A DNA stretch of 64,000 nt from Guyparkeria hydrothermalis (GTDB taxonomy: Bacteria > Pseudomonadota > Gammaproteobacteria > Halothiobacillales > Halothiobacillaceae): the NCBI RefSeq assembly GCF_023555385.1, contig NZ_JAJSED010000001.1, positions 1,709,501 through 1,773,500 of the forward strand, written 5' to 3'. The notes below the pieces were generated by a model, which did not search any database, was not told where the DNA came from, and worked only from the letters and a program-made list of their open reading frames with translations. Position numbers and translations under genes: made by a program. Below are positions 1 through 64,000 of the stretch, in pieces (position 1 is the stretch's first letter; each line of letters opens with the position of its first letter).

Positions 1-16
1 GACAAGGACACCCCGG

Positions 17-519
17 CGCCTTGGCCCTTCGGGCTTCCCTCGTCACCGCCGGGTTGCGAACGGGTCGGTTCGACGCGACCTCCTGTCGCGGCGAACCTCT
101 GGGCGGCGTCCATGCCGCCCAGACCCTGCAACCCGTCGGCAACGAGGCAAAGCGCAAGGGGCCCCAGGGAGTGCCAACTGAAAACTCCGAAACAACGAAT
201 CACTTTGACTACTTGGCTGAACGCACCGGCTTTCGCGGCCAAGGGCCGCTCCCACAACCACCAGATCCCGCGTGGGAGCGAGCCCCGCTCGCGAAACGCG
301 CCAACAGCGCGTGCCCAGCCCTAAGCCGCACCAAACCAATTGTTCGTGGCAATGAACCGACTGAGGCGGAAGTCCCCTTCGCCCTTGCCGAGCGGCCGGG
401 GTGACGCAGGGACGGCGCAACAAGGACGTTGCGCCGAGGTTCGCCGCGACACGACGTCGCGTCGAACCGTGCCCGTCCGCGGCAGCACGGACGGGAGGGA
501 AGCCCGCAGGGCCAAGGCG
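17..519. repeat. Composite imperfect inverted repeat
   Basis: Two pairs of arms are visible. Bases 67-98 match the reverse complement of 437-468 at 30 of 32 positions, and bases 17-41 match the reverse complement of 495-519 at 24 of 25. The segments between paired arms (42-66 and 469-494) are more diverged. This looks like two copies of one short dispersed repeat in opposite orientation about 350 bases apart, rather than transposon ends, because no transposase or target duplication is seen. Confidence 0.7.
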
Positions 520-538
520 AGGGGTGCCCTTCTCTTTG

Positions 539-572
539 GGCCCTTTCTCTTGGGCAAGCAAGAGAAAGGGCC
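539..572. repeat. 14-bp perfect hairpin in intergenic repeat
   Basis: Bases 539-552 and 559-572 are exact reverse complements (GGCCCTTTCTCTTG and its complement) around a six-base loop GGCAAG. There is no T-run on either side, so it is not a standard intrinsic terminator. It is probably part of the same repeat family as the surrounding inverted repeat. Confidence 0.75.
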
Positions 573-700
573 TCGCGCGCTTGGCAACGAAGCCCAACCG
601 AGTAGCTCAGCAAATCAAGCGTGCGAAGTCTTAGTTATTCAAAAAAGTTCTCCCGCTCTTTTCAGGGCTAGGCCACCCCATCCGTTAGGGACGAGTTCCG

Positions 701-1489
701 CTACACTTTTGAAAGTGCGGATTCCAAAAGTGCCTTCTTTCTCTTCCGGTCAATCTCCGGGTCTTCTTTTTGGAGATACTCAACTGCGGACAAGTCATCG
801 CCACGTTTTCTGTTTTGGCGCGGTTCTAATGCTTCAATAAGCACCGCTTCCATAGCAGGCACGATCTTTTTCGCGACATAGCTGTCCGGAAGACCGCAAA
901 GATCCCCTTTGTCAGAGACAGGGAGCAATCCAAACCAAGAAAACCTGTCCCACCTTGTGGACAGACGATCGGCAGTGTGCTCATACAGGCGTTTGCCCAA
1001 AGGTCTATCGGTTGACCTCCCGACGTAAATAATTTCTCTGCCGTCGTAAAGGAGATAAATGCCGACCTGATCGCAAAAATTTACCGCCTCTGCTCCAATC
1101 TGCTGCATCCCTAGAATTCTTGGACGTGCGCCCCAATCAACGTAGTCCCGCCGCCAGTACATTCCGAAGGACGAAATTATGTCGTATTGGCTTTCAGAAC
1201 CGTTCTCATCATCAAACTGCCCTTTCACTGGCACCGGCTTGTCACTGGAGCCATCCTTCTCACGAAGCATAAACTCTCCCCGGCCAACCTTTTGGAAGGG
1301 GGAGTTCTCGCCGTCCTTGCTGATTGAAGAGGTTAAATTTGCACTCACTGTCGCCGGCGGCGTAGCCCCGACATTGGTCCTCAGGCCTCGGCTAACAATT
1401 TCGTCAGCGATATCTTTGTAGTGCATTGCGCCGCCAGTGTCTTTCAGCACTTTTTCTATGGCCTTCCGCCAAGTCAATTCTTTCGGCAC
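701..1489 (-). CDS. HARE-HTH / GIY-YIG nuclease-domain protein
   Basis: A 262-residue protein with two parts. Residues about 3-77 look like a HARE-HTH (HB1/ASXL/restriction endonuclease) winged helix, a domain often fused to restriction enzymes and other DNA-acting proteins. Residues about 140-230 look like a GIY-YIG nuclease fold: G143-I144-Y145, Y155-V156-G157, R167, H171, E219 and N226 stand where the family has its catalytic and structural residues. The start is GTG with GGAG upstream. The gene is visibly richer in A+T than its neighbours and lies next to repeats, so transfer is likely. Target and role are unknown; a restriction-like or defence role is a guess. No methyltransferase or partner gene is adjacent. 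Confidence 0.75.
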   Translation of the reverse strand: MPKELTWRKAIEKVLKDTGGAMHYKDIADEIVSRGLRTNVGATPPATVSANLTSSISKDGENSPFQKVGRGEFMLREKDGSSDKPVPVKGQFDDENGSESQYDIISSFGMYWRRDYVDWGARPRILGMQQIGAEAVNFCDQVGIYLLYDGREIIYVGRSTDRPLGKRLYEHTADRLSTRWDRFSWFGLLPVSDKGDLCGLPDSYVAKKIVPAMEAVLIEALEPRQNRKRGDDLSAVEYLQKEDPEIDRKRKKALLESALSKV

Positions 1490-1569
1490 ACCATCTCCTT
1501 TCGAATAGGCTCGACTACCTGCAATTAAACATACCTAAAAGGAGGGATAAGAGCCCTTCACCTTACCCC

Positions 1570-2019
1570 TCAATTCTGACCACTGGCATCTGCACCACCA
1601 AACAACTCGTCAATCAATGGCTCGATCTTGCTGCGTGTCGGACCGAACTTGTCCATCCGGCCGCCGCCGTTGCGGGCGTCGTACGTGGCTCGACCTTCAA
1701 GACCCTCGCGGTCGTAGACCTGGATATCGGCATAGGAGAGGTACATCGCCATATCCCAGCGCCAGTTGGCGGTGTATTCGAGGAAGTGCGAGCAGTCCGC
1801 CGGGCGTTCTCCGGAATAGACCTCGGTGGTCAGGCCGTGCGCCTCGATCAGTTCGCACATGGTCGGCTCGAACCCGTCCATGAGCACGGCGGGGTTGGTT
1901 TCTACGCAGACGCGCTCGATATTCGCGTCCGTTACCGGCTGGACGGACTGCGTGATGGAGCAGCCCATCAGTCCCAACGTCATCCCTGCAGCCGCGGCCG
2001 CTTTCACTACTGGCGACAT
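1570..2019 (-). CDS. Sbal_3080-type lipoprotein
   Basis: A lipoprotein of 149 residues when started at the ATG at 2019, which has AAGGAGGG just upstream; a longer frame begins at 2076 but lacks such a site. The N-terminus has a short hydrophobic stretch ending in a lipobox, LMGC, then SITQSVQPV. The body, with NIERVCVETNPAVL and a Trp/Tyr-rich middle, resembles the Sbal_3080 lipoprotein family, whose function is not known. It is probably anchored in the outer or inner membrane. It stands alone, between the acquired-looking nuclease gene and a membrane protein. Confidence 0.7.
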   Translation of the reverse strand: MSPVVKAAAAAGMTLGLMGCSITQSVQPVTDANIERVCVETNPAVLMDGFEPTMCELIEAHGLTTEVYSGERPADCSHFLEYTANWRWDMAMYLSYADIQVYDREGLEGRATYDARNGGGRMDKFGPTRSKIEPLIDELFGGADASGQN

Positions 2020-2187
2020 ACGCCCTCCTTGCTTGTCATGGGTCGCACAAAAAATGATCAGCATGCGGCTGACCATATTTTTGCAGCCCAGTCTCGCACG
2101 TTCACCCGACCGCCGATAGCTATCACTCGGGATACATCAGCCATGAGCAAGAGAAATCAGGGCATGAGGAACTGCGCGCGCAAGCGA

Positions 2188-2577
2188 TTACGTCTGCAAC
2201 CTTGCATGCAGTCGCCCACCAAGCCAGGCGCAAGGTAACGCGGCGACAGCGAGGCCGAAGTAGTACCAACCCGGACCGAAGAACTGCAGGGGCAACAGAA
2301 CGGCCGCGGCAACGGCAAAAATCACGGCCTCGACGACGCCCAGGACGAGCGCATGAGCCATTGGATGCGAAGGCGCCACCCTCGCAGCGAGATAGCCACC
2401 CAGGACGACGACAACGGACCGATAGATGAGCGCAGCCGCCGGGTCACCATGCGGCAACCACCCGACTATGCGCACAAGCTGGTTGGTGCCCAATGACAAC
2501 ACCTGAACCACAACCAGTCCCAAGACAACCGCTAGCACACTGAGCAGCCGGTGGCGCAACCGGGAATGGCCACTCAT
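2188..2577 (-). CDS. Small four-helix membrane protein
   Basis: A hydrophobic protein of 129 residues from the ATG at 2577 (a TTG at 2601 in frame is less likely). Four membrane segments are apparent, at roughly residues 10-30, 50-70, 75-97 and 102-120. No motif points to a function and I do not recognise the family. It lies 87 bases downstream of the aldehyde dehydrogenase gene in the same direction and could be the last gene of that transcript. Confidence 0.55.
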   Translation of the reverse strand: MSGHSRLRHRLLSVLAVVLGLVVVQVLSLGTNQLVRIVGWLPHGDPAAALIYRSVVVVLGGYLAARVAPSHPMAHALVLGVVEAVIFAVAAAVLLPLQFFGPGWYYFGLAVAALPCAWLGGRLHARLQT

Positions 2578-2663
2578 CACTTCCCGGCCTTGGGACGACA
2601 AAAGCCCGGGCTCGCACCCAGGCTTTTCCTGAACAAAACATCGGCCGGCATGACGTGGCCGAG

Positions 2664-4040
2664 TCAGTCCTGTTTCGGCCCCACCCAGACCTGCTGGGCG
2701 TTGACGAACATCTTGATGCCGTGCGGACCGAGCTCGCGGCCGTATCCCGAGCGCTTGATGCCACCGCTGGGCAGGCGCGGGTCGGTCTTGACGATGCCGT
2801 TGATGGAGACCTGGCCGGCCTCGACATCACGGGCCATGTGGATGGCCTTGGGCACGCCGCTGGTCCAGATGGCCGCACCCAGCCCGTACTTGGTGCTGTT
2901 GGCCTTCTCGAGTGCTTCGTCGGCGTCACGCGCGGAGATGGCGACGGCGATCGGGCCGAAGGTTTCCTCGCAGAAGGCGACCATGGAGTCGTCCACGTCG
3001 GCCAGCAGGGTGACCGGGTAGAAGAAGCCGTCGCCCTCGGGCATCTCGCCGCCGAGCAGGCAGCGGGCGCCCGCCTCGACCGAGGCCTGCACCTGCCGAT
3101 GCAGCCCCTCGCGCAATTCGTCTCGAGCGATCGGCCCGACATCGGTGGCCTCCTCGCGCGGGTCGCCCATGGTCAGCCGCTCGAGGCGGACCTTCATCAT
3201 GTCGAGGAACTGCTCGTAGACGGACTCCTCGATGATGATGCGCTTGGCCGCGATGCACGATTGGCCGGCATTGATGATCCGCGAGAGCACCACCGTGTCG
3301 GCGGCGGCCTCGAGATCGGCATCCGCCAGCACGATCACCGGGTCCGAGCCGCCCAGTTCGAGCACTGCCGGCTTGATCTGGCGGGCCGCGGTGGCCGCGA
3401 CAATCGAACCGGCACGGTCCGAGCCGGTGAACGAGACGGCACGCACGCACTCGGTCTCGATCGCGCCCTGGATGTCCTCGGTTTCCAGCGGCAGGTTCTG
3501 GAACACGCCCTGCGGGAAACCGGCCTTCTCGAAGGATTCCGCGATGCCCGCCGCGCAGGCCGGCACGTGGGCATCGTGCTTCATCACGCAGGTGTTGCCG
3601 GCCATCAGCGCCGGGGCGGCAAAACGAAAGGCCAGCCAGAACGGCGCGTTCCACGGCAGGATGCCCAGCACCGTGCCGATCGGAAGGTACTGCACGTAGC
3701 TGACCGTGGCATCCGAGCTGATCATTTCCGGCTCGAGATACTTCTCGGCGTGCCGGGCGTAGTGCTCGGCGCACCAGGCCGCCTTGTCCACCTCGCCGCG
3801 CGCCTCGCGGATCGGCTTGCCCATCTCGTCGGTCATCAGCAGGGCCAGGCGCTCGCGGTCGTCGCGCATCACCTTGGCCACGCGCCTCAGCAGATCGGCG
3901 CGCTCCTCGAAGCTGGTCTTGCGCCAGTCGCGATAGGCCGCCTCACTACGCTCGAGCACCGTATCGCGCTGGGCCGGATCCATGACCGGAAATTCATGCA
4001 GTTTCTGGCCGTTGGTCGGGTTGATGACGGTCTGGGTCAT
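2664..4040 (-). CDS. NAD-dependent aldehyde dehydrogenase (DoeC/SSADH-like)
   Basis: A full-length 458-residue aldehyde dehydrogenase. The general base E228 lies in ELGGSD and the catalytic cysteine is C262 in GQSCIA; SFTGSD at 203-208 marks the cofactor site. It resembles succinate-semialdehyde dehydrogenases. Its ATG overlaps the stop of the M24 hydrolase gene by four bases (ATGA), so the two are translationally coupled. In ectoine breakdown, DoeC oxidises aspartate semialdehyde to aspartate, and the neighbours make that the best guess. The exact substrate cannot be told from sequence alone; succinate semialdehyde is the main alternative. Confidence 0.8.
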   Translation of the reverse strand: MTQTVINPTNGQKLHEFPVMDPAQRDTVLERSEAAYRDWRKTSFEERADLLRRVAKVMRDDRERLALLMTDEMGKPIREARGEVDKAAWCAEHYARHAEKYLEPEMISSDATVSYVQYLPIGTVLGILPWNAPFWLAFRFAAPALMAGNTCVMKHDAHVPACAAGIAESFEKAGFPQGVFQNLPLETEDIQGAIETECVRAVSFTGSDRAGSIVAATAARQIKPAVLELGGSDPVIVLADADLEAAADTVVLSRIINAGQSCIAAKRIIIEESVYEQFLDMMKVRLERLTMGDPREEATDVGPIARDELREGLHRQVQASVEAGARCLLGGEMPEGDGFFYPVTLLADVDDSMVAFCEETFGPIAVAISARDADEALEKANSTKYGLGAAIWTSGVPKAIHMARDVEAGQVSINGIVKTDPRLPSGGIKRSGYGRELGPHGIKMFVNAQQVWVGPKQD

Positions 4041-5338
4041 GAGGCGCGGGTCTCCTTGGAGTGCTTCTGCTCCGGCTTGGTCTTCGAATCGGACTCGGGC
4101 TTCGCCTTCTTGCTGCCGGCATCCGCGTTGAGCAGTTCGATCTTCGGCTCGTCGGGGATCTCGCGCTTGGCCTCTTCGCGCTTGACGGTGAAGTCCTGCG
4201 GCATGTCGAAGAACGACTCGCAGCCATCCTTGGTGATGTAGATGGTGTCGGAGATGCCGCAGGTCTTGTCACCGTCCACGCCCCAGGCCCAGGGGATGAT
4301 GTGGAAGGTCATGCCCTCGCGCAGGATGGTCTTGTCACCGTGCATCAGGCTGAGGATGTAGCCCTCGTCCCAGCTGGGCGGGAAGGCGATGCCGATGGAA
4401 TAGCCCGAGCGGGTGATCAGCTTCCCGTGGGCATCGTCGACCGTCATGATCGAGCGGACCAGGTTGTCTGCATCCGAGACGGTGACTCCCGGGCGGATCA
4501 GCGCCTTGACCCGTTCGAGCGCCTCCTTCATCCGCTCCTGCGCCTTCCACATCAGCTCGGTGGGCTCGCCGAGCACGGCAGTGCGCATCATCGCGGTGTG
4601 ATAGCGGCGGTAGCAGCCGGCGACCTCGAGGAAGACGTGCTCGCCCGGCTTGACCACGCGGCCCTCCCAGGTGGCGTGGCCGATCATGGTGCGCGGCCCG
4701 GAGGTCACGTAGGGCATCACCGCCGGGGGTTCACCGCCGGCGCGGAACATGCCGGCACTGATCTCCGCGCCGATCTCGTTCTCGGTCACGCCGGCCTTGC
4801 AGGCCTCGAGGCCCGCCTTCATGCCCGCTTCGGTGGCGATGGCCGCGCGGCGCATGATCTCGAACTCGTGCTTGGACTTGGTCCGGCGACCACACTCGAC
4901 GATGCCGAAGCAGTCCAAGAGCTTCGCCCCGGTCAGCGTGGTGTGCAGCGCATCCTGCTGGTAGGCCGGGAAGAAGTAGCTGTTGCGCTCGTAGCCGATG
5001 TACTTGTTCGCCAGGCCGAACTCCTTGAGAGAGGAGACCAGCATCTGGATGGCATCACCCGTGTCCGGGTACGGCCGGGTGATCTCCACCCAGGTCCGCG
5101 CGTGGACATTGGACTCCTCCATGGTGCGGGTGATCATGAATGGCTCGTCGTCGAGCGGCACCACCAGTGCCTGGAAGAACGAGTACCCCGTCGTCTGGTA
5201 GTCGGTGAGGTACATCAGGTTCTCGGGGTCGGTGATGATCACCGCGTCGAGCAGCCGTTCGGCCATGCGCATGCGCAGCTCGCCGAGCCGGCGCTCGTAT
5301 TCCTCCATCGGGAATGTCATGTCGTCACGTTGGCGCAT
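4037..5338 (-). CDS. doeA: M24-family hydrolase, probable ectoine hydrolase (DoeA/EutD-like)
   Basis: A 433-residue pita-bread-fold protein: creatinase-type N-domain (about 12-150) and M24 domain (about 155-390), then a Lys/Glu-rich tail. Ordinary M24 peptidases bind two metals; here the first two aspartate ligands appear replaced by E238 (FLEVAG) and H247 (YHTAMMRT), as in creatinase-like, metal-independent members. The region RSGYSIGIAFPP is typical of ectoine hydrolases, which open the ectoine ring to acetyl-diaminobutyrate. Start is the ATG at 5338 with GGAGGG upstream, just after the transaminase stop. DddP-type DMSP lyases are also M24 members and remain an alternative, but the EctB-like neighbour favours ectoine. 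Confidence 0.65.
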   Translation of the reverse strand: MRQRDDMTFPMEEYERRLGELRMRMAERLLDAVIITDPENLMYLTDYQTTGYSFFQALVVPLDDEPFMITRTMEESNVHARTWVEITRPYPDTGDAIQMLVSSLKEFGLANKYIGYERNSYFFPAYQQDALHTTLTGAKLLDCFGIVECGRRTKSKHEFEIMRRAAIATEAGMKAGLEACKAGVTENEIGAEISAGMFRAGGEPPAVMPYVTSGPRTMIGHATWEGRVVKPGEHVFLEVAGCYRRYHTAMMRTAVLGEPTELMWKAQERMKEALERVKALIRPGVTVSDADNLVRSIMTVDDAHGKLITRSGYSIGIAFPPSWDEGYILSLMHGDKTILREGMTFHIIPWAWGVDGDKTCGISDTIYITKDGCESFFDMPQDFTVKREEAKREIPDEPKIELLNADAGSKKAKPESDSKTKPEQKHSKETRAS

Positions 5339-5341
5339 GGG

Positions 5342-6616
5342 TCAGCCCTCCACCTGTGCATCGACGGCCTGCTCGAACAGGTCGAGCCCCTCGGCAAGGT
5401 CGTCATCGGGAATGGTCAGCGGCGGGATCAACTTGATCACCTGGCCGCGCGACCCGCAGACCGCCGCCAGCAGGCCACGGTCGAAACATTCGCGCGCGAT
5501 GCGCTTGGATAGATCGCCGTCGATGAAGTCGATCGCCTGCATCATGCCGCGGCCGCGCACGGCGAAGCGCGGGTACTTCTCGGCGATCTTCTCCAGGCGC
5601 TTCTTGATCACCTCGCCCTTGCGGCGGGTCTCGTCCATGAACGCCGGGTCGTCGAAGTAACCCAGCGCCACGGTGCCGGCGATGAACGACAGGTCCTGGC
5701 CGCGGAAGGTGCCGGTGTGCTCGCCCGGCGCCCAGTGCTTGTCGTGCTCGGGCTTGTTGAGGTTCATCGCCATCGGCGTGCCGAAGCCGCCGATACCCTT
5801 GGCCAGCGTGACGATGTCCGGGTCGAGGTCCATCTCCTCGAAGGAGAAGTACGGACCGGTCCGGCCACAGCCGACCTGGATGTCGTCGACGATAAACAGC
5901 GCGCCGAGATCATGGGCGAGATCCTGGACGCCCTTGAGCCACTCCTCCGAGGCGACGCGCACGCCACCCTCGGCCTGAATGGTCTCGACCAGGAACGCCG
6001 CGGGCTTGGGCAGCCCCGAGGACGGGTCGTCGTACAGATCGCGCATGCGTTCGAGCGAGGCCATGCCGCAGCCGAGCTGGCAGTTCGGGCAGGGGGTCTC
6101 GCAGCCGAAGGCCTGGTGGACGACGTTGTTCAGCGGCACGCCGGCGGCGTTGCGGAAGTGGGCGTTGGTGGTCGCGGCCAGCGCACCGAGCGTCATGCCG
6201 TGGAAGGCATGGTGGAAGGAAACCACCTGCTCGCGGCCGGTGACGCGACGGGCCAGCTTGAGCGCGGCCTCGACGGCATTCGTGCCGGTCGGGCCGACGA
6301 ACTGCAGCCGATAGTCCATGTCGCGCGGCTTGAGGATGGTATCGACGAACTTGGTGATGAAGGCCCGCTTGGCGCTGGTGTACATGTCCAGGCTGTGGGC
6401 GACGCCATCGTTCTGGATGTAGTCGATGATGGCGTCCTTCATCTTCGGGTCGTTGTGCCCGAAATTGAGCACCCCGGCGCCGGCGTAGAAATCGATGTAA
6501 CTACGGCCCTGCTCGTCGGTCTGGCGGGCATTGCTCGCCGAATGGAAGACCGTGGGCGCCGCGCGGCAGTACGCGCGGATTTCGGATTCCCACTGCTCGA
6601 ACGCCTGCATGTGCAT
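5342..6616 (-). CDS. EctB-like diaminobutyrate transaminase with Cys-rich insertion (DoeD role)
   Basis: A class III PLP aminotransferase of 424 residues. The best start is the ATG at 6616, with AGGGGAG eight bases upstream; the open frame extends to 6700. It strongly resembles EctB-type diaminobutyrate-2-oxoglutarate transaminases (DFYAGAGVLNFGHN, GPTGTNAVEAALKLAR, DDIQVGCGRTGP, GTFRGQ), with K273 in LAKGIGG as the likely PLP lysine. Residues 172-183 hold an unusual cluster, C172, C176, C179 and C183 (C-x3-C-x2-C-x3-C), which looks like a metal site and which I do not recall in ordinary EctB. No ectA or ectC is nearby, so a degradative role (diaminobutyrate to aspartate semialdehyde) is inferred. 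Confidence 0.75.
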   Translation of the reverse strand: MHMQAFEQWESEIRAYCRAAPTVFHSASNARQTDEQGRSYIDFYAGAGVLNFGHNDPKMKDAIIDYIQNDGVAHSLDMYTSAKRAFITKFVDTILKPRDMDYRLQFVGPTGTNAVEAALKLARRVTGREQVVSFHHAFHGMTLGALAATTNAHFRNAAGVPLNNVVHQAFGCETPCPNCQLGCGMASLERMRDLYDDPSSGLPKPAAFLVETIQAEGGVRVASEEWLKGVQDLAHDLGALFIVDDIQVGCGRTGPYFSFEEMDLDPDIVTLAKGIGGFGTPMAMNLNKPEHDKHWAPGEHTGTFRGQDLSFIAGTVALGYFDDPAFMDETRRKGEVIKKRLEKIAEKYPRFAVRGRGMMQAIDFIDGDLSKRIARECFDRGLLAAVCGSRGQVIKLIPPLTIPDDDLAEGLDLFEQAVDAQVEG

Positions 6617-6735
6617 TGGCCATTCTCCCCTGGTTGCAGATGGTGTCGTCCCGCCGCCTCGCAGCGGGGCGCCCGGCCGGTTTCCCGGCGTGTCAGTCAC
6701 AGACCTTGCAAGAGACAGGCCTGCCCGTTTGACGT

Positions 6736-7902
6736 TCAGCCCGCGGCGTCGATCGGCAGCCCGACGATGTCGGCGAAGAGCCGCCCCACCGGGTCGATCA
6801 GCCGGTCGTTGAAGTCATAGCGCGGGTTGTGACAGGGCCAGTGATGGCCCTCGCCGTCGTCGGCGCCGATCAGAGCGAAGGCGCCCGGCACCTCCCGAAG
6901 GTAGTAGCTGAAATCCTCGGACGCCATGATCGGCACCGGCAGCGCGTCATCGCGCCAATCGGCACCCAGCACGCGCGCCAATGCACCACGATAGTGCGCG
7001 GCGGCCTCGGGGTGGTTGACGGTGGCGTGATAGCGGGGAGTGAAGGTGACCCGGGCCTCGACGCCGTAAGCGGCAGCCGTGTCGCGGACGACCTGCTCGA
7101 GATGCTCGGCGACGGCGTCGCGCTCCTCGGTGCTGCCCACGCGCACCGAACCGGCCAGCCGGGCGGTGTCGGGGATGGCGGTAATCGCGCCACCGGCCTC
7201 GAAGGTTGTCACGCTGACCACCGCGCTCGCCTGAGGCGCGATCCGGCGCGAGACGATCTGCTGGATCGACTGCACCACGGCCGAGCCGGCCAGCACCGGA
7301 TCACGGCAGATCTCCGGCTGGCTGGCGTGCCCGCCGCTGCCCTTGAGCCGGATCTCGAAGATGCCGTTCGCACCCATCACCGGGCCGTCCGGGCAGACCG
7401 CCTTGCCATACGGGATCGCCGGCCAGTTGTGCCAGCCGAAGACCCAGTCGACGCCCTTGAGCGCCCCGTCAGCGATCATCTCGCGCGCACCGTGACCGCC
7501 TTCCTCGGCCGGCTGGAACAGCAGGGTCACCGGACCGGGAAGCTCGTCCTCGCAGGTCTTGAGCCAGCGACCCACCGCCAGCAGGGTGGCGGTATGCCCG
7601 TCGTGTCCGCAGGCATGCATGATGCCCGGCGTGCCGGAGGACCAGTCCTTGCCGCTGATCTCGTCGATCGGCAGTGCGTCGATATCGGCGCGCAGGGCGA
7701 TGTGCCGGCCGGTCGCCTCGGGAGCAAGGTGGGCAACCGTGCCGGTGCCGGCACAGGCACGCCAGGGGATGCCGAGGTGATCGAGTTCCGTGCGGATAGT
7801 GCCGGCCGTGGCGTGCTCCTGCCAGGTCAGCTCCGGGGACTGGTGCAGGCGACGGCGGAAGGCCGTGGCCTGGTCGGCGATGTCGTTCCAGATCGAGAGC
7901 AC
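6736..7902 (-). CDS. M20-family amidohydrolase (DoeB2-like)
   Basis: A 388-residue amidohydrolase of the hippurate hydrolase / N-acyl amino acid deacylase type. Metal-binding and catalytic residues are visible: C98, H100 and H103 in HACGHDGHTA, E133/E134 in PAEEGG, H158 in GWHNW, and a late CHNPRYDF. It starts at GTG 7902 with AGGAGG upstream. Such enzymes occur in ectoine-degradation clusters as DoeB2, where they may deacetylate N-acetyl-diaminobutyrate. Here it is the first gene of the four-gene run and no separate DoeB/EutE-type deacetylase is present, so it may be the sole deacetylase. That assignment is inference. Confidence 0.75.
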   Translation of the reverse strand: MLSIWNDIADQATAFRRRLHQSPELTWQEHATAGTIRTELDHLGIPWRACAGTGTVAHLAPEATGRHIALRADIDALPIDEISGKDWSSGTPGIMHACGHDGHTATLLAVGRWLKTCEDELPGPVTLLFQPAEEGGHGAREMIADGALKGVDWVFGWHNWPAIPYGKAVCPDGPVMGANGIFEIRLKGSGGHASQPEICRDPVLAGSAVVQSIQQIVSRRIAPQASAVVSVTTFEAGGAITAIPDTARLAGSVRVGSTEERDAVAEHLEQVVRDTAAAYGVEARVTFTPRYHATVNHPEAAAHYRGALARVLGADWRDDALPVPIMASEDFSYYLREVPGAFALIGADDGEGHHWPCHNPRYDFNDRLIDPVGRLFADIVGLPIDAAG

Positions 7903-8156
7903 CGCGGGCCTCCTGTGGGCGCCGGCCGCAGCCGGGCACCAAAGCGGGTCGGAGAGAGTCGGGCGGCGGCCGCCCGATGATTCGAGCTAATCACAGGTCC
8001 GCCACCAGGCGCAACCGCTGTCGTGGCGGCGCCGCGCGGCCGGATGGCAGTCGGGGGTTGAGAAACTTCCGAGACGTCCCAAGGTCTCCGAACAACGAAC
8101 AATTTCTCTGATACATTCCCAAGCCACGCTTATTTACCTGATCGGGGGAGCATTCA
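7903..8156. promoter_or_regulatory. Divergent intergenic region
   Basis: This 254-base gap separates the leftward M20-led gene run from the rightward persulfide dioxygenase gene and must carry promoters for both. A possible extended -10 (TGATACAT) sits at about 8109-8116 for the rightward gene, without a good -35. No regulator gene and no clear operator were found. Confidence 0.35.
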
Positions 8157-9584
8157 ATGCTGTTCGAAGCGTTCGAAGAGAAAGGCCTGTCGCAGATGAG
8201 CTACGCGATCGGCTGCCAGCAGAGCAATGAGCTGGCGATCGTCGATCCGCGACGCGACATCGACTTCTACATCGATTTCGCTGCCGAGGAAGGCTTCGTG
8301 ATCCGTCACGTGCTCGATACGCACATCCACGCCGATTTCGCCTCGGGCGCCCGCGAACTGGCCGAGGCCACCGGCGCGAAGCTGCACCTGTCGGGCTATG
8401 ACGACAACGAGGACTACGAGGTGGCCTTCGACCACCTGCCGATGCGCGAGGGCGACTCGGTGCAGATGGGCAACGTGCGCCTCGAGGCACTGCACACCCC
8501 GGGGCACACCCCCGAGCACCTCACCTTCCTGGTCTTTGATGGCGCGCGCTCGCCGGACGTGCCGGTGGTCGCCCTGACCGGCGACTTCCTGTTCGTCGGC
8601 AGCCTCGGGCGCCCGGACCTGCTCGGCGAGGAAGCCACCCGCGGCATGGCCCGCCAGGCCTTCCACAGCGTGCGCGAGAAACTCAAGGACCTGCCGGACG
8701 GGCTGGAGATCCGCCCGGGTCACGGCGCCGGCTCCGCCTGCGGTGGCGGCATGGCCGGGCGCACCGTCTCGACGCTCGGTTACGAGCGCGTCGCCAACCC
8801 GTTGCTCGACCCGGACCTGTCCGAGGACGAGTTCGTCGAGCTGCTGCTGGGCAACCTGCCGCCGGCACCGGACTTCTACCCCCGCAACAAGGTCACCAAC
8901 TCCGAGGGGCCGAAGCCGGTGCAGGGCATGGTCGATCTGTTGCCCGAGGAGATCGAGGCGTTCGACATCGACGACCTCAAGGCGCAGATGGACAACGGCG
9001 CGGCGATCATCGACATCCGTGATCGGCTGGCCTTCAACGCCGCACACATCAAGGGCTCGCTGGGCATCGAGTTCGGCGACAACCTTTCCACCTGGGCCGG
9101 CTGGGTCGCCCCGCCGGACAAGCCGCTGATTCTGGTCGACCACGACGGCGACGACGAGCTGATCAGCGATGCCATCCGCGCGCTGGTCCGCGTCGGCCAG
9201 GACAAGGTGGTCGGCTTCCTCGACGGCGGCTTCGATGCCTGGCTCACGGCCGGCGAGCCGTTCGCCAACATTCCGCTGGTTGACGCCGAGACGGCCAAGA
9301 ACGACCTCGACCACGACCGCCGCGCGCTGTGGGATAACCGTGAGCAAAACGAATGGGACGACGGCCATGCCCTCGGCGCCCACCACATGCCCGCGCATGA
9401 CGTGCGCGGCGGCATCGACGGCGTGGCCAAGGACGAACCGGTCACGCTGGTCTGCGGCTCGGGCATGCGTTCGACCGTCGCGGCAAGCCTCTTGCTGCGC
9501 GAAGGCTATACCGACATCGCCAACCTGATGGGTGGCATGAGCGCCTGGGAAGAGGCCGGCCTGCCGGTGGTCGCCAAGGACTGA
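8157..9584 (+). CDS. MBL-fold persulfide dioxygenase / double rhodanese fusion
   Basis: A 475-residue protein with a metallo-beta-lactamase domain (about 1-250) and two rhodanese-like domains (about 265-365 and 375-475). The metal motif reads HIHADF at 56-61; the last histidine of the usual HxHxDH is Phe, as often seen in the MBL-rhodanese (Blh/CstB-like) family. The first rhodanese domain lacks a catalytic cysteine; the second has C433 in CGSGMRS. Members oxidise persulfides (e.g. glutathione persulfide) to sulfite and transfer sulfur between thiols. The ATG is preceded by GGGGGAG. It is followed by a strong terminator at 9607-9636, so it is transcribed alone. Confidence 0.85.
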   Translation: MLFEAFEEKGLSQMSYAIGCQQSNELAIVDPRRDIDFYIDFAAEEGFVIRHVLDTHIHADFASGARELAEATGAKLHLSGYDDNEDYEVAFDHLPMREGDSVQMGNVRLEALHTPGHTPEHLTFLVFDGARSPDVPVVALTGDFLFVGSLGRPDLLGEEATRGMARQAFHSVREKLKDLPDGLEIRPGHGAGSACGGGMAGRTVSTLGYERVANPLLDPDLSEDEFVELLLGNLPPAPDFYPRNKVTNSEGPKPVQGMVDLLPEEIEAFDIDDLKAQMDNGAAIIDIRDRLAFNAAHIKGSLGIEFGDNLSTWAGWVAPPDKPLILVDHDGDDELISDAIRALVRVGQDKVVGFLDGGFDAWLTAGEPFANIPLVDAETAKNDLDHDRRALWDNREQNEWDDGHALGAHHMPAHDVRGGIDGVAKDEPVTLVCGSGMRSTVAASLLLREGYTDIANLMGGMSAWEEAGLPVVAKD

Positions 9585-9606
9585 TCACTCGCCAGCCCGG
9601 AACGAC

Positions 9607-9636
9607 AAAACCCCGCTCGGTCGAGCGGGGTTTTTT
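9607..9636. terminator. Bidirectional intrinsic terminator
   Basis: CCCCGCTC and GAGCGGGG pair around GGTC (9611-9630), with an A-run before and T6 after. It ends the persulfide dioxygenase gene on the plus strand and could also stop leftward transcription from ssb. Confidence 0.9.
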
Positions 9637-9657
9637 GTGCCAGCCTCCCAAACAACA

Positions 9658-9679
9658 AACCCCGTCCGAAGACGGGGTT
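9658..9679 (-). terminator. Hairpin downstream of ssb
   Basis: A nine-base stem, AACCCCGTC with GACGGGGTT, encloses CGAA. Read on the minus strand it is followed by a T-rich stretch interrupted by G, so it is a plausible terminator of ssb. Confidence 0.7.
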
Positions 9680-9706
9680 GCCTGATTCGATCGAGCCCAG
9701 CAGGGC

Positions 9707-10273
9707 TTAGAACGGAATATCGTCCTCGCCGAAGCCGTCGTCGATCGACTTGGCCGGGCGCTGGTCCTGGCTCGGCGGCGGGGGCGGCGCGCCGTAGTCG
9801 GACTGGCCGCCAGCATAGCCTGCACCGGCGCCAGCACCGGCCGCGGCAGCACCACCGCCGTAACCGCCACCACCGTAGCCACCCTGGCTGGCCTGGCCGC
9901 CGCCGTAACCGCCCTGGCCGCCACCGGCGCCCGGACGGCCACCGAGCATCTGCATCTCGTTGGCGACGATCTCGGTGGTGAAACGGTCCTGGCCGTCCTG
10001 ACCCTGCCACTTGCGGGTCTGCAGCCGGCCCTCGATGTAGACCTGGCTGCCCTTCTTCAGGTACTCGCCGGCGATCTCGGCGAGCTTGCCGAAGAAGACG
10101 ATGCGGTGCCACTCGGTGTTCTCGCGGTTCTCGCCGGTGTTCTTGTCGCGCCACTGCTCGGAGGTGGCCACGCGGATGTTCGTCACCTGGCCGCCGGACG
10201 GCAGGTAGCGGACGTCCGGGTCGACCCCGAGATTGCCGATGATGATTGCCTTGTTCACACCGCGGCTCGCCAT
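9707..10273 (-). CDS. ssb: Single-stranded DNA-binding protein
   Basis: A 188-residue SSB. The OB-fold lies at about 1-110 ([35 protein letters not shown]), followed by a Gly-rich linker of roughly 60 residues and the acidic tail ending DDIPF, which recruits repair and replication partners. The ATG at 10273 has AAGGAG upstream; the frame open to 10339 is not needed. It covers exposed single strands in replication and recombination. It is divergent from uvrA, a common arrangement in proteobacteria. No LexA-type operator was found between them. Confidence 0.97.
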
Positions 10274-10501
10274 ATTCACACTCCTTCTGGTTCCTGCCGG
10301 ACCGGTCGAGTCGCCGGCCAAACCATCACTATAAAGCATCCGGGAAGAGGGGCACCAATCGCCGGCGCGATTCGCCTAACCGCTTGGCGGGTCAGCGAGA
10401 TCGACGCCCTTTCGACTACAATGTCCGGTTCCGCGCGCGACTGGGGGCAGGGCCTTCCGGCCGCGCGCGATGTCCATTCAATCGAGCGACACCCGCACAC
10501 C

Positions 10502-13333
10502 ATGGCCGATCCGTTCATCCGCATTCGCGGCGCACGCACGCACAATCTCAAGAACATCGATGTCGACCTGCCACGCGAGAAGCTGATCGTCTTCACCGGC
10601 CTGTCCGGCTCGGGCAAGTCGTCGCTCGCCTTCGACACGATTTTCGCCGAGGGCCAGCGACGCTACGTCGAGTCGCTGTCGGCCTACGCGCGCCAGTTCC
10701 TGTCGATGATGGACAAGCCGGACGTCGACACCATCGAGGGGCTGTCGCCGGCGATCTCGATCGAGCAGAAGACCACCTCGCACAACCCGCGCTCGACGGT
10801 GGGCACGGTCACCGAGATATACGACTACCTGCGCCTGCTGTACGCCCGCGCCGGCATCCCGCGCTGCCCGGAGCACGACATCGACCTGACCGCGCAGACG
10901 GTCTCGCAGATGGTCGACCACGTGATGGACCTGCCCGAGGGCTCGAAGTGGCTGCTGCTCGCGCCGGTGATCGAGAACCGCAAGGGCGAGCACCACAAGC
11001 TGTTCCAGGAATGGCAGGCGCAGGGTTTCCTGCGGGTGCGCATCAACGGCGAGGTCTACGAGATCGACGAGGTCCCGAACCTCGATCCCAAGACCAAGAA
11101 CACCATCGAGGTCGTGGTCGACCGCTTCAAGGTGCGCGACGACCTGCAACTGCGACTGGCGGAATCGTTCGAGACCGCGCTGCGGCTGGCCGACGGCCAG
11201 GCGATGGTGGTGTCGATGGATTCCGACGAGGAGCATGTCTTCTCCTCGCGCCACGCCTGCCCCAAGTGCGGCTACTCGCTGGGCGAGCTCGAGCCGCGGC
11301 TGTTCTCCTTCAACAATCCGGTCGGCGCCTGCCCGAGCTGCGACGGCCTGGGCGTGAAGCAGTTCTTCGACCCGCAGAAGGTGATCATCAACCCCGAGCT
11401 GTCGCTGGCCGCAGGTGCGGTGCGCGGCTGGGACCGTCGCAACGCCTACTACCACGCGCTGCTCTCCTCGCTGGCGAGTCACTACGACTTCGATCTGGAG
11501 ACGCCGTGGGAGGAGCTGCCCGAAGATCTGCGCGAGATCATCCTGCGTGGTTCGGGCAAGGAGAAGATCGCCTTCACCTACATCGGCCCGCGCGGGCGCG
11601 CCAAGGAGCGCACCCATCCCTGGGAAGGGGTGCTGCCCAACATGGAACGCCGTTACCGCGAGACCGAGTCGCAGGCGGTGCGCGAGGAGCTGGCGCGCTA
11701 TATCTCCGAGAGTGACTGCCCGAGCTGCCACGGCACGCGCCTGAACCGCGCCGCACGGCACGTGTTCATCGACGGTTACAACCTGCCGACGGTGACCCGC
11801 TGGTCGATCGGCCACTCGGCCGGCTTCTTCGACGAGCTGGAACTCGAGGGGGCGCGCGGCGAGATCGCCACGCCAATCGTCCGCGAGATCCGCTCGCGGC
11901 TGAAATTCCTCAACGACGTCGGCCTGAACTATCTGTCACTCGACCGTAGCGCCGAGACGCTCTCCGGCGGCGAGGCACAGCGCATCCGGCTGGCGAGCCA
12001 GATCGGCTCGGGGCTGGTGGGTGTGTCCTACATCCTCGACGAGCCGTCGATCGGCCTGCACCAGCGCGACAACGATCGCCTGCTGGGCACGCTTACCCAC
12101 CTGCGCAACCTCGGCAACACCGTGATCGTGGTCGAGCACGACGAAGACGCGATCCGCGCGGCGGACTTCGTGCTGGACATCGGCCCGGGCGCCGGGGCGC
12201 ACGGCGGCCAGGTGGTCGCCCAGGGCACGCCCAAGCAGATCGAGGCGAACAAGGATTCGCTCACCGGCCAGTATCTCTCCGGCAAGCGCGAGATCACGGT
12301 GCCGGAACGCAATCGCGCCGATGCCGAGCAGATGCTGACGCTCGAGGGCGCGACCGGCCACAACCTGCAGGGCGACCCGCTTCACATCCCGCTGGGGCTG
12401 TTCACCTGCGTCACCGGCGTGTCCGGCTCGGGCAAGTCGACGCTGATCAACGACACCCTGTTCAAGATCTGCGCGCACCAGCTAAACCGCGCCAGCGCGA
12501 CCGCCTCTCCCTACAAGAACATTCACGGCATCGAACAGCTCGACAAGGTGATCGACATCGACCAGTCGCCGATCGGTCGCACGCCGCGCTCGAACCCGGC
12601 AACCTACACCGGGCTGTTCACCACCATCCGCGAGCTGTTCGCCGGCACCCAGGAGGCCCGCTCGCGCGGCTACACGCCGGGGAGGTTCTCCTTCAACGTC
12701 AAGGGCGGGCGCTGCGAGGCCTGCCAGGGCGACGGGGTGATCAAGGTCGAGATGCACTTCCTGCCGGACGTGTACGTGCCCTGCGACGTCTGTGGCGGGG
12801 CGCGCTACAACCGCGAGACGCTCGACATCCGCTACAAGGGAAAGACCATCACCGACGTGCTGGAGATGACCATCGAGGAGGCGGCCGAGTTCTTCGAGGC
12901 CGTGCCCAGCCTGTACCGCAAGCTGACCACCCTGATGGACGTGGGACTCGGCTACGTGAAGCTGGGGCAGAACGCCACCACGCTTTCCGGCGGCGAGGCC
13001 CAACGGGTGAAACTGTCGCGCGAGCTGGCCAAGCGCGACACCGGGCACACCCTATACATCCTCGACGAGCCGACCACCGGCCTGCACTTCGAGGACGTCG
13101 CCCAGCTGCTCAAGGTGCTCTACCGCCTGCGCGACCACGGCAACACCGTGATCGTGATCGAGCACAACCTCGACGTGATCAAGACGGCCGACTGGATCGT
13201 CGACCTCGGCCCCGAGGGCGGCTCCGGCGGCGGGCAGATCATCGCCTCGGGCACCCCGGAGCAGGTCGCCGAGGTCAAAGGCTCGCACACCGGGCACTAC
13301 CTCAAGCGGATGCTGGCGCCGGCCAAGGCGTAA
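10502..13333 (+). CDS. uvrA: Excinuclease ABC subunit A
   Basis: The damage-recognition ATPase of nucleotide excision repair, 943 residues, the normal size. The ATG at 10502 begins [18 protein letters not shown], the standard UvrA N-terminus. The first Walker A is at 33-40 (GLSGSGKS) and the second is in GVSGSGKST. Both zinc modules are visible (CPKCG ... CPSC and CEACQG ... CDVCGG), as are two ABC signatures LSGGEAQR. It works with UvrB and UvrC, not seen here. The open frame to the left of 10502 is not coding. Confidence 0.98.
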
Positions 13334-13354
13334 GAGGACGCACCCGGCGCCACC

Positions 13355-13894
13355 CTACTCCAGCGTGCGCTGCAGGCTCTCGAGCACGTCGCGCGCGCCT
13401 TCCTTGGTCTTGTCGATCACGTCCGAGGTGACGTCCTTGGTGGCCTGCCAGGCGCTGGAGGCGCCGGACTTGGTGCTCTCCCAGACGTTGGCGGCGGCCT
13501 GCTTGGTCTCGACCCACCAGTCGTTGTCGACGCGCGGGTAGTCACGCACCACGTCCACCTCGTCCTGCAGGAACACCGCATAGGAGACCCGGTCGAGACG
13601 ATTGCCGGCACGGGTGGCCACGGAGAACTGGTCCACTTCGACGAAACGCTTCGCATCGTTCTCGAAGCCCTCGAGATCGTCGTCGAGCTCGATCACGAGC
13701 CCGTGAACCTTCATGTTCTCGGCGACCAGCACGTCGTCGACCTCGCCCGCCTCGCGATTGTCCTCGGCGGCGAGGTAAACCGTCGAGCCAATCAGGCCGT
13801 CCATTGAATAGAGCCCCTCGGGCGGCTCGGCCTGGACGGGCTGGAAGAGCGCCACGGCAATAGTGCCGGCCAATACGGTTTTTGTTCGAGTCAT
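13355..13894 (-). CDS. Exported PRC-barrel-like protein
   Basis: A 179-residue protein with a signal peptide (about 1-22, cleaved near VQA-EPP). The middle (about 28-115) looks like a PRC-barrel domain, and the C-terminal 55 residues form a repetitive Lys/Glu/Ala-rich amphipathic helix (WESTKSGASSAWQATKDV and similar). It is likely periplasmic or envelope-associated. The function is unknown; stress or envelope roles are typical guesses for such proteins. It converges on uvrA with only 21 bases between. Confidence 0.7.
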   Translation of the reverse strand: MTRTKTVLAGTIAVALFQPVQAEPPEGLYSMDGLIGSTVYLAAEDNREAGEVDDVLVAENMKVHGLVIELDDDLEGFENDAKRFVEVDQFSVATRAGNRLDRVSYAVFLQDEVDVVRDYPRVDNDWWVETKQAAANVWESTKSGASSAWQATKDVTSDVIDKTKEGARDVLESLQRTLE

Positions 13895-13915
13895 AGGATC
13901 GCTCCCGCTTGATTG

Positions 13916-14266
13916 TCAGTTGTCTGCGGCACACTCGACACAGCGCGTAACGCTGGCATCGCTCTGGAGCCGGCGAAACGGAATGGGCTCCCCGCAGACG
14001 AAACAGTCGCCGTACTCGTCGTTTTCCATCCGCCGAAGCGCCCCTTCGACGCGGGCGAGTTCACGCTCCCAGCGCGCACGGAGCGCCCGAGCCATTTCCC
14101 GGACCTGCGCCGAATCGGCGCGCGACAGCTGACTCTCCTTGCTCTGACACGCGCTGTCGATCTCCACGCGCTCGGTGGACTCGTCGTCGCCACTCAGCAG
14201 CTCTCGCAGCGCCTCACGGCTTTCGAGCAGCTGATCGTGAAGCGCCTGACGCTGCGCATCATCCAT
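13916..14266 (-). CDS. DksA/TraR-type zinc-finger protein
   Basis: A 116-residue protein with a helical coiled-coil N-terminus and a C4 zinc finger, C88-x2-C91 and C109-x2-C112 (spacing C-x2-C-x17-C-x2-C), typical of the DksA/TraR family that acts in the RNA polymerase secondary channel or related sites. It is shorter than DksA. The ATG at 14266 lies seven bases after the stop of the DsrE-like gene, so the two are co-transcribed. Acidic residues at the coiled-coil tip needed for DksA activity cannot be confirmed by eye. Confidence 0.8.
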   Translation of the reverse strand: MDDAQRQALHDQLLESREALRELLSGDDESTERVEIDSACQSKESQLSRADSAQVREMARALRARWERELARVEGALRRMENDEYGDCFVCGEPIPFRRLQSDASVTRCVECAADN

Positions 14267-14273
14267 CGGACCG

Positions 14274-14771
14274 TCAATCGATTTTGATCTTGGCGAAACC
14301 GCGCTGGGCATAGGCCGCGGCGGTGACGAAGGTGTTGCCGACCTCGACGACCGGGTCGACCAGCTCGGCCTGCGTGATACCGACCCGACGAGTGGCGATC
14401 GAACAGGCCTCCATCCGTTCGACACCATCCAGCGCGGCGAGCTCGCGCAGCATGTCGTGGATCTGCAGGATCGTCTGCGCATCGTCCATGTGGCTCTCGG
14501 CAGCCTGTTCCGTAAGCAGCCGAACCGCGCCGCCACGGAAGGCGAACACCATGCGCGGCGCCACACCCTGGCGCTCGAGATCACGATAGGTCTGCTCGAT
14601 CACTCCCAGCCGGGCAAGCAGCTTGTCCGGATCGCCGGCCGTCACATCCCAGAGGATGCGTCCTTCCTCGATCCCCTGCAGGGCATGGGAGTCATCGGGC
14701 CGCGGCGGGTCGGCAGTCATCCCGGCCACCGGCATCAGGCAAAGCAGCAAACCCAGTGCAAATCGACGCAT
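14274..14771 (-). CDS. Secreted DsrE-like family protein
   Basis: A 165-residue protein with a signal peptide (about 1-20, ending GMTA). The mature part resembles DsrE/DsrF-like sulfur-relay folds, with a single cysteine C123 in MEACSIATRR where DsrE-type proteins carry their sulfur-accepting cysteine. The ATG at 14771 has GGGAGGGAG upstream. A periplasmic sulfur-handling role is plausible in a sulfur oxidiser but is inference. It is followed immediately by the DksA-like gene. Confidence 0.7.
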   Translation of the reverse strand: MRRFALGLLLCLMPVAGMTADPPRPDDSHALQGIEEGRILWDVTAGDPDKLLARLGVIEQTYRDLERQGVAPRMVFAFRGGAVRLLTEQAAESHMDDAQTILQIHDMLRELAALDGVERMEACSIATRRVGITQAELVDPVVEVGNTFVTAAAYAQRGFAKIKID

Positions 14772-14856
14772 GACGGCTCCCTCCCGGGCACGTTCACCTG
14801 CCGGGAGTAAAGCCGATTGCCGGCGGAGTGCAAGCAGTCGAGCGGGTGACGGGCAC

Positions 14857-14887
14857 AAAAAAGCCGCCCGCGGACGACCGGGGCGGC
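14857..14887 (-). terminator. Intrinsic terminator of the SoxH-like MBL gene
   Basis: On the minus strand GCCGCCC and GGGCGGC (14863-14869 with 14881-14887) pair and are followed by T6. It lies just after the stop of the MBL-fold gene at 14914. Confidence 0.85.
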
Positions 14888-14913
14888 CCGGCATGGCGAC
14901 ATTCACGCCACCA

Positions 14914-15906
14914 TCAGAACTCGAATTCCATCTTCTGGAACACGCGCCCGGCGTTCTTGCCCGCCAGCTCGTCGAAGGTGTGCCAGTGCGAGAACTGACT
15001 CTGGTCGAGCTCGTAGGCATCCTGCAGGGTGCCGCCTTCATCGATCATCTTGCCGATCTCGGTGCGCAGGAACACGAGATAGTCCTTGGTGTAGTGCTCG
15101 ACCGTTTCGAGATCGGTCGGCCCGCCGTGGCCCGGGATGATGGTCTTGTCCTTGGCCACCTCGGCAAACTTGGGCCAGGTCTCGAGCCAGGCCTTGGTGT
15201 CGGTGTACTCGAAGATCGGCAGCATGCGGATGTTGAAGGCCATGTCGCCGGCGATCACCACGTCGCGCTCGGGGATCACCACCGAGATGTCACCGGGCGA
15301 GTGCGCCGGGCCGAAATAAACGACATTGGCGGTCACGCCGCCCAGGTCGAGCTCGAGGCGATCCTCGAAGGTGCGGTTCATCGGCACCGCCTCGGTGCCC
15401 TCGGCCTTCTCCTTGGCGATGTCCTGAAGCTGCTCCTCGTAGGCCGCCGCGTGCTTGTCGTAGTAGTCGGCGGCGTCGACGTGACCGATCACCTCGGCGC
15501 CCTGGTCGATCCAGTAGCCGGTCGCCATGGCCGCGTGCAGCTGGCCGTTCTCGTTGACGACGTACTTCACCGGCACGTCGGTGCGTTTCTTGATCTCCTC
15601 GTGCAGCGCCTCGGCGAGCTTGTAGGACGCCCCGGCATTCATCACCAGCACCGCGTCCTCGCCGATGACGAACGACAGGTTGTTGTTGTGCAGCGAGTTC
15701 TCGTAGGTGTAGGGCTGGGTCGCGCCGATGGCCGACCAGACACCCTCGGTGACCTGCTGCGGGTAGTCGTAGAGCATCGACTCCGGCGCCTTGTCGACCG
15801 GGTTGTCGTCCTCGGCCATCGCCGGGGTGGCGAGAAGTGCCCCCGTCATCGCCAACAGTGCGCCGCCGGCCAGGCCGCGCGTCTCTCTCATCCATTCGGT
15901 CAGCAT
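14914..15906 (-). CDS. Periplasmic MBL-fold protein, SoxH-like
   Basis: A 330-residue exported protein: signal peptide about 1-31 (ends AMA-EDD), then a metallo-beta-lactamase fold. The usual HxHxDH metal motif is replaced by N118-E-N-G-Q-L-H124, while the later ligands are kept (FGPAHSPGD, AGDMAF, IPGHGGP). This N-x-N-G-Q-x-H pattern resembles SoxH-like and quinoprotein-relay MBL proteins of sulfur and methylotrophic bacteria. It may bind a single or atypical metal site. Substrate unknown. Upstream lies an A+T-rich gap with a short palindrome that may be an operator. Confidence 0.7.
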   Translation of the reverse strand: MLTEWMRETRGLAGGALLAMTGALLATPAMAEDDNPVDKAPESMLYDYPQQVTEGVWSAIGATQPYTYENSLHNNNLSFVIGEDAVLVMNAGASYKLAEALHEEIKKRTDVPVKYVVNENGQLHAAMATGYWIDQGAEVIGHVDAADYYDKHAAAYEEQLQDIAKEKAEGTEAVPMNRTFEDRLELDLGGVTANVVYFGPAHSPGDISVVIPERDVVIAGDMAFNIRMLPIFEYTDTKAWLETWPKFAEVAKDKTIIPGHGGPTDLETVEHYTKDYLVFLRTEIGKMIDEGGTLQDAYELDQSQFSHWHTFDELAGKNAGRVFQKMEFEF

Positions 15907-15953
15907 GTGAAGTCCTCCCTAGACGACAGCTCCGGCAGCGGTCGTCGATTTAA

Positions 15954-15969
15954 TTAGTTAGCCAACTAA
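15954..15969. promoter_or_regulatory. Candidate operator palindrome
   Basis: TTAGTT and AACTAA flank AGCC in an unusually A+T-rich spot about 50 bases upstream of the SoxH-like gene. It could bind a dimeric repressor; no regulator gene is adjacent. Confidence 0.35.
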
Positions 15970-16068
15970 CCATCGCGCCAACAGCGGGGAAAAACAACCC
16001 CACAACCATTCGGGATTTTGATTCGGAAACACATTCGCTGATTCATATTCCATTCCGCGGGCGACGGA

Positions 16069-17052
16069 TCAGTTCCAGGCCAGTCCGCCTCGAGTCTGCC
16101 AGTAGCGCGTCGCCGGTTCGGCCAGTTCGTCAAGCATGGCATGTTCTTCGGCCGTCAGCTCGACGCCCAATGCATCAAGGTTGGCCGCCAGCTGCTCCTC
16201 GGTCCCGGCGCCGGAGAGCACCATGTCCACCCACGGGCGGGCGAGCAGCGCGGCGATGGCGATCGCGTCACGTCCCACGCCGTGGGCGCCGGCCACGCGA
16301 TCGAGCACAGCCATCGCCTCGGCATCCTCGGGACGGTCGTTGCGGGCGGTCAGCCGGCCGTTGGCGACCGCCTCCTTGAGGATTACCGCCATGCCCGAGT
16401 CGTGGGCGCGTTCAAGCTGCTCGCTGACCGACGGCTCGAGCAGGTTGCAGGTCGCCTGCACGGCATCGAACAGCGGCCGCCCGTCGATAGCGACCTCCAT
16501 GGCGCGCGCTAGGGTCTCGGCCTGCTTCGGCCCGCTGGTGGTCAGCCCGATGGCTGTACCGGCGTCGCGGATCTCGCCCAGACGCTCGAGCACCTCGGCG
16601 TTGTCGAGTACGCCCGAATCGAGCGTAGCCGAGTGGATCTGGTAGAGCGCCGGCGGGCCGCCGAGCGCATCGAGGGTCTCGTCCCACTGGCGGTCGAGTA
16701 CCGCACGGCTGTGTTCCTTGACCTCGTGGACCTCGGCATCGACCTGCCAGCCGGCGGTGTAGGTATAGCCCCACTTCGAGCCGACGGTGGGCCGCTCGTC
16801 GGCCGGGCGGCCGGCAAGCCAGTCACCCAGGAAGGCTTCGGCCCGACCGTAGGAACGGGCGGCATCGACATAACGCAGACCGCGGCGCCAGGCGGCATCG
16901 AGCATGGCGTGGGAATGGGCGCGCATCGCCTCGACGTCGCGGCCGTCCGGCATGTCGCCAGCGTGACCGAGGTTGATGTAGCCCGGTCGCCCCAGGGCCG
17001 CCAGCCCCAGGCCGATCCGCGGCTGCGGAAGGGTCAGTCGCTTCTCCGGCAT
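16069..17052 (-). CDS. Aldo/keto reductase
   Basis: A 327-residue TIM-barrel oxidoreductase of the aldo/keto reductase superfamily, starting at the ATG at 17052 (MPEKRLTLPQPRIG). Catalytic residues are visible: D63, Y68 (DAARSYGRAE), K93 (GSKWGY) and a histidine in YQIHSA. It uses NADPH to reduce aldehydes or ketones; the substrate cannot be predicted. Divergent from psiE; the promoter region between them is short. Confidence 0.85.
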   Translation of the reverse strand: MPEKRLTLPQPRIGLGLAALGRPGYINLGHAGDMPDGRDVEAMRAHSHAMLDAAWRRGLRYVDAARSYGRAEAFLGDWLAGRPADERPTVGSKWGYTYTAGWQVDAEVHEVKEHSRAVLDRQWDETLDALGGPPALYQIHSATLDSGVLDNAEVLERLGEIRDAGTAIGLTTSGPKQAETLARAMEVAIDGRPLFDAVQATCNLLEPSVSEQLERAHDSGMAVILKEAVANGRLTARNDRPEDAEAMAVLDRVAGAHGVGRDAIAIAALLARPWVDMVLSGAGTEEQLAANLDALGVELTAEEHAMLDELAEPATRYWQTRGGLAWN

Positions 17053-17159
17053 GATGAAAAGGTCTCGAGTCGTGGTTGGGAGGTTGAAAGAGGATATAAA
17101 GTGGACCAGACAGCCACAGCGGCCGCGCGCCCGGCCCACGAAACCATGGAGAGGCTAGC

Positions 17160-17615
17160 ATGCAGCGATTCCCCTTGAGCCATCCCGTGCACAGCGTCGT
17201 TCGGGGCCTGGAACTGGTCGGGCTGATCGTCATCCTGATCGCCACGTTCGTCGCCGCCGGCCAGGACATCGCCCAGATGATCGAGGCACGACGGGTCACG
17301 CTGGCCGACCTGCTGCTGTTGTTCCTGTACCTCGAGGTACTGGCGATGATCGGCGCCTACCTCCAGACCGGGCGCCTGCCGATCCGGTATCCGATCTACA
17401 TCGGCATCATCGCGCTGGCGCGCTATTTGGTGCTGGAGATCAAGGATCTCGAGGCGTGGAAGATGCTCGCCGTGGGCGCAACCATGCTGATCCTCGCCGG
17501 CACCGTTCTGCTGCTGCGCTACGGTCACCTGAAGCTGCCGTACCCGGAAAACGAGGCGGATTTCGACGACCCGGCGCCGCGAAAACGCGTTGCGGAAGAC
17601 GTCGATCGCCCCTGA
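17160..17615 (+). CDS. PsiE-family phosphate-starvation membrane protein
   Basis: A 151-residue integral membrane protein with four hydrophobic segments (about 14-37, 47-66, 75-93, 98-120) and a charged C-terminal tail. It matches the PsiE (phosphate-starvation-inducible E) family, including LEVLAMIGAYLQ and RYLVLEIKDLE. The biochemical function is unknown. The ATG at 17160 has GGAGAGG upstream. Its neighbours phoU and ppk1 strengthen a phosphate link. Confidence 0.8.
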   Translation: MQRFPLSHPVHSVVRGLELVGLIVILIATFVAAGQDIAQMIEARRVTLADLLLLFLYLEVLAMIGAYLQTGRLPIRYPIYIGIIALARYLVLEIKDLEAWKMLAVGATMLILAGTVLLLRYGHLKLPYPENEADFDDPAPRKRVAEDVDRP

Positions 17616-17621
17616 AACGAG

Positions 17622-17645
17622 ACGGGCCGGCATGAGCCGGCCCGT
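17622..17645. terminator. Intrinsic hairpin between psiE and phoU
   Basis: A perfect ten-base stem, ACGGGCCGGC with GCCGGCCCGT, closes on ATGA between two convergent genes. There is no long T-run, so termination strength is uncertain. Confidence 0.7.
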
Positions 17646-17680
17646 TCCATCACTTGCCCGCCTCGCGGGCGCGACACCCC

Positions 17681-18403
17681 TTAGATCTGGGTGCGCTCCT
17701 TGGCATCGCGCAGGCCGCTCGAGCTCTCGCCCGTGCCTCGCTGCTGGAAGATGATGTACTCGGCGATGTTGGTGCAGTGATCGCCGATGCGCTCGATCGC
17801 GCGCATGCAATGCAGCATCCGCAGGCTGAGATCGGGCGATTCCGGGTGCTTCTTCATGTAATCGAGCAGCACCTCGTGAACCTCGTTGTACTCGTGGTTG
17901 ACGTGGTCGTCGCGGCGCATGATTTCCTCGGCGGCGACGCAGTCCTGACGAACGAAGGCGTCGAGCGTGTCGTGCAGCATGCCCTTGACGATCCGACCCA
18001 TGACGCGGAAGTGCGTGGCGAACTCGGTCGACTGCAGCGCCGGGCCGACTTCCTCCGCGATGCGGGCAAGCTTCTCGGACTTGTCGCCGACGCGTTCGAG
18101 ATCGGTGATCGCCTTGACGATCGCCATGATCGTGCGCAGGTCACCGGCGGTCGGCGCATAGCGCGCGATCAGGTGGATGGCGAGTTCGTCGATCGAGACC
18201 TCGAGCCGGTCGATCTCGTAGTCCTGCTCCATCGCCACCCGACCGCGCTCGGCGTCGCCGTCGAGCAGGTAGGCAAGCGCGTCGCCGAAATGCTGTTCGG
18301 CCACGCCACCCATGTTCATCAGCAGCGACCTGAGCGCGTTTAGATCCTCGTCATAGCGGGTCAAGGTGTGCGGCGTCAGGTTGGGCGCGTCTTTTTCGCT
18401 CAT
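17681..18403 (-). CDS. phoU: Phosphate signalling protein PhoU
   Basis: A 240-residue all-helical PhoU with two repeats of a three-helix bundle. The metal-binding motifs are visible around ITDLERVGDKSEKLA and RAIERIGDHCTNIAEY. PhoU links the Pst transporter to the PhoR kinase and damps phosphate uptake. No pst, phoB or phoR genes are in the window; instead it is divergent from ppk1, which fits control of phosphate and polyphosphate stores. A GGAA-rich site precedes the ATG at 18403. Confidence 0.95.
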   Translation of the reverse strand: MSEKDAPNLTPHTLTRYDEDLNALRSLLMNMGGVAEQHFGDALAYLLDGDAERGRVAMEQDYEIDRLEVSIDELAIHLIARYAPTAGDLRTIMAIVKAITDLERVGDKSEKLARIAEEVGPALQSTEFATHFRVMGRIVKGMLHDTLDAFVRQDCVAAEEIMRRDDHVNHEYNEVHEVLLDYMKKHPESPDLSLRMLHCMRAIERIGDHCTNIAEYIIFQQRGTGESSSGLRDAKERTQI

Positions 18404-18572
18404 TTCCTTGGGTTCTCCTGTGGGCGGCTTGTCTCGACCCGATTGCTAGGGTTTACTCGTGGCATCGGGCAGCTTCACATGCCTGTCACCCCCGGCAGCC
18501 AGGCTGGGTTGCACAGGGCACGGGCTCGCCGACCAAATACCGATACTCTAACTGACTTTGCGTTGCGAAATA

Positions 18573-20648
18573 ATGACACGAACCGACGAAACCCCGCTGC
18601 CGTTCATCAACCGCGAGCTCAGCCTGCTCGGCTTCAACCGCCGCGTGCTCGAGCTGGGGCAGGACCCGGCCGTGCCGCTGCTCGAACGGCTCAAGTTTCT
18701 CTGCATCTCCTCGTCGAACCTCGACGAGTTCTTCGAGGTGCGCGTCGGCACGCTCACGCAGCAGATCCGCGCAGGGATCACCCGGGCCGACGATGCCGGC
18801 ATGACGCCGTCCCAGCAGCTGGACGTGGTGCTCGAGCAGGCGCACGCCCTCGTTCATGATCAGTACGAGACACTCAACCGCGACATCATCCCGGCGCTGG
18901 CGAAGGAGAACATCCACTTCCTGCGCCGTACCCACTGGACCGAGGCGCAGGCGCTGTGGGTCAAGCAGTACTTCCGCCGCGAGCTGCTGCCGCTGCTGAC
19001 CCCGCTGGGGCTGGACCCGTCGCACCCCTTCCCGCGCATTCTCAACAAGTCGCTGAACTTCATCGTCTCGCTGGAAGGCAATGACGACTTCGGCCGCGAG
19101 GCGTGGCTCGCGATCGTGCAGGCGCCGCGTGCGCTACCGCGCATCATCCAGATGGACGAGGATGCCGCGGAAGGCCCGTCTAGCTTCGTCTTCCTCAGTT
19201 CGGTCATCCACGCCCACGTCCACGAACTGTTCCCGGGAATGACCGTCACCGGCTGCTACCAATTCCGCGTGACGCGCAACAGCGACCTGTCCGTGGACGT
19301 CGACGACGACGAGGACCTGCTGCAGACGCTGCAGGGCGGCCTGTTCGAGCGCAACTACGGCGATGCGCTGCGCCTCGAGGTGGCGGACAACTGCCCGGCG
19401 GACATGATCGACTTCCTCTGCGAGCGTTTCGCCCTCGACCAGCGGCAGGTGTTCCAGGTCCACGGCCCGGTCAACCTGCACCGCCTGATGGCCCTGCCGG
19501 GGCTGATCGACCGCCCCGAGCTCAAGGACCCGCCGTTCACCCCGCGCCTGGAGCCGGAGTTCGACCCGGACGAGAATATCTTCGAGACCATCTCCGAGCG
19601 CGGCAGCGTCTTGCTGCACCACCCCTACCAGTCGTTCATGCCGGTGGTCGACTTCATCCGTCAGGCCGCCGACGACCCCAAGGTGGTGGCGATCAAGATG
19701 ACGCTCTATCGCACCGGGCGCGACTCGGCGATCGTCGATGCGCTGGAGGCGGCAGCGCGGGCCGGCAAGGAGGTCACCGCGGTGGTCGAGTTGCGGGCGC
19801 GCTTCGACGAGGAAGAGAACATCAACATCACCACGCGCCTGCAGAAGGCCGGCGCGTACGTCGCCTACGGCATCGTCGGCTACAAGACCCACGCCAAGAT
19901 GACGCTGGCGGTGCGCCGAGACGGCAACCGCCTCAAGCGTTTCGTCCACCTGGGCACCGGCAACTACCACCCGGGCACCGCGCGGCTGTACACCGACTTC
20001 GGCCTGATGACCGACGACCGCTTCATCGGCGAGGACGTCAACAAGCTGTTCATGCAACTGACCGGCCTGGGCCGCGGCATCCGCCTAAAACGGCTGCTGC
20101 AGTCGCCGTTCACCCTGCACGAAGGCATGCTCGAGCGCATCCGCCGCGAGACCGCGCACGCCCGGGCCGGCAAGCCGGCGCACATCCGCGCCAAGATGAA
20201 CGCCCTGATCGAGCGGCGCGTGATCGAGGCGCTCTACGAAGCATCGACCGCCGGGGTGAAGATCGAGCTGGTCATCCGCGGGGTGTGTTGCCTCAAGCCG
20301 GGCATCCCGGGCGTCTCGGAGAACATCCACGTGCGCTCGGTAATGGGACGGTTCCTCGAGCACCCGCGGGTGTTCTACTTCCTCAACGACGGCGAGGAGG
20401 AGCTTTTCCTGTCGAGCGCCGACTGGATGCCGCGCAACTTCTTCGCCCGCGTCGAGACCGCCTTCCCGGTCGACACCCCGGAAATCCGCGCGCGGGTGAT
20501 CGACGAGGCGTTCGACCGCTACTTTGCCGACAACACCGGCGCCTGGGAGCTGACCGCCGACGGTCACTACCGCCGCATCACGCCGGGCAAGGGCGAGAAG
20601 CCGTTCAGCGCCCAGCAGTCGCTGATCCGGGACCTCGGCAAGGGCTGA
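18573..20648 (+). CDS. ppk1: Polyphosphate kinase 1
   Basis: A 691-residue PPK1, the normal length, which makes polyphosphate reversibly from ATP. The N-terminal domain begins FINRELSLLGFNRRV. The autophosphorylated histidine is H440 in YKTHAKM, and LGTGNYHPGTARLYTDFG and EHPRVFYF hold other conserved active-site residues. The ATG at 18573 is preferred over an in-frame TTG at 18558. It is divergent from phoU. Confidence 0.96.
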   Translation: MTRTDETPLPFINRELSLLGFNRRVLELGQDPAVPLLERLKFLCISSSNLDEFFEVRVGTLTQQIRAGITRADDAGMTPSQQLDVVLEQAHALVHDQYETLNRDIIPALAKENIHFLRRTHWTEAQALWVKQYFRRELLPLLTPLGLDPSHPFPRILNKSLNFIVSLEGNDDFGREAWLAIVQAPRALPRIIQMDEDAAEGPSSFVFLSSVIHAHVHELFPGMTVTGCYQFRVTRNSDLSVDVDDDEDLLQTLQGGLFERNYGDALRLEVADNCPADMIDFLCERFALDQRQVFQVHGPVNLHRLMALPGLIDRPELKDPPFTPRLEPEFDPDENIFETISERGSVLLHHPYQSFMPVVDFIRQAADDPKVVAIKMTLYRTGRDSAIVDALEAAARAGKEVTAVVELRARFDEEENINITTRLQKAGAYVAYGIVGYKTHAKMTLAVRRDGNRLKRFVHLGTGNYHPGTARLYTDFGLMTDDRFIGEDVNKLFMQLTGLGRGIRLKRLLQSPFTLHEGMLERIRRETAHARAGKPAHIRAKMNALIERRVIEALYEASTAGVKIELVIRGVCCLKPGIPGVSENIHVRSVMGRFLEHPRVFYFLNDGEEELFLSSADWMPRNFFARVETAFPVDTPEIRARVIDEAFDRYFADNTGAWELTADGHYRRITPGKGEKPFSAQQSLIRDLGKG

Positions 20649-20715
20649 TGCCCCTCTCGCCGGCATGCGATACTGTCGGCCCTGATCACTATCGCCTCAG
20701 GTAGCGTTACACCCC

Positions 20716-20958
20716 ATGCTCAAGCTGCTGTTCTGGCTCATCGTCGCCCTGGTCATCGGGCTGTTCTTCGCCATCCGGCAGGCCAATCGCCTGCGTGCCG
20801 AACAACAGGCCAACGAGTCGGGCGAGACGCGCTCGCTGGAGTCGGTGCGCTGCGAGCAGTGCGGCGTGTTCGTGCCCGAGGACCGGGCCGTCCGGCGCGA
20901 TGACAGGGATTTCTGCAGCTGGGAGCACGCCGAGGAATGGCATCGGGCACACCATTGA
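20716..20958 (+). CDS. PP0621-like small membrane-anchored zinc protein
   Basis: An 80-residue protein with one N-terminal membrane segment (about 3-20) and a C-terminal CEQCGVFVPE ... FCSWEHAEEWH pattern of cysteines and histidines that looks like a small zinc site. It matches the PP0621 family often found next to pilS/pilR. The function is unknown. Its last 22 bases overlap the start of the histidine kinase gene, which suggests translational coupling. Confidence 0.75.
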   Translation: MLKLLFWLIVALVIGLFFAIRQANRLRAEQQANESGETRSLESVRCEQCGVFVPEDRAVRRDDRDFCSWEHAEEWHRAHH

Positions 20959-22580
20959 TTCATCCGGCCGGTGAGGAGAACTGGCGCGGACTGCGACTGG
21001 CGAACGCCTACCGGCTGCTGCTGGCACTGGCCCTGACCGCCGCGGCCCTGACCGACCGCGGCCCGGCCCTCTTCGGCCAGACGCACCCCTCGCTGTTCAT
21101 GGTGACGGCCTGGACCTATCTGTTCCTCGCCATGGCGTTCGAATGGCTGCTGGAACTGCGCGTCACGCCGTTCCGCCCGCAGGCCCACCTCCACACCATT
21201 GGCGACCTGGCCTGCCTGATGCTGATCGCCCACGCCTCGGGCGGGCCGGAGGGGCCGCTCGCGCTGGCGCTGGTGATCGCGATCGGCATCGCGGCGGTAC
21301 TGCACGGCGGACGGGCGGCGGTCGGCTACGCCGCCGCCGGGGTGCTGTTAGTGCTGGGCGAGGCCATCTACGCTTCCTGGACCCAGCCGGACGCGAGCCA
21401 TCTCGCCAACTCGGGCTTTCTCGGCGCGGCCCTGCTGCTGATCACGCTGCTGGTGATGGCCTTCGAACGGCGTGCCGCGGTCTGGGAGCACCAGAGCCAG
21501 GCGCGCGAGCGCGAGGTCCGCTATCTCTCCGAACTCGCGCTGCGGGTCATCGAACAGACCGACAACGGTATCGTTGTCTCCGATCCGGACGGGCGCATCG
21601 ACTACATCAACGCGGCCGCCCGACAGATGCTTGGCGACAACGAGGCGACGATCGAGGCGCCCGCGGAGGCACGCCTGCCCGATCTGCACGAGGGCGTCTG
21701 CGACGCGTTGCGCGCCTGGCATGCCGGCGATGGCAGCCAGCAGCAGGACTTCGACCGGCCGCGGCGACTGCGGGCACAGTTTCACCGCATCGAGACGGCG
21801 CTGGGGCCGCGCGCCCTGATCGTGCTGCAGGACCTCTCCGCCGAGGACGAGCGCGTCCGCCGCGACAAGCTGGCCGCACTGGGACGGCTGATCGCCTCGA
21901 TCGCCCATGAGGTGCGCAATCCCCTGTCCTCGATCCGGCAGGCGGCCGAACTGCTGCCCGAATCGGACACCGCCGCCGAGCGCGAGCAACTCACCACGAT
22001 CATTACCCGCCACAGCGACCGCATCAATCGCCTGGTCGAGGACGTGCTCGGCGCCGCCCGCTCGCCGGCGGTCAACGCGCAGAACGTCGAACTGGGGGAC
22101 TGGCTGGAACGATTCGCCGAAAGCCGACGCCAAAACTGGCGAGCGGGCGGCAAGCCGTACGTGATGGCGCTGACCACGCCCATGGAACCGGCCTTTGCCC
22201 GGGTCGACACGACCCACCTCTGGCAGGTGATCGACAATCTCTGTGACAATGCCGAGCGTCACGGTCGACCCGACGACGGCCAACTCAGGCTTCGCCTGAG
22301 GCTCGAAACGGCGCCGCGTGGCGGCTGGCAGATCCGGGTCTGCGACAACGGCCCGCGCATCGCGGACGTGGACCGCAGCGCGCTGTTCGAACCGTTCTTC
22401 ACCACCCATTCGCAGGGAACGGGGCTGGGACTGTTCGTTTCGCGCGAGCTGGCGCTGGCCAATCGCGGCGAACTGGCGCTCGAGGAACCCGACACCTCCC
22501 GTGACACCGGCAACTGCTTCCGCCTGTGCCTGCCCGCGGCGGACGCGACCGAGACGGCAACGACACAAGCAAGGGAATGA
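20937..22580 (+). CDS. pilS: PilS-type sensor histidine kinase
   Basis: A 547-residue sensor kinase. The N-terminal third (about 20-185) has several membrane segments, as in PilS; a PAS domain follows (about 205-300), then HisKA with the phospho-accepting H324 in IAHEVRNPLSSIRQA, and an ATPase domain with NLCDNAERHG and GTGLGLF. It starts inside the end of the PP0621-like gene and is followed four bases later by the sigma-54 response regulator. PilS/PilR normally controls pilin transcription; pilA is not in the window. NtrB-like alternatives are less likely because of the membrane part. Confidence 0.88.
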   Translation: MASGTPLIHPAGEENWRGLRLANAYRLLLALALTAAALTDRGPALFGQTHPSLFMVTAWTYLFLAMAFEWLLELRVTPFRPQAHLHTIGDLACLMLIAHASGGPEGPLALALVIAIGIAAVLHGGRAAVGYAAAGVLLVLGEAIYASWTQPDASHLANSGFLGAALLLITLLVMAFERRAAVWEHQSQAREREVRYLSELALRVIEQTDNGIVVSDPDGRIDYINAAARQMLGDNEATIEAPAEARLPDLHEGVCDALRAWHAGDGSQQQDFDRPRRLRAQFHRIETALGPRALIVLQDLSAEDERVRRDKLAALGRLIASIAHEVRNPLSSIRQAAELLPESDTAAEREQLTTIITRHSDRINRLVEDVLGAARSPAVNAQNVELGDWLERFAESRRQNWRAGGKPYVMALTTPMEPAFARVDTTHLWQVIDNLCDNAERHGRPDDGQLRLRLRLETAPRGGWQIRVCDNGPRIADVDRSALFEPFFTTHSQGTGLGLFVSRELALANRGELALEEPDTSRDTGNCFRLCLPAADATETATTQARE

Positions 22581-22584
22581 TGAA

Positions 22585-23925
22585 ATGGCGTACTGCCTGA
22601 TCGTGGACGACGAGCCGGATATCCGCACGCTGGTCGCCCTGTTCATGAAGCGCGAAGGGGTTACCACCCTCGAGGCCGCCGATCTGGCCGAGGCCCGCGA
22701 GCGGCTGGCGGCGAACGACGAGATCGACCTGTGTCTTGCTGATATGCGCCTGCCCGACGGCAACGGCCTGGACCTGGTCGACGAGATCCGCCAGCAGCGT
22801 CCCCAGCTGCCGGTGGCGGTGATCACCGCCCACGGTCAGGTCGAGGCCGCCGTCCGGGCACTCAAGGCCGGCGCCTTCGACTTCATCAACAAGCCGATCG
22901 AGCAGGACACCCTGCGTCGCCTGCTGCGCGACGCCCGCAATCTCCAGCCCGCCGCGACCCTGCCGTCGGACGAGCCCGACGACGATGACTCGCCGCTGAT
23001 CGGCCAGTCCCGGGCCATGCGACAGTTACGCGAGATGATCGGCCGACTGGCCCGCTCGCAGGCGCCGATCTTCATTCAGGGGGAGTCCGGCACCGGCAAG
23101 GAACTGGTGGCCCGCGAGATCCACAACCACAGCAGCCGCGCCCCCGGCCCGTTCGTGCCGGTCAACTGCGGCGCGATTCCGGGCGAATTGATCGAATCGG
23201 AGCTGTTCGGTCACCACAAGGGAGCATTCACGGGCGCGACCAGCGACAAGCCCGGCCTGTTCCGCGCAGCCGAGGGCGGCACGCTGTTCCTCGACGAGAT
23301 CGCCGAACTGCCGCTGACGCTCCAGGTCTCGCTGTTGCGCGTACTGCAGGAACGGCGCGTCCGCCCGGTCGGCAGCACCGAGGAGGTGCCGGTCGACGTG
23401 CGGATCGTCTCCGCCTCGCACCAGGACCTCAACCAGGCGGTCGCCGAGGGACGCTTCCGTCAGGATCTGTTCTTCCGCCTCAACGTTATCGGCCTGCGCG
23501 TGCCGCCGTTGCGCGAACGGCTCGACGACCTGCCGACGCTGGCGGGCGCGATCGTGGCCCGGCTCGCCGAGCGCGATGACCGCCCCGTGCCGTCGATCGA
23601 CCCGGCGGTATTCCAGACGCTGGCGGCCCAGCCGTTCCCGGGCAATGTCCGGGAACTGGAGAATCTGCTCGAGCGAGCGATGGCGCTGACCGACGACGAC
23701 CGCATCACAGTCGAGGCTGTCTCGCCCAACCCGATGATGACCGTCGAGGAGGACCCCGGCTCCGCACTCGGCGCCTGCCCGGGCTTCATCCCGGAAACCG
23801 ACGAGCAACGCGAGGTGCTCACCGCCCTGCAGCAGACGCGCTGGAACCGCAGCGAAGCTGCCCGACGACTGGGACTGACCCTGCGCCAGCTGCGCTATCG
23901 GCTGCAGAAATGGGGGATCGACTAA
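22585..23925 (+). CDS. pilR: PilR-type sigma-54 response regulator
   Basis: A 446-residue NtrC-family activator: receiver domain (about 1-120, D53 in LADMRLPDG), AAA+ domain with Walker A GESGTGKE at 166-173 and the sigma-54-contacting GAFTGA loop, and a C-terminal Fis-type helix-turn-helix (SEAARRLGLTLRQLRYRLQK). It activates sigma-54 promoters after phosphorylation by the upstream kinase. A near-perfect sigma-54 promoter occurs in this window at 41491-41507, though a direct link is unproven. Confidence 0.9.
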   Translation: MAYCLIVDDEPDIRTLVALFMKREGVTTLEAADLAEARERLAANDEIDLCLADMRLPDGNGLDLVDEIRQQRPQLPVAVITAHGQVEAAVRALKAGAFDFINKPIEQDTLRRLLRDARNLQPAATLPSDEPDDDDSPLIGQSRAMRQLREMIGRLARSQAPIFIQGESGTGKELVAREIHNHSSRAPGPFVPVNCGAIPGELIESELFGHHKGAFTGATSDKPGLFRAAEGGTLFLDEIAELPLTLQVSLLRVLQERRVRPVGSTEEVPVDVRIVSASHQDLNQAVAEGRFRQDLFFRLNVIGLRVPPLRERLDDLPTLAGAIVARLAERDDRPVPSIDPAVFQTLAAQPFPGNVRELENLLERAMALTDDDRITVEAVSPNPMMTVEEDPGSALGACPGFIPETDEQREVLTALQQTRWNRSEAARRLGLTLRQLRYRLQKWGID

Positions 23926-23962
23926 AAGACGAGTATCGACTCGCCCGCCTGACCCCCTCGGA

Positions 23963-24469
23963 TCAATCCGCCAGCGCCCGCAGCACGGCCGGCGGCAGCG
24001 CCCAGACGAGCTTGCCCTCGCCATAACCGATGGCGTTGTCGAAGCGGATCAGGATCACCCCGCCCTTCTTCATCGGCATGTTGCCCAGCGGGCGGCCGCC
24101 GATCAGACACTCGGCCAGCTGGCCGAGATGCGGCTCGTGGCCGACCACGGCCATGCCCTCCACACGCGGCTGCTTGCGCAGCCACTCGACAGCATTGTCC
24201 ACCGGCGCCTCGGGGGCAAACACCGCCTCCGAGGCAACCTGACGGCGCTCGACCGCCGGGGCGACGATCTCGGCCGTCTGCAGCGCACGTACCGCGGGGC
24301 TCGAAACCAGCCGCTCGATCGGCAGCGCCAGGGTGGTCAGACCGCGGGCGGCCATCTGCATACGGTCGATGCCGCGCTTGGTCAGCGGTCGCTCACTGTC
24401 CGGGCGACCGTGGCGGGCGAACTCCTCGCGGTTCTCGGCGGCGGCATGTCGGATGATCAACAGGTCCAT
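23963..24469 (-). CDS. sixA: Phosphohistidine phosphatase SixA
   Basis: A 168-residue histidine phosphatase of the SixA type. The catalytic R7-H8 is in LIIRHAAAENR near the N-terminus, and the second histidine is in AVVGHEPHLGQLA. SixA removes phosphate from histidine-containing phosphotransfer proteins. The ATG at 24469 begins MDLLIIRHAA; the longer open frame is not needed. It converges on pilR and is divergent from the FHA gene. Confidence 0.9.
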   Translation of the reverse strand: MDLLIIRHAAAENREEFARHGRPDSERPLTKRGIDRMQMAARGLTTLALPIERLVSSPAVRALQTAEIVAPAVERRQVASEAVFAPEAPVDNAVEWLRKQPRVEGMAVVGHEPHLGQLAECLIGGRPLGNMPMKKGGVILIRFDNAIGYGEGKLVWALPPAVLRALAD

Positions 24470-24641
24470 GATTGGCTCTCGCTGGCCGTGTGGCGGTGCG
24501 CTTCGGCATTGGGTACGGGCGGCATGCTGAACCCGCCAAGCTACCGGATTGTGACAATGTGACCGGACCATGGTGGCAACCGGACCATGATGGACCCCAC
24601 GGCACCGTGTGGGTTCAATCCCGCGGACCGCCAATCGGCGT

Positions 24642-24670
24642 CTGGCATCCACCAGCGGCTGGGCTATGAT
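24642..24670 (+). promoter_or_regulatory. Candidate sigma-70 promoter of the FHA/kinase genes
   Basis: CTGGCA (24642-24647), a 17-base spacer and TATGAT (24665-24670) form a reasonable promoter, placing a start near 24677, about 27 bases before the FHA gene. Confidence 0.5.
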
Positions 24671-24703
24671 GGTGCCCTGACAATTCCAATGCGAGGAGAC
24701 GAC

Positions 24704-25237
24704 ATGGAAGGCCGCCGACCGCAGGACGCTATCGCCTCGACCTCAAGCCGCCACCGCTCGGCCGGACCGCAGGGAACCCAACTGTTCCAGGCGGACGAAC
24801 TGCGCAGCCACGCCGAACAGGCCGCCTCCCAGGGCGACAAGCGCGCGTCGGTTGCCGAACCGGTGATCGAGGGCGTGAGTCCGGGGATCGAGGGCCACCG
24901 CTACACGCTCCGTGCGGGGCGGCAGACCATCGGCCGACGCGATGACAACGACATCATCCTCGACGAGCCCAGCGTGTCCTCCTCGCATGCCTGGATCCTC
25001 AACCAGCAGGGGCACCACGTAGTCATGAACATGCTCTCGACCAATGGCACCTTCGTGAACGACCAGCGGGTACACGAGGCAACACTCAAACACGGCGACC
25101 GGATCCGCCTCGGCCAGGCGGAATTCGTTTTTCTCACCCGTGAAGCCGGCGACCGTCGGGTCGGCGCACGGCACTGGCTGGTCGGGGCGCTGCTGCTCGC
25201 CGCCATGGTGCTGGCATTCACTCTGATCCGGAACTGA
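24704..25237 (+). CDS. FHA-domain membrane-anchored protein
   Basis: A 177-residue protein. A disordered N-terminus (1-60) precedes a forkhead-associated domain (about 65-145: IGRRDDNDIILDEPSVSSSHA, NMLSTNGTFVN), which binds phosphothreonine, and a C-terminal membrane helix (about 155-173) follows. The ATG at 24704 has GAGGAG upstream. It lies seven bases before a Ser/Thr kinase gene and near a PP2C phosphatase, so it probably reads or anchors kinase signalling at the inner membrane. Confidence 0.85.
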   Translation: MEGRRPQDAIASTSSRHRSAGPQGTQLFQADELRSHAEQAASQGDKRASVAEPVIEGVSPGIEGHRYTLRAGRQTIGRRDDNDIILDEPSVSSSHAWILNQQGHHVVMNMLSTNGTFVNDQRVHEATLKHGDRIRLGQAEFVFLTREAGDRRVGARHWLVGALLLAAMVLAFTLIRN

Positions 25238-25244
25238 GCCGGCC

Positions 25245-26957
25245 GTGACGGCCTCAGTCACCTCGGGAGACACCCCGGAGAACACGCCGAAAACCATCGG
25301 CCGCTACCGCATTGAGGGCGTCCTCGGCGAGGGAGCGATGTCGATCATCTATGCCGGGTTCGACCCCAGCATCAACCGGCATCTGGCAATCAAGTGTCTC
25401 CGCGACGACGTCGCCCGCGATGATGCCTACCGGCGCCGCTTCCTCACGGAGGCCCGCGCCGCCGGCACGCTCAACCACCCCAATATCGTCACCATCTACG
25501 ACGTCGGCGAGGCCGAAGGCCGCCCCTACATCGCGATGGAACGACTGCAGGGCGACACACTGGCCGACCGCGTCGCCCAGGAGGGCTTCCCGTCGACGCC
25601 GGTGGTCATCGACCTGGCCGGGCAGATCGCCGCCGCGCTGGAATTCGCTCACCGTCACGGCGTGATTCACCAGGACATCAAGCCCGAGAACATCATCCTG
25701 GTGGAAGGCTGGACCCACGTGAAGGTCAACGACTTCGGCGTGGCCCGCCTGCCGGACGCAGGCGAGCACCACGACGGCCTGGTCGCCGGGACCCCGGCCT
25801 ATATGGCGCCGGAACAGCTTCGCGGCGACCCCACCGATGCCCGCAGTGACCTTTTCTCGCTGGGCGTGCTGTTGTTCTGGCTGGTTACCGGCGACAAGCC
25901 GTGGCAGGAGTCGGACGTCGACCGCCTGCTCGCGGAACGGCATCGCCGCCCCCACCCGCGGCTGCTGCCGCGCGATCCGACCACCCCCGAGGTGTTGCTG
26001 GAAATCGTGCGCAGCCTGTTGCAGCCCGCCCCGGAAGAGCGCTATCAGCACGGTCACGAGGTGATCGACGATCTGCGGCACGCCCGCCGGGAACTCGAAC
26101 GCCTGCGCGACGACCCCCTGGCGACCCGGATCCTGCCGATGCGCGTGCGCTGGGCGGCGATCCTCGGCACCATCCTTACCCTGACGCTGCTCCTCGGTCT
26201 GGCCTCGGTCTACATCAAGCAGGACGAGGCGCTGACCGGTCTGGCCGTGGATTTTGGCGCCTCGCTGGGGCGCACCATTGCCCACGAAACCGCCGAGGAC
26301 CTGCTGCTCAACGATCAGATCGCCGTGCGAGCACTGGTCACCGACATGCAACGCAACGAGCAGATCCGCTACCTGGCCGTTGCCAACCGCGACGGCCGGG
26401 TGATCGCCAGCGCCCAGCCCGGCGAAACCGGCGTCACGCTGTCCCCCCTGCCGGAAAACGGCGATCGGCGGACGCTAGAAAGCGGCATCGTCAGCTACCA
26501 CGGCACGATTCCCCAGGCATCCGGCGACGGGGACATGTTGCTGTTCGACATCCCGGTGCGCTACCAGGACCACGCCGTCGGCAAGCTGCGACTGGGCATG
26601 GACAGCACCCCGTTGCAGACGGCCAACCGTACGACACTCGGCGCGATGCTGATCGCCCTGCTGGCAACGCTGGTGGTGGTTCTGGGTGCGGCCTGGTGGC
26701 TGTTCCGCCGACTGCTCGCCCCGATCGACGTACTGCGCGAGGCGCTGTTGCGGGTGGCCCGAGGCGATTTCGCCCATCGCATCCGGCTGGTCCGCCGGGA
26801 CGAGTTCGGCCGGCTGTTCACTGCCTTCAACCTGATGAACGAATCGCTCGACGGGCGTGTGCAGGCACAAGATGACTCGCAACCGACCCGCCGGGAGACC
26901 ACCGCCGACCCGACGCGGGTGATCGAGCCGGCCAGCGAGCAGAAGGATGCGGACTAG
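25245..26957 (+). CDS. Transmembrane Ser/Thr kinase with periplasmic sensor and HAMP domain
   Basis: A 570-residue protein starting at GTG. The Hanks-type kinase domain is at about 20-285: glycine loop GEGAMS, ATP lysine K50, H142-Q-D144 (HQD instead of the usual HRD), DFG at 163-165 and APE at 188-190. Then come a membrane helix (302-324), an extracytoplasmic sensor region of about 140 residues (325-463), a second helix (464-487) and a HAMP domain (about 488-540). HAMP after a Ser/Thr kinase, with a histidine-kinase-like sensor topology, is unusual. Without arginine before the catalytic aspartate, activation-loop control may differ from RD kinases. Confidence 0.85.
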   Translation: MTASVTSGDTPENTPKTIGRYRIEGVLGEGAMSIIYAGFDPSINRHLAIKCLRDDVARDDAYRRRFLTEARAAGTLNHPNIVTIYDVGEAEGRPYIAMERLQGDTLADRVAQEGFPSTPVVIDLAGQIAAALEFAHRHGVIHQDIKPENIILVEGWTHVKVNDFGVARLPDAGEHHDGLVAGTPAYMAPEQLRGDPTDARSDLFSLGVLLFWLVTGDKPWQESDVDRLLAERHRRPHPRLLPRDPTTPEVLLEIVRSLLQPAPEERYQHGHEVIDDLRHARRELERLRDDPLATRILPMRVRWAAILGTILTLTLLLGLASVYIKQDEALTGLAVDFGASLGRTIAHETAEDLLLNDQIAVRALVTDMQRNEQIRYLAVANRDGRVIASAQPGETGVTLSPLPENGDRRTLESGIVSYHGTIPQASGDGDMLLFDIPVRYQDHAVGKLRLGMDSTPLQTANRTTLGAMLIALLATLVVVLGAAWWLFRRLLAPIDVLREALLRVARGDFAHRIRLVRRDEFGRLFTAFNLMNESLDGRVQAQDDSQPTRRETTADPTRVIEPASEQKDAD

Positions 26958-26969
26958 CCGCGAAGAGAT

Positions 26970-27932
26970 CTAGAGGTCTGCGAGCCGACGCTGCAGTTCA
27001 CGGGCACGCGCGCGGTAGCTGCGCGCCGGCTCGAATGTCGGGTCGATGGCGAGTACCCGATTCCACAATGCGATGGCGTCGCCGAGCTTCTGGTTGCGAT
27101 AACGCAGGATCGCCCGCTGGTGATACTCCTCCACCAGGCTTGAACGCAACTGCGGCACGCGGCTGGCCGCCGGCTCCAGGGAGGGGTCTTTCTCGAGCGC
27201 CGCTTCGAGATGTTGCAACGCCTCCTCACGCTTGCCCTGCTCGAGCAGGGAGAGCCCACGGCGCTGAAGCGCCTCAGCGGCAACGCCACTGGCGCGCGAC
27301 GAGCGCAGCTGGCTGTCAGGCAGAGTCCGCGTCGTCGCCTCACCCGACGGCCGGGAGGCCTTGTCGAGCGAACGCCGCGCCGCCCCCGCCTGAGCGGTGC
27401 TCGACGCACTCACCGACTTGCCCGACGAGGGACCAACGGGCAAGCGGATCGCCTCACCGACGCGCAGGGCGGAGGGGTTTGTCGACTGGTTGTAACGCGC
27501 CAGCAGCAGGAAGAGCGCCGGATCACCCAGGTGGCGATCGGCCAGCGCGCTGTAGGAATCCCCCGACTGGACGACGTAGCGACGCGACTTCTCGCCCAGC
27601 ACCTGCTCCGGGTCGGCCTCTAGTTGGCGCAACAACGACCGGGCGACCTCATCGTCCGGATGCCGGGCGAGGTACCGATCCAGATCGCGTCGTCCCTGGC
27701 GATACTCGCCCCGCTGCAAGTCGGCCTGAATACGATCCAGCGACCGGGAACCGGCCCGCGAGCGCGCGCGCGGCCTTTCGCTGACGGTCGAGACCGTGGA
27801 AGCGGACTGCCCGGTGAGCTCCTGCAGGCGCGCATCGAAGGTCGACAACTGCGCACAACCAGCGGACAGTACCGCCAGCAGTCCGATCAGGCCGGTCCGC
27901 CCAATGTGGATTCGCCGTGTCGTTCTCGTCAT
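26970..27932 (-). CDS. LysM/TPR lipoprotein
   Basis: A 320-residue lipoprotein from the ATG at 27932 (AGGAAAACG upstream). The signal peptide ends in a lipobox, LSAGC, with C26 as the lipidated residue. A LysM peptidoglycan-binding domain lies at about 118-166 (YVVQSGDSYSALADRH ... VGEAIRLP) and TPR-like repeats on both sides (about 70-105 and 225-315). It is probably envelope-bound and binds cell wall and partner proteins. Together with the FHA, kinase and PP2C genes it may be part of an envelope-linked phosphorylation system; that is inference. Confidence 0.8.
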   Translation of the reverse strand: MTRTTRRIHIGRTGLIGLLAVLSAGCAQLSTFDARLQELTGQSASTVSTVSERPRARSRAGSRSLDRIQADLQRGEYRQGRRDLDRYLARHPDDEVARSLLRQLEADPEQVLGEKSRRYVVQSGDSYSALADRHLGDPALFLLLARYNQSTNPSALRVGEAIRLPVGPSSGKSVSASSTAQAGAARRSLDKASRPSGEATTRTLPDSQLRSSRASGVAAEALQRRGLSLLEQGKREEALQHLEAALEKDPSLEPAASRVPQLRSSLVEEYHQRAILRYRNQKLGDAIALWNRVLAIDPTFEPARSYRARARELQRRLADL

Positions 27933-27971
27933 CGTTTTCCTATTCGCACCGGGGCGCATTTCGTATCAAGA

Positions 27972-28778
27972 TCAGGCTAGGGTCATCCCGCCGAACAACC
28001 GGCCCAGCCACGATTCGGCGGGCTCGGTGCGGGTCAGGATCAGGCCGAGATTGTCGCCGTGCTCGCCGCCGCGTTCTGTGCCCCGCATCAGCCCCTCGCG
28101 CACCCCGTGATAGAGGTCGGGCTCGCGCATCAGGGCGGCGAGTTCGCCGGTCGTCAGGGTTTCCCAGATGCCGTCGCTGCAGAGCGCGAAACTGTCACCC
28201 GGCCGCACCGGAGCATAGCCGTGCTCGACCTCCGGTGCTTCGCTGCCGCCCAAGCCGCGCAACAGCACGTGCTGGTCCGGATCCCGGGAGAGATCGGCCT
28301 CGCGGATCTCGCCGCGGTCGAGCTTGAGACGGGCAAGACTGTGATCCCGGGTCACGCTTAGACATCGCCGGCCACGAAAATGGTAGAGACGGCTGTCGCC
28401 GACATGGGCCCAGTAGGCCTGACCGTCGCGCAACAGCAGCGCCACGACGGTGGAATGCGGCTCGGCGCTGACCCAGGCATTTCGCCGCCGGATTTCCTCG
28501 TGCGCCCGTTGGCAAAGCGTCTCGAGGAAGAGGGCGCCGGGCTGTTCGCGCCAGACGCGTTCGTCCCACAGGTCGCGCGCGGCATGGATCACGCCGCCGG
28601 AGGCCAGTTCGCCGGCCCCGTCACCGCCCATGCCATCGGCCAGCACCACCAGGGTGGTCGCTTCGCGCGCATCCTGCAGGCAGATCAGGTCGTCCTGCTG
28701 GGACGACCGTCCGCCCTGTGCCCGACCACCGGCCACACCCGGCAGTTCACGAATGTCGAACTCCCCGTCCCTGTGCAT
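27972..28778 (-). CDS. PP2C-type Ser/Thr phosphatase
   Basis: A 268-residue PPM/PP2C phosphatase. Metal-binding motifs are visible: QQDD near residue 28, LADGMGGDGAGE, HVGDSRLY, CSDGIWE and the late GDNLGLIL. It starts at the ATG at 28778 with GAGGAG upstream. It should reverse the action of the Ser/Thr kinase two genes away. It is about 40 bases upstream of the LysM/TPR lipoprotein in the same direction, facing the kinase pair, similar to the kinase-phosphatase pairs of type VI secretion loci, but no secretion genes are here. Confidence 0.88.
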   Translation of the reverse strand: MHRDGEFDIRELPGVAGGRAQGGRSSQQDDLICLQDAREATTLVVLADGMGGDGAGELASGGVIHAARDLWDERVWREQPGALFLETLCQRAHEEIRRRNAWVSAEPHSTVVALLLRDGQAYWAHVGDSRLYHFRGRRCLSVTRDHSLARLKLDRGEIREADLSRDPDQHVLLRGLGGSEAPEVEHGYAPVRPGDSFALCSDGIWETLTTGELAALMREPDLYHGVREGLMRGTERGGEHGDNLGLILTRTEPAESWLGRLFGGMTLA

Positions 28779-28876
28779 CTTGCGAGCGCTCCTCGTTCGC
28801 GTTTTTGACCACCCAGAGCGGGCAGCTATCCATCGGGGGCAGTATAGACGGGGGCGTATACAAGCCGAAATGGGGC

Positions 28877-30808
<1,932 letters not shown>

Positions 30809-30850
30809 CCGCCCTCCGAATGGAGACGCAGTGCGGCGCGACGGCAGCAC

Positions 30851-30888
30851 CAAAAAAGAAGGCCGGGACCCCATGAGAGGCCCCGGCC
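30851..30888 (-). terminator. Terminator of tRNA-Pro
   Basis: A ten-base stem with one mismatch (GGCCGGGACC, 30861-30870, with GGCCCCGGCC, 30879-30888) is followed on the minus strand by a run of T interrupted by one C. It ends the tRNA transcript. Confidence 0.8.
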
Positions 30889-30896
30889 GCATTGTG

Positions 30897-30973
30897 TGGT
30901 CGGAGTGGCAGGATTCGAACCTACGACCCCTACGTCCCGAACGTAGTGCTCTACCAGGCTGAGCTACACTCCG
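30897..30973 (-). tRNA. proK: tRNA-Pro(CGG)
   Basis: A 77-nucleotide tRNA on the minus strand. The acceptor stem is CGGAGTG with CACTCCG, the TPsiC arm contains GGTTCGAATCC, and the 3' CCA is encoded. The anticodon loop TTCGGGA gives anticodon CGG at 30937-30939, reading the proline codon CCG, which is the frequent one in high-GC genomes. Confidence 0.97.
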
Positions 30974-30997
30974 AAATGACCGGCGACACTATCTGTG

Positions 30998-31981
30998 TCA
31001 GTGGTCGCGCTGGACGCTGATGTCCGCCAGGGCGGACAGGGCTCGGGAGTAGACACTGTCCGGCAATACCGTCAATGCCTGCTTGGCCGCATCGGCCTCA
31101 TGTCCAGCGAGCGCCGAAGTATACGAGAGTGCTTCGGTCTGTTCAACCACCTTTAACACCTCGTCGATCCGGGCCGCCGTTTGCGCTTCGATCGCCTCGC
31201 GCACGACCTCCGCGCCCGCCCCGTCGGCCCGCGCCATGGCGATGATCAGCGGCAACGTCGGCTTGCCCTCGTTGAGGTCGTCACCGACATGTTTGCCGGT
31301 CTGCGACTCGTCGCCACGGTAGTCGAGCACGTCATCGACCAGCTGGAAGGCAACACCGAGCCGGTAGCCGTACTCCCCGAGCGTCTTCTCGGTGGCCTCA
31401 TCACGATCGTCGAGCACGGCGGCCAGCCTGCAGGCGGCCTCGAACAGCGTTGCAGTCTTGCGACCGATCACGTCCATGTAGCGCGCCTCAGTGACTGCGG
31501 CGTCGCCGATGTTCATCAGCTGCATCACCTCGCCCTCGGCAATGCGATTGGTGGCGTCGGCGAGGATCGCCATCACCCGCGGGCGGTCGACCTCGACCAT
31601 CATCTGGAAGGCACGCGAGTAAAGAAAGTCCCCGGTGAGCACCGAGGCGGCATTGCCGAAGCGGGCATTGGCCGTGTCGTGGCCGCGACGCAGAGTCGAC
31701 TCGTCGACCACGTCGTCGTGCAGCAGGGTGGCGGTGTGGATGAATTCCACCACCGCCGCCATCTGCGCCGCGCCGGGCAGTTCGGCGCCCTCGCCGCGCA
31801 ACGCACGGGCCGTGAGCATGTGCAGCAGGGGGCGGAAGCGCTTGCCGCCGGAATGGACGATGTAGCTGCCCAGCTGGTTGATCAGAGCCACGTCCGAGCC
31901 GAGCCGGTCCATGATCACGCGGTTGACGGCCTGCATGTCGTCGGCCATCAGATCGCGGATCTCGTTCAACTGCATGCTCAT
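30998..31981 (-). CDS. ispB: Octaprenyl diphosphate synthase
   Basis: A 327-residue long-chain trans-prenyl synthase that makes the ubiquinone side chain. The two aspartate-rich motifs are DDVVD at 89-93 and DDVLD at 216-220, with GGKRFRP at 45-51. The length and motifs match IspB. The product chain length cannot be certain from sequence. In many gammaproteobacteria it is divergent from rplU-rpmA, but those genes are not here; a VWA/MoxR operon lies upstream instead. The start is the ATG at 31981; an alternative ATG two codons later is equally possible. Confidence 0.92.
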   Translation of the reverse strand: MSMQLNEIRDLMADDMQAVNRVIMDRLGSDVALINQLGSYIVHSGGKRFRPLLHMLTARALRGEGAELPGAAQMAAVVEFIHTATLLHDDVVDESTLRRGHDTANARFGNAASVLTGDFLYSRAFQMMVEVDRPRVMAILADATNRIAEGEVMQLMNIGDAAVTEARYMDVIGRKTATLFEAACRLAAVLDDRDEATEKTLGEYGYRLGVAFQLVDDVLDYRGDESQTGKHVGDDLNEGKPTLPLIIAMARADGAGAEVVREAIEAQTAARIDEVLKVVEQTEALSYTSALAGHEADAAKQALTVLPDSVYSRALSALADISVQRDH

Positions 31982-32064
31982 CGGTCTCGCTCGTTACGTT
32001 TCGACTCCGGCGGCGCACCGGGCGGCACGCCGTCGCCAACCTTACACCAAGCCCCGTTGGCGGA

Positions 32065-33423
32065 CTACCGGTACCAATGGGTGGGCAGGCGCTCGGCCAG
32101 CCGCTGCCGCACCACCTCGAATTCGCTCGCCTGCGGGCGCCGCTCCGTGGCAAAGCACCACGACTCCAGCGTGACCAGGGCATCTAGCCAGACATCGGGC
32201 GCGCCACGGCGAGCCAACGCCTCGCGGGTGACCGGGCGCACAGGGCACGGCAGGGCATCGAGCTCGATCAGCAACTGCCGGCGCAGCGCCGCCACCTTGT
32301 CGGCCGCCAGCAGCCGTTGGCACGCCGCCCGCCAGGCACGCCGGGCGTGCCATCGCCGCCAGACCCAGCGCGCCGCCGCAACCAGACCCACCGCCGCAGC
32401 GGCACCCGCCAGCAACCAGGGCAGAACCGTCCACAGGGTCGCCAGACGTTGTGCCGCGGGTTCGGCCTGCCACGTGACCGCTCGGGCATCGACCCGGGTA
32501 TAGGCCAGTTGCGACCCCGGCTCGGCAGTCCGCGGATCGATGTAGGGCAGACGCAGCGCCGGCAGACGCGCCGAACGCTGCCCGTCTTCACCGCCGTCGA
32601 CCGACGGCAGCAGCGAAATGTCCACCTGCCAGGTCGACGCCAGCGGGGCCGAGGTCGCGTCGCGGGCAATCGCATGGATGGCGGGGGTACCGAGGCGCAA
32701 CCCCGGCGGTGCGACCAGTTGCGCGTCGATCAGGCGCGACAGCGCCTCTTCCGAGACCCCCTCGCCCCGGACCCGGAAGCTCCAGTTGCCGGGCTCCCCG
32801 GCGACCAGCGTGTCGACCTCCACCTGCCCGACTACCAGCTCCGGGGTCACCGGCAGATAGGCCGGCAGGTGGGCCGGCAGCTCGACCACCTCGAGACGAC
32901 GAGCAACCGGCACGAAGGCATATTCACTCTGCGCCGAGCCGACGACCTCGAAATCGATGCGGCTGAACTGCAGACGCAACTCGCCGCCACGCAGCGCCTG
33001 GACGGCCCAGCGATAGTGGCGCCGATCGACCAGCCGACCATCGATCTCCACGGTGTCGCGGCGCACCGTCAGCGGGCGGGCGTCGATGCCCTCGCCCTCG
33101 GGGCGATGCACCTCGACCTCGCGCAGGCGGCGGGCGGGATCGAGGATCGTCTGGGTGACGACGAAGGTCTGCCGCTGCACCGGATCCAGCCGACTCACCT
33201 CAGTGGTGACGATCACGCCCTCGGGCACGCGGCCGGCCCCGGCCTCGCTCGTGACCCGGGCGACCGGCGGCAGGGGCTCGATGGGGCCGAGCTCGAGGGT
33301 CTCGGCAAAGCCATCCGTCTCGAGTTCAGGCTCCGGCAGCGGAATGTCGGCCCGCACCGGCCCGACCGCCGCGATCAGCCCCAGCAACAGGAGACCGACA
33401 GTGCGCGCGTCACGCCACTTCAT
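32065..33423 (-). CDS. BatD-like exported membrane protein
   Basis: A 452-residue protein with a signal peptide (about 1-25), a beta-rich extracytoplasmic part, one membrane helix (about 335-357) and a basic cytoplasmic tail. Its place as the last gene after moxR, DUF58, DUF4381, BatA-like and VWA-TPR genes identifies it as the BatD/oxygen-tolerance-like component. The ATG at 33423 overlaps the preceding stop by four bases. Its role is unknown; the complex is thought to sit in the envelope and act with the MoxR chaperone. Confidence 0.75.
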   Translation of the reverse strand: MKWRDARTVGLLLLGLIAAVGPVRADIPLPEPELETDGFAETLELGPIEPLPPVARVTSEAGAGRVPEGVIVTTEVSRLDPVQRQTFVVTQTILDPARRLREVEVHRPEGEGIDARPLTVRRDTVEIDGRLVDRRHYRWAVQALRGGELRLQFSRIDFEVVGSAQSEYAFVPVARRLEVVELPAHLPAYLPVTPELVVGQVEVDTLVAGEPGNWSFRVRGEGVSEEALSRLIDAQLVAPPGLRLGTPAIHAIARDATSAPLASTWQVDISLLPSVDGGEDGQRSARLPALRLPYIDPRTAEPGSQLAYTRVDARAVTWQAEPAAQRLATLWTVLPWLLAGAAAAVGLVAAARWVWRRWHARRAWRAACQRLLAADKVAALRRQLLIELDALPCPVRPVTREALARRGAPDVWLDALVTLESWCFATERRPQASEFEVVRQRLAERLPTHWYR

Positions 33424-35225
33424 GACCCGTCCTCCCCGGAAAGCCGCTGCTCGACCACCGACTTGTAGGGCTGCTGGCGCAGCAGCCCCTCGATTGCCGG
33501 CCGGGGCCGGTCCTCGATGTGCTCGAGCTTCTTGCGCGCCCCCTGCAACAACCCCTCGTTGAGACGGAACACCTCGCCGCTGTCGGTCGAGCCGGAGGCC
33601 ACTGGGCCGCTGCCGCCGCCCTGGCTTTCGAGGAACTCCTCGCTCATGCGCGCACCCTGCGTCTCGTCGATCGGGTCAGGCCGCATGGCATCGAAACCGC
33701 GGAAGCCGGGCTGCTCCTCGGACGGTCCCTCGCGGGCGGCCTCGATCAGGGAGGCGGCCAGTTGGCGGTTGCGCAACGCCGGATCGTGTTGCGGATCCAG
33801 CGCGAGCACGGCATCAAAGGCCGACACCGCCGCCCGGTACCGGCCGACGAGCACGAAGGCGTTGCCGAGATTGAACAGGGCCAGCATGCGCGGCTCGGGC
33901 GACTCGGCCAGCCAGACCGCGGACTGCAACCGATCGATGGCATGGGGGTAGTCGGCGCGACGGTAGGCGGTCAGCCCGCTGCCGAGCCGGGCGGCATAGC
34001 CGCTGGCGCGATCGAAGGCGGCCTGCGCCCGGGCGAACTCGCCGGCTTCGAAGGCAACCCAGGCCTCTTCGAGCAGGGTTTCCTGCTCGGTGGCATCGAC
34101 CACCGGCCCGGCATGCGCGGCGGTGAACAACAGCGGCGCAACGAGAATCAGCGCGACGGCCAGCCATGTCTGTCGGCGTGCGGCCGCCCCCCACTCGAAC
34201 CACAACTGCAGCGCGAGGGCGACCATCGCAACCCACAGTGCCAGCACGGCAATCGACTGTTGCCGCTCCAGAGCGCTCTCCGGCACGGGCGGGGCGGGCA
34301 GGGCCGCCATCCGATCGGCGAGAGCGTCGGCATCCTCGCGCAGCACCCCGGTCTGGCGTGCTGCGCCGCCGGTCAGTTCGGCGATCTCGGCGACGCGCTC
34401 GAACTGAGGCGTGGACGTCAGGACGTTGTGATCGTCGTCGCGCAACGGCTGACCCTCGCGATAAAGGCCAGTCGTTTCACGGCCCATGGCGATGGCGAAC
34501 ACCGGAATGTCGCGCTGGCCGAGCCGTTCGGCGGCCGCCAGCACCCGGCTGCCCTGTTCGCCGGCGAACTGGCGGGCATCGCCACTGGTAATCCAAACGA
34601 CCGCGCCGCCCTCAAGGGCGTTCATGCGCGCGGCGAGATCGAAGGCCCGGTCGGGACGCGCCGCCAGGCGAGTGCCGGTCAATCCCGGCAACTCGTCGGC
34701 ATAGAAGTCCAGCAGTTCCGGATCGGGGCTGATCGGCAACAGCACACCGGCCGTGTCGGAGTAGCGCATCAGACCCATGGGCCGACCCGGGTCGGCCTCG
34801 GCGAGCAATTCCATCAGCAGGACCGCACGACCGACCCGATCGGGCTCGACATCCCGGCCGGTCATGGCCGCCGAACCATCGACCATGAACAGCACCGGAG
34901 CACGCACCTCGCCACGCGTCTCGCCGGGTTCAGGCAGGCGCGGGTCGGCCAGTGCCAGCGTGGCGAACAGCCAGAACAGCAGCCACAACGTGCGGCCGAA
35001 CCACGCGCTGCGCCCCCCCGTAAACTGCCCCTCGGCGAAGGCCCACGGGCGCAACCCCGGGTCGGCGTAGCGGTCGAGACGCGCCCGGCGGCGTCGCTGC
35101 CAGAAGGCCAGGGCAATCGGCAATGCCAGCAAGGCGAACGCTTCGGGATGCGCCAACACAGGCCATGTGCCGGCATTCACCAGCAGGCGCCAGAGGGCAA
35201 TCAGGCTGTCGACTTGCTCGCCCAT
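33420..35225 (-). CDS. VWA-TPR membrane protein (BatB/BatC fusion)
   Basis: A 601-residue protein. N-terminal membrane helices (about 28-43 and 77-93) precede a von Willebrand A domain (about 108-300); further helices follow at about 320-370, then a TPR region (about 385-490) and a disordered tail. The metal (MIDAS) motif reads DGSAA at 116-120, so the last serine of DxSxS is alanine. VWA plus TPR in one chain corresponds to BatB joined to BatC. It lies three bases downstream of the BatA-like gene. The weakened MIDAS suggests a structural partner role. Confidence 0.78.
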   Translation of the reverse strand: MGEQVDSLIALWRLLVNAGTWPVLAHPEAFALLALPIALAFWQRRRRARLDRYADPGLRPWAFAEGQFTGGRSAWFGRTLWLLFWLFATLALADPRLPEPGETRGEVRAPVLFMVDGSAAMTGRDVEPDRVGRAVLLMELLAEADPGRPMGLMRYSDTAGVLLPISPDPELLDFYADELPGLTGTRLAARPDRAFDLAARMNALEGGAVVWITSGDARQFAGEQGSRVLAAAERLGQRDIPVFAIAMGRETTGLYREGQPLRDDDHNVLTSTPQFERVAEIAELTGGAARQTGVLREDADALADRMAALPAPPVPESALERQQSIAVLALWVAMVALALQLWFEWGAAARRQTWLAVALILVAPLLFTAAHAGPVVDATEQETLLEEAWVAFEAGEFARAQAAFDRASGYAARLGSGLTAYRRADYPHAIDRLQSAVWLAESPEPRMLALFNLGNAFVLVGRYRAAVSAFDAVLALDPQHDPALRNRQLAASLIEAAREGPSEEQPGFRGFDAMRPDPIDETQGARMSEEFLESQGGGSGPVASGSTDSGEVFRLNEGLLQGARKKLEHIEDRPRPAIEGLLRQQPYKSVVEQRLSGEDGS

Positions 35226-35228
35226 TCC

Positions 35229-36185
35229 CTACACCTGCAACCGGGCGTTAAAGAACTGCGCCATCAGCAGCGCCAGCAATCCTGCACCAAGAAACCAGCC
35301 CAACAGCGGGTGCCGCGTCCGGTGGGTCGGCTGGTCGGCATCCACCGCCTGGTGGCGCGCCATGGTCTCGGTCACCGACAGCAGGGCGTCGCGGTCGCCG
35401 GCGGCGATCGCCTGGCCGCCGGACAGGCGCGCCAGATCCTCGAGCGTGGGCTCACCGCCGGCCACGCTGTTGTCGGCCGGTGCCAGGTTGATGGTAAACA
35501 GTTCGATGTTCTCGGCCCGGGCGAGGGTCAGCGCCTCGGCCGGCGACATCTCGCCGCCGGTGTTGACGCCATCGGTCCAGACCAGCAGCTGCGGCGGCAC
35601 CTCGCCGCGCTCGCGGCGCTGGGCGATATGCTCCATGGCTACCGCGAGTCCGTCACCCAGCGCGGTGGCACTGCCGTCGAGGCCCGGTTCGAGCTGCTCG
35701 AGCCAGAAGCGCAACACCGAATGGTCGTCGGTCTCGGGCACCAGCGTGCCAGCCGAGTCGGTCACCACCAGCAGCGAGAAGCGGTCACCGTGGTGTGCAT
35801 CGAGGAAGGCGAGCAGCGCCTCGCGCATGACGGTCATGCGCGAGACCGGGTCGTTGTCGGCACCCCGGAAATCACGGGCGGACATGCTGGGGCTAGCGTC
35901 GACCAGCAGGACGATCGAGCGCGCCGGCGGGTCGAGGGCGACCGACTCCCCGAGCCACACCGGCCGGGCCAGGGCAACGATCAGGCTGGCGAGCGCGGCG
36001 AACAGGAACAGGACCAGCCAACGCTGACCGCCCTGCGGTCGCCCCGGTGCGTCAATCCGGCCCAGCGCCGGATGGCGCAGCAGGCGCGCCGGCGGCCGGG
36101 CCAGGATGCGCCGTGACCAGGCGGGGTACAGCAACGGCAGGGCCAGCATCAATATCAGCACCCATGGGGAGTCGAAGCCGATCAT
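35229..36185 (-). CDS. BatA-like VWA membrane protein
   Basis: A 318-residue protein with N-terminal membrane helices (about 8-21 and 55-73), a VWA domain (about 90-270) with an intact MIDAS motif DASPS at 96-100, and a C-terminal helix (about 297-315). This is the BatA (aerotolerance-type) layout with the VWA domain facing the periplasm or cytoplasmic membrane surface. Its ATG overlaps the DUF4381 gene stop by four bases. It likely binds a metal-dependent partner and is remodelled by the MoxR ATPase. Confidence 0.82.
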   Translation of the reverse strand: MIGFDSPWVLILMLALPLLYPAWSRRILARPPARLLRHPALGRIDAPGRPQGGQRWLVLFLFAALASLIVALARPVWLGESVALDPPARSIVLLVDASPSMSARDFRGADNDPVSRMTVMREALLAFLDAHHGDRFSLLVVTDSAGTLVPETDDHSVLRFWLEQLEPGLDGSATALGDGLAVAMEHIAQRRERGEVPPQLLVWTDGVNTGGEMSPAEALTLARAENIELFTINLAPADNSVAGGEPTLEDLARLSGGQAIAAGDRDALLSVTETMARHQAVDADQPTHRTRHPLLGWFLGAGLLALLMAQFFNARLQV

Positions 36186-36685
36186 CGGCGTTCCCCCCGG
36201 CGCCAGACGGCACGACGCATGCGCCGCAGTTGCTCGGCCAGCTCCGCCGGGTCACCCGCCCGACCGGCATCGAAACGGGAATGATCGAGCTGGCTAACCC
36301 AGCCCGACCACGGGGCGACCAGCCGGTCGCGACGGGGCGCCTGCCCCCCATACTGCCAACGGGCGATCGCCATCGCCGCCCGGTCCTGCAACTCGCGCAG
36401 CGATGTATCGCGACCCGCGCGGCGGGCGGCACGTTCCAGTCGCGCGAGCGTCACGCCCAGCACGAGGTCGCGCCGACGGCGCCATGCATAGATCGCCACG
36501 GCGATCGCGACCAGCAGTGCCACCACGGCGAACCAGCGTCCATCCGCCGCTGCAGCATCGATGGCAGCAGCCGGTCCACTGACCGCCGGATCCAGCCAGG
36601 GCGCGGTGAAGACGTCCACCAGCCGCTCGGGTGCTGTCTCGGGCGGACCGCCCTCCGGATGCTGCCAGTCCCGATAATCGCTCAT
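36182..36685 (-). CDS. DUF4381-family membrane protein
   Basis: A 167-residue protein with one membrane helix (about 49-66) and a basic, helical cytoplasmic part. Its position between DUF58 and BatA-like genes is where DUF4381 proteins occur in MoxR operons. The ATG at 36685 overlaps the DUF58 stop by four bases. No function is known beyond membership of this complex. Confidence 0.75.
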   Translation of the reverse strand: MSDYRDWQHPEGGPPETAPERLVDVFTAPWLDPAVSGPAAAIDAAAADGRWFAVVALLVAIAVAIYAWRRRRDLVLGVTLARLERAARRAGRDTSLRELQDRAAMAIARWQYGGQAPRRDRLVAPWSGWVSQLDHSRFDAGRAGDPAELAEQLRRMRRAVWRRGERR

Positions 36686-37701
36686 ACTGCCGCCCCCGTC
36701 CGCCGCGCCAGCGCCACCGGCACCTCCGCGAGCCAGTCGACCGGGTCGGCATCGGCCGCAAGCGGCAGGAAGGCGGCGCCCAGCGCTTCGGCCGATTCGC
36801 GCCAGCGGGCAAGGGCATCGCGCTGCTCGCGCGCAAACCCTTCGCGCCAGCGACGGCTGCCCGTGTCGAGCCAGCGCGCCTGCGAGCCGGCCTCGAAGGC
36901 GACCAGCCCCATGTCCGGCATATCCAGTTCGACCCGGTCGCTGACGGAAACGAAAATCAGGTGCTGATCGGCCGCAAGCGGCGCCCAGTCGATCGCTCGG
37001 CCCGGACCGGTATCGGCCAGGCAATCGGACAGGACGATGATCACGGAGCCGGCGGGCAGCCGCTGCGCAAGGCGCTGACGTAGCCCGGTCCAGTCGACCG
37101 GCACCGGTGCTTCGCCCACCTCGCCGGCTGCCTCGGCCAGTTCGTTCAAGCGCTGCAGGATCGCCGCCTGCCCCGTGACCGGCCCGGCGGCGTGATGGCC
37201 GGGGCAGAAGGCTTCGCCGATCGGGTGGATCTCGACCGCCAGGTTCTGGCGCAACGCGCCGGCCGCGAAGGCGTGCGCGGCGAGCAATGCCTGCGTCAGC
37301 TTGAGGCGGCGATGGGTACCGAAGCGCATCGCCGCCCCGCAGTCGACCACCAGATGTGCCTGGCGCTGGGCGGGCTCGCGGTGCATGCGCACCACCGGCT
37401 CGTTGACGCGCGCGGAAATGCGCCAGTCGATGCGCGCGGCCGACTCGCCCGGCTGATAGGCGCGCAGCTGCTCGAAATCCAGGCCCTCGCCGAGGCGACG
37501 GGCAAGCTGATCCCCTGACAGGCGGGTGGCCGTAGGAAAGTCCTCGCCCACCAGGGAGGGCAGGCGTTCGCCCCCGGCCCAGGCGATGGCGATCTCGTCA
37601 CGCCCGGGTGCGAGCGCGGCGGTCTCGGAGCGGGGCGCGTTCGTTCGCGGCACGCCGGCCACGAGCCGTGCAATCAGTCCCTTGAGCCCGGCGGCTTTCA
37701 C
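36682..37701 (-). CDS. DUF58 (YeaD2-type) protein
   Basis: A 339-residue DUF58 protein with the family block GEGLDFEQLRAYQPGESA followed by RIDWRISAR, and a VWA-like part after it (HLVVDCGAAM, IIVLSDCLAD). No membrane helices are obvious. DUF58 proteins always accompany MoxR ATPases and are thought to be their clients or adaptors. It overlaps moxR by four bases. Confidence 0.85.
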   Translation of the reverse strand: MKAAGLKGLIARLVAGVPRTNAPRSETAALAPGRDEIAIAWAGGERLPSLVGEDFPTATRLSGDQLARRLGEGLDFEQLRAYQPGESAARIDWRISARVNEPVVRMHREPAQRQAHLVVDCGAAMRFGTHRRLKLTQALLAAHAFAAGALRQNLAVEIHPIGEAFCPGHHAAGPVTGQAAILQRLNELAEAAGEVGEAPVPVDWTGLRQRLAQRLPAGSVIIVLSDCLADTGPGRAIDWAPLAADQHLIFVSVSDRVELDMPDMGLVAFEAGSQARWLDTGSRRWREGFAREQRDALARWRESAEALGAAFLPLAADADPVDWLAEVPVALARRTGAAV

Positions 37702-38660
37702 GGCGCAGGAATCAGCTCGATCAGGCGGTCGATCACCGCATCGCGCGTCAGGCCGCTGACCATGGCGCGCGGGCCGAGGATGATGCGGTGGCGCAGAGCG
37801 TCCTTCGCCAGACCGATCAGGTCGTCGGGCACTATGTAGTCGCGCCCGTCGAGGAAGGCCGCGGCCCGGGCGGCCTGCACCCAGGCCAGCGCGCCGCGCG
37901 GCGAGGCCCCTACCAGCACCTGATCGGCAAGCGCCGGGTCGAGTTCGCCGACGCGACGGGTGGCGGCAACCACATCGACTACCCAGCGCTGCAGCGCCTC
38001 GTCGCAGGCCACCTGCCGGACCGACTCGCGCGCGGCCAGCACCTGGTCGACGGTGATGTTGCGCGCCTCGCCCACCGGATTGCTGCCCAGCGAGCCGTCC
38101 AGCGTGCGCTTGAGGATGTCGTACTCGTCCTCGCGCTCGGGGTAGTCGAGCGCGACGTGCAGCATGAAGCGATCCATCTGCGCCTCGGGCAACGGATAGG
38201 TGCCCGACTGCTCCAGCGGGTTCTGAGTCGCCATCACCAGGAACAGCTCCGGGAGGTCGCGGCTGTGGCCGGCGACGGTGACCTGACGTTCGGCCATCGC
38301 CTCGAGCAACGCCGACTGGACCTTGGCCGGGGCGCGATTGATCTCATCGGCGAGGATGATCTCGTTGAACAGCGGCCCGGCCTCAAAGGTGAATTCGCGG
38401 GTCTCGGGGTGGTAGACCTCGTTGCCCAAGAGGTCGGCCGGCAGCAGGTCGGGGGTGAACTGGATGCGCTTGAAGCGCGCGTGCACCCCTTCGGCAAGCG
38501 CCTTGATCGCCGTGGTCTTGGCCAGGCCCGGCAGGCCCTCGACCAGCAGGTGGCCACCGGTCAACAGACCGATCAGCAGCCGGTCGACCAGCTCGCCCTG
38601 GCCGACGATGTAGTGGCCCAGGTGGGCGCGGAGATTCTGGATGGGCATCTGTTCGGTCAT
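37698..38660 (-). CDS. MoxR-family AAA+ ATPase
   Basis: A 320-residue AAA+ chaperone. The Walker A motif GLPGLAKT is at 42-49, Walker B in ILADEINRAP, and the sensor region in ATQNPLEQSGTYPLPEAQ. MoxR proteins insert cofactors or mature VWA-domain partners. Here it leads the DUF58-DUF4381-BatA-BatBC-BatD run. Unusually, its ATG overlaps the stop of an ArsR-rhodanese regulator gene by four bases, tying the operon to sulfur-responsive control. Confidence 0.92.
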   Translation of the reverse strand: MTEQMPIQNLRAHLGHYIVGQGELVDRLLIGLLTGGHLLVEGLPGLAKTTAIKALAEGVHARFKRIQFTPDLLPADLLGNEVYHPETREFTFEAGPLFNEIILADEINRAPAKVQSALLEAMAERQVTVAGHSRDLPELFLVMATQNPLEQSGTYPLPEAQMDRFMLHVALDYPEREDEYDILKRTLDGSLGSNPVGEARNITVDQVLAARESVRQVACDEALQRWVVDVVAATRRVGELDPALADQVLVGASPRGALAWVQAARAAAFLDGRDYIVPDDLIGLAKDALRHRIILGPRAMVSGLTRDAVIDRLIELIPAP

Positions 38661-39325
38661 GACGCGGCTTTCTCTTCAGTGCTGATGGGCAGGCCGGCCA
38701 GCTTCCACTCCGGGAAGCCCGGGCCGAGACGGCGGCTACGGAACCCCGCCTTGCGCAGCCGCTCGACGGCCTCGAAGGAGAAGGTGCAATAGGGGCCGCG
38801 GCAATAGGCGATCACCTCGCGCTCGGGGTCGAGCTCGGCCATCTGCCGCTCGAGGTCCGCCACCGTGACGTTCACTGCACCCGGGATGTGACCGGCCTCG
38901 TATTCCTCTTCGGGCCGCACGTCGATCAGCGTCACCAGCCCCTGCCGGCAGCGCTCGATCAGCTCCTCGGCGGAGACCGGTTCGAGATCGTCCTTCTTGT
39001 GCAGGTGATCGTCGACCATCTGGCGCACCTCGGCCAGGTGGCGTTCGCCCACGCGACGGAACACGTCCAGCAGCTCGACCACGTCATCGTCCGCGATCGA
39101 GTAGAACACCTGCTTGCCGGCCCGGCGTGCGGCCACCAGCCCGACCTGCTGCATGCGCTGCAGGTGCTGGGAGGTATTCGCCACCGACAGGCCCGCCACG
39201 CGCGAGAGACCGTCGACCGACCGCTCGCCCTGCGCCAGGTGCTCGAGCAATTCCAGGCGCCTGCCGTTGGAGAGCACTTTCCCCAGACGCGCAAACTGAT
39301 CGTTCAGTTGTTGTTTGAAGGACAC
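38657..39325 (-). CDS. ArsR-type regulator fused to rhodanese domain
   Basis: A 222-residue protein starting at GTG 39325 (GGAGGGGGC upstream); the frame open to 39421 lacks such a site. Residues about 5-100 form an ArsR winged helix (SVANTSQHLQRMQQVGLV) and 118-216 a rhodanese domain with active-site loop C175-R-G-P-Y-C180. The only cysteines are C126, C175 and C180; the DNA-binding half has none, unlike SqrR/BigR. So sulfane sulfur is probably sensed by the rhodanese cysteines. It is divergent from a persulfide dioxygenase gene, its likely target, across a palindromic promoter, and is coupled to moxR downstream. Confidence 0.88.
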   Translation of the reverse strand: MSFKQQLNDQFARLGKVLSNGRRLELLEHLAQGERSVDGLSRVAGLSVANTSQHLQRMQQVGLVAARRAGKQVFYSIADDDVVELLDVFRRVGERHLAEVRQMVDDHLHKKDDLEPVSAEELIERCRQGLVTLIDVRPEEEYEAGHIPGAVNVTVADLERQMAELDPEREVIAYCRGPYCTFSFEAVERLRKAGFRSRRLGPGFPEWKLAGLPISTEEKAAS

Positions 39326-39410
39326 CGAGCCCCCTCCAAGCGAATTCGGATGGATATAAAACCAGTCTACGGCCTTTCTCACAAGCCGGTAGATGCGCGG
39401 CCACGGCGGC

Positions 39411-39440
39411 TTGACATTCATTCAATTGAATCATTGAATG
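39411..39440 (+). promoter_or_regulatory. Promoter with overlapping palindromic operator
   Basis: TTGACA (39411-39416), 17 bases and TTGAAT (39434-39439) form a promoter for the persulfide dioxygenase gene. The ten-base palindrome TTCAATTGAA (39421-39430) lies in the spacer, and CATTCA (39415-39420) mirrors TGAATG (39435-39440). A bound ArsR dimer would block the polymerase here. The same site may control the divergent ArsR gene. Confidence 0.65.
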
Positions 39441-39470
39441 TTCCTCGAGTCCACTGCGCCGAGGTCCGCC

Positions 39471-40196
39471 ATGTTCCTGATCCAGCATCCCTGCGAATTC
39501 AGCTCGCTCGCATACCTCTTTGGTTGTGCTGGCAAAGGGGTGGCCATGGCCGTCGACGTACATGCGGACGACGTCTACCGCTTTGTCGAAATGGCCGAGC
39601 AGAAGGGTGCGAGCATCCGCTACGTGGTCGACACCCACGTCCACGCCGACCATCGCTCCGGTGGCCCGGCCCTCGCCCGGCGCACGGGGGCGGAATACCT
39701 GCTGCACGAGTCCGCACCGGTCAAGCACCCATTCCGCGGCGTGCGACACGGGGAGCGACTGGCCCTGGGCAATGTCTCGGTCGAGGTGTTGCACACGCCC
39801 GGCCATACCGACGACCACGTCTGCCTGCTGGTCACCGATCACAGCCGCGCCGACGAGCCGTGGTGCCTGCTCACCGGCCATACCCTGTTCCCCGGCGGGG
39901 TGGGCCGGCCGGACCTCCACGGCCGCGAACGCGAGATGGTGGAAAAGCTTTATGACTCGCTGTTCGGCTCCGTCCTGAGCCTGCCGGATCACGTCGAGAT
40001 CCTGCCCGGCGCCCAGGCCGGCAGCGTCTGCGGTGGCGGCATAAGCGGCAAGCCGGTCTCGACGCTGGGCTTCGAGAAGCGCCACAACCGCGGACTCGTC
40101 CGCGACCGGGAGGCGTTCGTCGATGCCATCGCGGCGATCGAGCTGCCCCCGGTCGACGACATCTCGGCGTTCTACGCCTTCAATACCGGAACCTGA
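39471..40196 (+). CDS. ETHE1-like persulfide dioxygenase
   Basis: A 241-residue metallo-beta-lactamase-fold enzyme from the ATG at 39471 (GAGG upstream). The motif H56-V-H-A-D-H61 is intact, followed by VLHTPGHTDDH, LLTGHTLF and a late ILPGAQAGSVCGGG region. ETHE1-type enzymes use iron and oxygen to turn glutathione persulfide into sulfite. In the tail SVCGGGISGKPVSTLGFEK it resembles the MBL half of the fusion at 8157-9584. It is likely repressed by the divergent ArsR-rhodanese protein. Confidence 0.85.
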   Translation: MFLIQHPCEFSSLAYLFGCAGKGVAMAVDVHADDVYRFVEMAEQKGASIRYVVDTHVHADHRSGGPALARRTGAEYLLHESAPVKHPFRGVRHGERLALGNVSVEVLHTPGHTDDHVCLLVTDHSRADEPWCLLTGHTLFPGGVGRPDLHGREREMVEKLYDSLFGSVLSLPDHVEILPGAQAGSVCGGGISGKPVSTLGFEKRHNRGLVRDREAFVDAIAAIELPPVDDISAFYAFNTGT

Positions 40197-40241
40197 CCGA
40201 CCCGCGCCGGTGAAAGCGAACATCACAACATGAGGGAGCCG

Positions 40242-41480
40242 ATGGACCTGACTCACGGCATCGCGGCCAATCGCGGCCAGTTCATCCACTTTCTGCTGCA
40301 GGTGTTTTTCGTCGGCGCCCTGGTGGGCATGACGCGCACCGTGCTGCCGGTGCTCTCGGAATCCGACTTCGGTCTGGCCGCCGGCGCGTTCACGTTGCTG
40401 GCGAGCTTCGTGGTGATCTTCGGCGTGATCAAGGCGTCGCTCAACCTGCTCGCCGGTCGTCTCTCCGACCGCTACGGACGCAAGCGGGTGCTGGTGGCCG
40501 GCTGGCTGTTCGCCCTCCCGGTCCCGCCGCTGCTGCTGGTCGCCGATTCGTGGAACTGGGTGCTGCTGGCGACCGTGTTCCTGGGCATCAACCAGGGGCT
40601 GGCCTGGTCGATGGCGCTGAACAGCAAGCTCGACCTAACCCACGCCCACCAGCGCGGCCTGGTCAACGGGGCCAATGAGTTCGCCGGCTACGGCGGCGTC
40701 GCAATAGCCGGCTATGTCGCCGCGATCGCGGCCGAACAGCTCGGTGCCCGCGAGGGCCTGTTCTGGTTCGGTCTGGTCGTGATCCTGCTGGCGCTGGCAC
40801 TGGCGCTCCGGAGTGCGCGCGACACCCTGCCCTGGGCACATGCCCAGCAACAAGCCAGCGGTAACGGCAAGACTCCACCCACGCGCCGAGGCCTCGCCTT
40901 CTTCCTGCATGCCACCTGGGGCAACCGCAGCCTGCTCGCCATCAACCAGGCCGGCCTGGTGGAGAAATTCACCGACACCATCATCTGGCTGTTCGTGCCC
41001 ATCCTGTTGGTCTCCCGCGGGGCGGAGCTGGTCACGGCGGGCTTCCTGGTGGGTATCTACGGCATGGTCTGGGGCGCCGGGCAGCTGATTACCGGCCCGG
41101 CCTCCGACCGTCTGGGGCGGCGCGGGCTGATCACCTGGGGGATGTGGTTATGCGGCGCCGGAATCGTGACGATCGCGTTGAGCCACTCGGTCTGGATCTG
41201 GGGCGCGGCACTGGCGGTGACCGGCATCGGCATGGCGATGCTCTACCCCACGCTTGGCGCGGCCGTGGCCGACCACTGCGAGCCAGTCGAGCGGGCGGGC
41301 GTGCTCGGGGTATACCGCTTCTGGCGGGACTTCGGCTACGCGGTGGGGGCGCTGGCCCTCGGCCTGACCGCATCGCTGACCGGCGGCATCGAGGCGGGGT
41401 TCTGGCTGACAGGAGGTGCCATGGCCCTTTCCGGCCTGTGGGTCGCCCTGCGACTCGCCCCAAGCCAGCCGAACGATTGA
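40242..41480 (+). CDS. MFS transporter
   Basis: A 412-residue major facilitator with about 12 membrane helices and the signature AGRLSDRYGRKRVLVAG between helices 2 and 3, repeated as GPASDRLGRRGLITWG in the second half. The ATG at 40242 has GAGGGAG upstream; an ATG at 40230 lies before that site. It is 45 bases downstream of the persulfide dioxygenase gene in the same direction, so it may export or import a sulfur compound. The substrate is unknown. Confidence 0.85.
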   Translation: MDLTHGIAANRGQFIHFLLQVFFVGALVGMTRTVLPVLSESDFGLAAGAFTLLASFVVIFGVIKASLNLLAGRLSDRYGRKRVLVAGWLFALPVPPLLLVADSWNWVLLATVFLGINQGLAWSMALNSKLDLTHAHQRGLVNGANEFAGYGGVAIAGYVAAIAAEQLGAREGLFWFGLVVILLALALALRSARDTLPWAHAQQQASGNGKTPPTRRGLAFFLHATWGNRSLLAINQAGLVEKFTDTIIWLFVPILLVSRGAELVTAGFLVGIYGMVWGAGQLITGPASDRLGRRGLITWGMWLCGAGIVTIALSHSVWIWGAALAVTGIGMAMLYPTLGAAVADHCEPVERAGVLGVYRFWRDFGYAVGALALGLTASLTGGIEAGFWLTGGAMALSGLWVALRLAPSQPND

Positions 41481-41490
41481 CTGCCGCCAG

Positions 41491-41507
41491 TTGGCACTAG
41501 GCTTGCT
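41491..41507 (+). promoter_or_regulatory. Sigma-54 (-24/-12) promoter
   Basis: TTGGCAC (41491-41497), a five-base spacer TAGGC and TTGCT (41503-41507) match the sigma-54 consensus TGGCAC-N5-TTGCW, with GG and GC twelve bases apart. A start near 41518 would give a roughly 100-base leader for the DUF4124 gene. Confidence 0.7.
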
Positions 41508-41547
41508 ACTCTTTCCTGTAAACAGCGATGAATCCGCGCGAGCACAT

Positions 41548-41562
41548 ATTCTTGTCAAGAAT
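41548..41562. repeat. 15-bp palindrome in leader
   Basis: ATTCTTG and CAAGAAT are mirrored around one base. It lies between the sigma-54 promoter and the DUF4124 gene and could be a small hairpin or a protein site. Confidence 0.5.
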
Positions 41563-41616
41563 TGACGCAGGCTGGACGAACAGCGGATTCGATCTGGACA
41601 CAAGGAGAGAGGATCC

Positions 41617-42192
41617 ATGCGACTTCGTCAAACCCTGCTGATCGCGAGCCTGGCGGCCCTGATCGCGCCAGTGTTTTCCGCCCAGGCAGCCGGCGGCATC
41701 ACCTACCGCTGGGTCGATGCCGACGGCAATCTGCAGCTGAGCGACACCTTGCCGCCCCGAGCGGCATCGCAGGGCTACAAGGTGCTCGATCCGTCGACCG
41801 GCAGGGTGTTGCGGGAAGTCGCTCCGCAGAAGACGCAAGAGCAGCGTGCCCAGGAGCAGGCCGAGCGCGAAGCCGAGTTGCAGGCACAGAGCGAGGCCCG
41901 CGAACAGGCCCGGCGTGACCGGGTCCTGCTGTCGCTGTACGGCAGCCAGGACGACATCAAGCGAGTACGTGACGAACGACTCGAGCGCATGGACGGCCGC
42001 ATCCGTCACATGGAGGGTTCGGTCGAGCGGATGGAGGCCAACATCGCCGCCGGCCATGGCGACGACAGCTACGTCCGTGACCTCGAACAACTAAAGCAGG
42101 CCCTCGAGGAAACGCGGGCCGAGCGGCGCTCCATGGCCGAGCGCTACGAATACAACCTGCGACGTTTCCAGCAACTCAAGCGGAAGGACTGA
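41617..42192 (+). CDS. DUF4124 exported coiled-coil protein
   Basis: A 191-residue protein with a signal peptide (about 1-24, ending AQA), a DUF4124 domain (about 25-60: YRWVDADGNLQLSDTLP) and a long charged coiled coil rich in Glu, Gln and Arg (about 70-190). The ATG has AAGGAGAGAGG upstream. DUF4124 proteins are periplasmic with unknown function. A strong sigma-54 promoter lies upstream, which suggests control by an NtrC-type activator such as PilR. Confidence 0.8.
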   Translation: MRLRQTLLIASLAALIAPVFSAQAAGGITYRWVDADGNLQLSDTLPPRAASQGYKVLDPSTGRVLREVAPQKTQEQRAQEQAEREAELQAQSEAREQARRDRVLLSLYGSQDDIKRVRDERLERMDGRIRHMEGSVERMEANIAAGHGDDSYVRDLEQLKQALEETRAERRSMAERYEYNLRRFQQLKRKD

Positions 42193-42211
42193 CCCGGCCA
42201 GCCCGGGGCAA

Positions 42212-43582
<1,371 letters not shown>

Positions 43583-43596
<14 letters not shown>

Positions 43597-44800
43597 GCTT
43601 TTCCTGTCGAATCTGTTGGTAGGTGTCGAGGACCTCGCCGGCCAGCCGCGTCTTGTCGGCCTTGGGCAGGTCCCGCCTGCCGCCCTCCCAGAGGAGGAGC
43701 AGCGCATTGTCGGGGGTGTCGAAGCCGAGGTTCTCGCCGACGCGGTTGGCACAGATCAGGTCCATGCCCTTGGCGCGGCGCTTGGTCTCGGCGTGCTCGA
43801 CCAGCCGTTCGGTCTCGGCGGCGAAACCGATCACGAACGGTCGCTCAGCGCGGTCCGCGACACCCTGAAGGATGTCGGGATTGCGCAGCAGTTCGAGTGT
43901 CATGGTCTCGCCCTGCTTCTTGAGTTTCTGCCCGGCCGGATCGGCGACCCGGTAGTCGGCCACCGCTGCGGCGCCGATGAACAGGTCCATCGTCTCGATT
44001 GCCTCGACCGCTGCCTGCATCTCCGCGGCCGTCTGCACGTCCATGCGGGTCACGCCTGCCGGGGTGGGCAGGGCGGAGGGGCCGGCGATCAGGGTGACGT
44101 CCGCGCCGCGCCGGGCGGCTTCCGCGGCCAGCGCGAAGCCCATCCGCCCGGAGGAGCGATTGGCGATGAAGCGTACCGGGTCGATCGGCTCGCGGGTGCC
44201 ACCGGCGGTGACCACCAGCCGCTGACCGGCAAGATCCCGCGATGGGGCACCGGTGTCTGCGAGGACGGCAGAGGCGATCGCCTCGGGCTCCATCATGCGC
44301 CCGGCACCGGTCTCGCCGCAGGCCTGCGATCCGGCATCCGGACCGAGCAGGCACACGCCGCGCTTCAGCAACACGTCGCGGTTGGCCTGGGTGGCCGGAT
44401 GCGCCCACATCTGCTGGTTCATCGCCGGAGCGAGTTGAACCGGCGCCGTACTCGCAAGACAAAGCGTGGACAGCAGATCGTCGGCCATGCCGGCGGCCAG
44501 CCGCGCCATCAGGTCGGCACTGGCCGGAGCGATCACGATCTGCTCGGCCCAGCGCGCCAACGCGATATGATCCATGCCGGACTCTGCCTCGGCATCCAGC
44601 AGGGTGGTACGCACCGGATGACCGCTGACGGCCTGGAAGGTCAGCGGCGCGACGAAGCGGGTGGCGGACTCCGTCATCACCACGCGCACCTCGCAGCCGG
44701 CCTCGACCAGGCGACGCACCAGCGTCACGGCCTTGTAGGCCGCGATGCCGCCGGAGACGCCGACGAGGATACGCTGGTTGCTGGGTGCCGATTCGCTCAT
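43583..44800 (-). CDS. coaBC: Bifunctional coenzyme A synthesis protein CoaBC
   Basis: A 405-residue fusion of phosphopantothenoylcysteine decarboxylase (about 1-190, SGGIAAYKA and PAMNQQMW) and phosphopantothenate-cysteine ligase (about 191-400, [12 protein letters not shown] and NRSSGRMG). The GETGAGRM block is the decarboxylase lid. It makes 4'-phosphopantetheine on the coenzyme A pathway. The order coaBC-dut is widely kept in gammaproteobacteria. Confidence 0.96.
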
Positions 44801-44866
44801 GGGCGCAGTTTACCAGCGCCGGCCTTTCGGCGCTGCGGCGCCCGACACCACCGACCGGAACGACCG

Positions 44867-45403
44867 ATGACCGAAACGCCCGAACCGACCGCCAAACGCA
44901 AACGCCGCCTGCCACGCTGGGCGCGCTGGACCCTCGAGGGCCTGGTGTTCATCGGCGCGCTGCTGGCCGTGCAGGCCTGGATGGGCCCGGACCTGCCGGA
45001 AGGCGAGATCCCCGGCATGACCCTGGAAACCCTGGACGGAGATACCGTCACCATCGGCGGGGCGGCGGACGCACCCGCGGTGGTGGTGTTCTGGGCCACC
45101 TGGTGCGGTTACTGCCAGGTCGAGATGCCGTGGCTGGTGGATCTGGTCGACGACCACCGGGTGATCACGGTCGCGATGCAGTCCGGCAGCACGGCGACGG
45201 TGCGCCAGTACCTGGTCGAGAACGATCTCGAGGCGCTGCCGGTGGTCAACGACCCGAGCGGCCGCCTCGCGAAGAGCCTGGGCGTCAACGTCACCCCGAC
45301 CTTCCTGTTCTTCGACCGCAATGGCCACGTGGCGCACAGCACCACGGGCCTGACCAGCCCGTGGGGTGTTCGACTTCGCCTGTGGTGGCTCGGCCGCAGC
45401 TGA
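44867..45403 (+). CDS. Membrane-anchored thioredoxin-like protein (TlpA-type)
   Basis: A 178-residue protein with an N-terminal anchor helix (about 22-39) and a thioredoxin fold facing the periplasm. The active site is C80-G-Y-C83 in FWATWCGYC, and the cis-proline loop is VNVTPTFLFF. It resembles TlpA/DsbE-type disulfide reductases and suppressors of copper sensitivity. Electron donor and substrate are unknown. It converges on tal. Confidence 0.82.
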   Translation: MTETPEPTAKRKRRLPRWARWTLEGLVFIGALLAVQAWMGPDLPEGEIPGMTLETLDGDTVTIGGAADAPAVVVFWATWCGYCQVEMPWLVDLVDDHRVITVAMQSGSTATVRQYLVENDLEALPVVNDPSGRLAKSLGVNVTPTFLFFDRNGHVAHSTTGLTSPWGVRLRLWWLGRS

Positions 45404-45407
45404 AGAA

Positions 45408-46505
45408 TCAGCTCTCCTCGATGGCCGCGAGGAGGTCGTCGAATGCGGCCTGGAACTGGTCGACGCCCTCGTCGAGCAGCTGGTCGCGCACCGCGCCGTC
45501 CATTTCGATGCCCAGATCGGCAAGCGCGTCCCAGACCTCCCGGTCCTCGTCGATGCGCGGCTTCAATGTCGAGGCGATCTTGCCGTGGTCGGCGAAGGCC
45601 TCAAGGGTCGCGTCAGGCACGGTGTTGATGGTGCGCGGCGCGATCAGGTTCTCGACATAGAGCACATCCGAGTAGGCCGGATTCTTGGTGCCAGTGCTCG
45701 CCCACAGCAGGTATTGCGGGCGGGCGCCGAGCTGCTCGAAGCGGTCGAAGTCGCTCTCCTCGAACACCTCGCGGAAGTGCTGGTAGGCCATGCCGGCCAG
45801 CGCCAGCGCGGCCCGCCCCTTGAGCGACTCGGCTCGCTCGCCGCCGATCGCATCCAGCTTCTTGTCCACCAGGGTATCGACGCGGCTCATGAACAGGCTG
45901 GCGACCGCCCGCACCTCGGACGGCTTGCCGCCGCTCTTCTCCAGCTGCTCCAGCCCGCGCCGATAGGCGGCGAACACGCGCTTGACCTGATCGAGCGAGA
46001 ACAGCAGCGTCACGTTGACGCTCACTCCCTCGGCGATCAGCCGCTCGAAGGCCTCGATGCCCTCGATCGTGCCGGGCACCTTGATCAGGACGTTCGGCCG
46101 GTCGACCAAGTCACGCAGATGATGGGCAGCATCCACCGACTGGGCCGCATCGTGGGCGATGCCCGGCGACTCCTCCCAGGACACCCAGCCGTCTTCGCCA
46201 TGCGAGGCGTCCCAGACGTGGCGCAACAGATCGCAGGCGCGCTGGATGTCGTTGACCACCAGGTGCTCGTAGACCGATTCGATCTCGTCATAACGACGCT
46301 TGCACTCGGCCAGATCGTCCGTGTAGAGATCGCTGCCGACAATCGCCTTCTTGAAGATCGACGGGTTGGAGGTCACGCCACGAATGCCGTACTCGGCGAT
46401 CAGTCTCGGCAGGCCATCGTCCTCGAGCAGCTTGCGCGAGAGGTTGTCGAGCCAGAGGCTCTGGCCCTGCGATTCGTGTAGTTGGGTCAGCGCATACGCG
46501 GTCAT
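45408..46505 (-). CDS. tal: Transaldolase
   Basis: A 365-residue transaldolase of the longer class. The Schiff-base lysine is in VLIKVPGTIEG, and TSNPSIFKKAI and LLFSLDQVKRV are typical family blocks. It moves a three-carbon unit between sugar phosphates in the pentose phosphate network; in an autotroph it can also serve sugar-phosphate rearrangement. The ATG at 46505 has TAGGAGGAG upstream. It is a single gene between convergent and co-directional neighbours. Confidence 0.93.
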   Translation of the reverse strand: MTAYALTQLHESQGQSLWLDNLSRKLLEDDGLPRLIAEYGIRGVTSNPSIFKKAIVGSDLYTDDLAECKRRYDEIESVYEHLVVNDIQRACDLLRHVWDASHGEDGWVSWEESPGIAHDAAQSVDAAHHLRDLVDRPNVLIKVPGTIEGIEAFERLIAEGVSVNVTLLFSLDQVKRVFAAYRRGLEQLEKSGGKPSEVRAVASLFMSRVDTLVDKKLDAIGGERAESLKGRAALALAGMAYQHFREVFEESDFDRFEQLGARPQYLLWASTGTKNPAYSDVLYVENLIAPRTINTVPDATLEAFADHGKIASTLKPRIDEDREVWDALADLGIEMDGAVRDQLLDEGVDQFQAAFDDLLAAIEES

Positions 46506-46590
46506 CGTCGGCTCCTCCTAGTTGGCTCCGCGTGCCGCCAACGGCGGCAATGAACGACGCTACCGGAAGCTTAGACGGTGCACACGCGGT

Positions 46591-47490
46591 TTATCGCGGA
46601 TCGAAGGGCATCGACGTGCGCATCTCCTCGTAGAACTCGCGCGCCTCGTCGGTCTTCGCCGGCGGGGTGTGGATCATCAGCACCAGGAAGAGATCGCCGC
46701 CGGCAAAGCCGCGCTTGGGGATGCGCAGCTTGCGACCCGACTGCGACCCGGCCGGAATGCTCATGTTGATGCGCTTGCCGTCGGGCAACGTCACCGGCAC
46801 CTTGGTCCCGAGGGCCGCCTCCCAGGGCGTGATCGGCAGCTCCTGGAGGATGTTGTTGCCGTCGACGCGATCCCGGTCCTCGTCCCGCAACATCAGCTTG
46901 AGGTAGAGGTCACCGGCCGGCCCGCCCATGGGGCTCGGCTGCCCTTGGCCGGACAGCCGGATGCGCCGCCCCGGCGTCGAGCCTGCCGGCACATTGACCT
47001 TCAGCGAGCGCGTCCCGCCACGCCCGTCGGCCAGGCGGATGGTGTGACTGCCGCCCTGGACCAGCAGATCCAGCGGCACCGGTGCCTCGGCCTCGACGTC
47101 CTGGCCCTTGACGCTGCGCGCCCGACCGCCGCCGGCCGGCCCGGCGCCCGCGCCACCGAAGCCGCCACCGAAGAACTGGGCGAAGAAGTCGGAAAAGCCG
47201 CTGCCGGCGAAGTCCTCGGCGCCGAAGCCGCCACCGAAGCCACCCGGCCCGGCACCGAACTCGTCGCCCTCGCGGTAGCCGGCACCGAGAGCATCGTAAC
47301 GGGCCCGTTTCTGCTCGTCGCCGAGCACCTCGTAGGCCTCGTTGATTTCCTTGAACTTGTCCTCGGCCTCGTCGCTCTGGTTACGATCCGGGTGATACTT
47401 CTGCGCGAGCTTGCGATAGGCGCGCTTGATCTCGTCCTGCGACGCGTTGCGCGCCACGCCCAGCGTTGCGTAATAGTCGTGATATTTCAC
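46591..47490 (-). CDS. cbpA: DnaJ-type co-chaperone CbpA
   Basis: A 299-residue class II J-protein: J domain at 1-70 with HPD at 33-35, a Gly/Phe-rich linker (about 85-125) and two C-terminal substrate-binding domains. It lacks the zinc-finger region of DnaJ, which identifies CbpA. It starts at GTG with GGAGGAG upstream. It works with DnaK (not in the window) and may also bind curved DNA. It is next to hsp20, so a heat-shock role fits. Confidence 0.9.
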
Positions 47491-47596
47491 GCCTGCACTC
47501 CTCCGAGTGATGTTCTGTTGTTCACGGCGTCTCGGAAGCCCGCCATGCCTCGGACGCGCTTTCGAGACACCCGCGAGAGCGCCTGCTCAAAAGACG

Positions 47597-47621
47597 AAAA
47601 GCCCGGGACCGCCGGGCTTTT
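47597..47621. terminator. Bidirectional terminator between hsp20 and cbpA
   Basis: AAAAGCCCGG and CCGGGCTTTT pair perfectly around GACCG. Read on the minus strand it ends hsp20 before the cbpA promoter. Confidence 0.88.
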
Positions 47622-47653
47622 CGCAGGTGGCCGGGCCGGGCGGCCGGACCGGA

Positions 47654-48118
47654 TCAGCTGACCTCGATACGCCGCGGCTTGGACGTCTCCGCCTTGGGGA
47701 TCGTCACGGTCAGTACGCCGTGCTCGGAACTGGCCTTGATGCCCTCGGCATCCACCTGCTCGGGCAGGGTAAAGCGCCGATAGAAACGGCCATAGTGCCG
47801 TTCGATGCGCGCATAGCCGTCCTGCGACTTCTTGAGCTCGGAATTGCGATCGCCCTTGATCTCGAGCACGCCGTTGTCGGCGGTGATCTCGACCTGCTTG
47901 GGGTCGATGCCCGGCAGATCGACGTGCAGCTCGTAGGCGTTCTCGTTTTCCTTGATGTCGACCGCCGGCGCCCAGTCGGCGATCTCCAGCTTACCTTCGT
48001 CGCGCCCCTCAGCGAGACCCGGCTCGAACAGCGAGTTCATCTCGCGGTAGAGCTGGTCGAGCATGCCCCACGGCTGGGTCCGGCTCTGACCTTCCGGCTT
48101 GTAACGCACGATAGCCAT
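47654..48118 (-). CDS. Hsp20/alpha-crystallin small heat-shock protein
   Basis: A 154-residue small heat-shock protein. The alpha-crystallin domain covers about 48-140 (YELHVDLPGIDPKQVEITADN, YGRFYRRFTLP, GVLTVTIPK). The C-terminal tail ends in a short basic segment. It prevents aggregation of unfolded proteins without ATP. A sigma-32-like promoter lies upstream and GGGAGG precedes the ATG. Confidence 0.93.
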   Translation of the reverse strand: MAIVRYKPEGQSRTQPWGMLDQLYREMNSLFEPGLAEGRDEGKLEIADWAPAVDIKENENAYELHVDLPGIDPKQVEITADNGVLEIKGDRNSELKKSQDGYARIERHYGRFYRRFTLPEQVDAEGIKASSEHGVLTVTIPKAETSKPRRIEVS

Positions 48119-48178
48119 TTCAACACCTCCCTACGATGCTTGGTTAATGACCGATCAACGTGTCGTTCATGCCTGTTT

Positions 48179-48206
48179 ATGTAGGTCAGCCGCGGGAATT
48201 TTCAAG
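48179..48206 (-). promoter_or_regulatory. Candidate sigma-32 heat-shock promoter of hsp20
   Basis: On the minus strand CTTGAAA (48200-48206), 14 bases and CCTACAT (48179-48185) resemble the sigma-32 consensus CTTGAAA-N11/16-CCCCAT. The start would be near 48172, giving a 50-base leader. Confidence 0.5.
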
Positions 48207-48230
48207 AGCCTGCGGATTCCCCAAACGCAA

Positions 48231-48256
48231 CGAGGCCCCGCGGTGGCGGGGCCTCG
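48231..48256. terminator. Hairpin downstream of the L36 gene
   Basis: CGAGGCCCCGC and GCGGGGCCTCG pair perfectly around GGTG. It lies after the L36 stop on the minus strand; the following T-stretch is weak. Confidence 0.75.
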
Positions 48257-48283
48257 TGTCACGCTATCGGACCGACCGGCGAC

Positions 48284-48409
48284 TCAGCGCTGGCGGGCCT
48301 TGAAGCGCGGGTTGGTCTTGTTGATGACGTAAACCTTGCCGCGACGACGAACGACCTGGCAGTCCTTGTGTCGCTTCTTGGCCGACTTGAGAGAAGACAG
48401 AATTTTCAT
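48284..48409 (-). CDS. 50S ribosomal protein L36 (zinc-free type)
   Basis: A 41-residue protein, [16 protein letters not shown] and so on, ending NPRFKARQR. It is the longer L36 paralogue (YkgO-like) and has a single cysteine instead of the C-C-C-H zinc site of the classical 37/38-residue form. In other bacteria this form replaces L36 under zinc limitation, but here it stands alone, away from the ribosomal protein operon, without a visible Zur site. Too short to be noticed by length-based gene finding. Confidence 0.92.
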
Positions 48410-48580
48410 GGACGCCCCTTTTCGCTAATCCGCTCGGTTCCACATAAAGCGCGGCACTATAGCGGCTTTTTCCGCTCGGGGCAAGCCGTTACGTCGAATG
48501 GCCGGCGCCGGTTCGCTGCATTCACTGCGACTTGCGGGTATGCTCGCGGGCCGAAGACTTCATACGCACGCGGAGCCCGC

Positions 48581-49207
48581 ATGACCGACATCGTGATCGC
48601 GACCAACAACGACGGCAAGATGGCCGAATTCGAGGAAATGCGACGGGTGCTGGCGGAGAGCCACCCGACGCTTTCCGGGCTGCGGTTCGTCTCCCAGCGG
48701 CAATGGCAGATCGCCTCGCCGGTGGAGGACGCCGACAGCTTCCGCGGCAACGCCCTGATCAAGGCGCGCCACACCGCCGCCGAGACAGGCCGACCGGCGA
48801 TCGGGGATGATTCGGGCCTGATGGTCGACGCCCTCGACGGCCGACCGGGCATCTTCTCCTCGCGTTTCGCAGGCGAGGATGCCACCGATGCCGAGAACAA
48901 CGCCAAGCTGGTCGAGGAGCTCGCCAAGCAGCCGGGCGCGCCGCGCACCGCCCGCTTCGTCTGCGCGCTGGCCTTCGTCCGCCATGCCGACGATGACGCG
49001 CCGATCGTGGTCGAGGGCACCTGGGAAGGCGACGTGCTCGATGCACCGCGCGGCGAACGCGGGTTCGGCTACGACCCGCTGTTCTTCTCGCGGGAGCACG
49101 GCATGAGCGTCGGCGAGATGGACCCGGACGAGAAACACCGCATCAGCCACCGCGCCCGCGCCCTCAAGCAACTGATCGAACAACTGGCCGATCTGGAGCT
49201 GAAATAA
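48581..49207 (+). CDS. rdgB: Non-canonical purine NTP pyrophosphatase RdgB
   Basis: A 208-residue HAM1/RdgB protein that removes dITP and XTP from the nucleotide pool. It begins TDIVIATNNDGKMAEF and contains GDDSGLMVDALDGRPGIFSSRFAG and GERGFGYDPLFF, the family hallmarks. The ATG at 48581 has CGGAG upstream. It is three bases upstream of hemW, an operon pair common in gammaproteobacteria. Confidence 0.96.
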   Translation: MTDIVIATNNDGKMAEFEEMRRVLAESHPTLSGLRFVSQRQWQIASPVEDADSFRGNALIKARHTAAETGRPAIGDDSGLMVDALDGRPGIFSSRFAGEDATDAENNAKLVEELAKQPGAPRTARFVCALAFVRHADDDAPIVVEGTWEGDVLDAPRGERGFGYDPLFFSREHGMSVGEMDPDEKHRISHRARALKQLIEQLADLELK

Positions 49208-49210
49208 GCC

Positions 49211-50383
49211 ATGGCCCTGCTGCAGTTCACCGACAACCCGCCGCTGTCCCTCTACGTCCATCTGCCCTGGTGCGTGGAGAAATGCCCCTACTGCGACTTC
49301 AACTCGCACGGCCTCAAGGGACGCGACCTGCCCGAGGACGAATACGTCGATGCGCTGCTGCGGGACCTCGAGCCCGAGCTGCCGCTGACCTGGGGACGGC
49401 CAATCGAGACCATCTTCCTCGGCGGTGGCACCCCGAGTCTGTTCTCGCCCGAAGCGCTCGACCGGCTGATGTCGGGCCTGCGCGCGCTGCTCGACCTACG
49501 CTTTACCCGCGAGGTGACCCTGGAGGTCAATCCGGGCACCGACATGGCCTCGCGGCTGGCGGAGTACCGAGCCATCGGCTTCAACCGGGTCTCGATCGGC
49601 GTGCAGAGCTTCAACGACCGCTCCCTGGAACGCCTCGGACGCATCCATGATCGGCGCGCAGCCTGGCGCACCATCGAGGCGGCCCACGACGCGGGACTCG
49701 ACAGTTTCAATATCGACCTGATGCACGGCCTGCCGGAGCAGACCGAAGCCGATGGTCTGGCTGATATCGAGACGGCCCTGTCGCTCGAGCCGCCGCACCT
49801 GTCCTGGTACCAGCTGACAATCGAGCCGAACACGGCCTTCGCCTTCAGCCCCCCGGCGCTACCGGCGGATGCGACCCTCGACCGGATTGGCGAAGCGGGC
49901 CGCGAACGGCTGATCGGCGCCGGCTACGAGCACTACGAGATCTCGGCCTTCGCCCGGCCGGACCATGCCTGCCAACACAACCTCAACTACTGGCAGTTCG
50001 GCGACTACCTGGGGATCGGCGCGGGCGCGCACGGCAAGCTGACCCTGCCGGCTGAGAACCGCATCGAGCGCCGCGTGCGCAGCCGTCACCCCAACCGCTA
50101 CCTGGAGCTCGCGGGGCAGGCGGACAACATCGATGCCCACGACATCAGCCGCCAGGACCTGCCGTTCGAGTTCATGCTCAACGCGCTGCGACTGACCGAC
50201 GGGTTCCCGGTGAGCCTGTTCCAGAAGCGCACCGGCATGCCGATCGCGGTAGTCTCGAAGACGCTGCGCGGGCTGGAAGACGACGGCCTGATCGAGTGGG
50301 ACATCCAGACGATCCGGCCAACCGACCGCGGCCTGCGCTTTCTCAACGACGTGCTGGGCCGCTTTCTCCCCGACGGGGACTAA
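49211..50383 (+). CDS. hemW: Radical SAM heme chaperone HemW
   Basis: A 390-residue radical SAM protein. The iron-sulfur cysteines are C21, C25 and C28 (CVEKCPYC), followed by FLGGGTPSLF and the HemW C-terminal domain. HemW was long annotated as coproporphyrinogen oxidase-like but acts as a heme-binding chaperone. True HemN has extra conserved residues that are not seen here. It is translated right after rdgB. Confidence 0.92.
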   Translation: MALLQFTDNPPLSLYVHLPWCVEKCPYCDFNSHGLKGRDLPEDEYVDALLRDLEPELPLTWGRPIETIFLGGGTPSLFSPEALDRLMSGLRALLDLRFTREVTLEVNPGTDMASRLAEYRAIGFNRVSIGVQSFNDRSLERLGRIHDRRAAWRTIEAAHDAGLDSFNIDLMHGLPEQTEADGLADIETALSLEPPHLSWYQLTIEPNTAFAFSPPALPADATLDRIGEAGRERLIGAGYEHYEISAFARPDHACQHNLNYWQFGDYLGIGAGAHGKLTLPAENRIERRVRSRHPNRYLELAGQADNIDAHDISRQDLPFEFMLNALRLTDGFPVSLFQKRTGMPIAVVSKTLRGLEDDGLIEWDIQTIRPTDRGLRFLNDVLGRFLPDGD

Positions 50384-50390
50384 CCCGCGA

Positions 50391-51776
50391 TCAGTCGCGT
50401 TTCTTGCGCGGCCGGCGCCAACCGTCGATCTCTGTCTGCCGCGAGCGGGCCACCGCCAGGCGTCCTTCGCCCACGTCACGGGTGATGGTCGAGCCGGCAC
50501 CGATCGTGGCATCGCTGCCCACGGTCACCGGCGCGACCAGCTGGGTCGACGAACCGACGAACACCCGGTCGCCAATCTCGGTGTGGTGCTTGTTGGAGCC
50601 GTCGTAGTTGCAGGTAATCGTGCCGGCGCCAAGGTTGCAGTCGTCGCCGACGCGGGCATCGCCCACGTAGGAGAGATGGTTCACCTTGGAGCGCTCACCG
50701 ATGCGGGCGGCCTTGATCTCGACAAAATTGCCGACCTTTGCCGCCGAATCCAGCGCGGCACCCGGACGCAGCCGGGCATAGGGCCCGATGGCGTTGTCCC
50801 CGGCCGTGACCACGCCGTCGATATGGCTGAAGGCCTCCACGACCGAGTTCGGGCCGATCTCGCAATCGCGCAGTACGCAGTGCGGCCCAATCCACACGTT
50901 GTCACCGAGGCGCACGTCACCCTCGAACACGCAGCCGACGTCGATCGAGACGTCCATGCCGCAGTCGAGCATGCCGCGTACATCGAGGCGTGCGGGGTCG
51001 ACAACCGTCGTGCCGGCCAGCGCCAACGCCTCGGCCTGACGTTCCTGGTAGATGCGCTCGAGGCGCGCCAGCGCCAGGCGGTCATTGACGCCAGTCACCT
51101 CCCAGGCATCCTCGGCGATCACCGCATCGACCGGCTTGTCCTCGTTGGCGGCCATCTCGACGATGTCGGTCAGGTAGAGCTCGCCCTGGGCATTGCCGGC
51201 CTCGAGGCTGTCCAGCCAGGTGACCAGGTCGCCGTAGCGCGCCATCAGGATGCCGGTATTGACCTCCTGTACCTGTCGCTCGGCCTCGCTCGCATCCTTC
51301 TGCTCGACGATCCGTCGCACGCTGCCGTCCGTATCGCGCAAGATGCGGCCGTAACCGGTCGGGTCATCCATGTGCACGGTCAGCAGCGAGACTACCGCCT
51401 CGGTGGCCGCCAGATCACCGAGGGTCTCTGCGCCCAAGAGGGGCACGTCGGCATACAAGACCAGGACGCGATCGTTGGCCTCGGCCTCGAGACCCTCGAT
51501 CCCCAGTTGCACCGCGTGGCCCGTGCCGTTCTGCTCGTGCTGCCAGACCCATTGCACGTCACGCCCGGCCTGCGACTCTCGCACCGCTTCGCCCTCGTGG
51601 CCGATCACCACCCGGATGCTGGCCGGTTCGAGCGCCTCGGCGGTATCCAGGCAGTGCGCCAGCATCGAGCGTCCGGCAATCTCGTGCAGGACCTTCGGCG
51701 TCGCCGAGCGCATCCGCGTGCCCTTTCCGGCGGCCAGCACGACGACGTGCAACCGCCCCTTCACCGAATCTGTCAT
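50391..51776 (-). CDS. glmU: Bifunctional GlmU
   Basis: A 461-residue enzyme of UDP-N-acetylglucosamine synthesis. The N-terminal uridyltransferase (about 1-230) begins VVLAAGKGTRMRSATPKVLHEI; the C-terminal left-handed beta-helix (about 250-450) carries the acetyltransferase, with hexapeptide repeats and GAGTITCNYDG. It supplies precursors for peptidoglycan and lipopolysaccharide. It follows the atp operon in the same direction but is separated from atpC by a terminator; this atpC-glmU order is common in gammaproteobacteria. Confidence 0.97.
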   Translation of the reverse strand: MTDSVKGRLHVVVLAAGKGTRMRSATPKVLHEIAGRSMLAHCLDTAEALEPASIRVVIGHEGEAVRESQAGRDVQWVWQHEQNGTGHAVQLGIEGLEAEANDRVLVLYADVPLLGAETLGDLAATEAVVSLLTVHMDDPTGYGRILRDTDGSVRRIVEQKDASEAERQVQEVNTGILMARYGDLVTWLDSLEAGNAQGELYLTDIVEMAANEDKPVDAVIAEDAWEVTGVNDRLALARLERIYQERQAEALALAGTTVVDPARLDVRGMLDCGMDVSIDVGCVFEGDVRLGDNVWIGPHCVLRDCEIGPNSVVEAFSHIDGVVTAGDNAIGPYARLRPGAALDSAAKVGNFVEIKAARIGERSKVNHLSYVGDARVGDDCNLGAGTITCNYDGSNKHHTEIGDRVFVGSSTQLVAPVTVGSDATIGAGSTITRDVGEGRLAVARSRQTEIDGWRRPRKKRD

Positions 51777-51820
51777 CTGATGAGTCCTCTCGTTTCGTGC
51801 CGCATCCCGTCGGCGGAAAC

Positions 51821-51849
51821 AAAAAAGGAGCCCCGGGGGCCCCTTCCTT
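51821..51849 (-). terminator. Intrinsic terminator of the atp operon
   Basis: On the minus strand a G+C-rich stem (AAGGGGCCC with GGGCTCCTT) is followed by T6. It lies between the atpC stop and the glmU start. Confidence 0.85.
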
Positions 51850-51871
51850 CATCGCGTACCGGCGAGCGCGC

Positions 51872-52312
51872 TCAGTGGCGGCTCGTTGCACGCATCGACT
51901 TGATCCACTTGAGACGCTCTTCCGCCTCGACCATGATCATCTCGGCCGAAGTGAAGTCGAGCTGCCCACGCTGCTCGTACTCCTGAACGTACTCTTCCTC
52001 TTCGCCCATGCGGGCTTCGAGTTCGTTGGGATCGAGGCTCTTGGCGTCCTCTTCCGTCAGCGCCCAGTCAGCAATGATGCTGACGACGTGGGGCTGGACT
52101 TCGACCACCCCGAAACCGACGAAATAGCGCACGATCGAGCCGTCGTCCTGATGCACCCGGACTTCGCCCGGACGCAGTACCGACAACGTCTGCGTGTGGC
52201 GGGCGGTAACGCCCATTTCGCCGGCTTCGGTCGGGATGGTGACGAACGTCGCCATCCCGGTGAAGATCGGCTTTTCCATGCTGACGATGTCGACTCGGGT
52301 AGTCATAGCCAT
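51872..52312 (-). CDS. atpC: ATP synthase epsilon subunit
   Basis: A 146-residue epsilon subunit of F1: N-terminal beta-sandwich (about 1-90, GMATFVTIPTEAGEMGV) and C-terminal helices (about 95-140) that can inhibit ATP hydrolysis. GGAGG precedes the ATG at 52312. It is the last gene of the operon, after atpD. Confidence 0.97.
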   Translation of the reverse strand: MAMTTRVDIVSMEKPIFTGMATFVTIPTEAGEMGVTARHTQTLSVLRPGEVRVHQDDGSIVRYFVGFGVVEVQPHVVSIIADWALTEEDAKSLDPNELEARMGEEEEYVQEYEQRGQLDFTSAEMIMVEAEERLKWIKSMRATSRH

Positions 52313-52327
52313 GGTCGACCTCCGTTA

Positions 52328-53758
<1,431 letters not shown>

Positions 53759-54619
53759 TCACACGGCGGCCGCGCCGGATACGATCTCGGAAATTTCCTG
53801 AGTGATCGCCGCCTGACGCGCCTTGTTGTACTGCAGCTTCAGGTCCGTGATCATGTCGCTGGCATTGTCGGACGCGTTCTTCATCGCGATCCGACGTGCC
53901 GACATTTCGCAGGCCACGTTTTCCACGGCTGCGGACACGATCAACCCGGAGATGTAGCGCTTGAGCACCGCGTCCAGGACGATCTGCGAGTCCGGCTCGT
54001 AGATGTAGTCCCAGTGGTGCTTGAGGCTCTCGTCCTCCTGGTACTGAAGCGGTGCGATCTGCTCGACGGTCGGGTTCTGGGTCATCGAGTTGACGAACTC
54101 GTTGCGCGCCAGCTCGATACGATCCACGTCTCCGTTCTCGAACGCGGTCAGTGCCGCGTTGATCGCCTTGCGCATCGCAGCGTAGCTCGGCTTGTCGCCC
54201 AGACCGGTCACGGAAGTCAGCACGTTGCCCCCGTAACGGCGGAAGAACGCACGGCCCTTGCTGCCTACCGGGATGACGTCGACCTCGACACCATTCTTCT
54301 CGTATTCACGGATCGTCTCGCCGACGCGCTTAAGCAGGTTGACGTTCAGCCCGCCGCACAGGCCACGATCCGTGGTCACCACGATCATCAGTACGCGCTT
54401 GACCTCGCGCTCGACCATCAGCGGGTGACGGTATTCAGGATGCGCGTTGGTGATGTGTCCGACTACCTCGAGAAACTTCTCGGCGTAGGGACGCGTCGCC
54501 TCCATCGCTTCCTGGGCGCGCCGCATCTTGGATGCGGCCACCATTTCCATCGCCTTGGTGATCTTGCGCGTGTTCTGAACGCTCTTGATCTTGGTGCGAA
54601 TCTCTTTGCCTACGGCCAT
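53759..54619 (-). CDS. atpG: ATP synthase gamma subunit
   Basis: The 286-residue rotor shaft. The N-terminal helix begins [34 protein letters not shown] and the C-terminal helix ends in [24 protein letters not shown], both family hallmarks. It couples rotation of the c-ring to the catalytic subunits. Confidence 0.98.
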
Positions 54620-54634
54620 GATTTCGCCCCCCGG

Positions 54635-56173
<1,539 letters not shown>

Positions 56174-56184
56174 GGAAGATCTCC

Positions 56185-56721
56185 TTAGCGACTCATTTGT
56201 ACGGCAAGATGCTCGAGCTCTCCGCGCATCGATCCGTCGATCACCAGGTCACCGGCGCGGATGATTGCGCCGCCGATGAGGTCTTCGTCGACGGTAGTTT
56301 CGAGCTCTACGGTGCGATCGAGTCGCTTGCCGAGCGCTGTTTTGATTTGGTTCGACTGCTCGTCGGTCAGAGGCTTGGCCGAGACGACGGAGGCCACGAT
56401 GCGGCGTTCCGCCTCAGCGCGCATTTCCTCGAATGCCGCGGCGACTTCCGGCAGCAGGTCGAGGCGATCACGCTCGCCGAGCAGGCGCACGAGGTTGAGC
56501 GCCTTCTCGTCGACTTGGTCCTCGACCACCTTGACGAAACCGGCAAGCCGGTCGGCACGAGAGCGCGACTCGTCGCCGAGAAACGCGACCATGTCGGCGT
56601 TCTGCGCGACGGCAGACAGCCCGGCAAGCGTCTCGGACCAGTGCTTGGCCTGCGCCGCATCGGCGCAGAGGTCGTGCACTGCCTTCGCGTACGAGATGGC
56701 GACTGTGGTGTGGTCAGACAT
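56185..56721 (-). CDS. atpH: ATP synthase delta subunit
   Basis: A 178-residue delta (OSCP) subunit. It begins [18 protein letters not shown] in the typical AxxYAxAL pattern and ends with [28 protein letters not shown], the conserved C-terminal block. It holds the peripheral stalk to the top of F1. It lies between atpF and atpA with spacing of 16 and 11 bases. Confidence 0.97.
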
Positions 56722-56737
56722 AGGGCCTCCGCTTGTC

Positions 56738-57208
56738 TTAGATCCGAGCGATCAGATCTGAGATCGCGGATTCGTGGTCCTTGTCCGTCACCTCGCGCTT
56801 GAGAATGCGCTCGGCACCGGTAGCGGCCACATCGGCCACCTGGGCACGGAGCTCTTCCTTGGCGCGATTGACCTCGCGGTCGATCTCGGCGTTGGCCTGG
56901 GCGACGATGCGCTCGGCCTCGGTCTTGGCGTTGGTACGCGCCTCTTCCAGGATCTGGTTCGAACGCGTGTTCGCCTGAGCGATGATGTCGTTCGCCTTGT
57001 CCTTGGCCTCGCGCAGCAGCTCCGAGGAGCGCTCCTGGGCCAGTTTCAGCTCGTGCTTGCCGCGCTCGGAAGCGGACAGGCCGTCAGCGATCTTCTTGCG
57101 ACGCGCTTCCATCAAGGCGGAAAGCGGCGCCCACAGGTATTTGTTGACCAGCCAGATCATCGCCACGAAGGCGATCAGCTGAGCAACCAGTGTGATCGAA
57201 ATACTCAC
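56738..57208 (-). CDS. atpF: ATP synthase b subunit
   Basis: A 156-residue b subunit: one N-terminal membrane helix (about 4-25) and a long charged coiled coil (about 30-150) that forms the peripheral stalk. Only one b gene is present, so the stalk is a homodimer as in most heterotrophic proteobacteria. Confidence 0.97.
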
Positions 57209-57305
57209 AATGTCCCCTCGCGTATCTACGGATTGGGTTTCCGGTCAGCATGACGCGGCGGGATGACCCGCCGCGTCTGCCGGACCATGGTCACGAAGAG
57301 GCGAT

Positions 57306-57593
57306 TTAGAGGGCGCCGATCGCGCTGGTCAGAGCACCAACGAACGGGTTCGCGAACAGGAACCACATCGCGAACGCGAGGATGATGAACGGGAAGGATT
57401 CCATCAGACCAGCGAAGATGAACATGTTGGTCATCAGCTGCGGACGCATCTCCGGCTGACGCGCGATGCCCTCGAGGGTCTTGGAACAGATCAGGCCCCA
57501 GCCGATGGCCGAGCCCAGGCCGGCGGCAGCAAGGATTACACCAACGCCAACAGCGGTGTAGGCATAGATCGTGGCGAGCATATCGGGGGTCAT
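57306..57593 (-). CDS. atpE: ATP synthase c subunit
   Basis: A 95-residue c-ring subunit with two membrane helices joined by the polar loop ARQPE (44-48). The ion-carrying residue is glutamate E65 in GLMESFPFI. A serine follows it, as in sodium-type rings, but the glutamine of the first helix and the tyrosine expected in sodium binding are missing, so proton coupling is more likely. The N-terminal extension before helix 1 is short. Confidence 0.97.
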   Translation of the reverse strand: MTPDMLATIYAYTAVGVGVILAAAGLGSAIGWGLICSKTLEGIARQPEMRPQLMTNMFIFAGLMESFPFIILAFAMWFLFANPFVGALTSAIGAL

Positions 57594-57648
57594 GGCTTCT
57601 TCTCCTAATCAATAAAACAAAGGGTCAAAGGAAACTCGGGTCGGTGTC

Positions 57649-58896
<1,248 letters not shown>

Positions 58897-58900
<4 letters not shown>

Positions 58901-59187
58901 GAGCGATCCGAGTCCCGCGGCTCGTTGTCGCGGCCGGTGGCCAGCAGGGCCTTGCGCGCATTGCGCATCCCGCCGACAAAACCGAGCGCCCCGACGATCA
59001 GCATGAAGATCGGCGCCGTCTCCAGCCAGGCGTCGAGCGCGAAACCGATCACCAGACCGGCGATCACGCTCGAGGCGAACATGTTGCCCGCACCCACCTG
59101 CAGCAGCCCCTTGAAGCGCGACTGCCAGTAGCCACCCCCGATGTGCTCGCGGGGGCTTTCGCCGGGCTTGTTGTGCGGATCGGTCAT
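58897..59187 (-). CDS. AtpZ/AtpI-family small membrane protein
   Basis: A 96-residue protein with two hydrophobic helices (about 36-54 and 60-77) and charged ends, matching the AtpZ (AtpI-like) family often found first in atp operons, with possible roles in ion supply or assembly. The ATG at 59187 is preferred; the frame is open to 59244. It is the first gene of the operon, just behind a promoter. Confidence 0.75.
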
Positions 59188-59211
59188 GTCGGGGCCCAAA
59201 AATTGGCGGCC

Positions 59212-59240
59212 AGTGTAGCGACTCGCTTCGCGGACGACAA
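59212..59240 (-). promoter_or_regulatory. Candidate sigma-70 promoter of the atp operon
   Basis: On the minus strand TTGTCG (59235-59240), 17 bases and TACACT (59212-59217) give a start near 59205, about 18 bases before the first gene. Confidence 0.55.
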
Positions 59241-59316
59241 GCAATTATGGCTTGCCTCGCTAAGGAAGCATCGAACGAATTGCGCGCCAGCATGCGGCGC
59301 GCCGGGAACCGGGCGG

Positions 59317-60198
59317 CTAGTCGACCGCCGGGCGACCGCTGTCGGCCGGGCCGGCCAGACGGTCGATCAAGCCGTCAAGCTGATCGAGGCTGTCGAAGGA
59401 CACCGTAACCCGACCCTTGCCGCGGCGATTGGCCTGAATGGTGACCGGCGCACCCAGCGCCTCGCCGAGACGGCGCTCCAGGGCGCGCGTGTCCGGGTCG
59501 CCGCCGGCCGGCTCCGCGCCGCCGGCGTGCTTGAGGTAGCGCGTAACCATGGATTCCACCTGACGCACCGTCAGCGTACGCGCCACCACCTTGTCGGCAA
59601 TGCCGGCCTGCTCCTTTTTCGGCAGCGCGGCCAGGCTGCGAGCGTGTCCGGCCTCGATGCGCCGCTCGCGAAGCAGCTTCTGCACCGGCGCGGCCAGATC
59701 GAGCAGGCGCAGCGCATTGCTGACCGCCGGTCGCGACACGCCCAGCACGTCGGCGACCTGCTGGTGGGTCAGTTCGAAGTCCTTGACCAGGCGTTGCATG
59801 GCCTGGGCCTGCTCGATCGCGTCGAGATCCTCGCGCTGGAGGTTCTCGATCAACGCCATCGCCGCGGCCTGATTGTCATCGATCTCGCGAATGACCGCGG
59901 GAATGTGATCGAGGCCGGCCTTCTGCGCGGCACGCCAGCGACGCTCGCCGGCAATCAGTTCGTATTCACCGGAACGGCGGCGCACGACGACCGGCTGGAT
60001 CACCCCCTGGGCGCGAATCGAGTCCGCCAGCTCGGTCAGGGCGGACTCGTCAAAGCGCTTGCGCGGCTGGAAGGGGTTGGGGCTGATCAGGTCGACGGCC
60101 AGCTCGCGCAGCTGCGCATCCTCTTCCTGCTCCGGCCGATCGGCAGTCCCCAGCAGGGCATCGAGCCCGCGACCCAGTCCCTTTCGTTTCGTGCTCAT
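59317..60198 (-). CDS. parB: Chromosome-partitioning protein ParB
   Basis: A 293-residue ParB. Basic N-terminus RKGLGRGLDALLG, the CTP-binding domain with GERRWRAAQKAGL, a central helix-turn-helix (TRQQ-like LTHQQVADVLGVSRPAVSN) and a C-terminal dimerisation domain. It binds parS near the origin and loads condensin. No parS sequence was spotted in the window. It is 24 bases after parA. Confidence 0.96.
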   Translation of the reverse strand: MSTKRKGLGRGLDALLGTADRPEQEEDAQLRELAVDLISPNPFQPRKRFDESALTELADSIRAQGVIQPVVVRRRSGEYELIAGERRWRAAQKAGLDHIPAVIREIDDNQAAAMALIENLQREDLDAIEQAQAMQRLVKDFELTHQQVADVLGVSRPAVSNALRLLDLAAPVQKLLRERRIEAGHARSLAALPKKEQAGIADKVVARTLTVRQVESMVTRYLKHAGGAEPAGGDPDTRALERRLGEALGAPVTIQANRRGKGRVTVSFDSLDQLDGLIDRLAGPADSGRPAVD

Positions 60199-60222
60199 CG
60201 TCTACCCCTGTATTCCCGGCAC

Positions 60223-61047
60223 TCAGCCACGTCCGGCTTCACGCCCCTGGCGCAACGCGGCCGGCTTGCCGAGCTTGCCGCGCTTGCGCGCCCGTTTGAC
60301 CAACTCGCGCGCCACGTCGCCGTGAGCCTCCGCCCCGGTCGAGCTCTTGTCGTAGAACATCGCCGGCAAGCCGTGACTGGGCGCCTCCGCCAGACGAACA
60401 TTGCGCGGCACCAGCGCATCGAACACCCGGTCACCGAAATGCTGGCGCAACTGCTCGCTGACATCCTGGGCCAGCCGGTTGCGCGCATCATACAAGGTGC
60501 GCAGCACGCCGGCGATGCCGAGGTCCGGGTTCAGGGCCAGGCGTACCTGCTCGATGGTGTCGAGCAACGCACTCAACCCCTCGAGGGCAAAATACTCGCA
60601 TTGCACCGGGATCAGGATGTCGTCGGCGGCAGCCAGACTGTTGATGGTCAGCGTGTTGAGCGCGGGCGGGCAGTCGATCAGGACGAAGTCGTAATCGTGA
60701 ATCAGCGGCGCCAGTGCCTGACGCAACTTGGTCTCGCGGCCGATCCGGGTGACCAACTGGAACTCCGCGCCGGCCAGATCGATCGTCGCCGGCAGCAGAT
60801 CGAAGCCACCCGGATCGGTGGGCAGCAGCGCCTGCTCGGCGGGAATCTCGTCGAGCAGCACTTGGCCGATGTGTCGCTCGACCTCGCTCTTCTCGTAGCC
60901 CGAGCTGACCGTGGCGTTGCCCTGCGGATCCATGTCCACCAGCAGCACGCGGCGCCCGAAGGCCTGAAGCGCCGCGGCCAGGTTCACGGCGGTGGTGGTC
61001 TTGCCGACGCCGCCCTTCTGGTTGGTGATCGCGATCACCCAGCTCAT
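60223..61047 (-). CDS. parA: Chromosome-partitioning ATPase ParA
   Basis: A 274-residue ParA/Soj ATPase starting MSWVIAITNQKGGVGKTT, which contains the deviant Walker A. DMDPQGN and DFVLIDCPPALN follow. It forms DNA-bound gradients that move ParB complexes. Its ATG overlaps the rsmG stop by four bases. A longer frame to the left of this ATG is not coding. Confidence 0.97.
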   Translation of the reverse strand: MSWVIAITNQKGGVGKTTTAVNLAAALQAFGRRVLLVDMDPQGNATVSSGYEKSEVERHIGQVLLDEIPAEQALLPTDPGGFDLLPATIDLAGAEFQLVTRIGRETKLRQALAPLIHDYDFVLIDCPPALNTLTINSLAAADDILIPVQCEYFALEGLSALLDTIEQVRLALNPDLGIAGVLRTLYDARNRLAQDVSEQLRQHFGDRVFDALVPRNVRLAEAPSHGLPAMFYDKSSTGAEAHGDVARELVKRARKRGKLGKPAALRQGREAGRG

Positions 61048-61709
61048 GCCGCCGCCTCCCGCTCGATCACCAGCAGGTGGCGCTCGGCGTCGAGGCCGGG
61101 CACATCCAGCGCATGCCGCGCCGTGACGGCGAAGCCTTCCGGCAGGGCGGCCAGCTCGTCGGCATCGAGCCGCCCCTTCATGGCGAGCAACCGCCCCTTT
61201 TCGGCCAGCAGCGGCGCGCCGAGGCGAACGAAATCGGCCAGGGAGGCAAAGGCGCGCGAAATGATGCAATCGAAGCGCGCATCCGTTCCCAGCCGCTCGA
61301 CACGCTCGCGGTGCACGCTCACGTTCGCCAGCCCCAGCTCGCGCCGGGCGGTAGCGGCGAAACGCGTCATCTTGAGATTGGAGTCGACCAAGGTGACCTC
61401 ACTGTCGGGGCGACAAACCCCAAGGATCATACCCGGTATGCCGGGACCACTGCCAATGTCCAGCAGGCGGGGGCAGGCGGGCAAGTGAGGCAGCACCGCC
61501 AGCGAGTCGAGCAGATGGCGGGTGACCATCGCCTCGGGGTCACGCACGGCGGTGAGGTTGTAGGCACAGTTCCAGCGGGCGAGCAGCTCGAGGTAGTCGA
61601 TCAGGCGCACACCCGCTGCCCGATCGAGCTCGAGACCCAGCCGGGCCGTCCCATCGAGCAGTTGTCGCTCGAGCCGTTCGCGCTGCTCGACGGATAGCGC
61701 CGGCGGCAT
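61044..61709 (-). CDS. rsmG: 16S rRNA (guanine527-N7)-methyltransferase
   Basis: A 221-residue class I SAM methyltransferase. The SAM loop is LLDIGSGPGIPGM and the family block YNLTAVRDPEAMVTRHLLDS is present. It methylates G527 of 16S rRNA; loss can give streptomycin resistance in other bacteria. It lies two bases after mnmG and is coupled to parA. Confidence 0.97.
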   Translation of the reverse strand: MPPALSVEQRERLERQLLDGTARLGLELDRAAGVRLIDYLELLARWNCAYNLTAVRDPEAMVTRHLLDSLAVLPHLPACPRLLDIGSGPGIPGMILGVCRPDSEVTLVDSNLKMTRFAATARRELGLANVSVHRERVERLGTDARFDCIISRAFASLADFVRLGAPLLAEKGRLLAMKGRLDADELAALPEGFAVTARHALDVPGLDAERHLLVIEREAAA

Positions 61710-61711
61710 GG

Positions 61712-63592
61712 TCAGGCCGAGCGGGCCAGCTGGCCGCGGCGCTTCAAGTGCACCAGCAGCAGGGAGACGGCAGCAGGCGTCACGCCCGGAATGCGCGCCG
61801 CCTGACCGACGGTGGCCGGTCGCTGGGCCGCCAACTTGTCGCGCACCTCGTTGGACAGGCCCGCGATCTCGGCGTAGTCGAGGTCGGCCGGAATCGCCTC
61901 CTGCTCCTGCTTGATCGAGCGGGCCACCTCGTCACGCTGCCGGTCGATGTAGCCGGCGTACTTCGCCTCGATCTCGAGCTGCTCGATCACCGCCGGTGCC
62001 GGCATGGTCTCGGGTGCCAGCTCATCGACCGCGGCGATCTTGCCGTAATCGAGCTCCGGGCGACGCAGCAGGTCGAGCGCGGTGACGTTGCGCGACACCG
62101 AGCCCTCGAGCTTGTCGGCCGCCGGATGACTCGGGTGGACCCAGATGTCCTTGAGACGGCCGCGCTCGGCCTCGATTGCCTCCATCTTCTCGTTGAAGGC
62201 GCGCCAGCGGCGCTCGTCGACCAGGCCGAGTTCGCGGCCGATCCCGGTCAGGCGCTGGTCGGCATTGTCCTCGCGCAGCATCAGGCGGTATTCCGCCCGG
62301 CTGGTGAACATGCGATAGGGCTCGAGCGTGCCCTGGGTGGTCAGATCGTCGACCAGCACACCGAGGTAGGCCTGGTCGCGACGCAGGGTGAGCGGGTCGC
62401 GATCGAGCACGCGCGCCGCGGCATTCGCACCGGCCATCAGCCCCTGCGCGGCGGCCTCCTCGTAACCGGTGGTGCCGTTGATCTGACCGGCGAAGAACAG
62501 CCCCTTAATGCCGCGGGTCTCGAGCGTCGGCTTGAGGCCCCGCGGGTCGAAGAAGTCGTACTCGATCGCGTAGCCCGGCCGGGTGATGTGGGCGTTCTCG
62601 AAGCCGCGGATCGAGCGCACCAGCTCGAGCTGCACGTCGAAGGGCAGGCTGGTCGAGATGCCGTTCGGGTAGACCTCGTGGGTGTCGAGTCCCTCGGGCT
62701 CGACGAAGATCTGATGCGAGGTCTTGTCGGCGAAGCGGTGGATCTTGTCCTCGATCGACGGGCAGTAGCGTGGCCCGATGCCCTCGATTTCGCCGGTGAA
62801 CATCGGCGAGCGATCCAGACCGCCGCGGATGATCTCGTGGGTGCGCTCGTTGGTATGCGTGATGAAGCACTCGACCTGGCGCGGGTGCTCCTCGGGCGAG
62901 CCGAGGAAGGAGAACACCGGCGTGGGCGTATCGCCCGGCTGGGCCTGCATTTTGGTGAAGTCGAGGCTGCGGCCGTCCAGGCGCGGCGGCGTGCCGGTCT
63001 TCAGACGGGCCACGCCCAGGTCGAGCGAGCGCAGCGTGTCAGCGAGCTTCTTCGCCGGCGGGTCGCCGGCCCGACCGCCCTCGGAACGCTCCATTCCGAC
63101 ATGGATCTGGCCGGCGAGGAAGGTGCCCGCGGTCAGCACGACCGATTCGCCATAGAACTCGATGCCGCCGGCGGTGCGCACGCCGACGACCCGCTCGCCG
63201 TCGAGGATCAGGTCGTCGACTGCCTGCTGGAACAGCGTCAGGTGCGGCTGGTTCTCCAGCATGTGGCGCACGGCAGCCTTGTACAAAACACGATCGGCCT
63301 GGGCGCGGGTGGCGCGTACGGCCGGGCCCTTGCGGGCATTGAGGATGCGGAACTGGATGCCACCGCGGTCGGCAGCATGACCCATCGCACCGCCGAGCGC
63401 GTCGATCTCCTTGACCAGATGCCCCTTGCCGATCCCGCCGATCGCGGGGTTGCAGCTCATCTGGCCGAGGGTCTCGATATTGTGGGTGACCAGCAGGGTC
63501 TCCACACCCATGCGCGCGGACGCCAGCGCCGCCTCGGTGCCGGCATGGCCGCCACCGATGACGATCACGGGAAATCGATCTGGATAACGCAT
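61712..63592 (-). CDS. mnmG: tRNA modification enzyme MnmG (GidA)
   Basis: A 626-residue FAD enzyme that, with MnmE, modifies the wobble uridine of certain tRNAs. It begins [21 protein letters not shown] (Rossmann FAD motif) and contains [22 protein letters not shown]. The ATG at 63592 has AGGAGG upstream; the extra 18 codons of the open frame are not needed. mnmE, often adjacent, is not present; a long hairpin lies upstream instead. Confidence 0.97.
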
Positions 63593-63624
63593 GGGTACCT
63601 CCTGCCGCCAAAACGGCTGATAAA

Positions 63625-63649
63625 CCCCGGCGCGAAATTTGAGCATGGG
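63625..63649 (-). terminator. Weak terminator-like hairpin before mnmG
   Basis: CCCCGGCGC (63625-63633) pairs with GCGCCGGGG (63649-63657) around a 15-base loop; on the minus strand TTTAT follows. It lies just upstream of the mnmG ribosome site and overlaps the base of the long hairpin, so the two structures may compete. Confidence 0.45.
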
Positions 63650-63844
63650 CGCCGGGGAAGGTGTGCGTGAATCGGATGCTGCTCTGCACGTCCTGGCCCG
63701 GGCAGATGCAAGACGTCCGTCCGCCGCGGAAGAATCATTCTCTTTCCAAGGACGGCAACGCAGCAGATGCCCGGGCCAGGACGTGCCCTACGGGACCTTC
63801 GGGCAGAGTAGTGTCCGATTCGTGCACACCTTCCCCCTGGGGGG
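63625..63844. ncRNA. Long hairpin, probable structured RNA of unknown family
   Basis: Bases 63654-63687 and 63803-63836 can pair along all 34 positions, with five G-U pairs when read as plus-strand RNA. Inside, 63688-63704 and 63768-63784 are perfect 17-base complements. An 18-base bulge (63785-63802) separates the two helices, and a smaller stem (CCGTCC with GGACGG) lies near the tip. On the minus strand there is a TATACT -10 (63851-63856) and, at the far end, a nine-base hairpin (63625-63633 with 63649-63657) followed by TTTAT, like a weak terminator. So minus-strand transcription fits signals, while G-U pairs favour the plus strand. The size (183 bases) recalls 6S RNA but known 6S motifs are not seen. 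Confidence 0.6.
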
Positions 63845-63882
63845 CGCGGCAGTATAACGGAAACCGCTGTCAAATCCAGCAG

Positions 63883-64000
63883 TTATCGCGCCTCGTCACT
63901 CGCAGCCGCGACCTCGGCGTCGCCGCGCTCGAAGGCACGCCGCAGTTTGCTCACGCCACCTCGGTAGGCATGCGCGTCGAAGCCGGCCCGCTGCATCCGC
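63883..64000 (-). CDS. C-terminal end of an unidentified protein (cut by window edge)
   Basis: The last 38 codons of a minus-strand gene, ending EVAAASDEAR and a TAA at 63883-63885. Visible residues include AHAYRGGVSKLRRAFERGD, which I do not recognise. Base composition fits coding sequence of this genome. It is not the conserved C-terminus of MnmE. The gene enters from beyond the right edge. Confidence 0.5.
   Translation of the reverse strand, partial: RMQRAGFDAHAYRGGVSKLRRAFERGDAEVAAASDEAR

Follow-up and report, generated by a model that had tools for sequence, protein, structure and literature searches.

The hairpin upstream of mnmG in Guyparkeria hydrothermalis is a truncated MITE copy from an apparently undescribed family with a conserved two-hairpin core

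Background

Bacterial MITEs, of which QMITE1/2 of Coxiella, ERIC, Correia and RUP served us for comparison as they are portrayed in parts of two sources (PMC10969869, PMC5896051), are short and devoid of a transposase gene, carry terminal inverted repeats and target duplications, fold stably and occur in many intergenic copies, and in all these respects the element described here resembles them. It differs from them, however, in that its interior hairpins are conserved across genera and even beyond the class, and in that its two hairpins are homologous, lie in inverted orientation to each other and show strand-specific wobble. The interiors of MITEs are often regarded as filler. A MITE-like repeat with a conserved RNA structure is bcr1 of Bacillus cereus; judged by its general description, it is similar to our element in being a mobile repeat that is said to keep its folded structure, but it comes from a different phylum and has a different size and sequence.

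Two further systems are related to the element in their ends or in their architecture. The IS5 family, whose published target is YTAR (part of the text of PMC10359306), shares this target with the element, and the ends of an Azotobacter relative are close to those of an IS5-family insertion sequence from an Aeromonas plasmid. Unlike members of the IS5 family, the element has no transposase gene, its interior is unrelated to transposase, and no IS5 partner was found for it in Guyparkeria. The REP/REPIN elements associated with RAYT also comprise an inverted pair of hairpins, for which the single strand is likely to be relevant, but the hairpins of our element are much larger and its ends are of the DDE type.

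The copy analysed here lies in a 64,000-nucleotide stretch of the Guyparkeria hydrothermalis genome (the window, i.e. the whole stretch of DNA that was analysed), upstream of an open reading frame at 61712-63592 on the minus strand, which we take to be mnmG, the name used in a first-pass annotation. That annotation, made without database searches, described a long hairpin at this place and suggested that it could be a 6S-like RNA, a leader regulating mnmG, or a MITE-like element. We find that the hairpin is a worn, truncated copy of a MITE, as judged from the terminal inverted repeats, 4-bp duplications, dispersed copies and insertion polymorphism of its family and from the lack of a transposase gene. 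The family is large, scattered through Proteobacteria and apparently undescribed; no description of it was found among the titles listed by searches of the open-access PMC literature, and the main text of the Guyparkeria pangenome paper (PMC9032823) contains no word starting with "transpos" or "MITE".

Results

The hairpin reported at mnmG is present and folds far more stably than expected by chance: on the plus strand, the region 63620-63850 reaches -146.4 kcal/mol, whereas 200 shuffles that preserve the dinucleotides average -95.9 (sd 5.0), giving z = -10.1, and on the minus strand z = -8.6. The element itself spans 179 bp (63656-63834, plus strand), as delimited by its similarity to other copies in blastn and HMM searches, and it represents a short form in which a hairpin termed P3 has apparently been lost. 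The fold is strong because the element is made of nested palindromes, a terminal stem P1 and a hairpin P2, with P3 presumably gone. The arms of P1 are the left (63656-63686) and right (63804-63834) terminal inverted repeats, both defined on the plus strand by alignment with other copies. Of the outer helix it had been said that 34 positions all pair and that the five non-Watson-Crick positions are G-U on the plus strand; the five G-U positions are indeed there, whereas the paired positions number 31, or more if the flanking G/C are included. P2 (63687-63785, plus strand; covariance model R1 and motif logo) has an outer stem, 63687-63709/63763-63785, which is fully paired but for two neighbouring G-A/A-G positions, and internal-loop motifs AAGACG (63710-63715) and CAACGC (63756-63761), so that this copy reads AAGACG...CAACGC on the plus strand; it is matched by R1 at 63686-63795 on the same strand, with 116.7 bits. 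The 18-base one-sided bulge noticed earlier was confirmed at 63786-63803 and, in the alignment, corresponds to a mini-hairpin together with the site of a second hairpin of ~90 bp in full-length relatives. The mini-hairpin, CCC-NNN(N)-GGG, occupies 63786-63795 (plus strand) between P2 and the P3 site; it is helix 4 of the covariation alignment described below, where 86% of its cells are paired, and it is also found in divergent copies. The remaining eight bases (63796-63803, plus strand) stand at the place taken in full-length copies by P3. An extra stem at 63625-63633/63649-63657 overlaps the repeat by no more than its final two bases, and the other aligned genomes do not conserve it. No coding content, including a transposase gene, was recognised within the 179-bp element; the open reading frames that run across it are products of mechanical calling.

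The site upstream of mnmG is polymorphic. The mnmG protein was matched in ten of the 11 Guyparkeria genomes, and the upstream regions of nine of these ten loci were compared (a contig end truncates the gene in G006; G004 has no mnmG match). The insertion is present in two genomes, G000 and G001 (Guyparkeria sp. SCN-R1), while the other seven (G002, G003, G005, G007, G008, G009 and G010) have an empty site. It would have occurred in an ancestor common to the window genome and SCN-R1, at a point between the start of mnmG, which is preceded by a ribosome-binding-like AGGAGG (63598-63603), and a promoter-like block (63841-63879, minus strand) that the alignment reveals to be conserved in nine genomes; the next gene upstream is presumably thiI, to judge from its sequence. 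The signals for minus-strand transcription that had been proposed fared unevenly: TATACT (63851-63856), part of the promoter-like block, is kept in all nine aligned genomes, but a consensus scan of 63560-63960 yielded neither a sigma-70 promoter nor an intrinsic terminator, so that the transcription signals at the hairpin are at most suggestive. Given the location of the element between the promoter-like block and the gene, an incidental effect on mnmG is possible, and any regulation of the gene would probably be of this kind.

Copies of the element are dispersed in its own genome and in related ones, which is the outcome that the first-pass annotation had named as support for a mobile repeat, and the MITE-like identity is further borne out by the terminal inverted repeats, the 4-bp target duplications and the seven empty sites out of nine. 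In the own genome, blastn revealed two more copies, 77-81% identical, besides weaker matches, and R1 gave 11 matches at 10 places. Among 57 related genomes searched, 11 had a match (E <= 0.01), namely ten of the 11 Guyparkeria genomes and, with a 23-base match, G041 from another family; the single Guyparkeria genome without a match, G004, is 64% complete. When named genomes were scanned with a pattern, 60 of the 61 stretches came from Guyparkeria, Halothiobacillus or Halothiobacillaceae records, and the 61st, on an Acidobacteria contig, was not matched by the element HMM. Counts of the terminal-repeat pattern ranged from 6 to 116 across six Guyparkeria genomes, with 0 for the reversed-pattern controls. 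In an alignment of 29 loci most copies are ~268 bp long and contain P3, and the full-length order is the terminal-inverted-repeat stem P1, P2, mini-hairpin and P3; the short form without P3 is represented by the window copy, L002, L014 and L035. An HMM search of the collected loci yielded 62 distinct full-length copies, in addition to the window copy with its 31-bp arms. Gene calls from a home-made finder place 55 of 67 matches between genes and 12 inside a called gene, and flanking genes are co-directional with the element in 27 cases and opposite in 15, a difference judged not significant. Divergent Guyparkeria copies, as well as L023 from G041, keep the architecture with little common sequence in the arms.

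There are also very short elements of 57-70 bp (G009:C1:2138275-2138331, G009:C1:1015783-1015843 and G003:C7:57389-57458), which are hardly more than two terminal repeats back to back. Among the ends listed for G003 and G009 and in 45 clusters of copies, the same private change is often found at both ends of one copy (e.g. CATGAAT), as if the arms were corrected within the palindrome.

Identical 4-bp flanks were found in 15 of the 62 full-length copies, compared with 3.0 expected, and none of 10,000 permutations gave as many; TA is present on both sides in 12 of 20 copies. The identical 4-mers are in the YTAR register (e.g. CTAA, TTAG, TTAA); one pair is ATAA, so YTAR is a rule with exceptions. 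Across the class, 22 of 41 elements have YTAR at either end, identical in 12 of them, while two shifted controls gave 0; these 12 alone cannot separate a duplication from a longer inverted repeat, CTAG and TTAA being palindromic. The target duplication is evident for the family; at the window copy it has decayed and is no longer recognisable.

No gene of the DDE_Tnp_1 family (PF01609) was detected in the window's own genome, and the element has no recognised coding content, so the window copy is probably stranded. Only one of the 11 Guyparkeria genomes, G002, has a PF01609 gene; we rejected it as the autonomous partner, as the element that carries it has ends unrelated to those of the MITE. 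No unpaired ends at a distance of 0.6-3 kb from each other were seen among the 60 listed for G009, nor did Guyparkeria yield a transposase with matching ends (11 genomes for PF01609). In G051, which has 14 ends, the search for an autonomous partner came upon three degenerate ends without a partner within 3 kb; exact ends on C7, C11, C13 and C15 lie ~30-50 bases from contig ends, and the end on C10 is at base 33. A more informative comparison comes from plasmids: an Azotobacter plasmid relative (L205) ends in GGGTCTGTTGACGTTTTG, and nearly the same ends, GGGGCTGTTGACGTTT, with CTAG on both sides, delimit an 856-bp element from an Aeromonas plasmid, whose transposase belongs to the IS5 family (NF033580, 1.2e-79). 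On the Azotobacter plasmid pAcX50d, one exact end precedes an IS4-family gene by 220 bp; the second end was not found in the stretch. IS5-type mobilisation is therefore supported by the target and by analogy, and the mover in Guyparkeria would be an enzyme of this kind.

For searches beyond the genus we used the covariance model R1 of hairpin P2, built from 21 sequences (21 of 23 prepared loci were aligned, L085 having failed the motif search and L045 having been left out), in which 18 of 29 pairs have a change on both sides. R1 matches 79 of 369 gammaproteobacterial genomes and 63 of 272 genera, with 76 of the matching genomes outside Guyparkeria; its E-values are calculated per genome and rough, and at E <= 0.001 about 0.4, perhaps two, chance genomes are expected of 369. 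In a sample of the phylum 39 of 398 genomes are matched, 17 of them outside the class, and nine genomes searched deeper have 2 to 60 hairpin matches each. The paired ends are 258-274 bp apart in 41 of 43 other elements measured; L198 lacks P3, and L185-L188 and L191 differ both in their ends (GAGCCTGTTC- or GAACGTGTTG-like) and in their flanks. Phages gave no match for two queries and viral contigs none to one strict pattern, while among plasmids neither the window element nor the L118 query found a match, the L133 query found one partial match, and the Azotobacter copy five records. One relative resides on the P. aeruginosa plasmid NZ_CP017294.1 (L206 1501-1770), which is typed as conjugative, between co-directional genes for an acyl-CoA dehydrogenase and a CoA-transferase. 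A lone 35-bit R1 match without an opposite-strand partner was seen in L132 (1972-2061), ~370 bases from a full G051 element.

P3 is homologous to P2 in inverted orientation: two R1 matches on opposite strands, ~96 bases apart, are present in 32 of 43 loci, and a single match at E 0.01 in the other 11. From 5' to 3', the shared hairpin reads stem A, AAGGCGC, stem B of ~5-6 bp, CGC[AC]GG..AATGG.....CCCTT..CAAG, stem B', G, CAACGC and stem A'. The 77 hairpins that were aligned pair in 95.2% of their cells. The comparison of relatives that had been recommended as a check revealed compensatory changes above the controls, with 767 cells changed on both sides compared with a shuffled mean of 205, and a covariation score of 0.871 compared with 0.189 for shuffled and at most 0.134 for slid alignments, values flattered by the fitting of the alignment to the R1 structure. 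No excess is seen in how many pairs have changed on both sides (25 versus 24.3 shuffled) or in how many pair types occur (95 versus 94.0). According to the motif logo and the covariation alignment, the letters of the internal loops are kept while the stems change.

If double-stranded DNA alone were relevant, transitions confined to one arm should produce G-U as often as A-C. We counted both in 69 elements, comprising 41 of the 48 class-search loci L116-L163 (L119, L138, L143, L147, L149, L154 and L156 were omitted as contig ends, as the same element's second hairpin, or because they were skipped), 20 further loci and eight Guyparkeria copies. Read on the P2 strand, the G-U:A-C ratio is 39:38 in the terminal stem, 52:15 in P2 (an excess that may be inflated, since R1 favours G-U over A-C and was used to pick the elements) and 13:41 in P3 (which this bias of the model cannot easily explain, since most elements were picked by their P2 match), and as the elements are related the counts are not independent. 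Given this balance of the terminal stem among the relatives, the argument for a plus-strand RNA from the G-U positions of the outer helix at mnmG is not supported for such helices as a class. In a motif-anchored count, to which 64 of the 69 elements contributed a P2 and 52 a P3, the outer stems on the motif strand show 81:9 for P2 (24 versus 1 of 37 genera) and 57:8 for P3 (15 versus 4 of 27 genera). The excess is therefore on the AAGGCG...CAACGC strand of each hairpin, with the wobbles concentrated 6-9 and 17-19 bp from the loop. For the Guyparkeria full-length set (58 of the 62 copies, with a score above 195; 45 after clustering at 95%) the ratios are 20:18 in P1, 43:21 in P2 (columns 9 to 6) and 18:18 in P3, so that within the genus the P2 excess is modest and P3 has no bias. 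RNAalifold structures made for each strand gave opposite, biased asymmetries and were replaced with strand-neutral definitions of pairs; the Guyparkeria pairs common to both strand-specific structures give 40:36.

Comparison with Rfam revealed no family at the gathering level at the hairpin in the window or in the loci of 14 relatives, and lax searches of two elements returned weak matches, far below the cut-offs of the families. At the start of the window the TwoAYGGAY RNA family (RF01731) was matched twice, in divergent orientation, at 28-157 (minus strand) and 407-477 (plus strand), with 52.6 and 55.1 bits, respectively. In L218 (1677-2927) and L221 (2003-3082), Guyparkeria Y1_Tnp (RAYT-like) genes adjoin arrays of a different, GGAGTTGCACTCC-like palindromic repeat.

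Discussion

Taken as a whole, the data are very probably best explained by the insertion of a MITE at mnmG, with a putative mover of IS5 type and a core that may act as a single strand. The arms of P1 would be double-stranded ends cut by a putative IS5-type transposase that duplicates a 4-bp YTAR target, while P2 and P3 may work as folded single strands, one on each strand, so that a functional hairpin would be presented whichever way the element lands. Function in single-stranded form, be it RNA or ssDNA, is suggested by the opposite-strand excess of G-U in the two hairpins. We lean towards RNA, because the internal-loop letters are conserved while the stems change, a behaviour typical of structured RNA. 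Its features make the element a MITE, and what sets it apart from known MITEs is the conserved, strand-opposed structured core.

A leader regulating mnmG in cis would account for the position of the element between a conserved promoter-like block and the gene in two genomes, but as a conserved function it is unsupported because just these two of the nine carry the element there; with copies at many other genomic places, and with the presumed leader being the minus strand of the element, in which the P2 motif would appear in the complementary, non-transcribed sense, we regard this explanation as very unlikely. A gene for a 6S-like or another known small RNA, to which the long stem with internal bulges and the significant fold might point, is extremely improbable for an element that is multi-copy and insertion-polymorphic; cmscan of the whole window at the gathering level gave no 6S match, and neither the hairpin nor its 14 relatives matched any family, which refutes a known small RNA for the families of Rfam 15 at that level. 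The inverted hairpins with opposite-strand selection would also suit a REPIN-like element whose hairpins P2 and P3 are recognised, as ssDNA, by a RAYT (Y1) transposase that mobilises it, and Y1_Tnp genes are indeed present in six of the 11 Guyparkeria genomes, including those with the four highest terminal-repeat counts of the six counted, the two lowest having none. However, the element is present in its own genome and in G005, both without Y1_Tnp, some Y1 loci are accompanied by other palindromic repeats, the 4-bp duplications are as expected of a DDE enzyme, and R1, run at E <= 1 on 12 Guyparkeria Y1 loci, matched once, with 18 bits (E 0.18), and never above that; we have rejected this link, and RAYT mobilisation is highly improbable.

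The most serious competitor of a single-stranded core concerns the core itself, which could be pure palindromic DNA, with its arms kept complementary by processes at the DNA level, such as template switching within palindromes and the spread of subfamilies, and with no selection on the folded strand. The terminal arms, too, co-vary strongly (117 double-change cells in P1 among the 45 clusters), P1 is free of G-U bias in Guyparkeria (20:18) as well as in the 69 elements (39:38), and so is the strand-neutral subset of Guyparkeria pairs (40:36). Against it speak the opposite-strand G-U excess of P2 and P3 over the 69 elements and the conservation of internal-loop letters in changing stems, and we consider it rather unlikely. 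Tentatively, and with the chances somewhat against so broad a statement, the elements may form one mobile family throughout the phylum, which apparently changed its DDE-type ends many times around a core of two inverted hairpins folded as single strands on opposite strands.

If this last reading is true, the family would represent a novel type of selfish element with a structured core, whose internal-loop motif, AAGGCG / CAACGC, would be bound by some factor. For annotators, members of the family can pass for a regulatory leader, as happened at mnmG. In this MITE it is the interior that is the conserved part, with compensated helices over many genera, kept loop letters and one-strand wobble; and if it is functional, it would represent a so far unrecognised structured nucleic acid present in about one fifth of the sampled gammaproteobacterial genomes (79/369).
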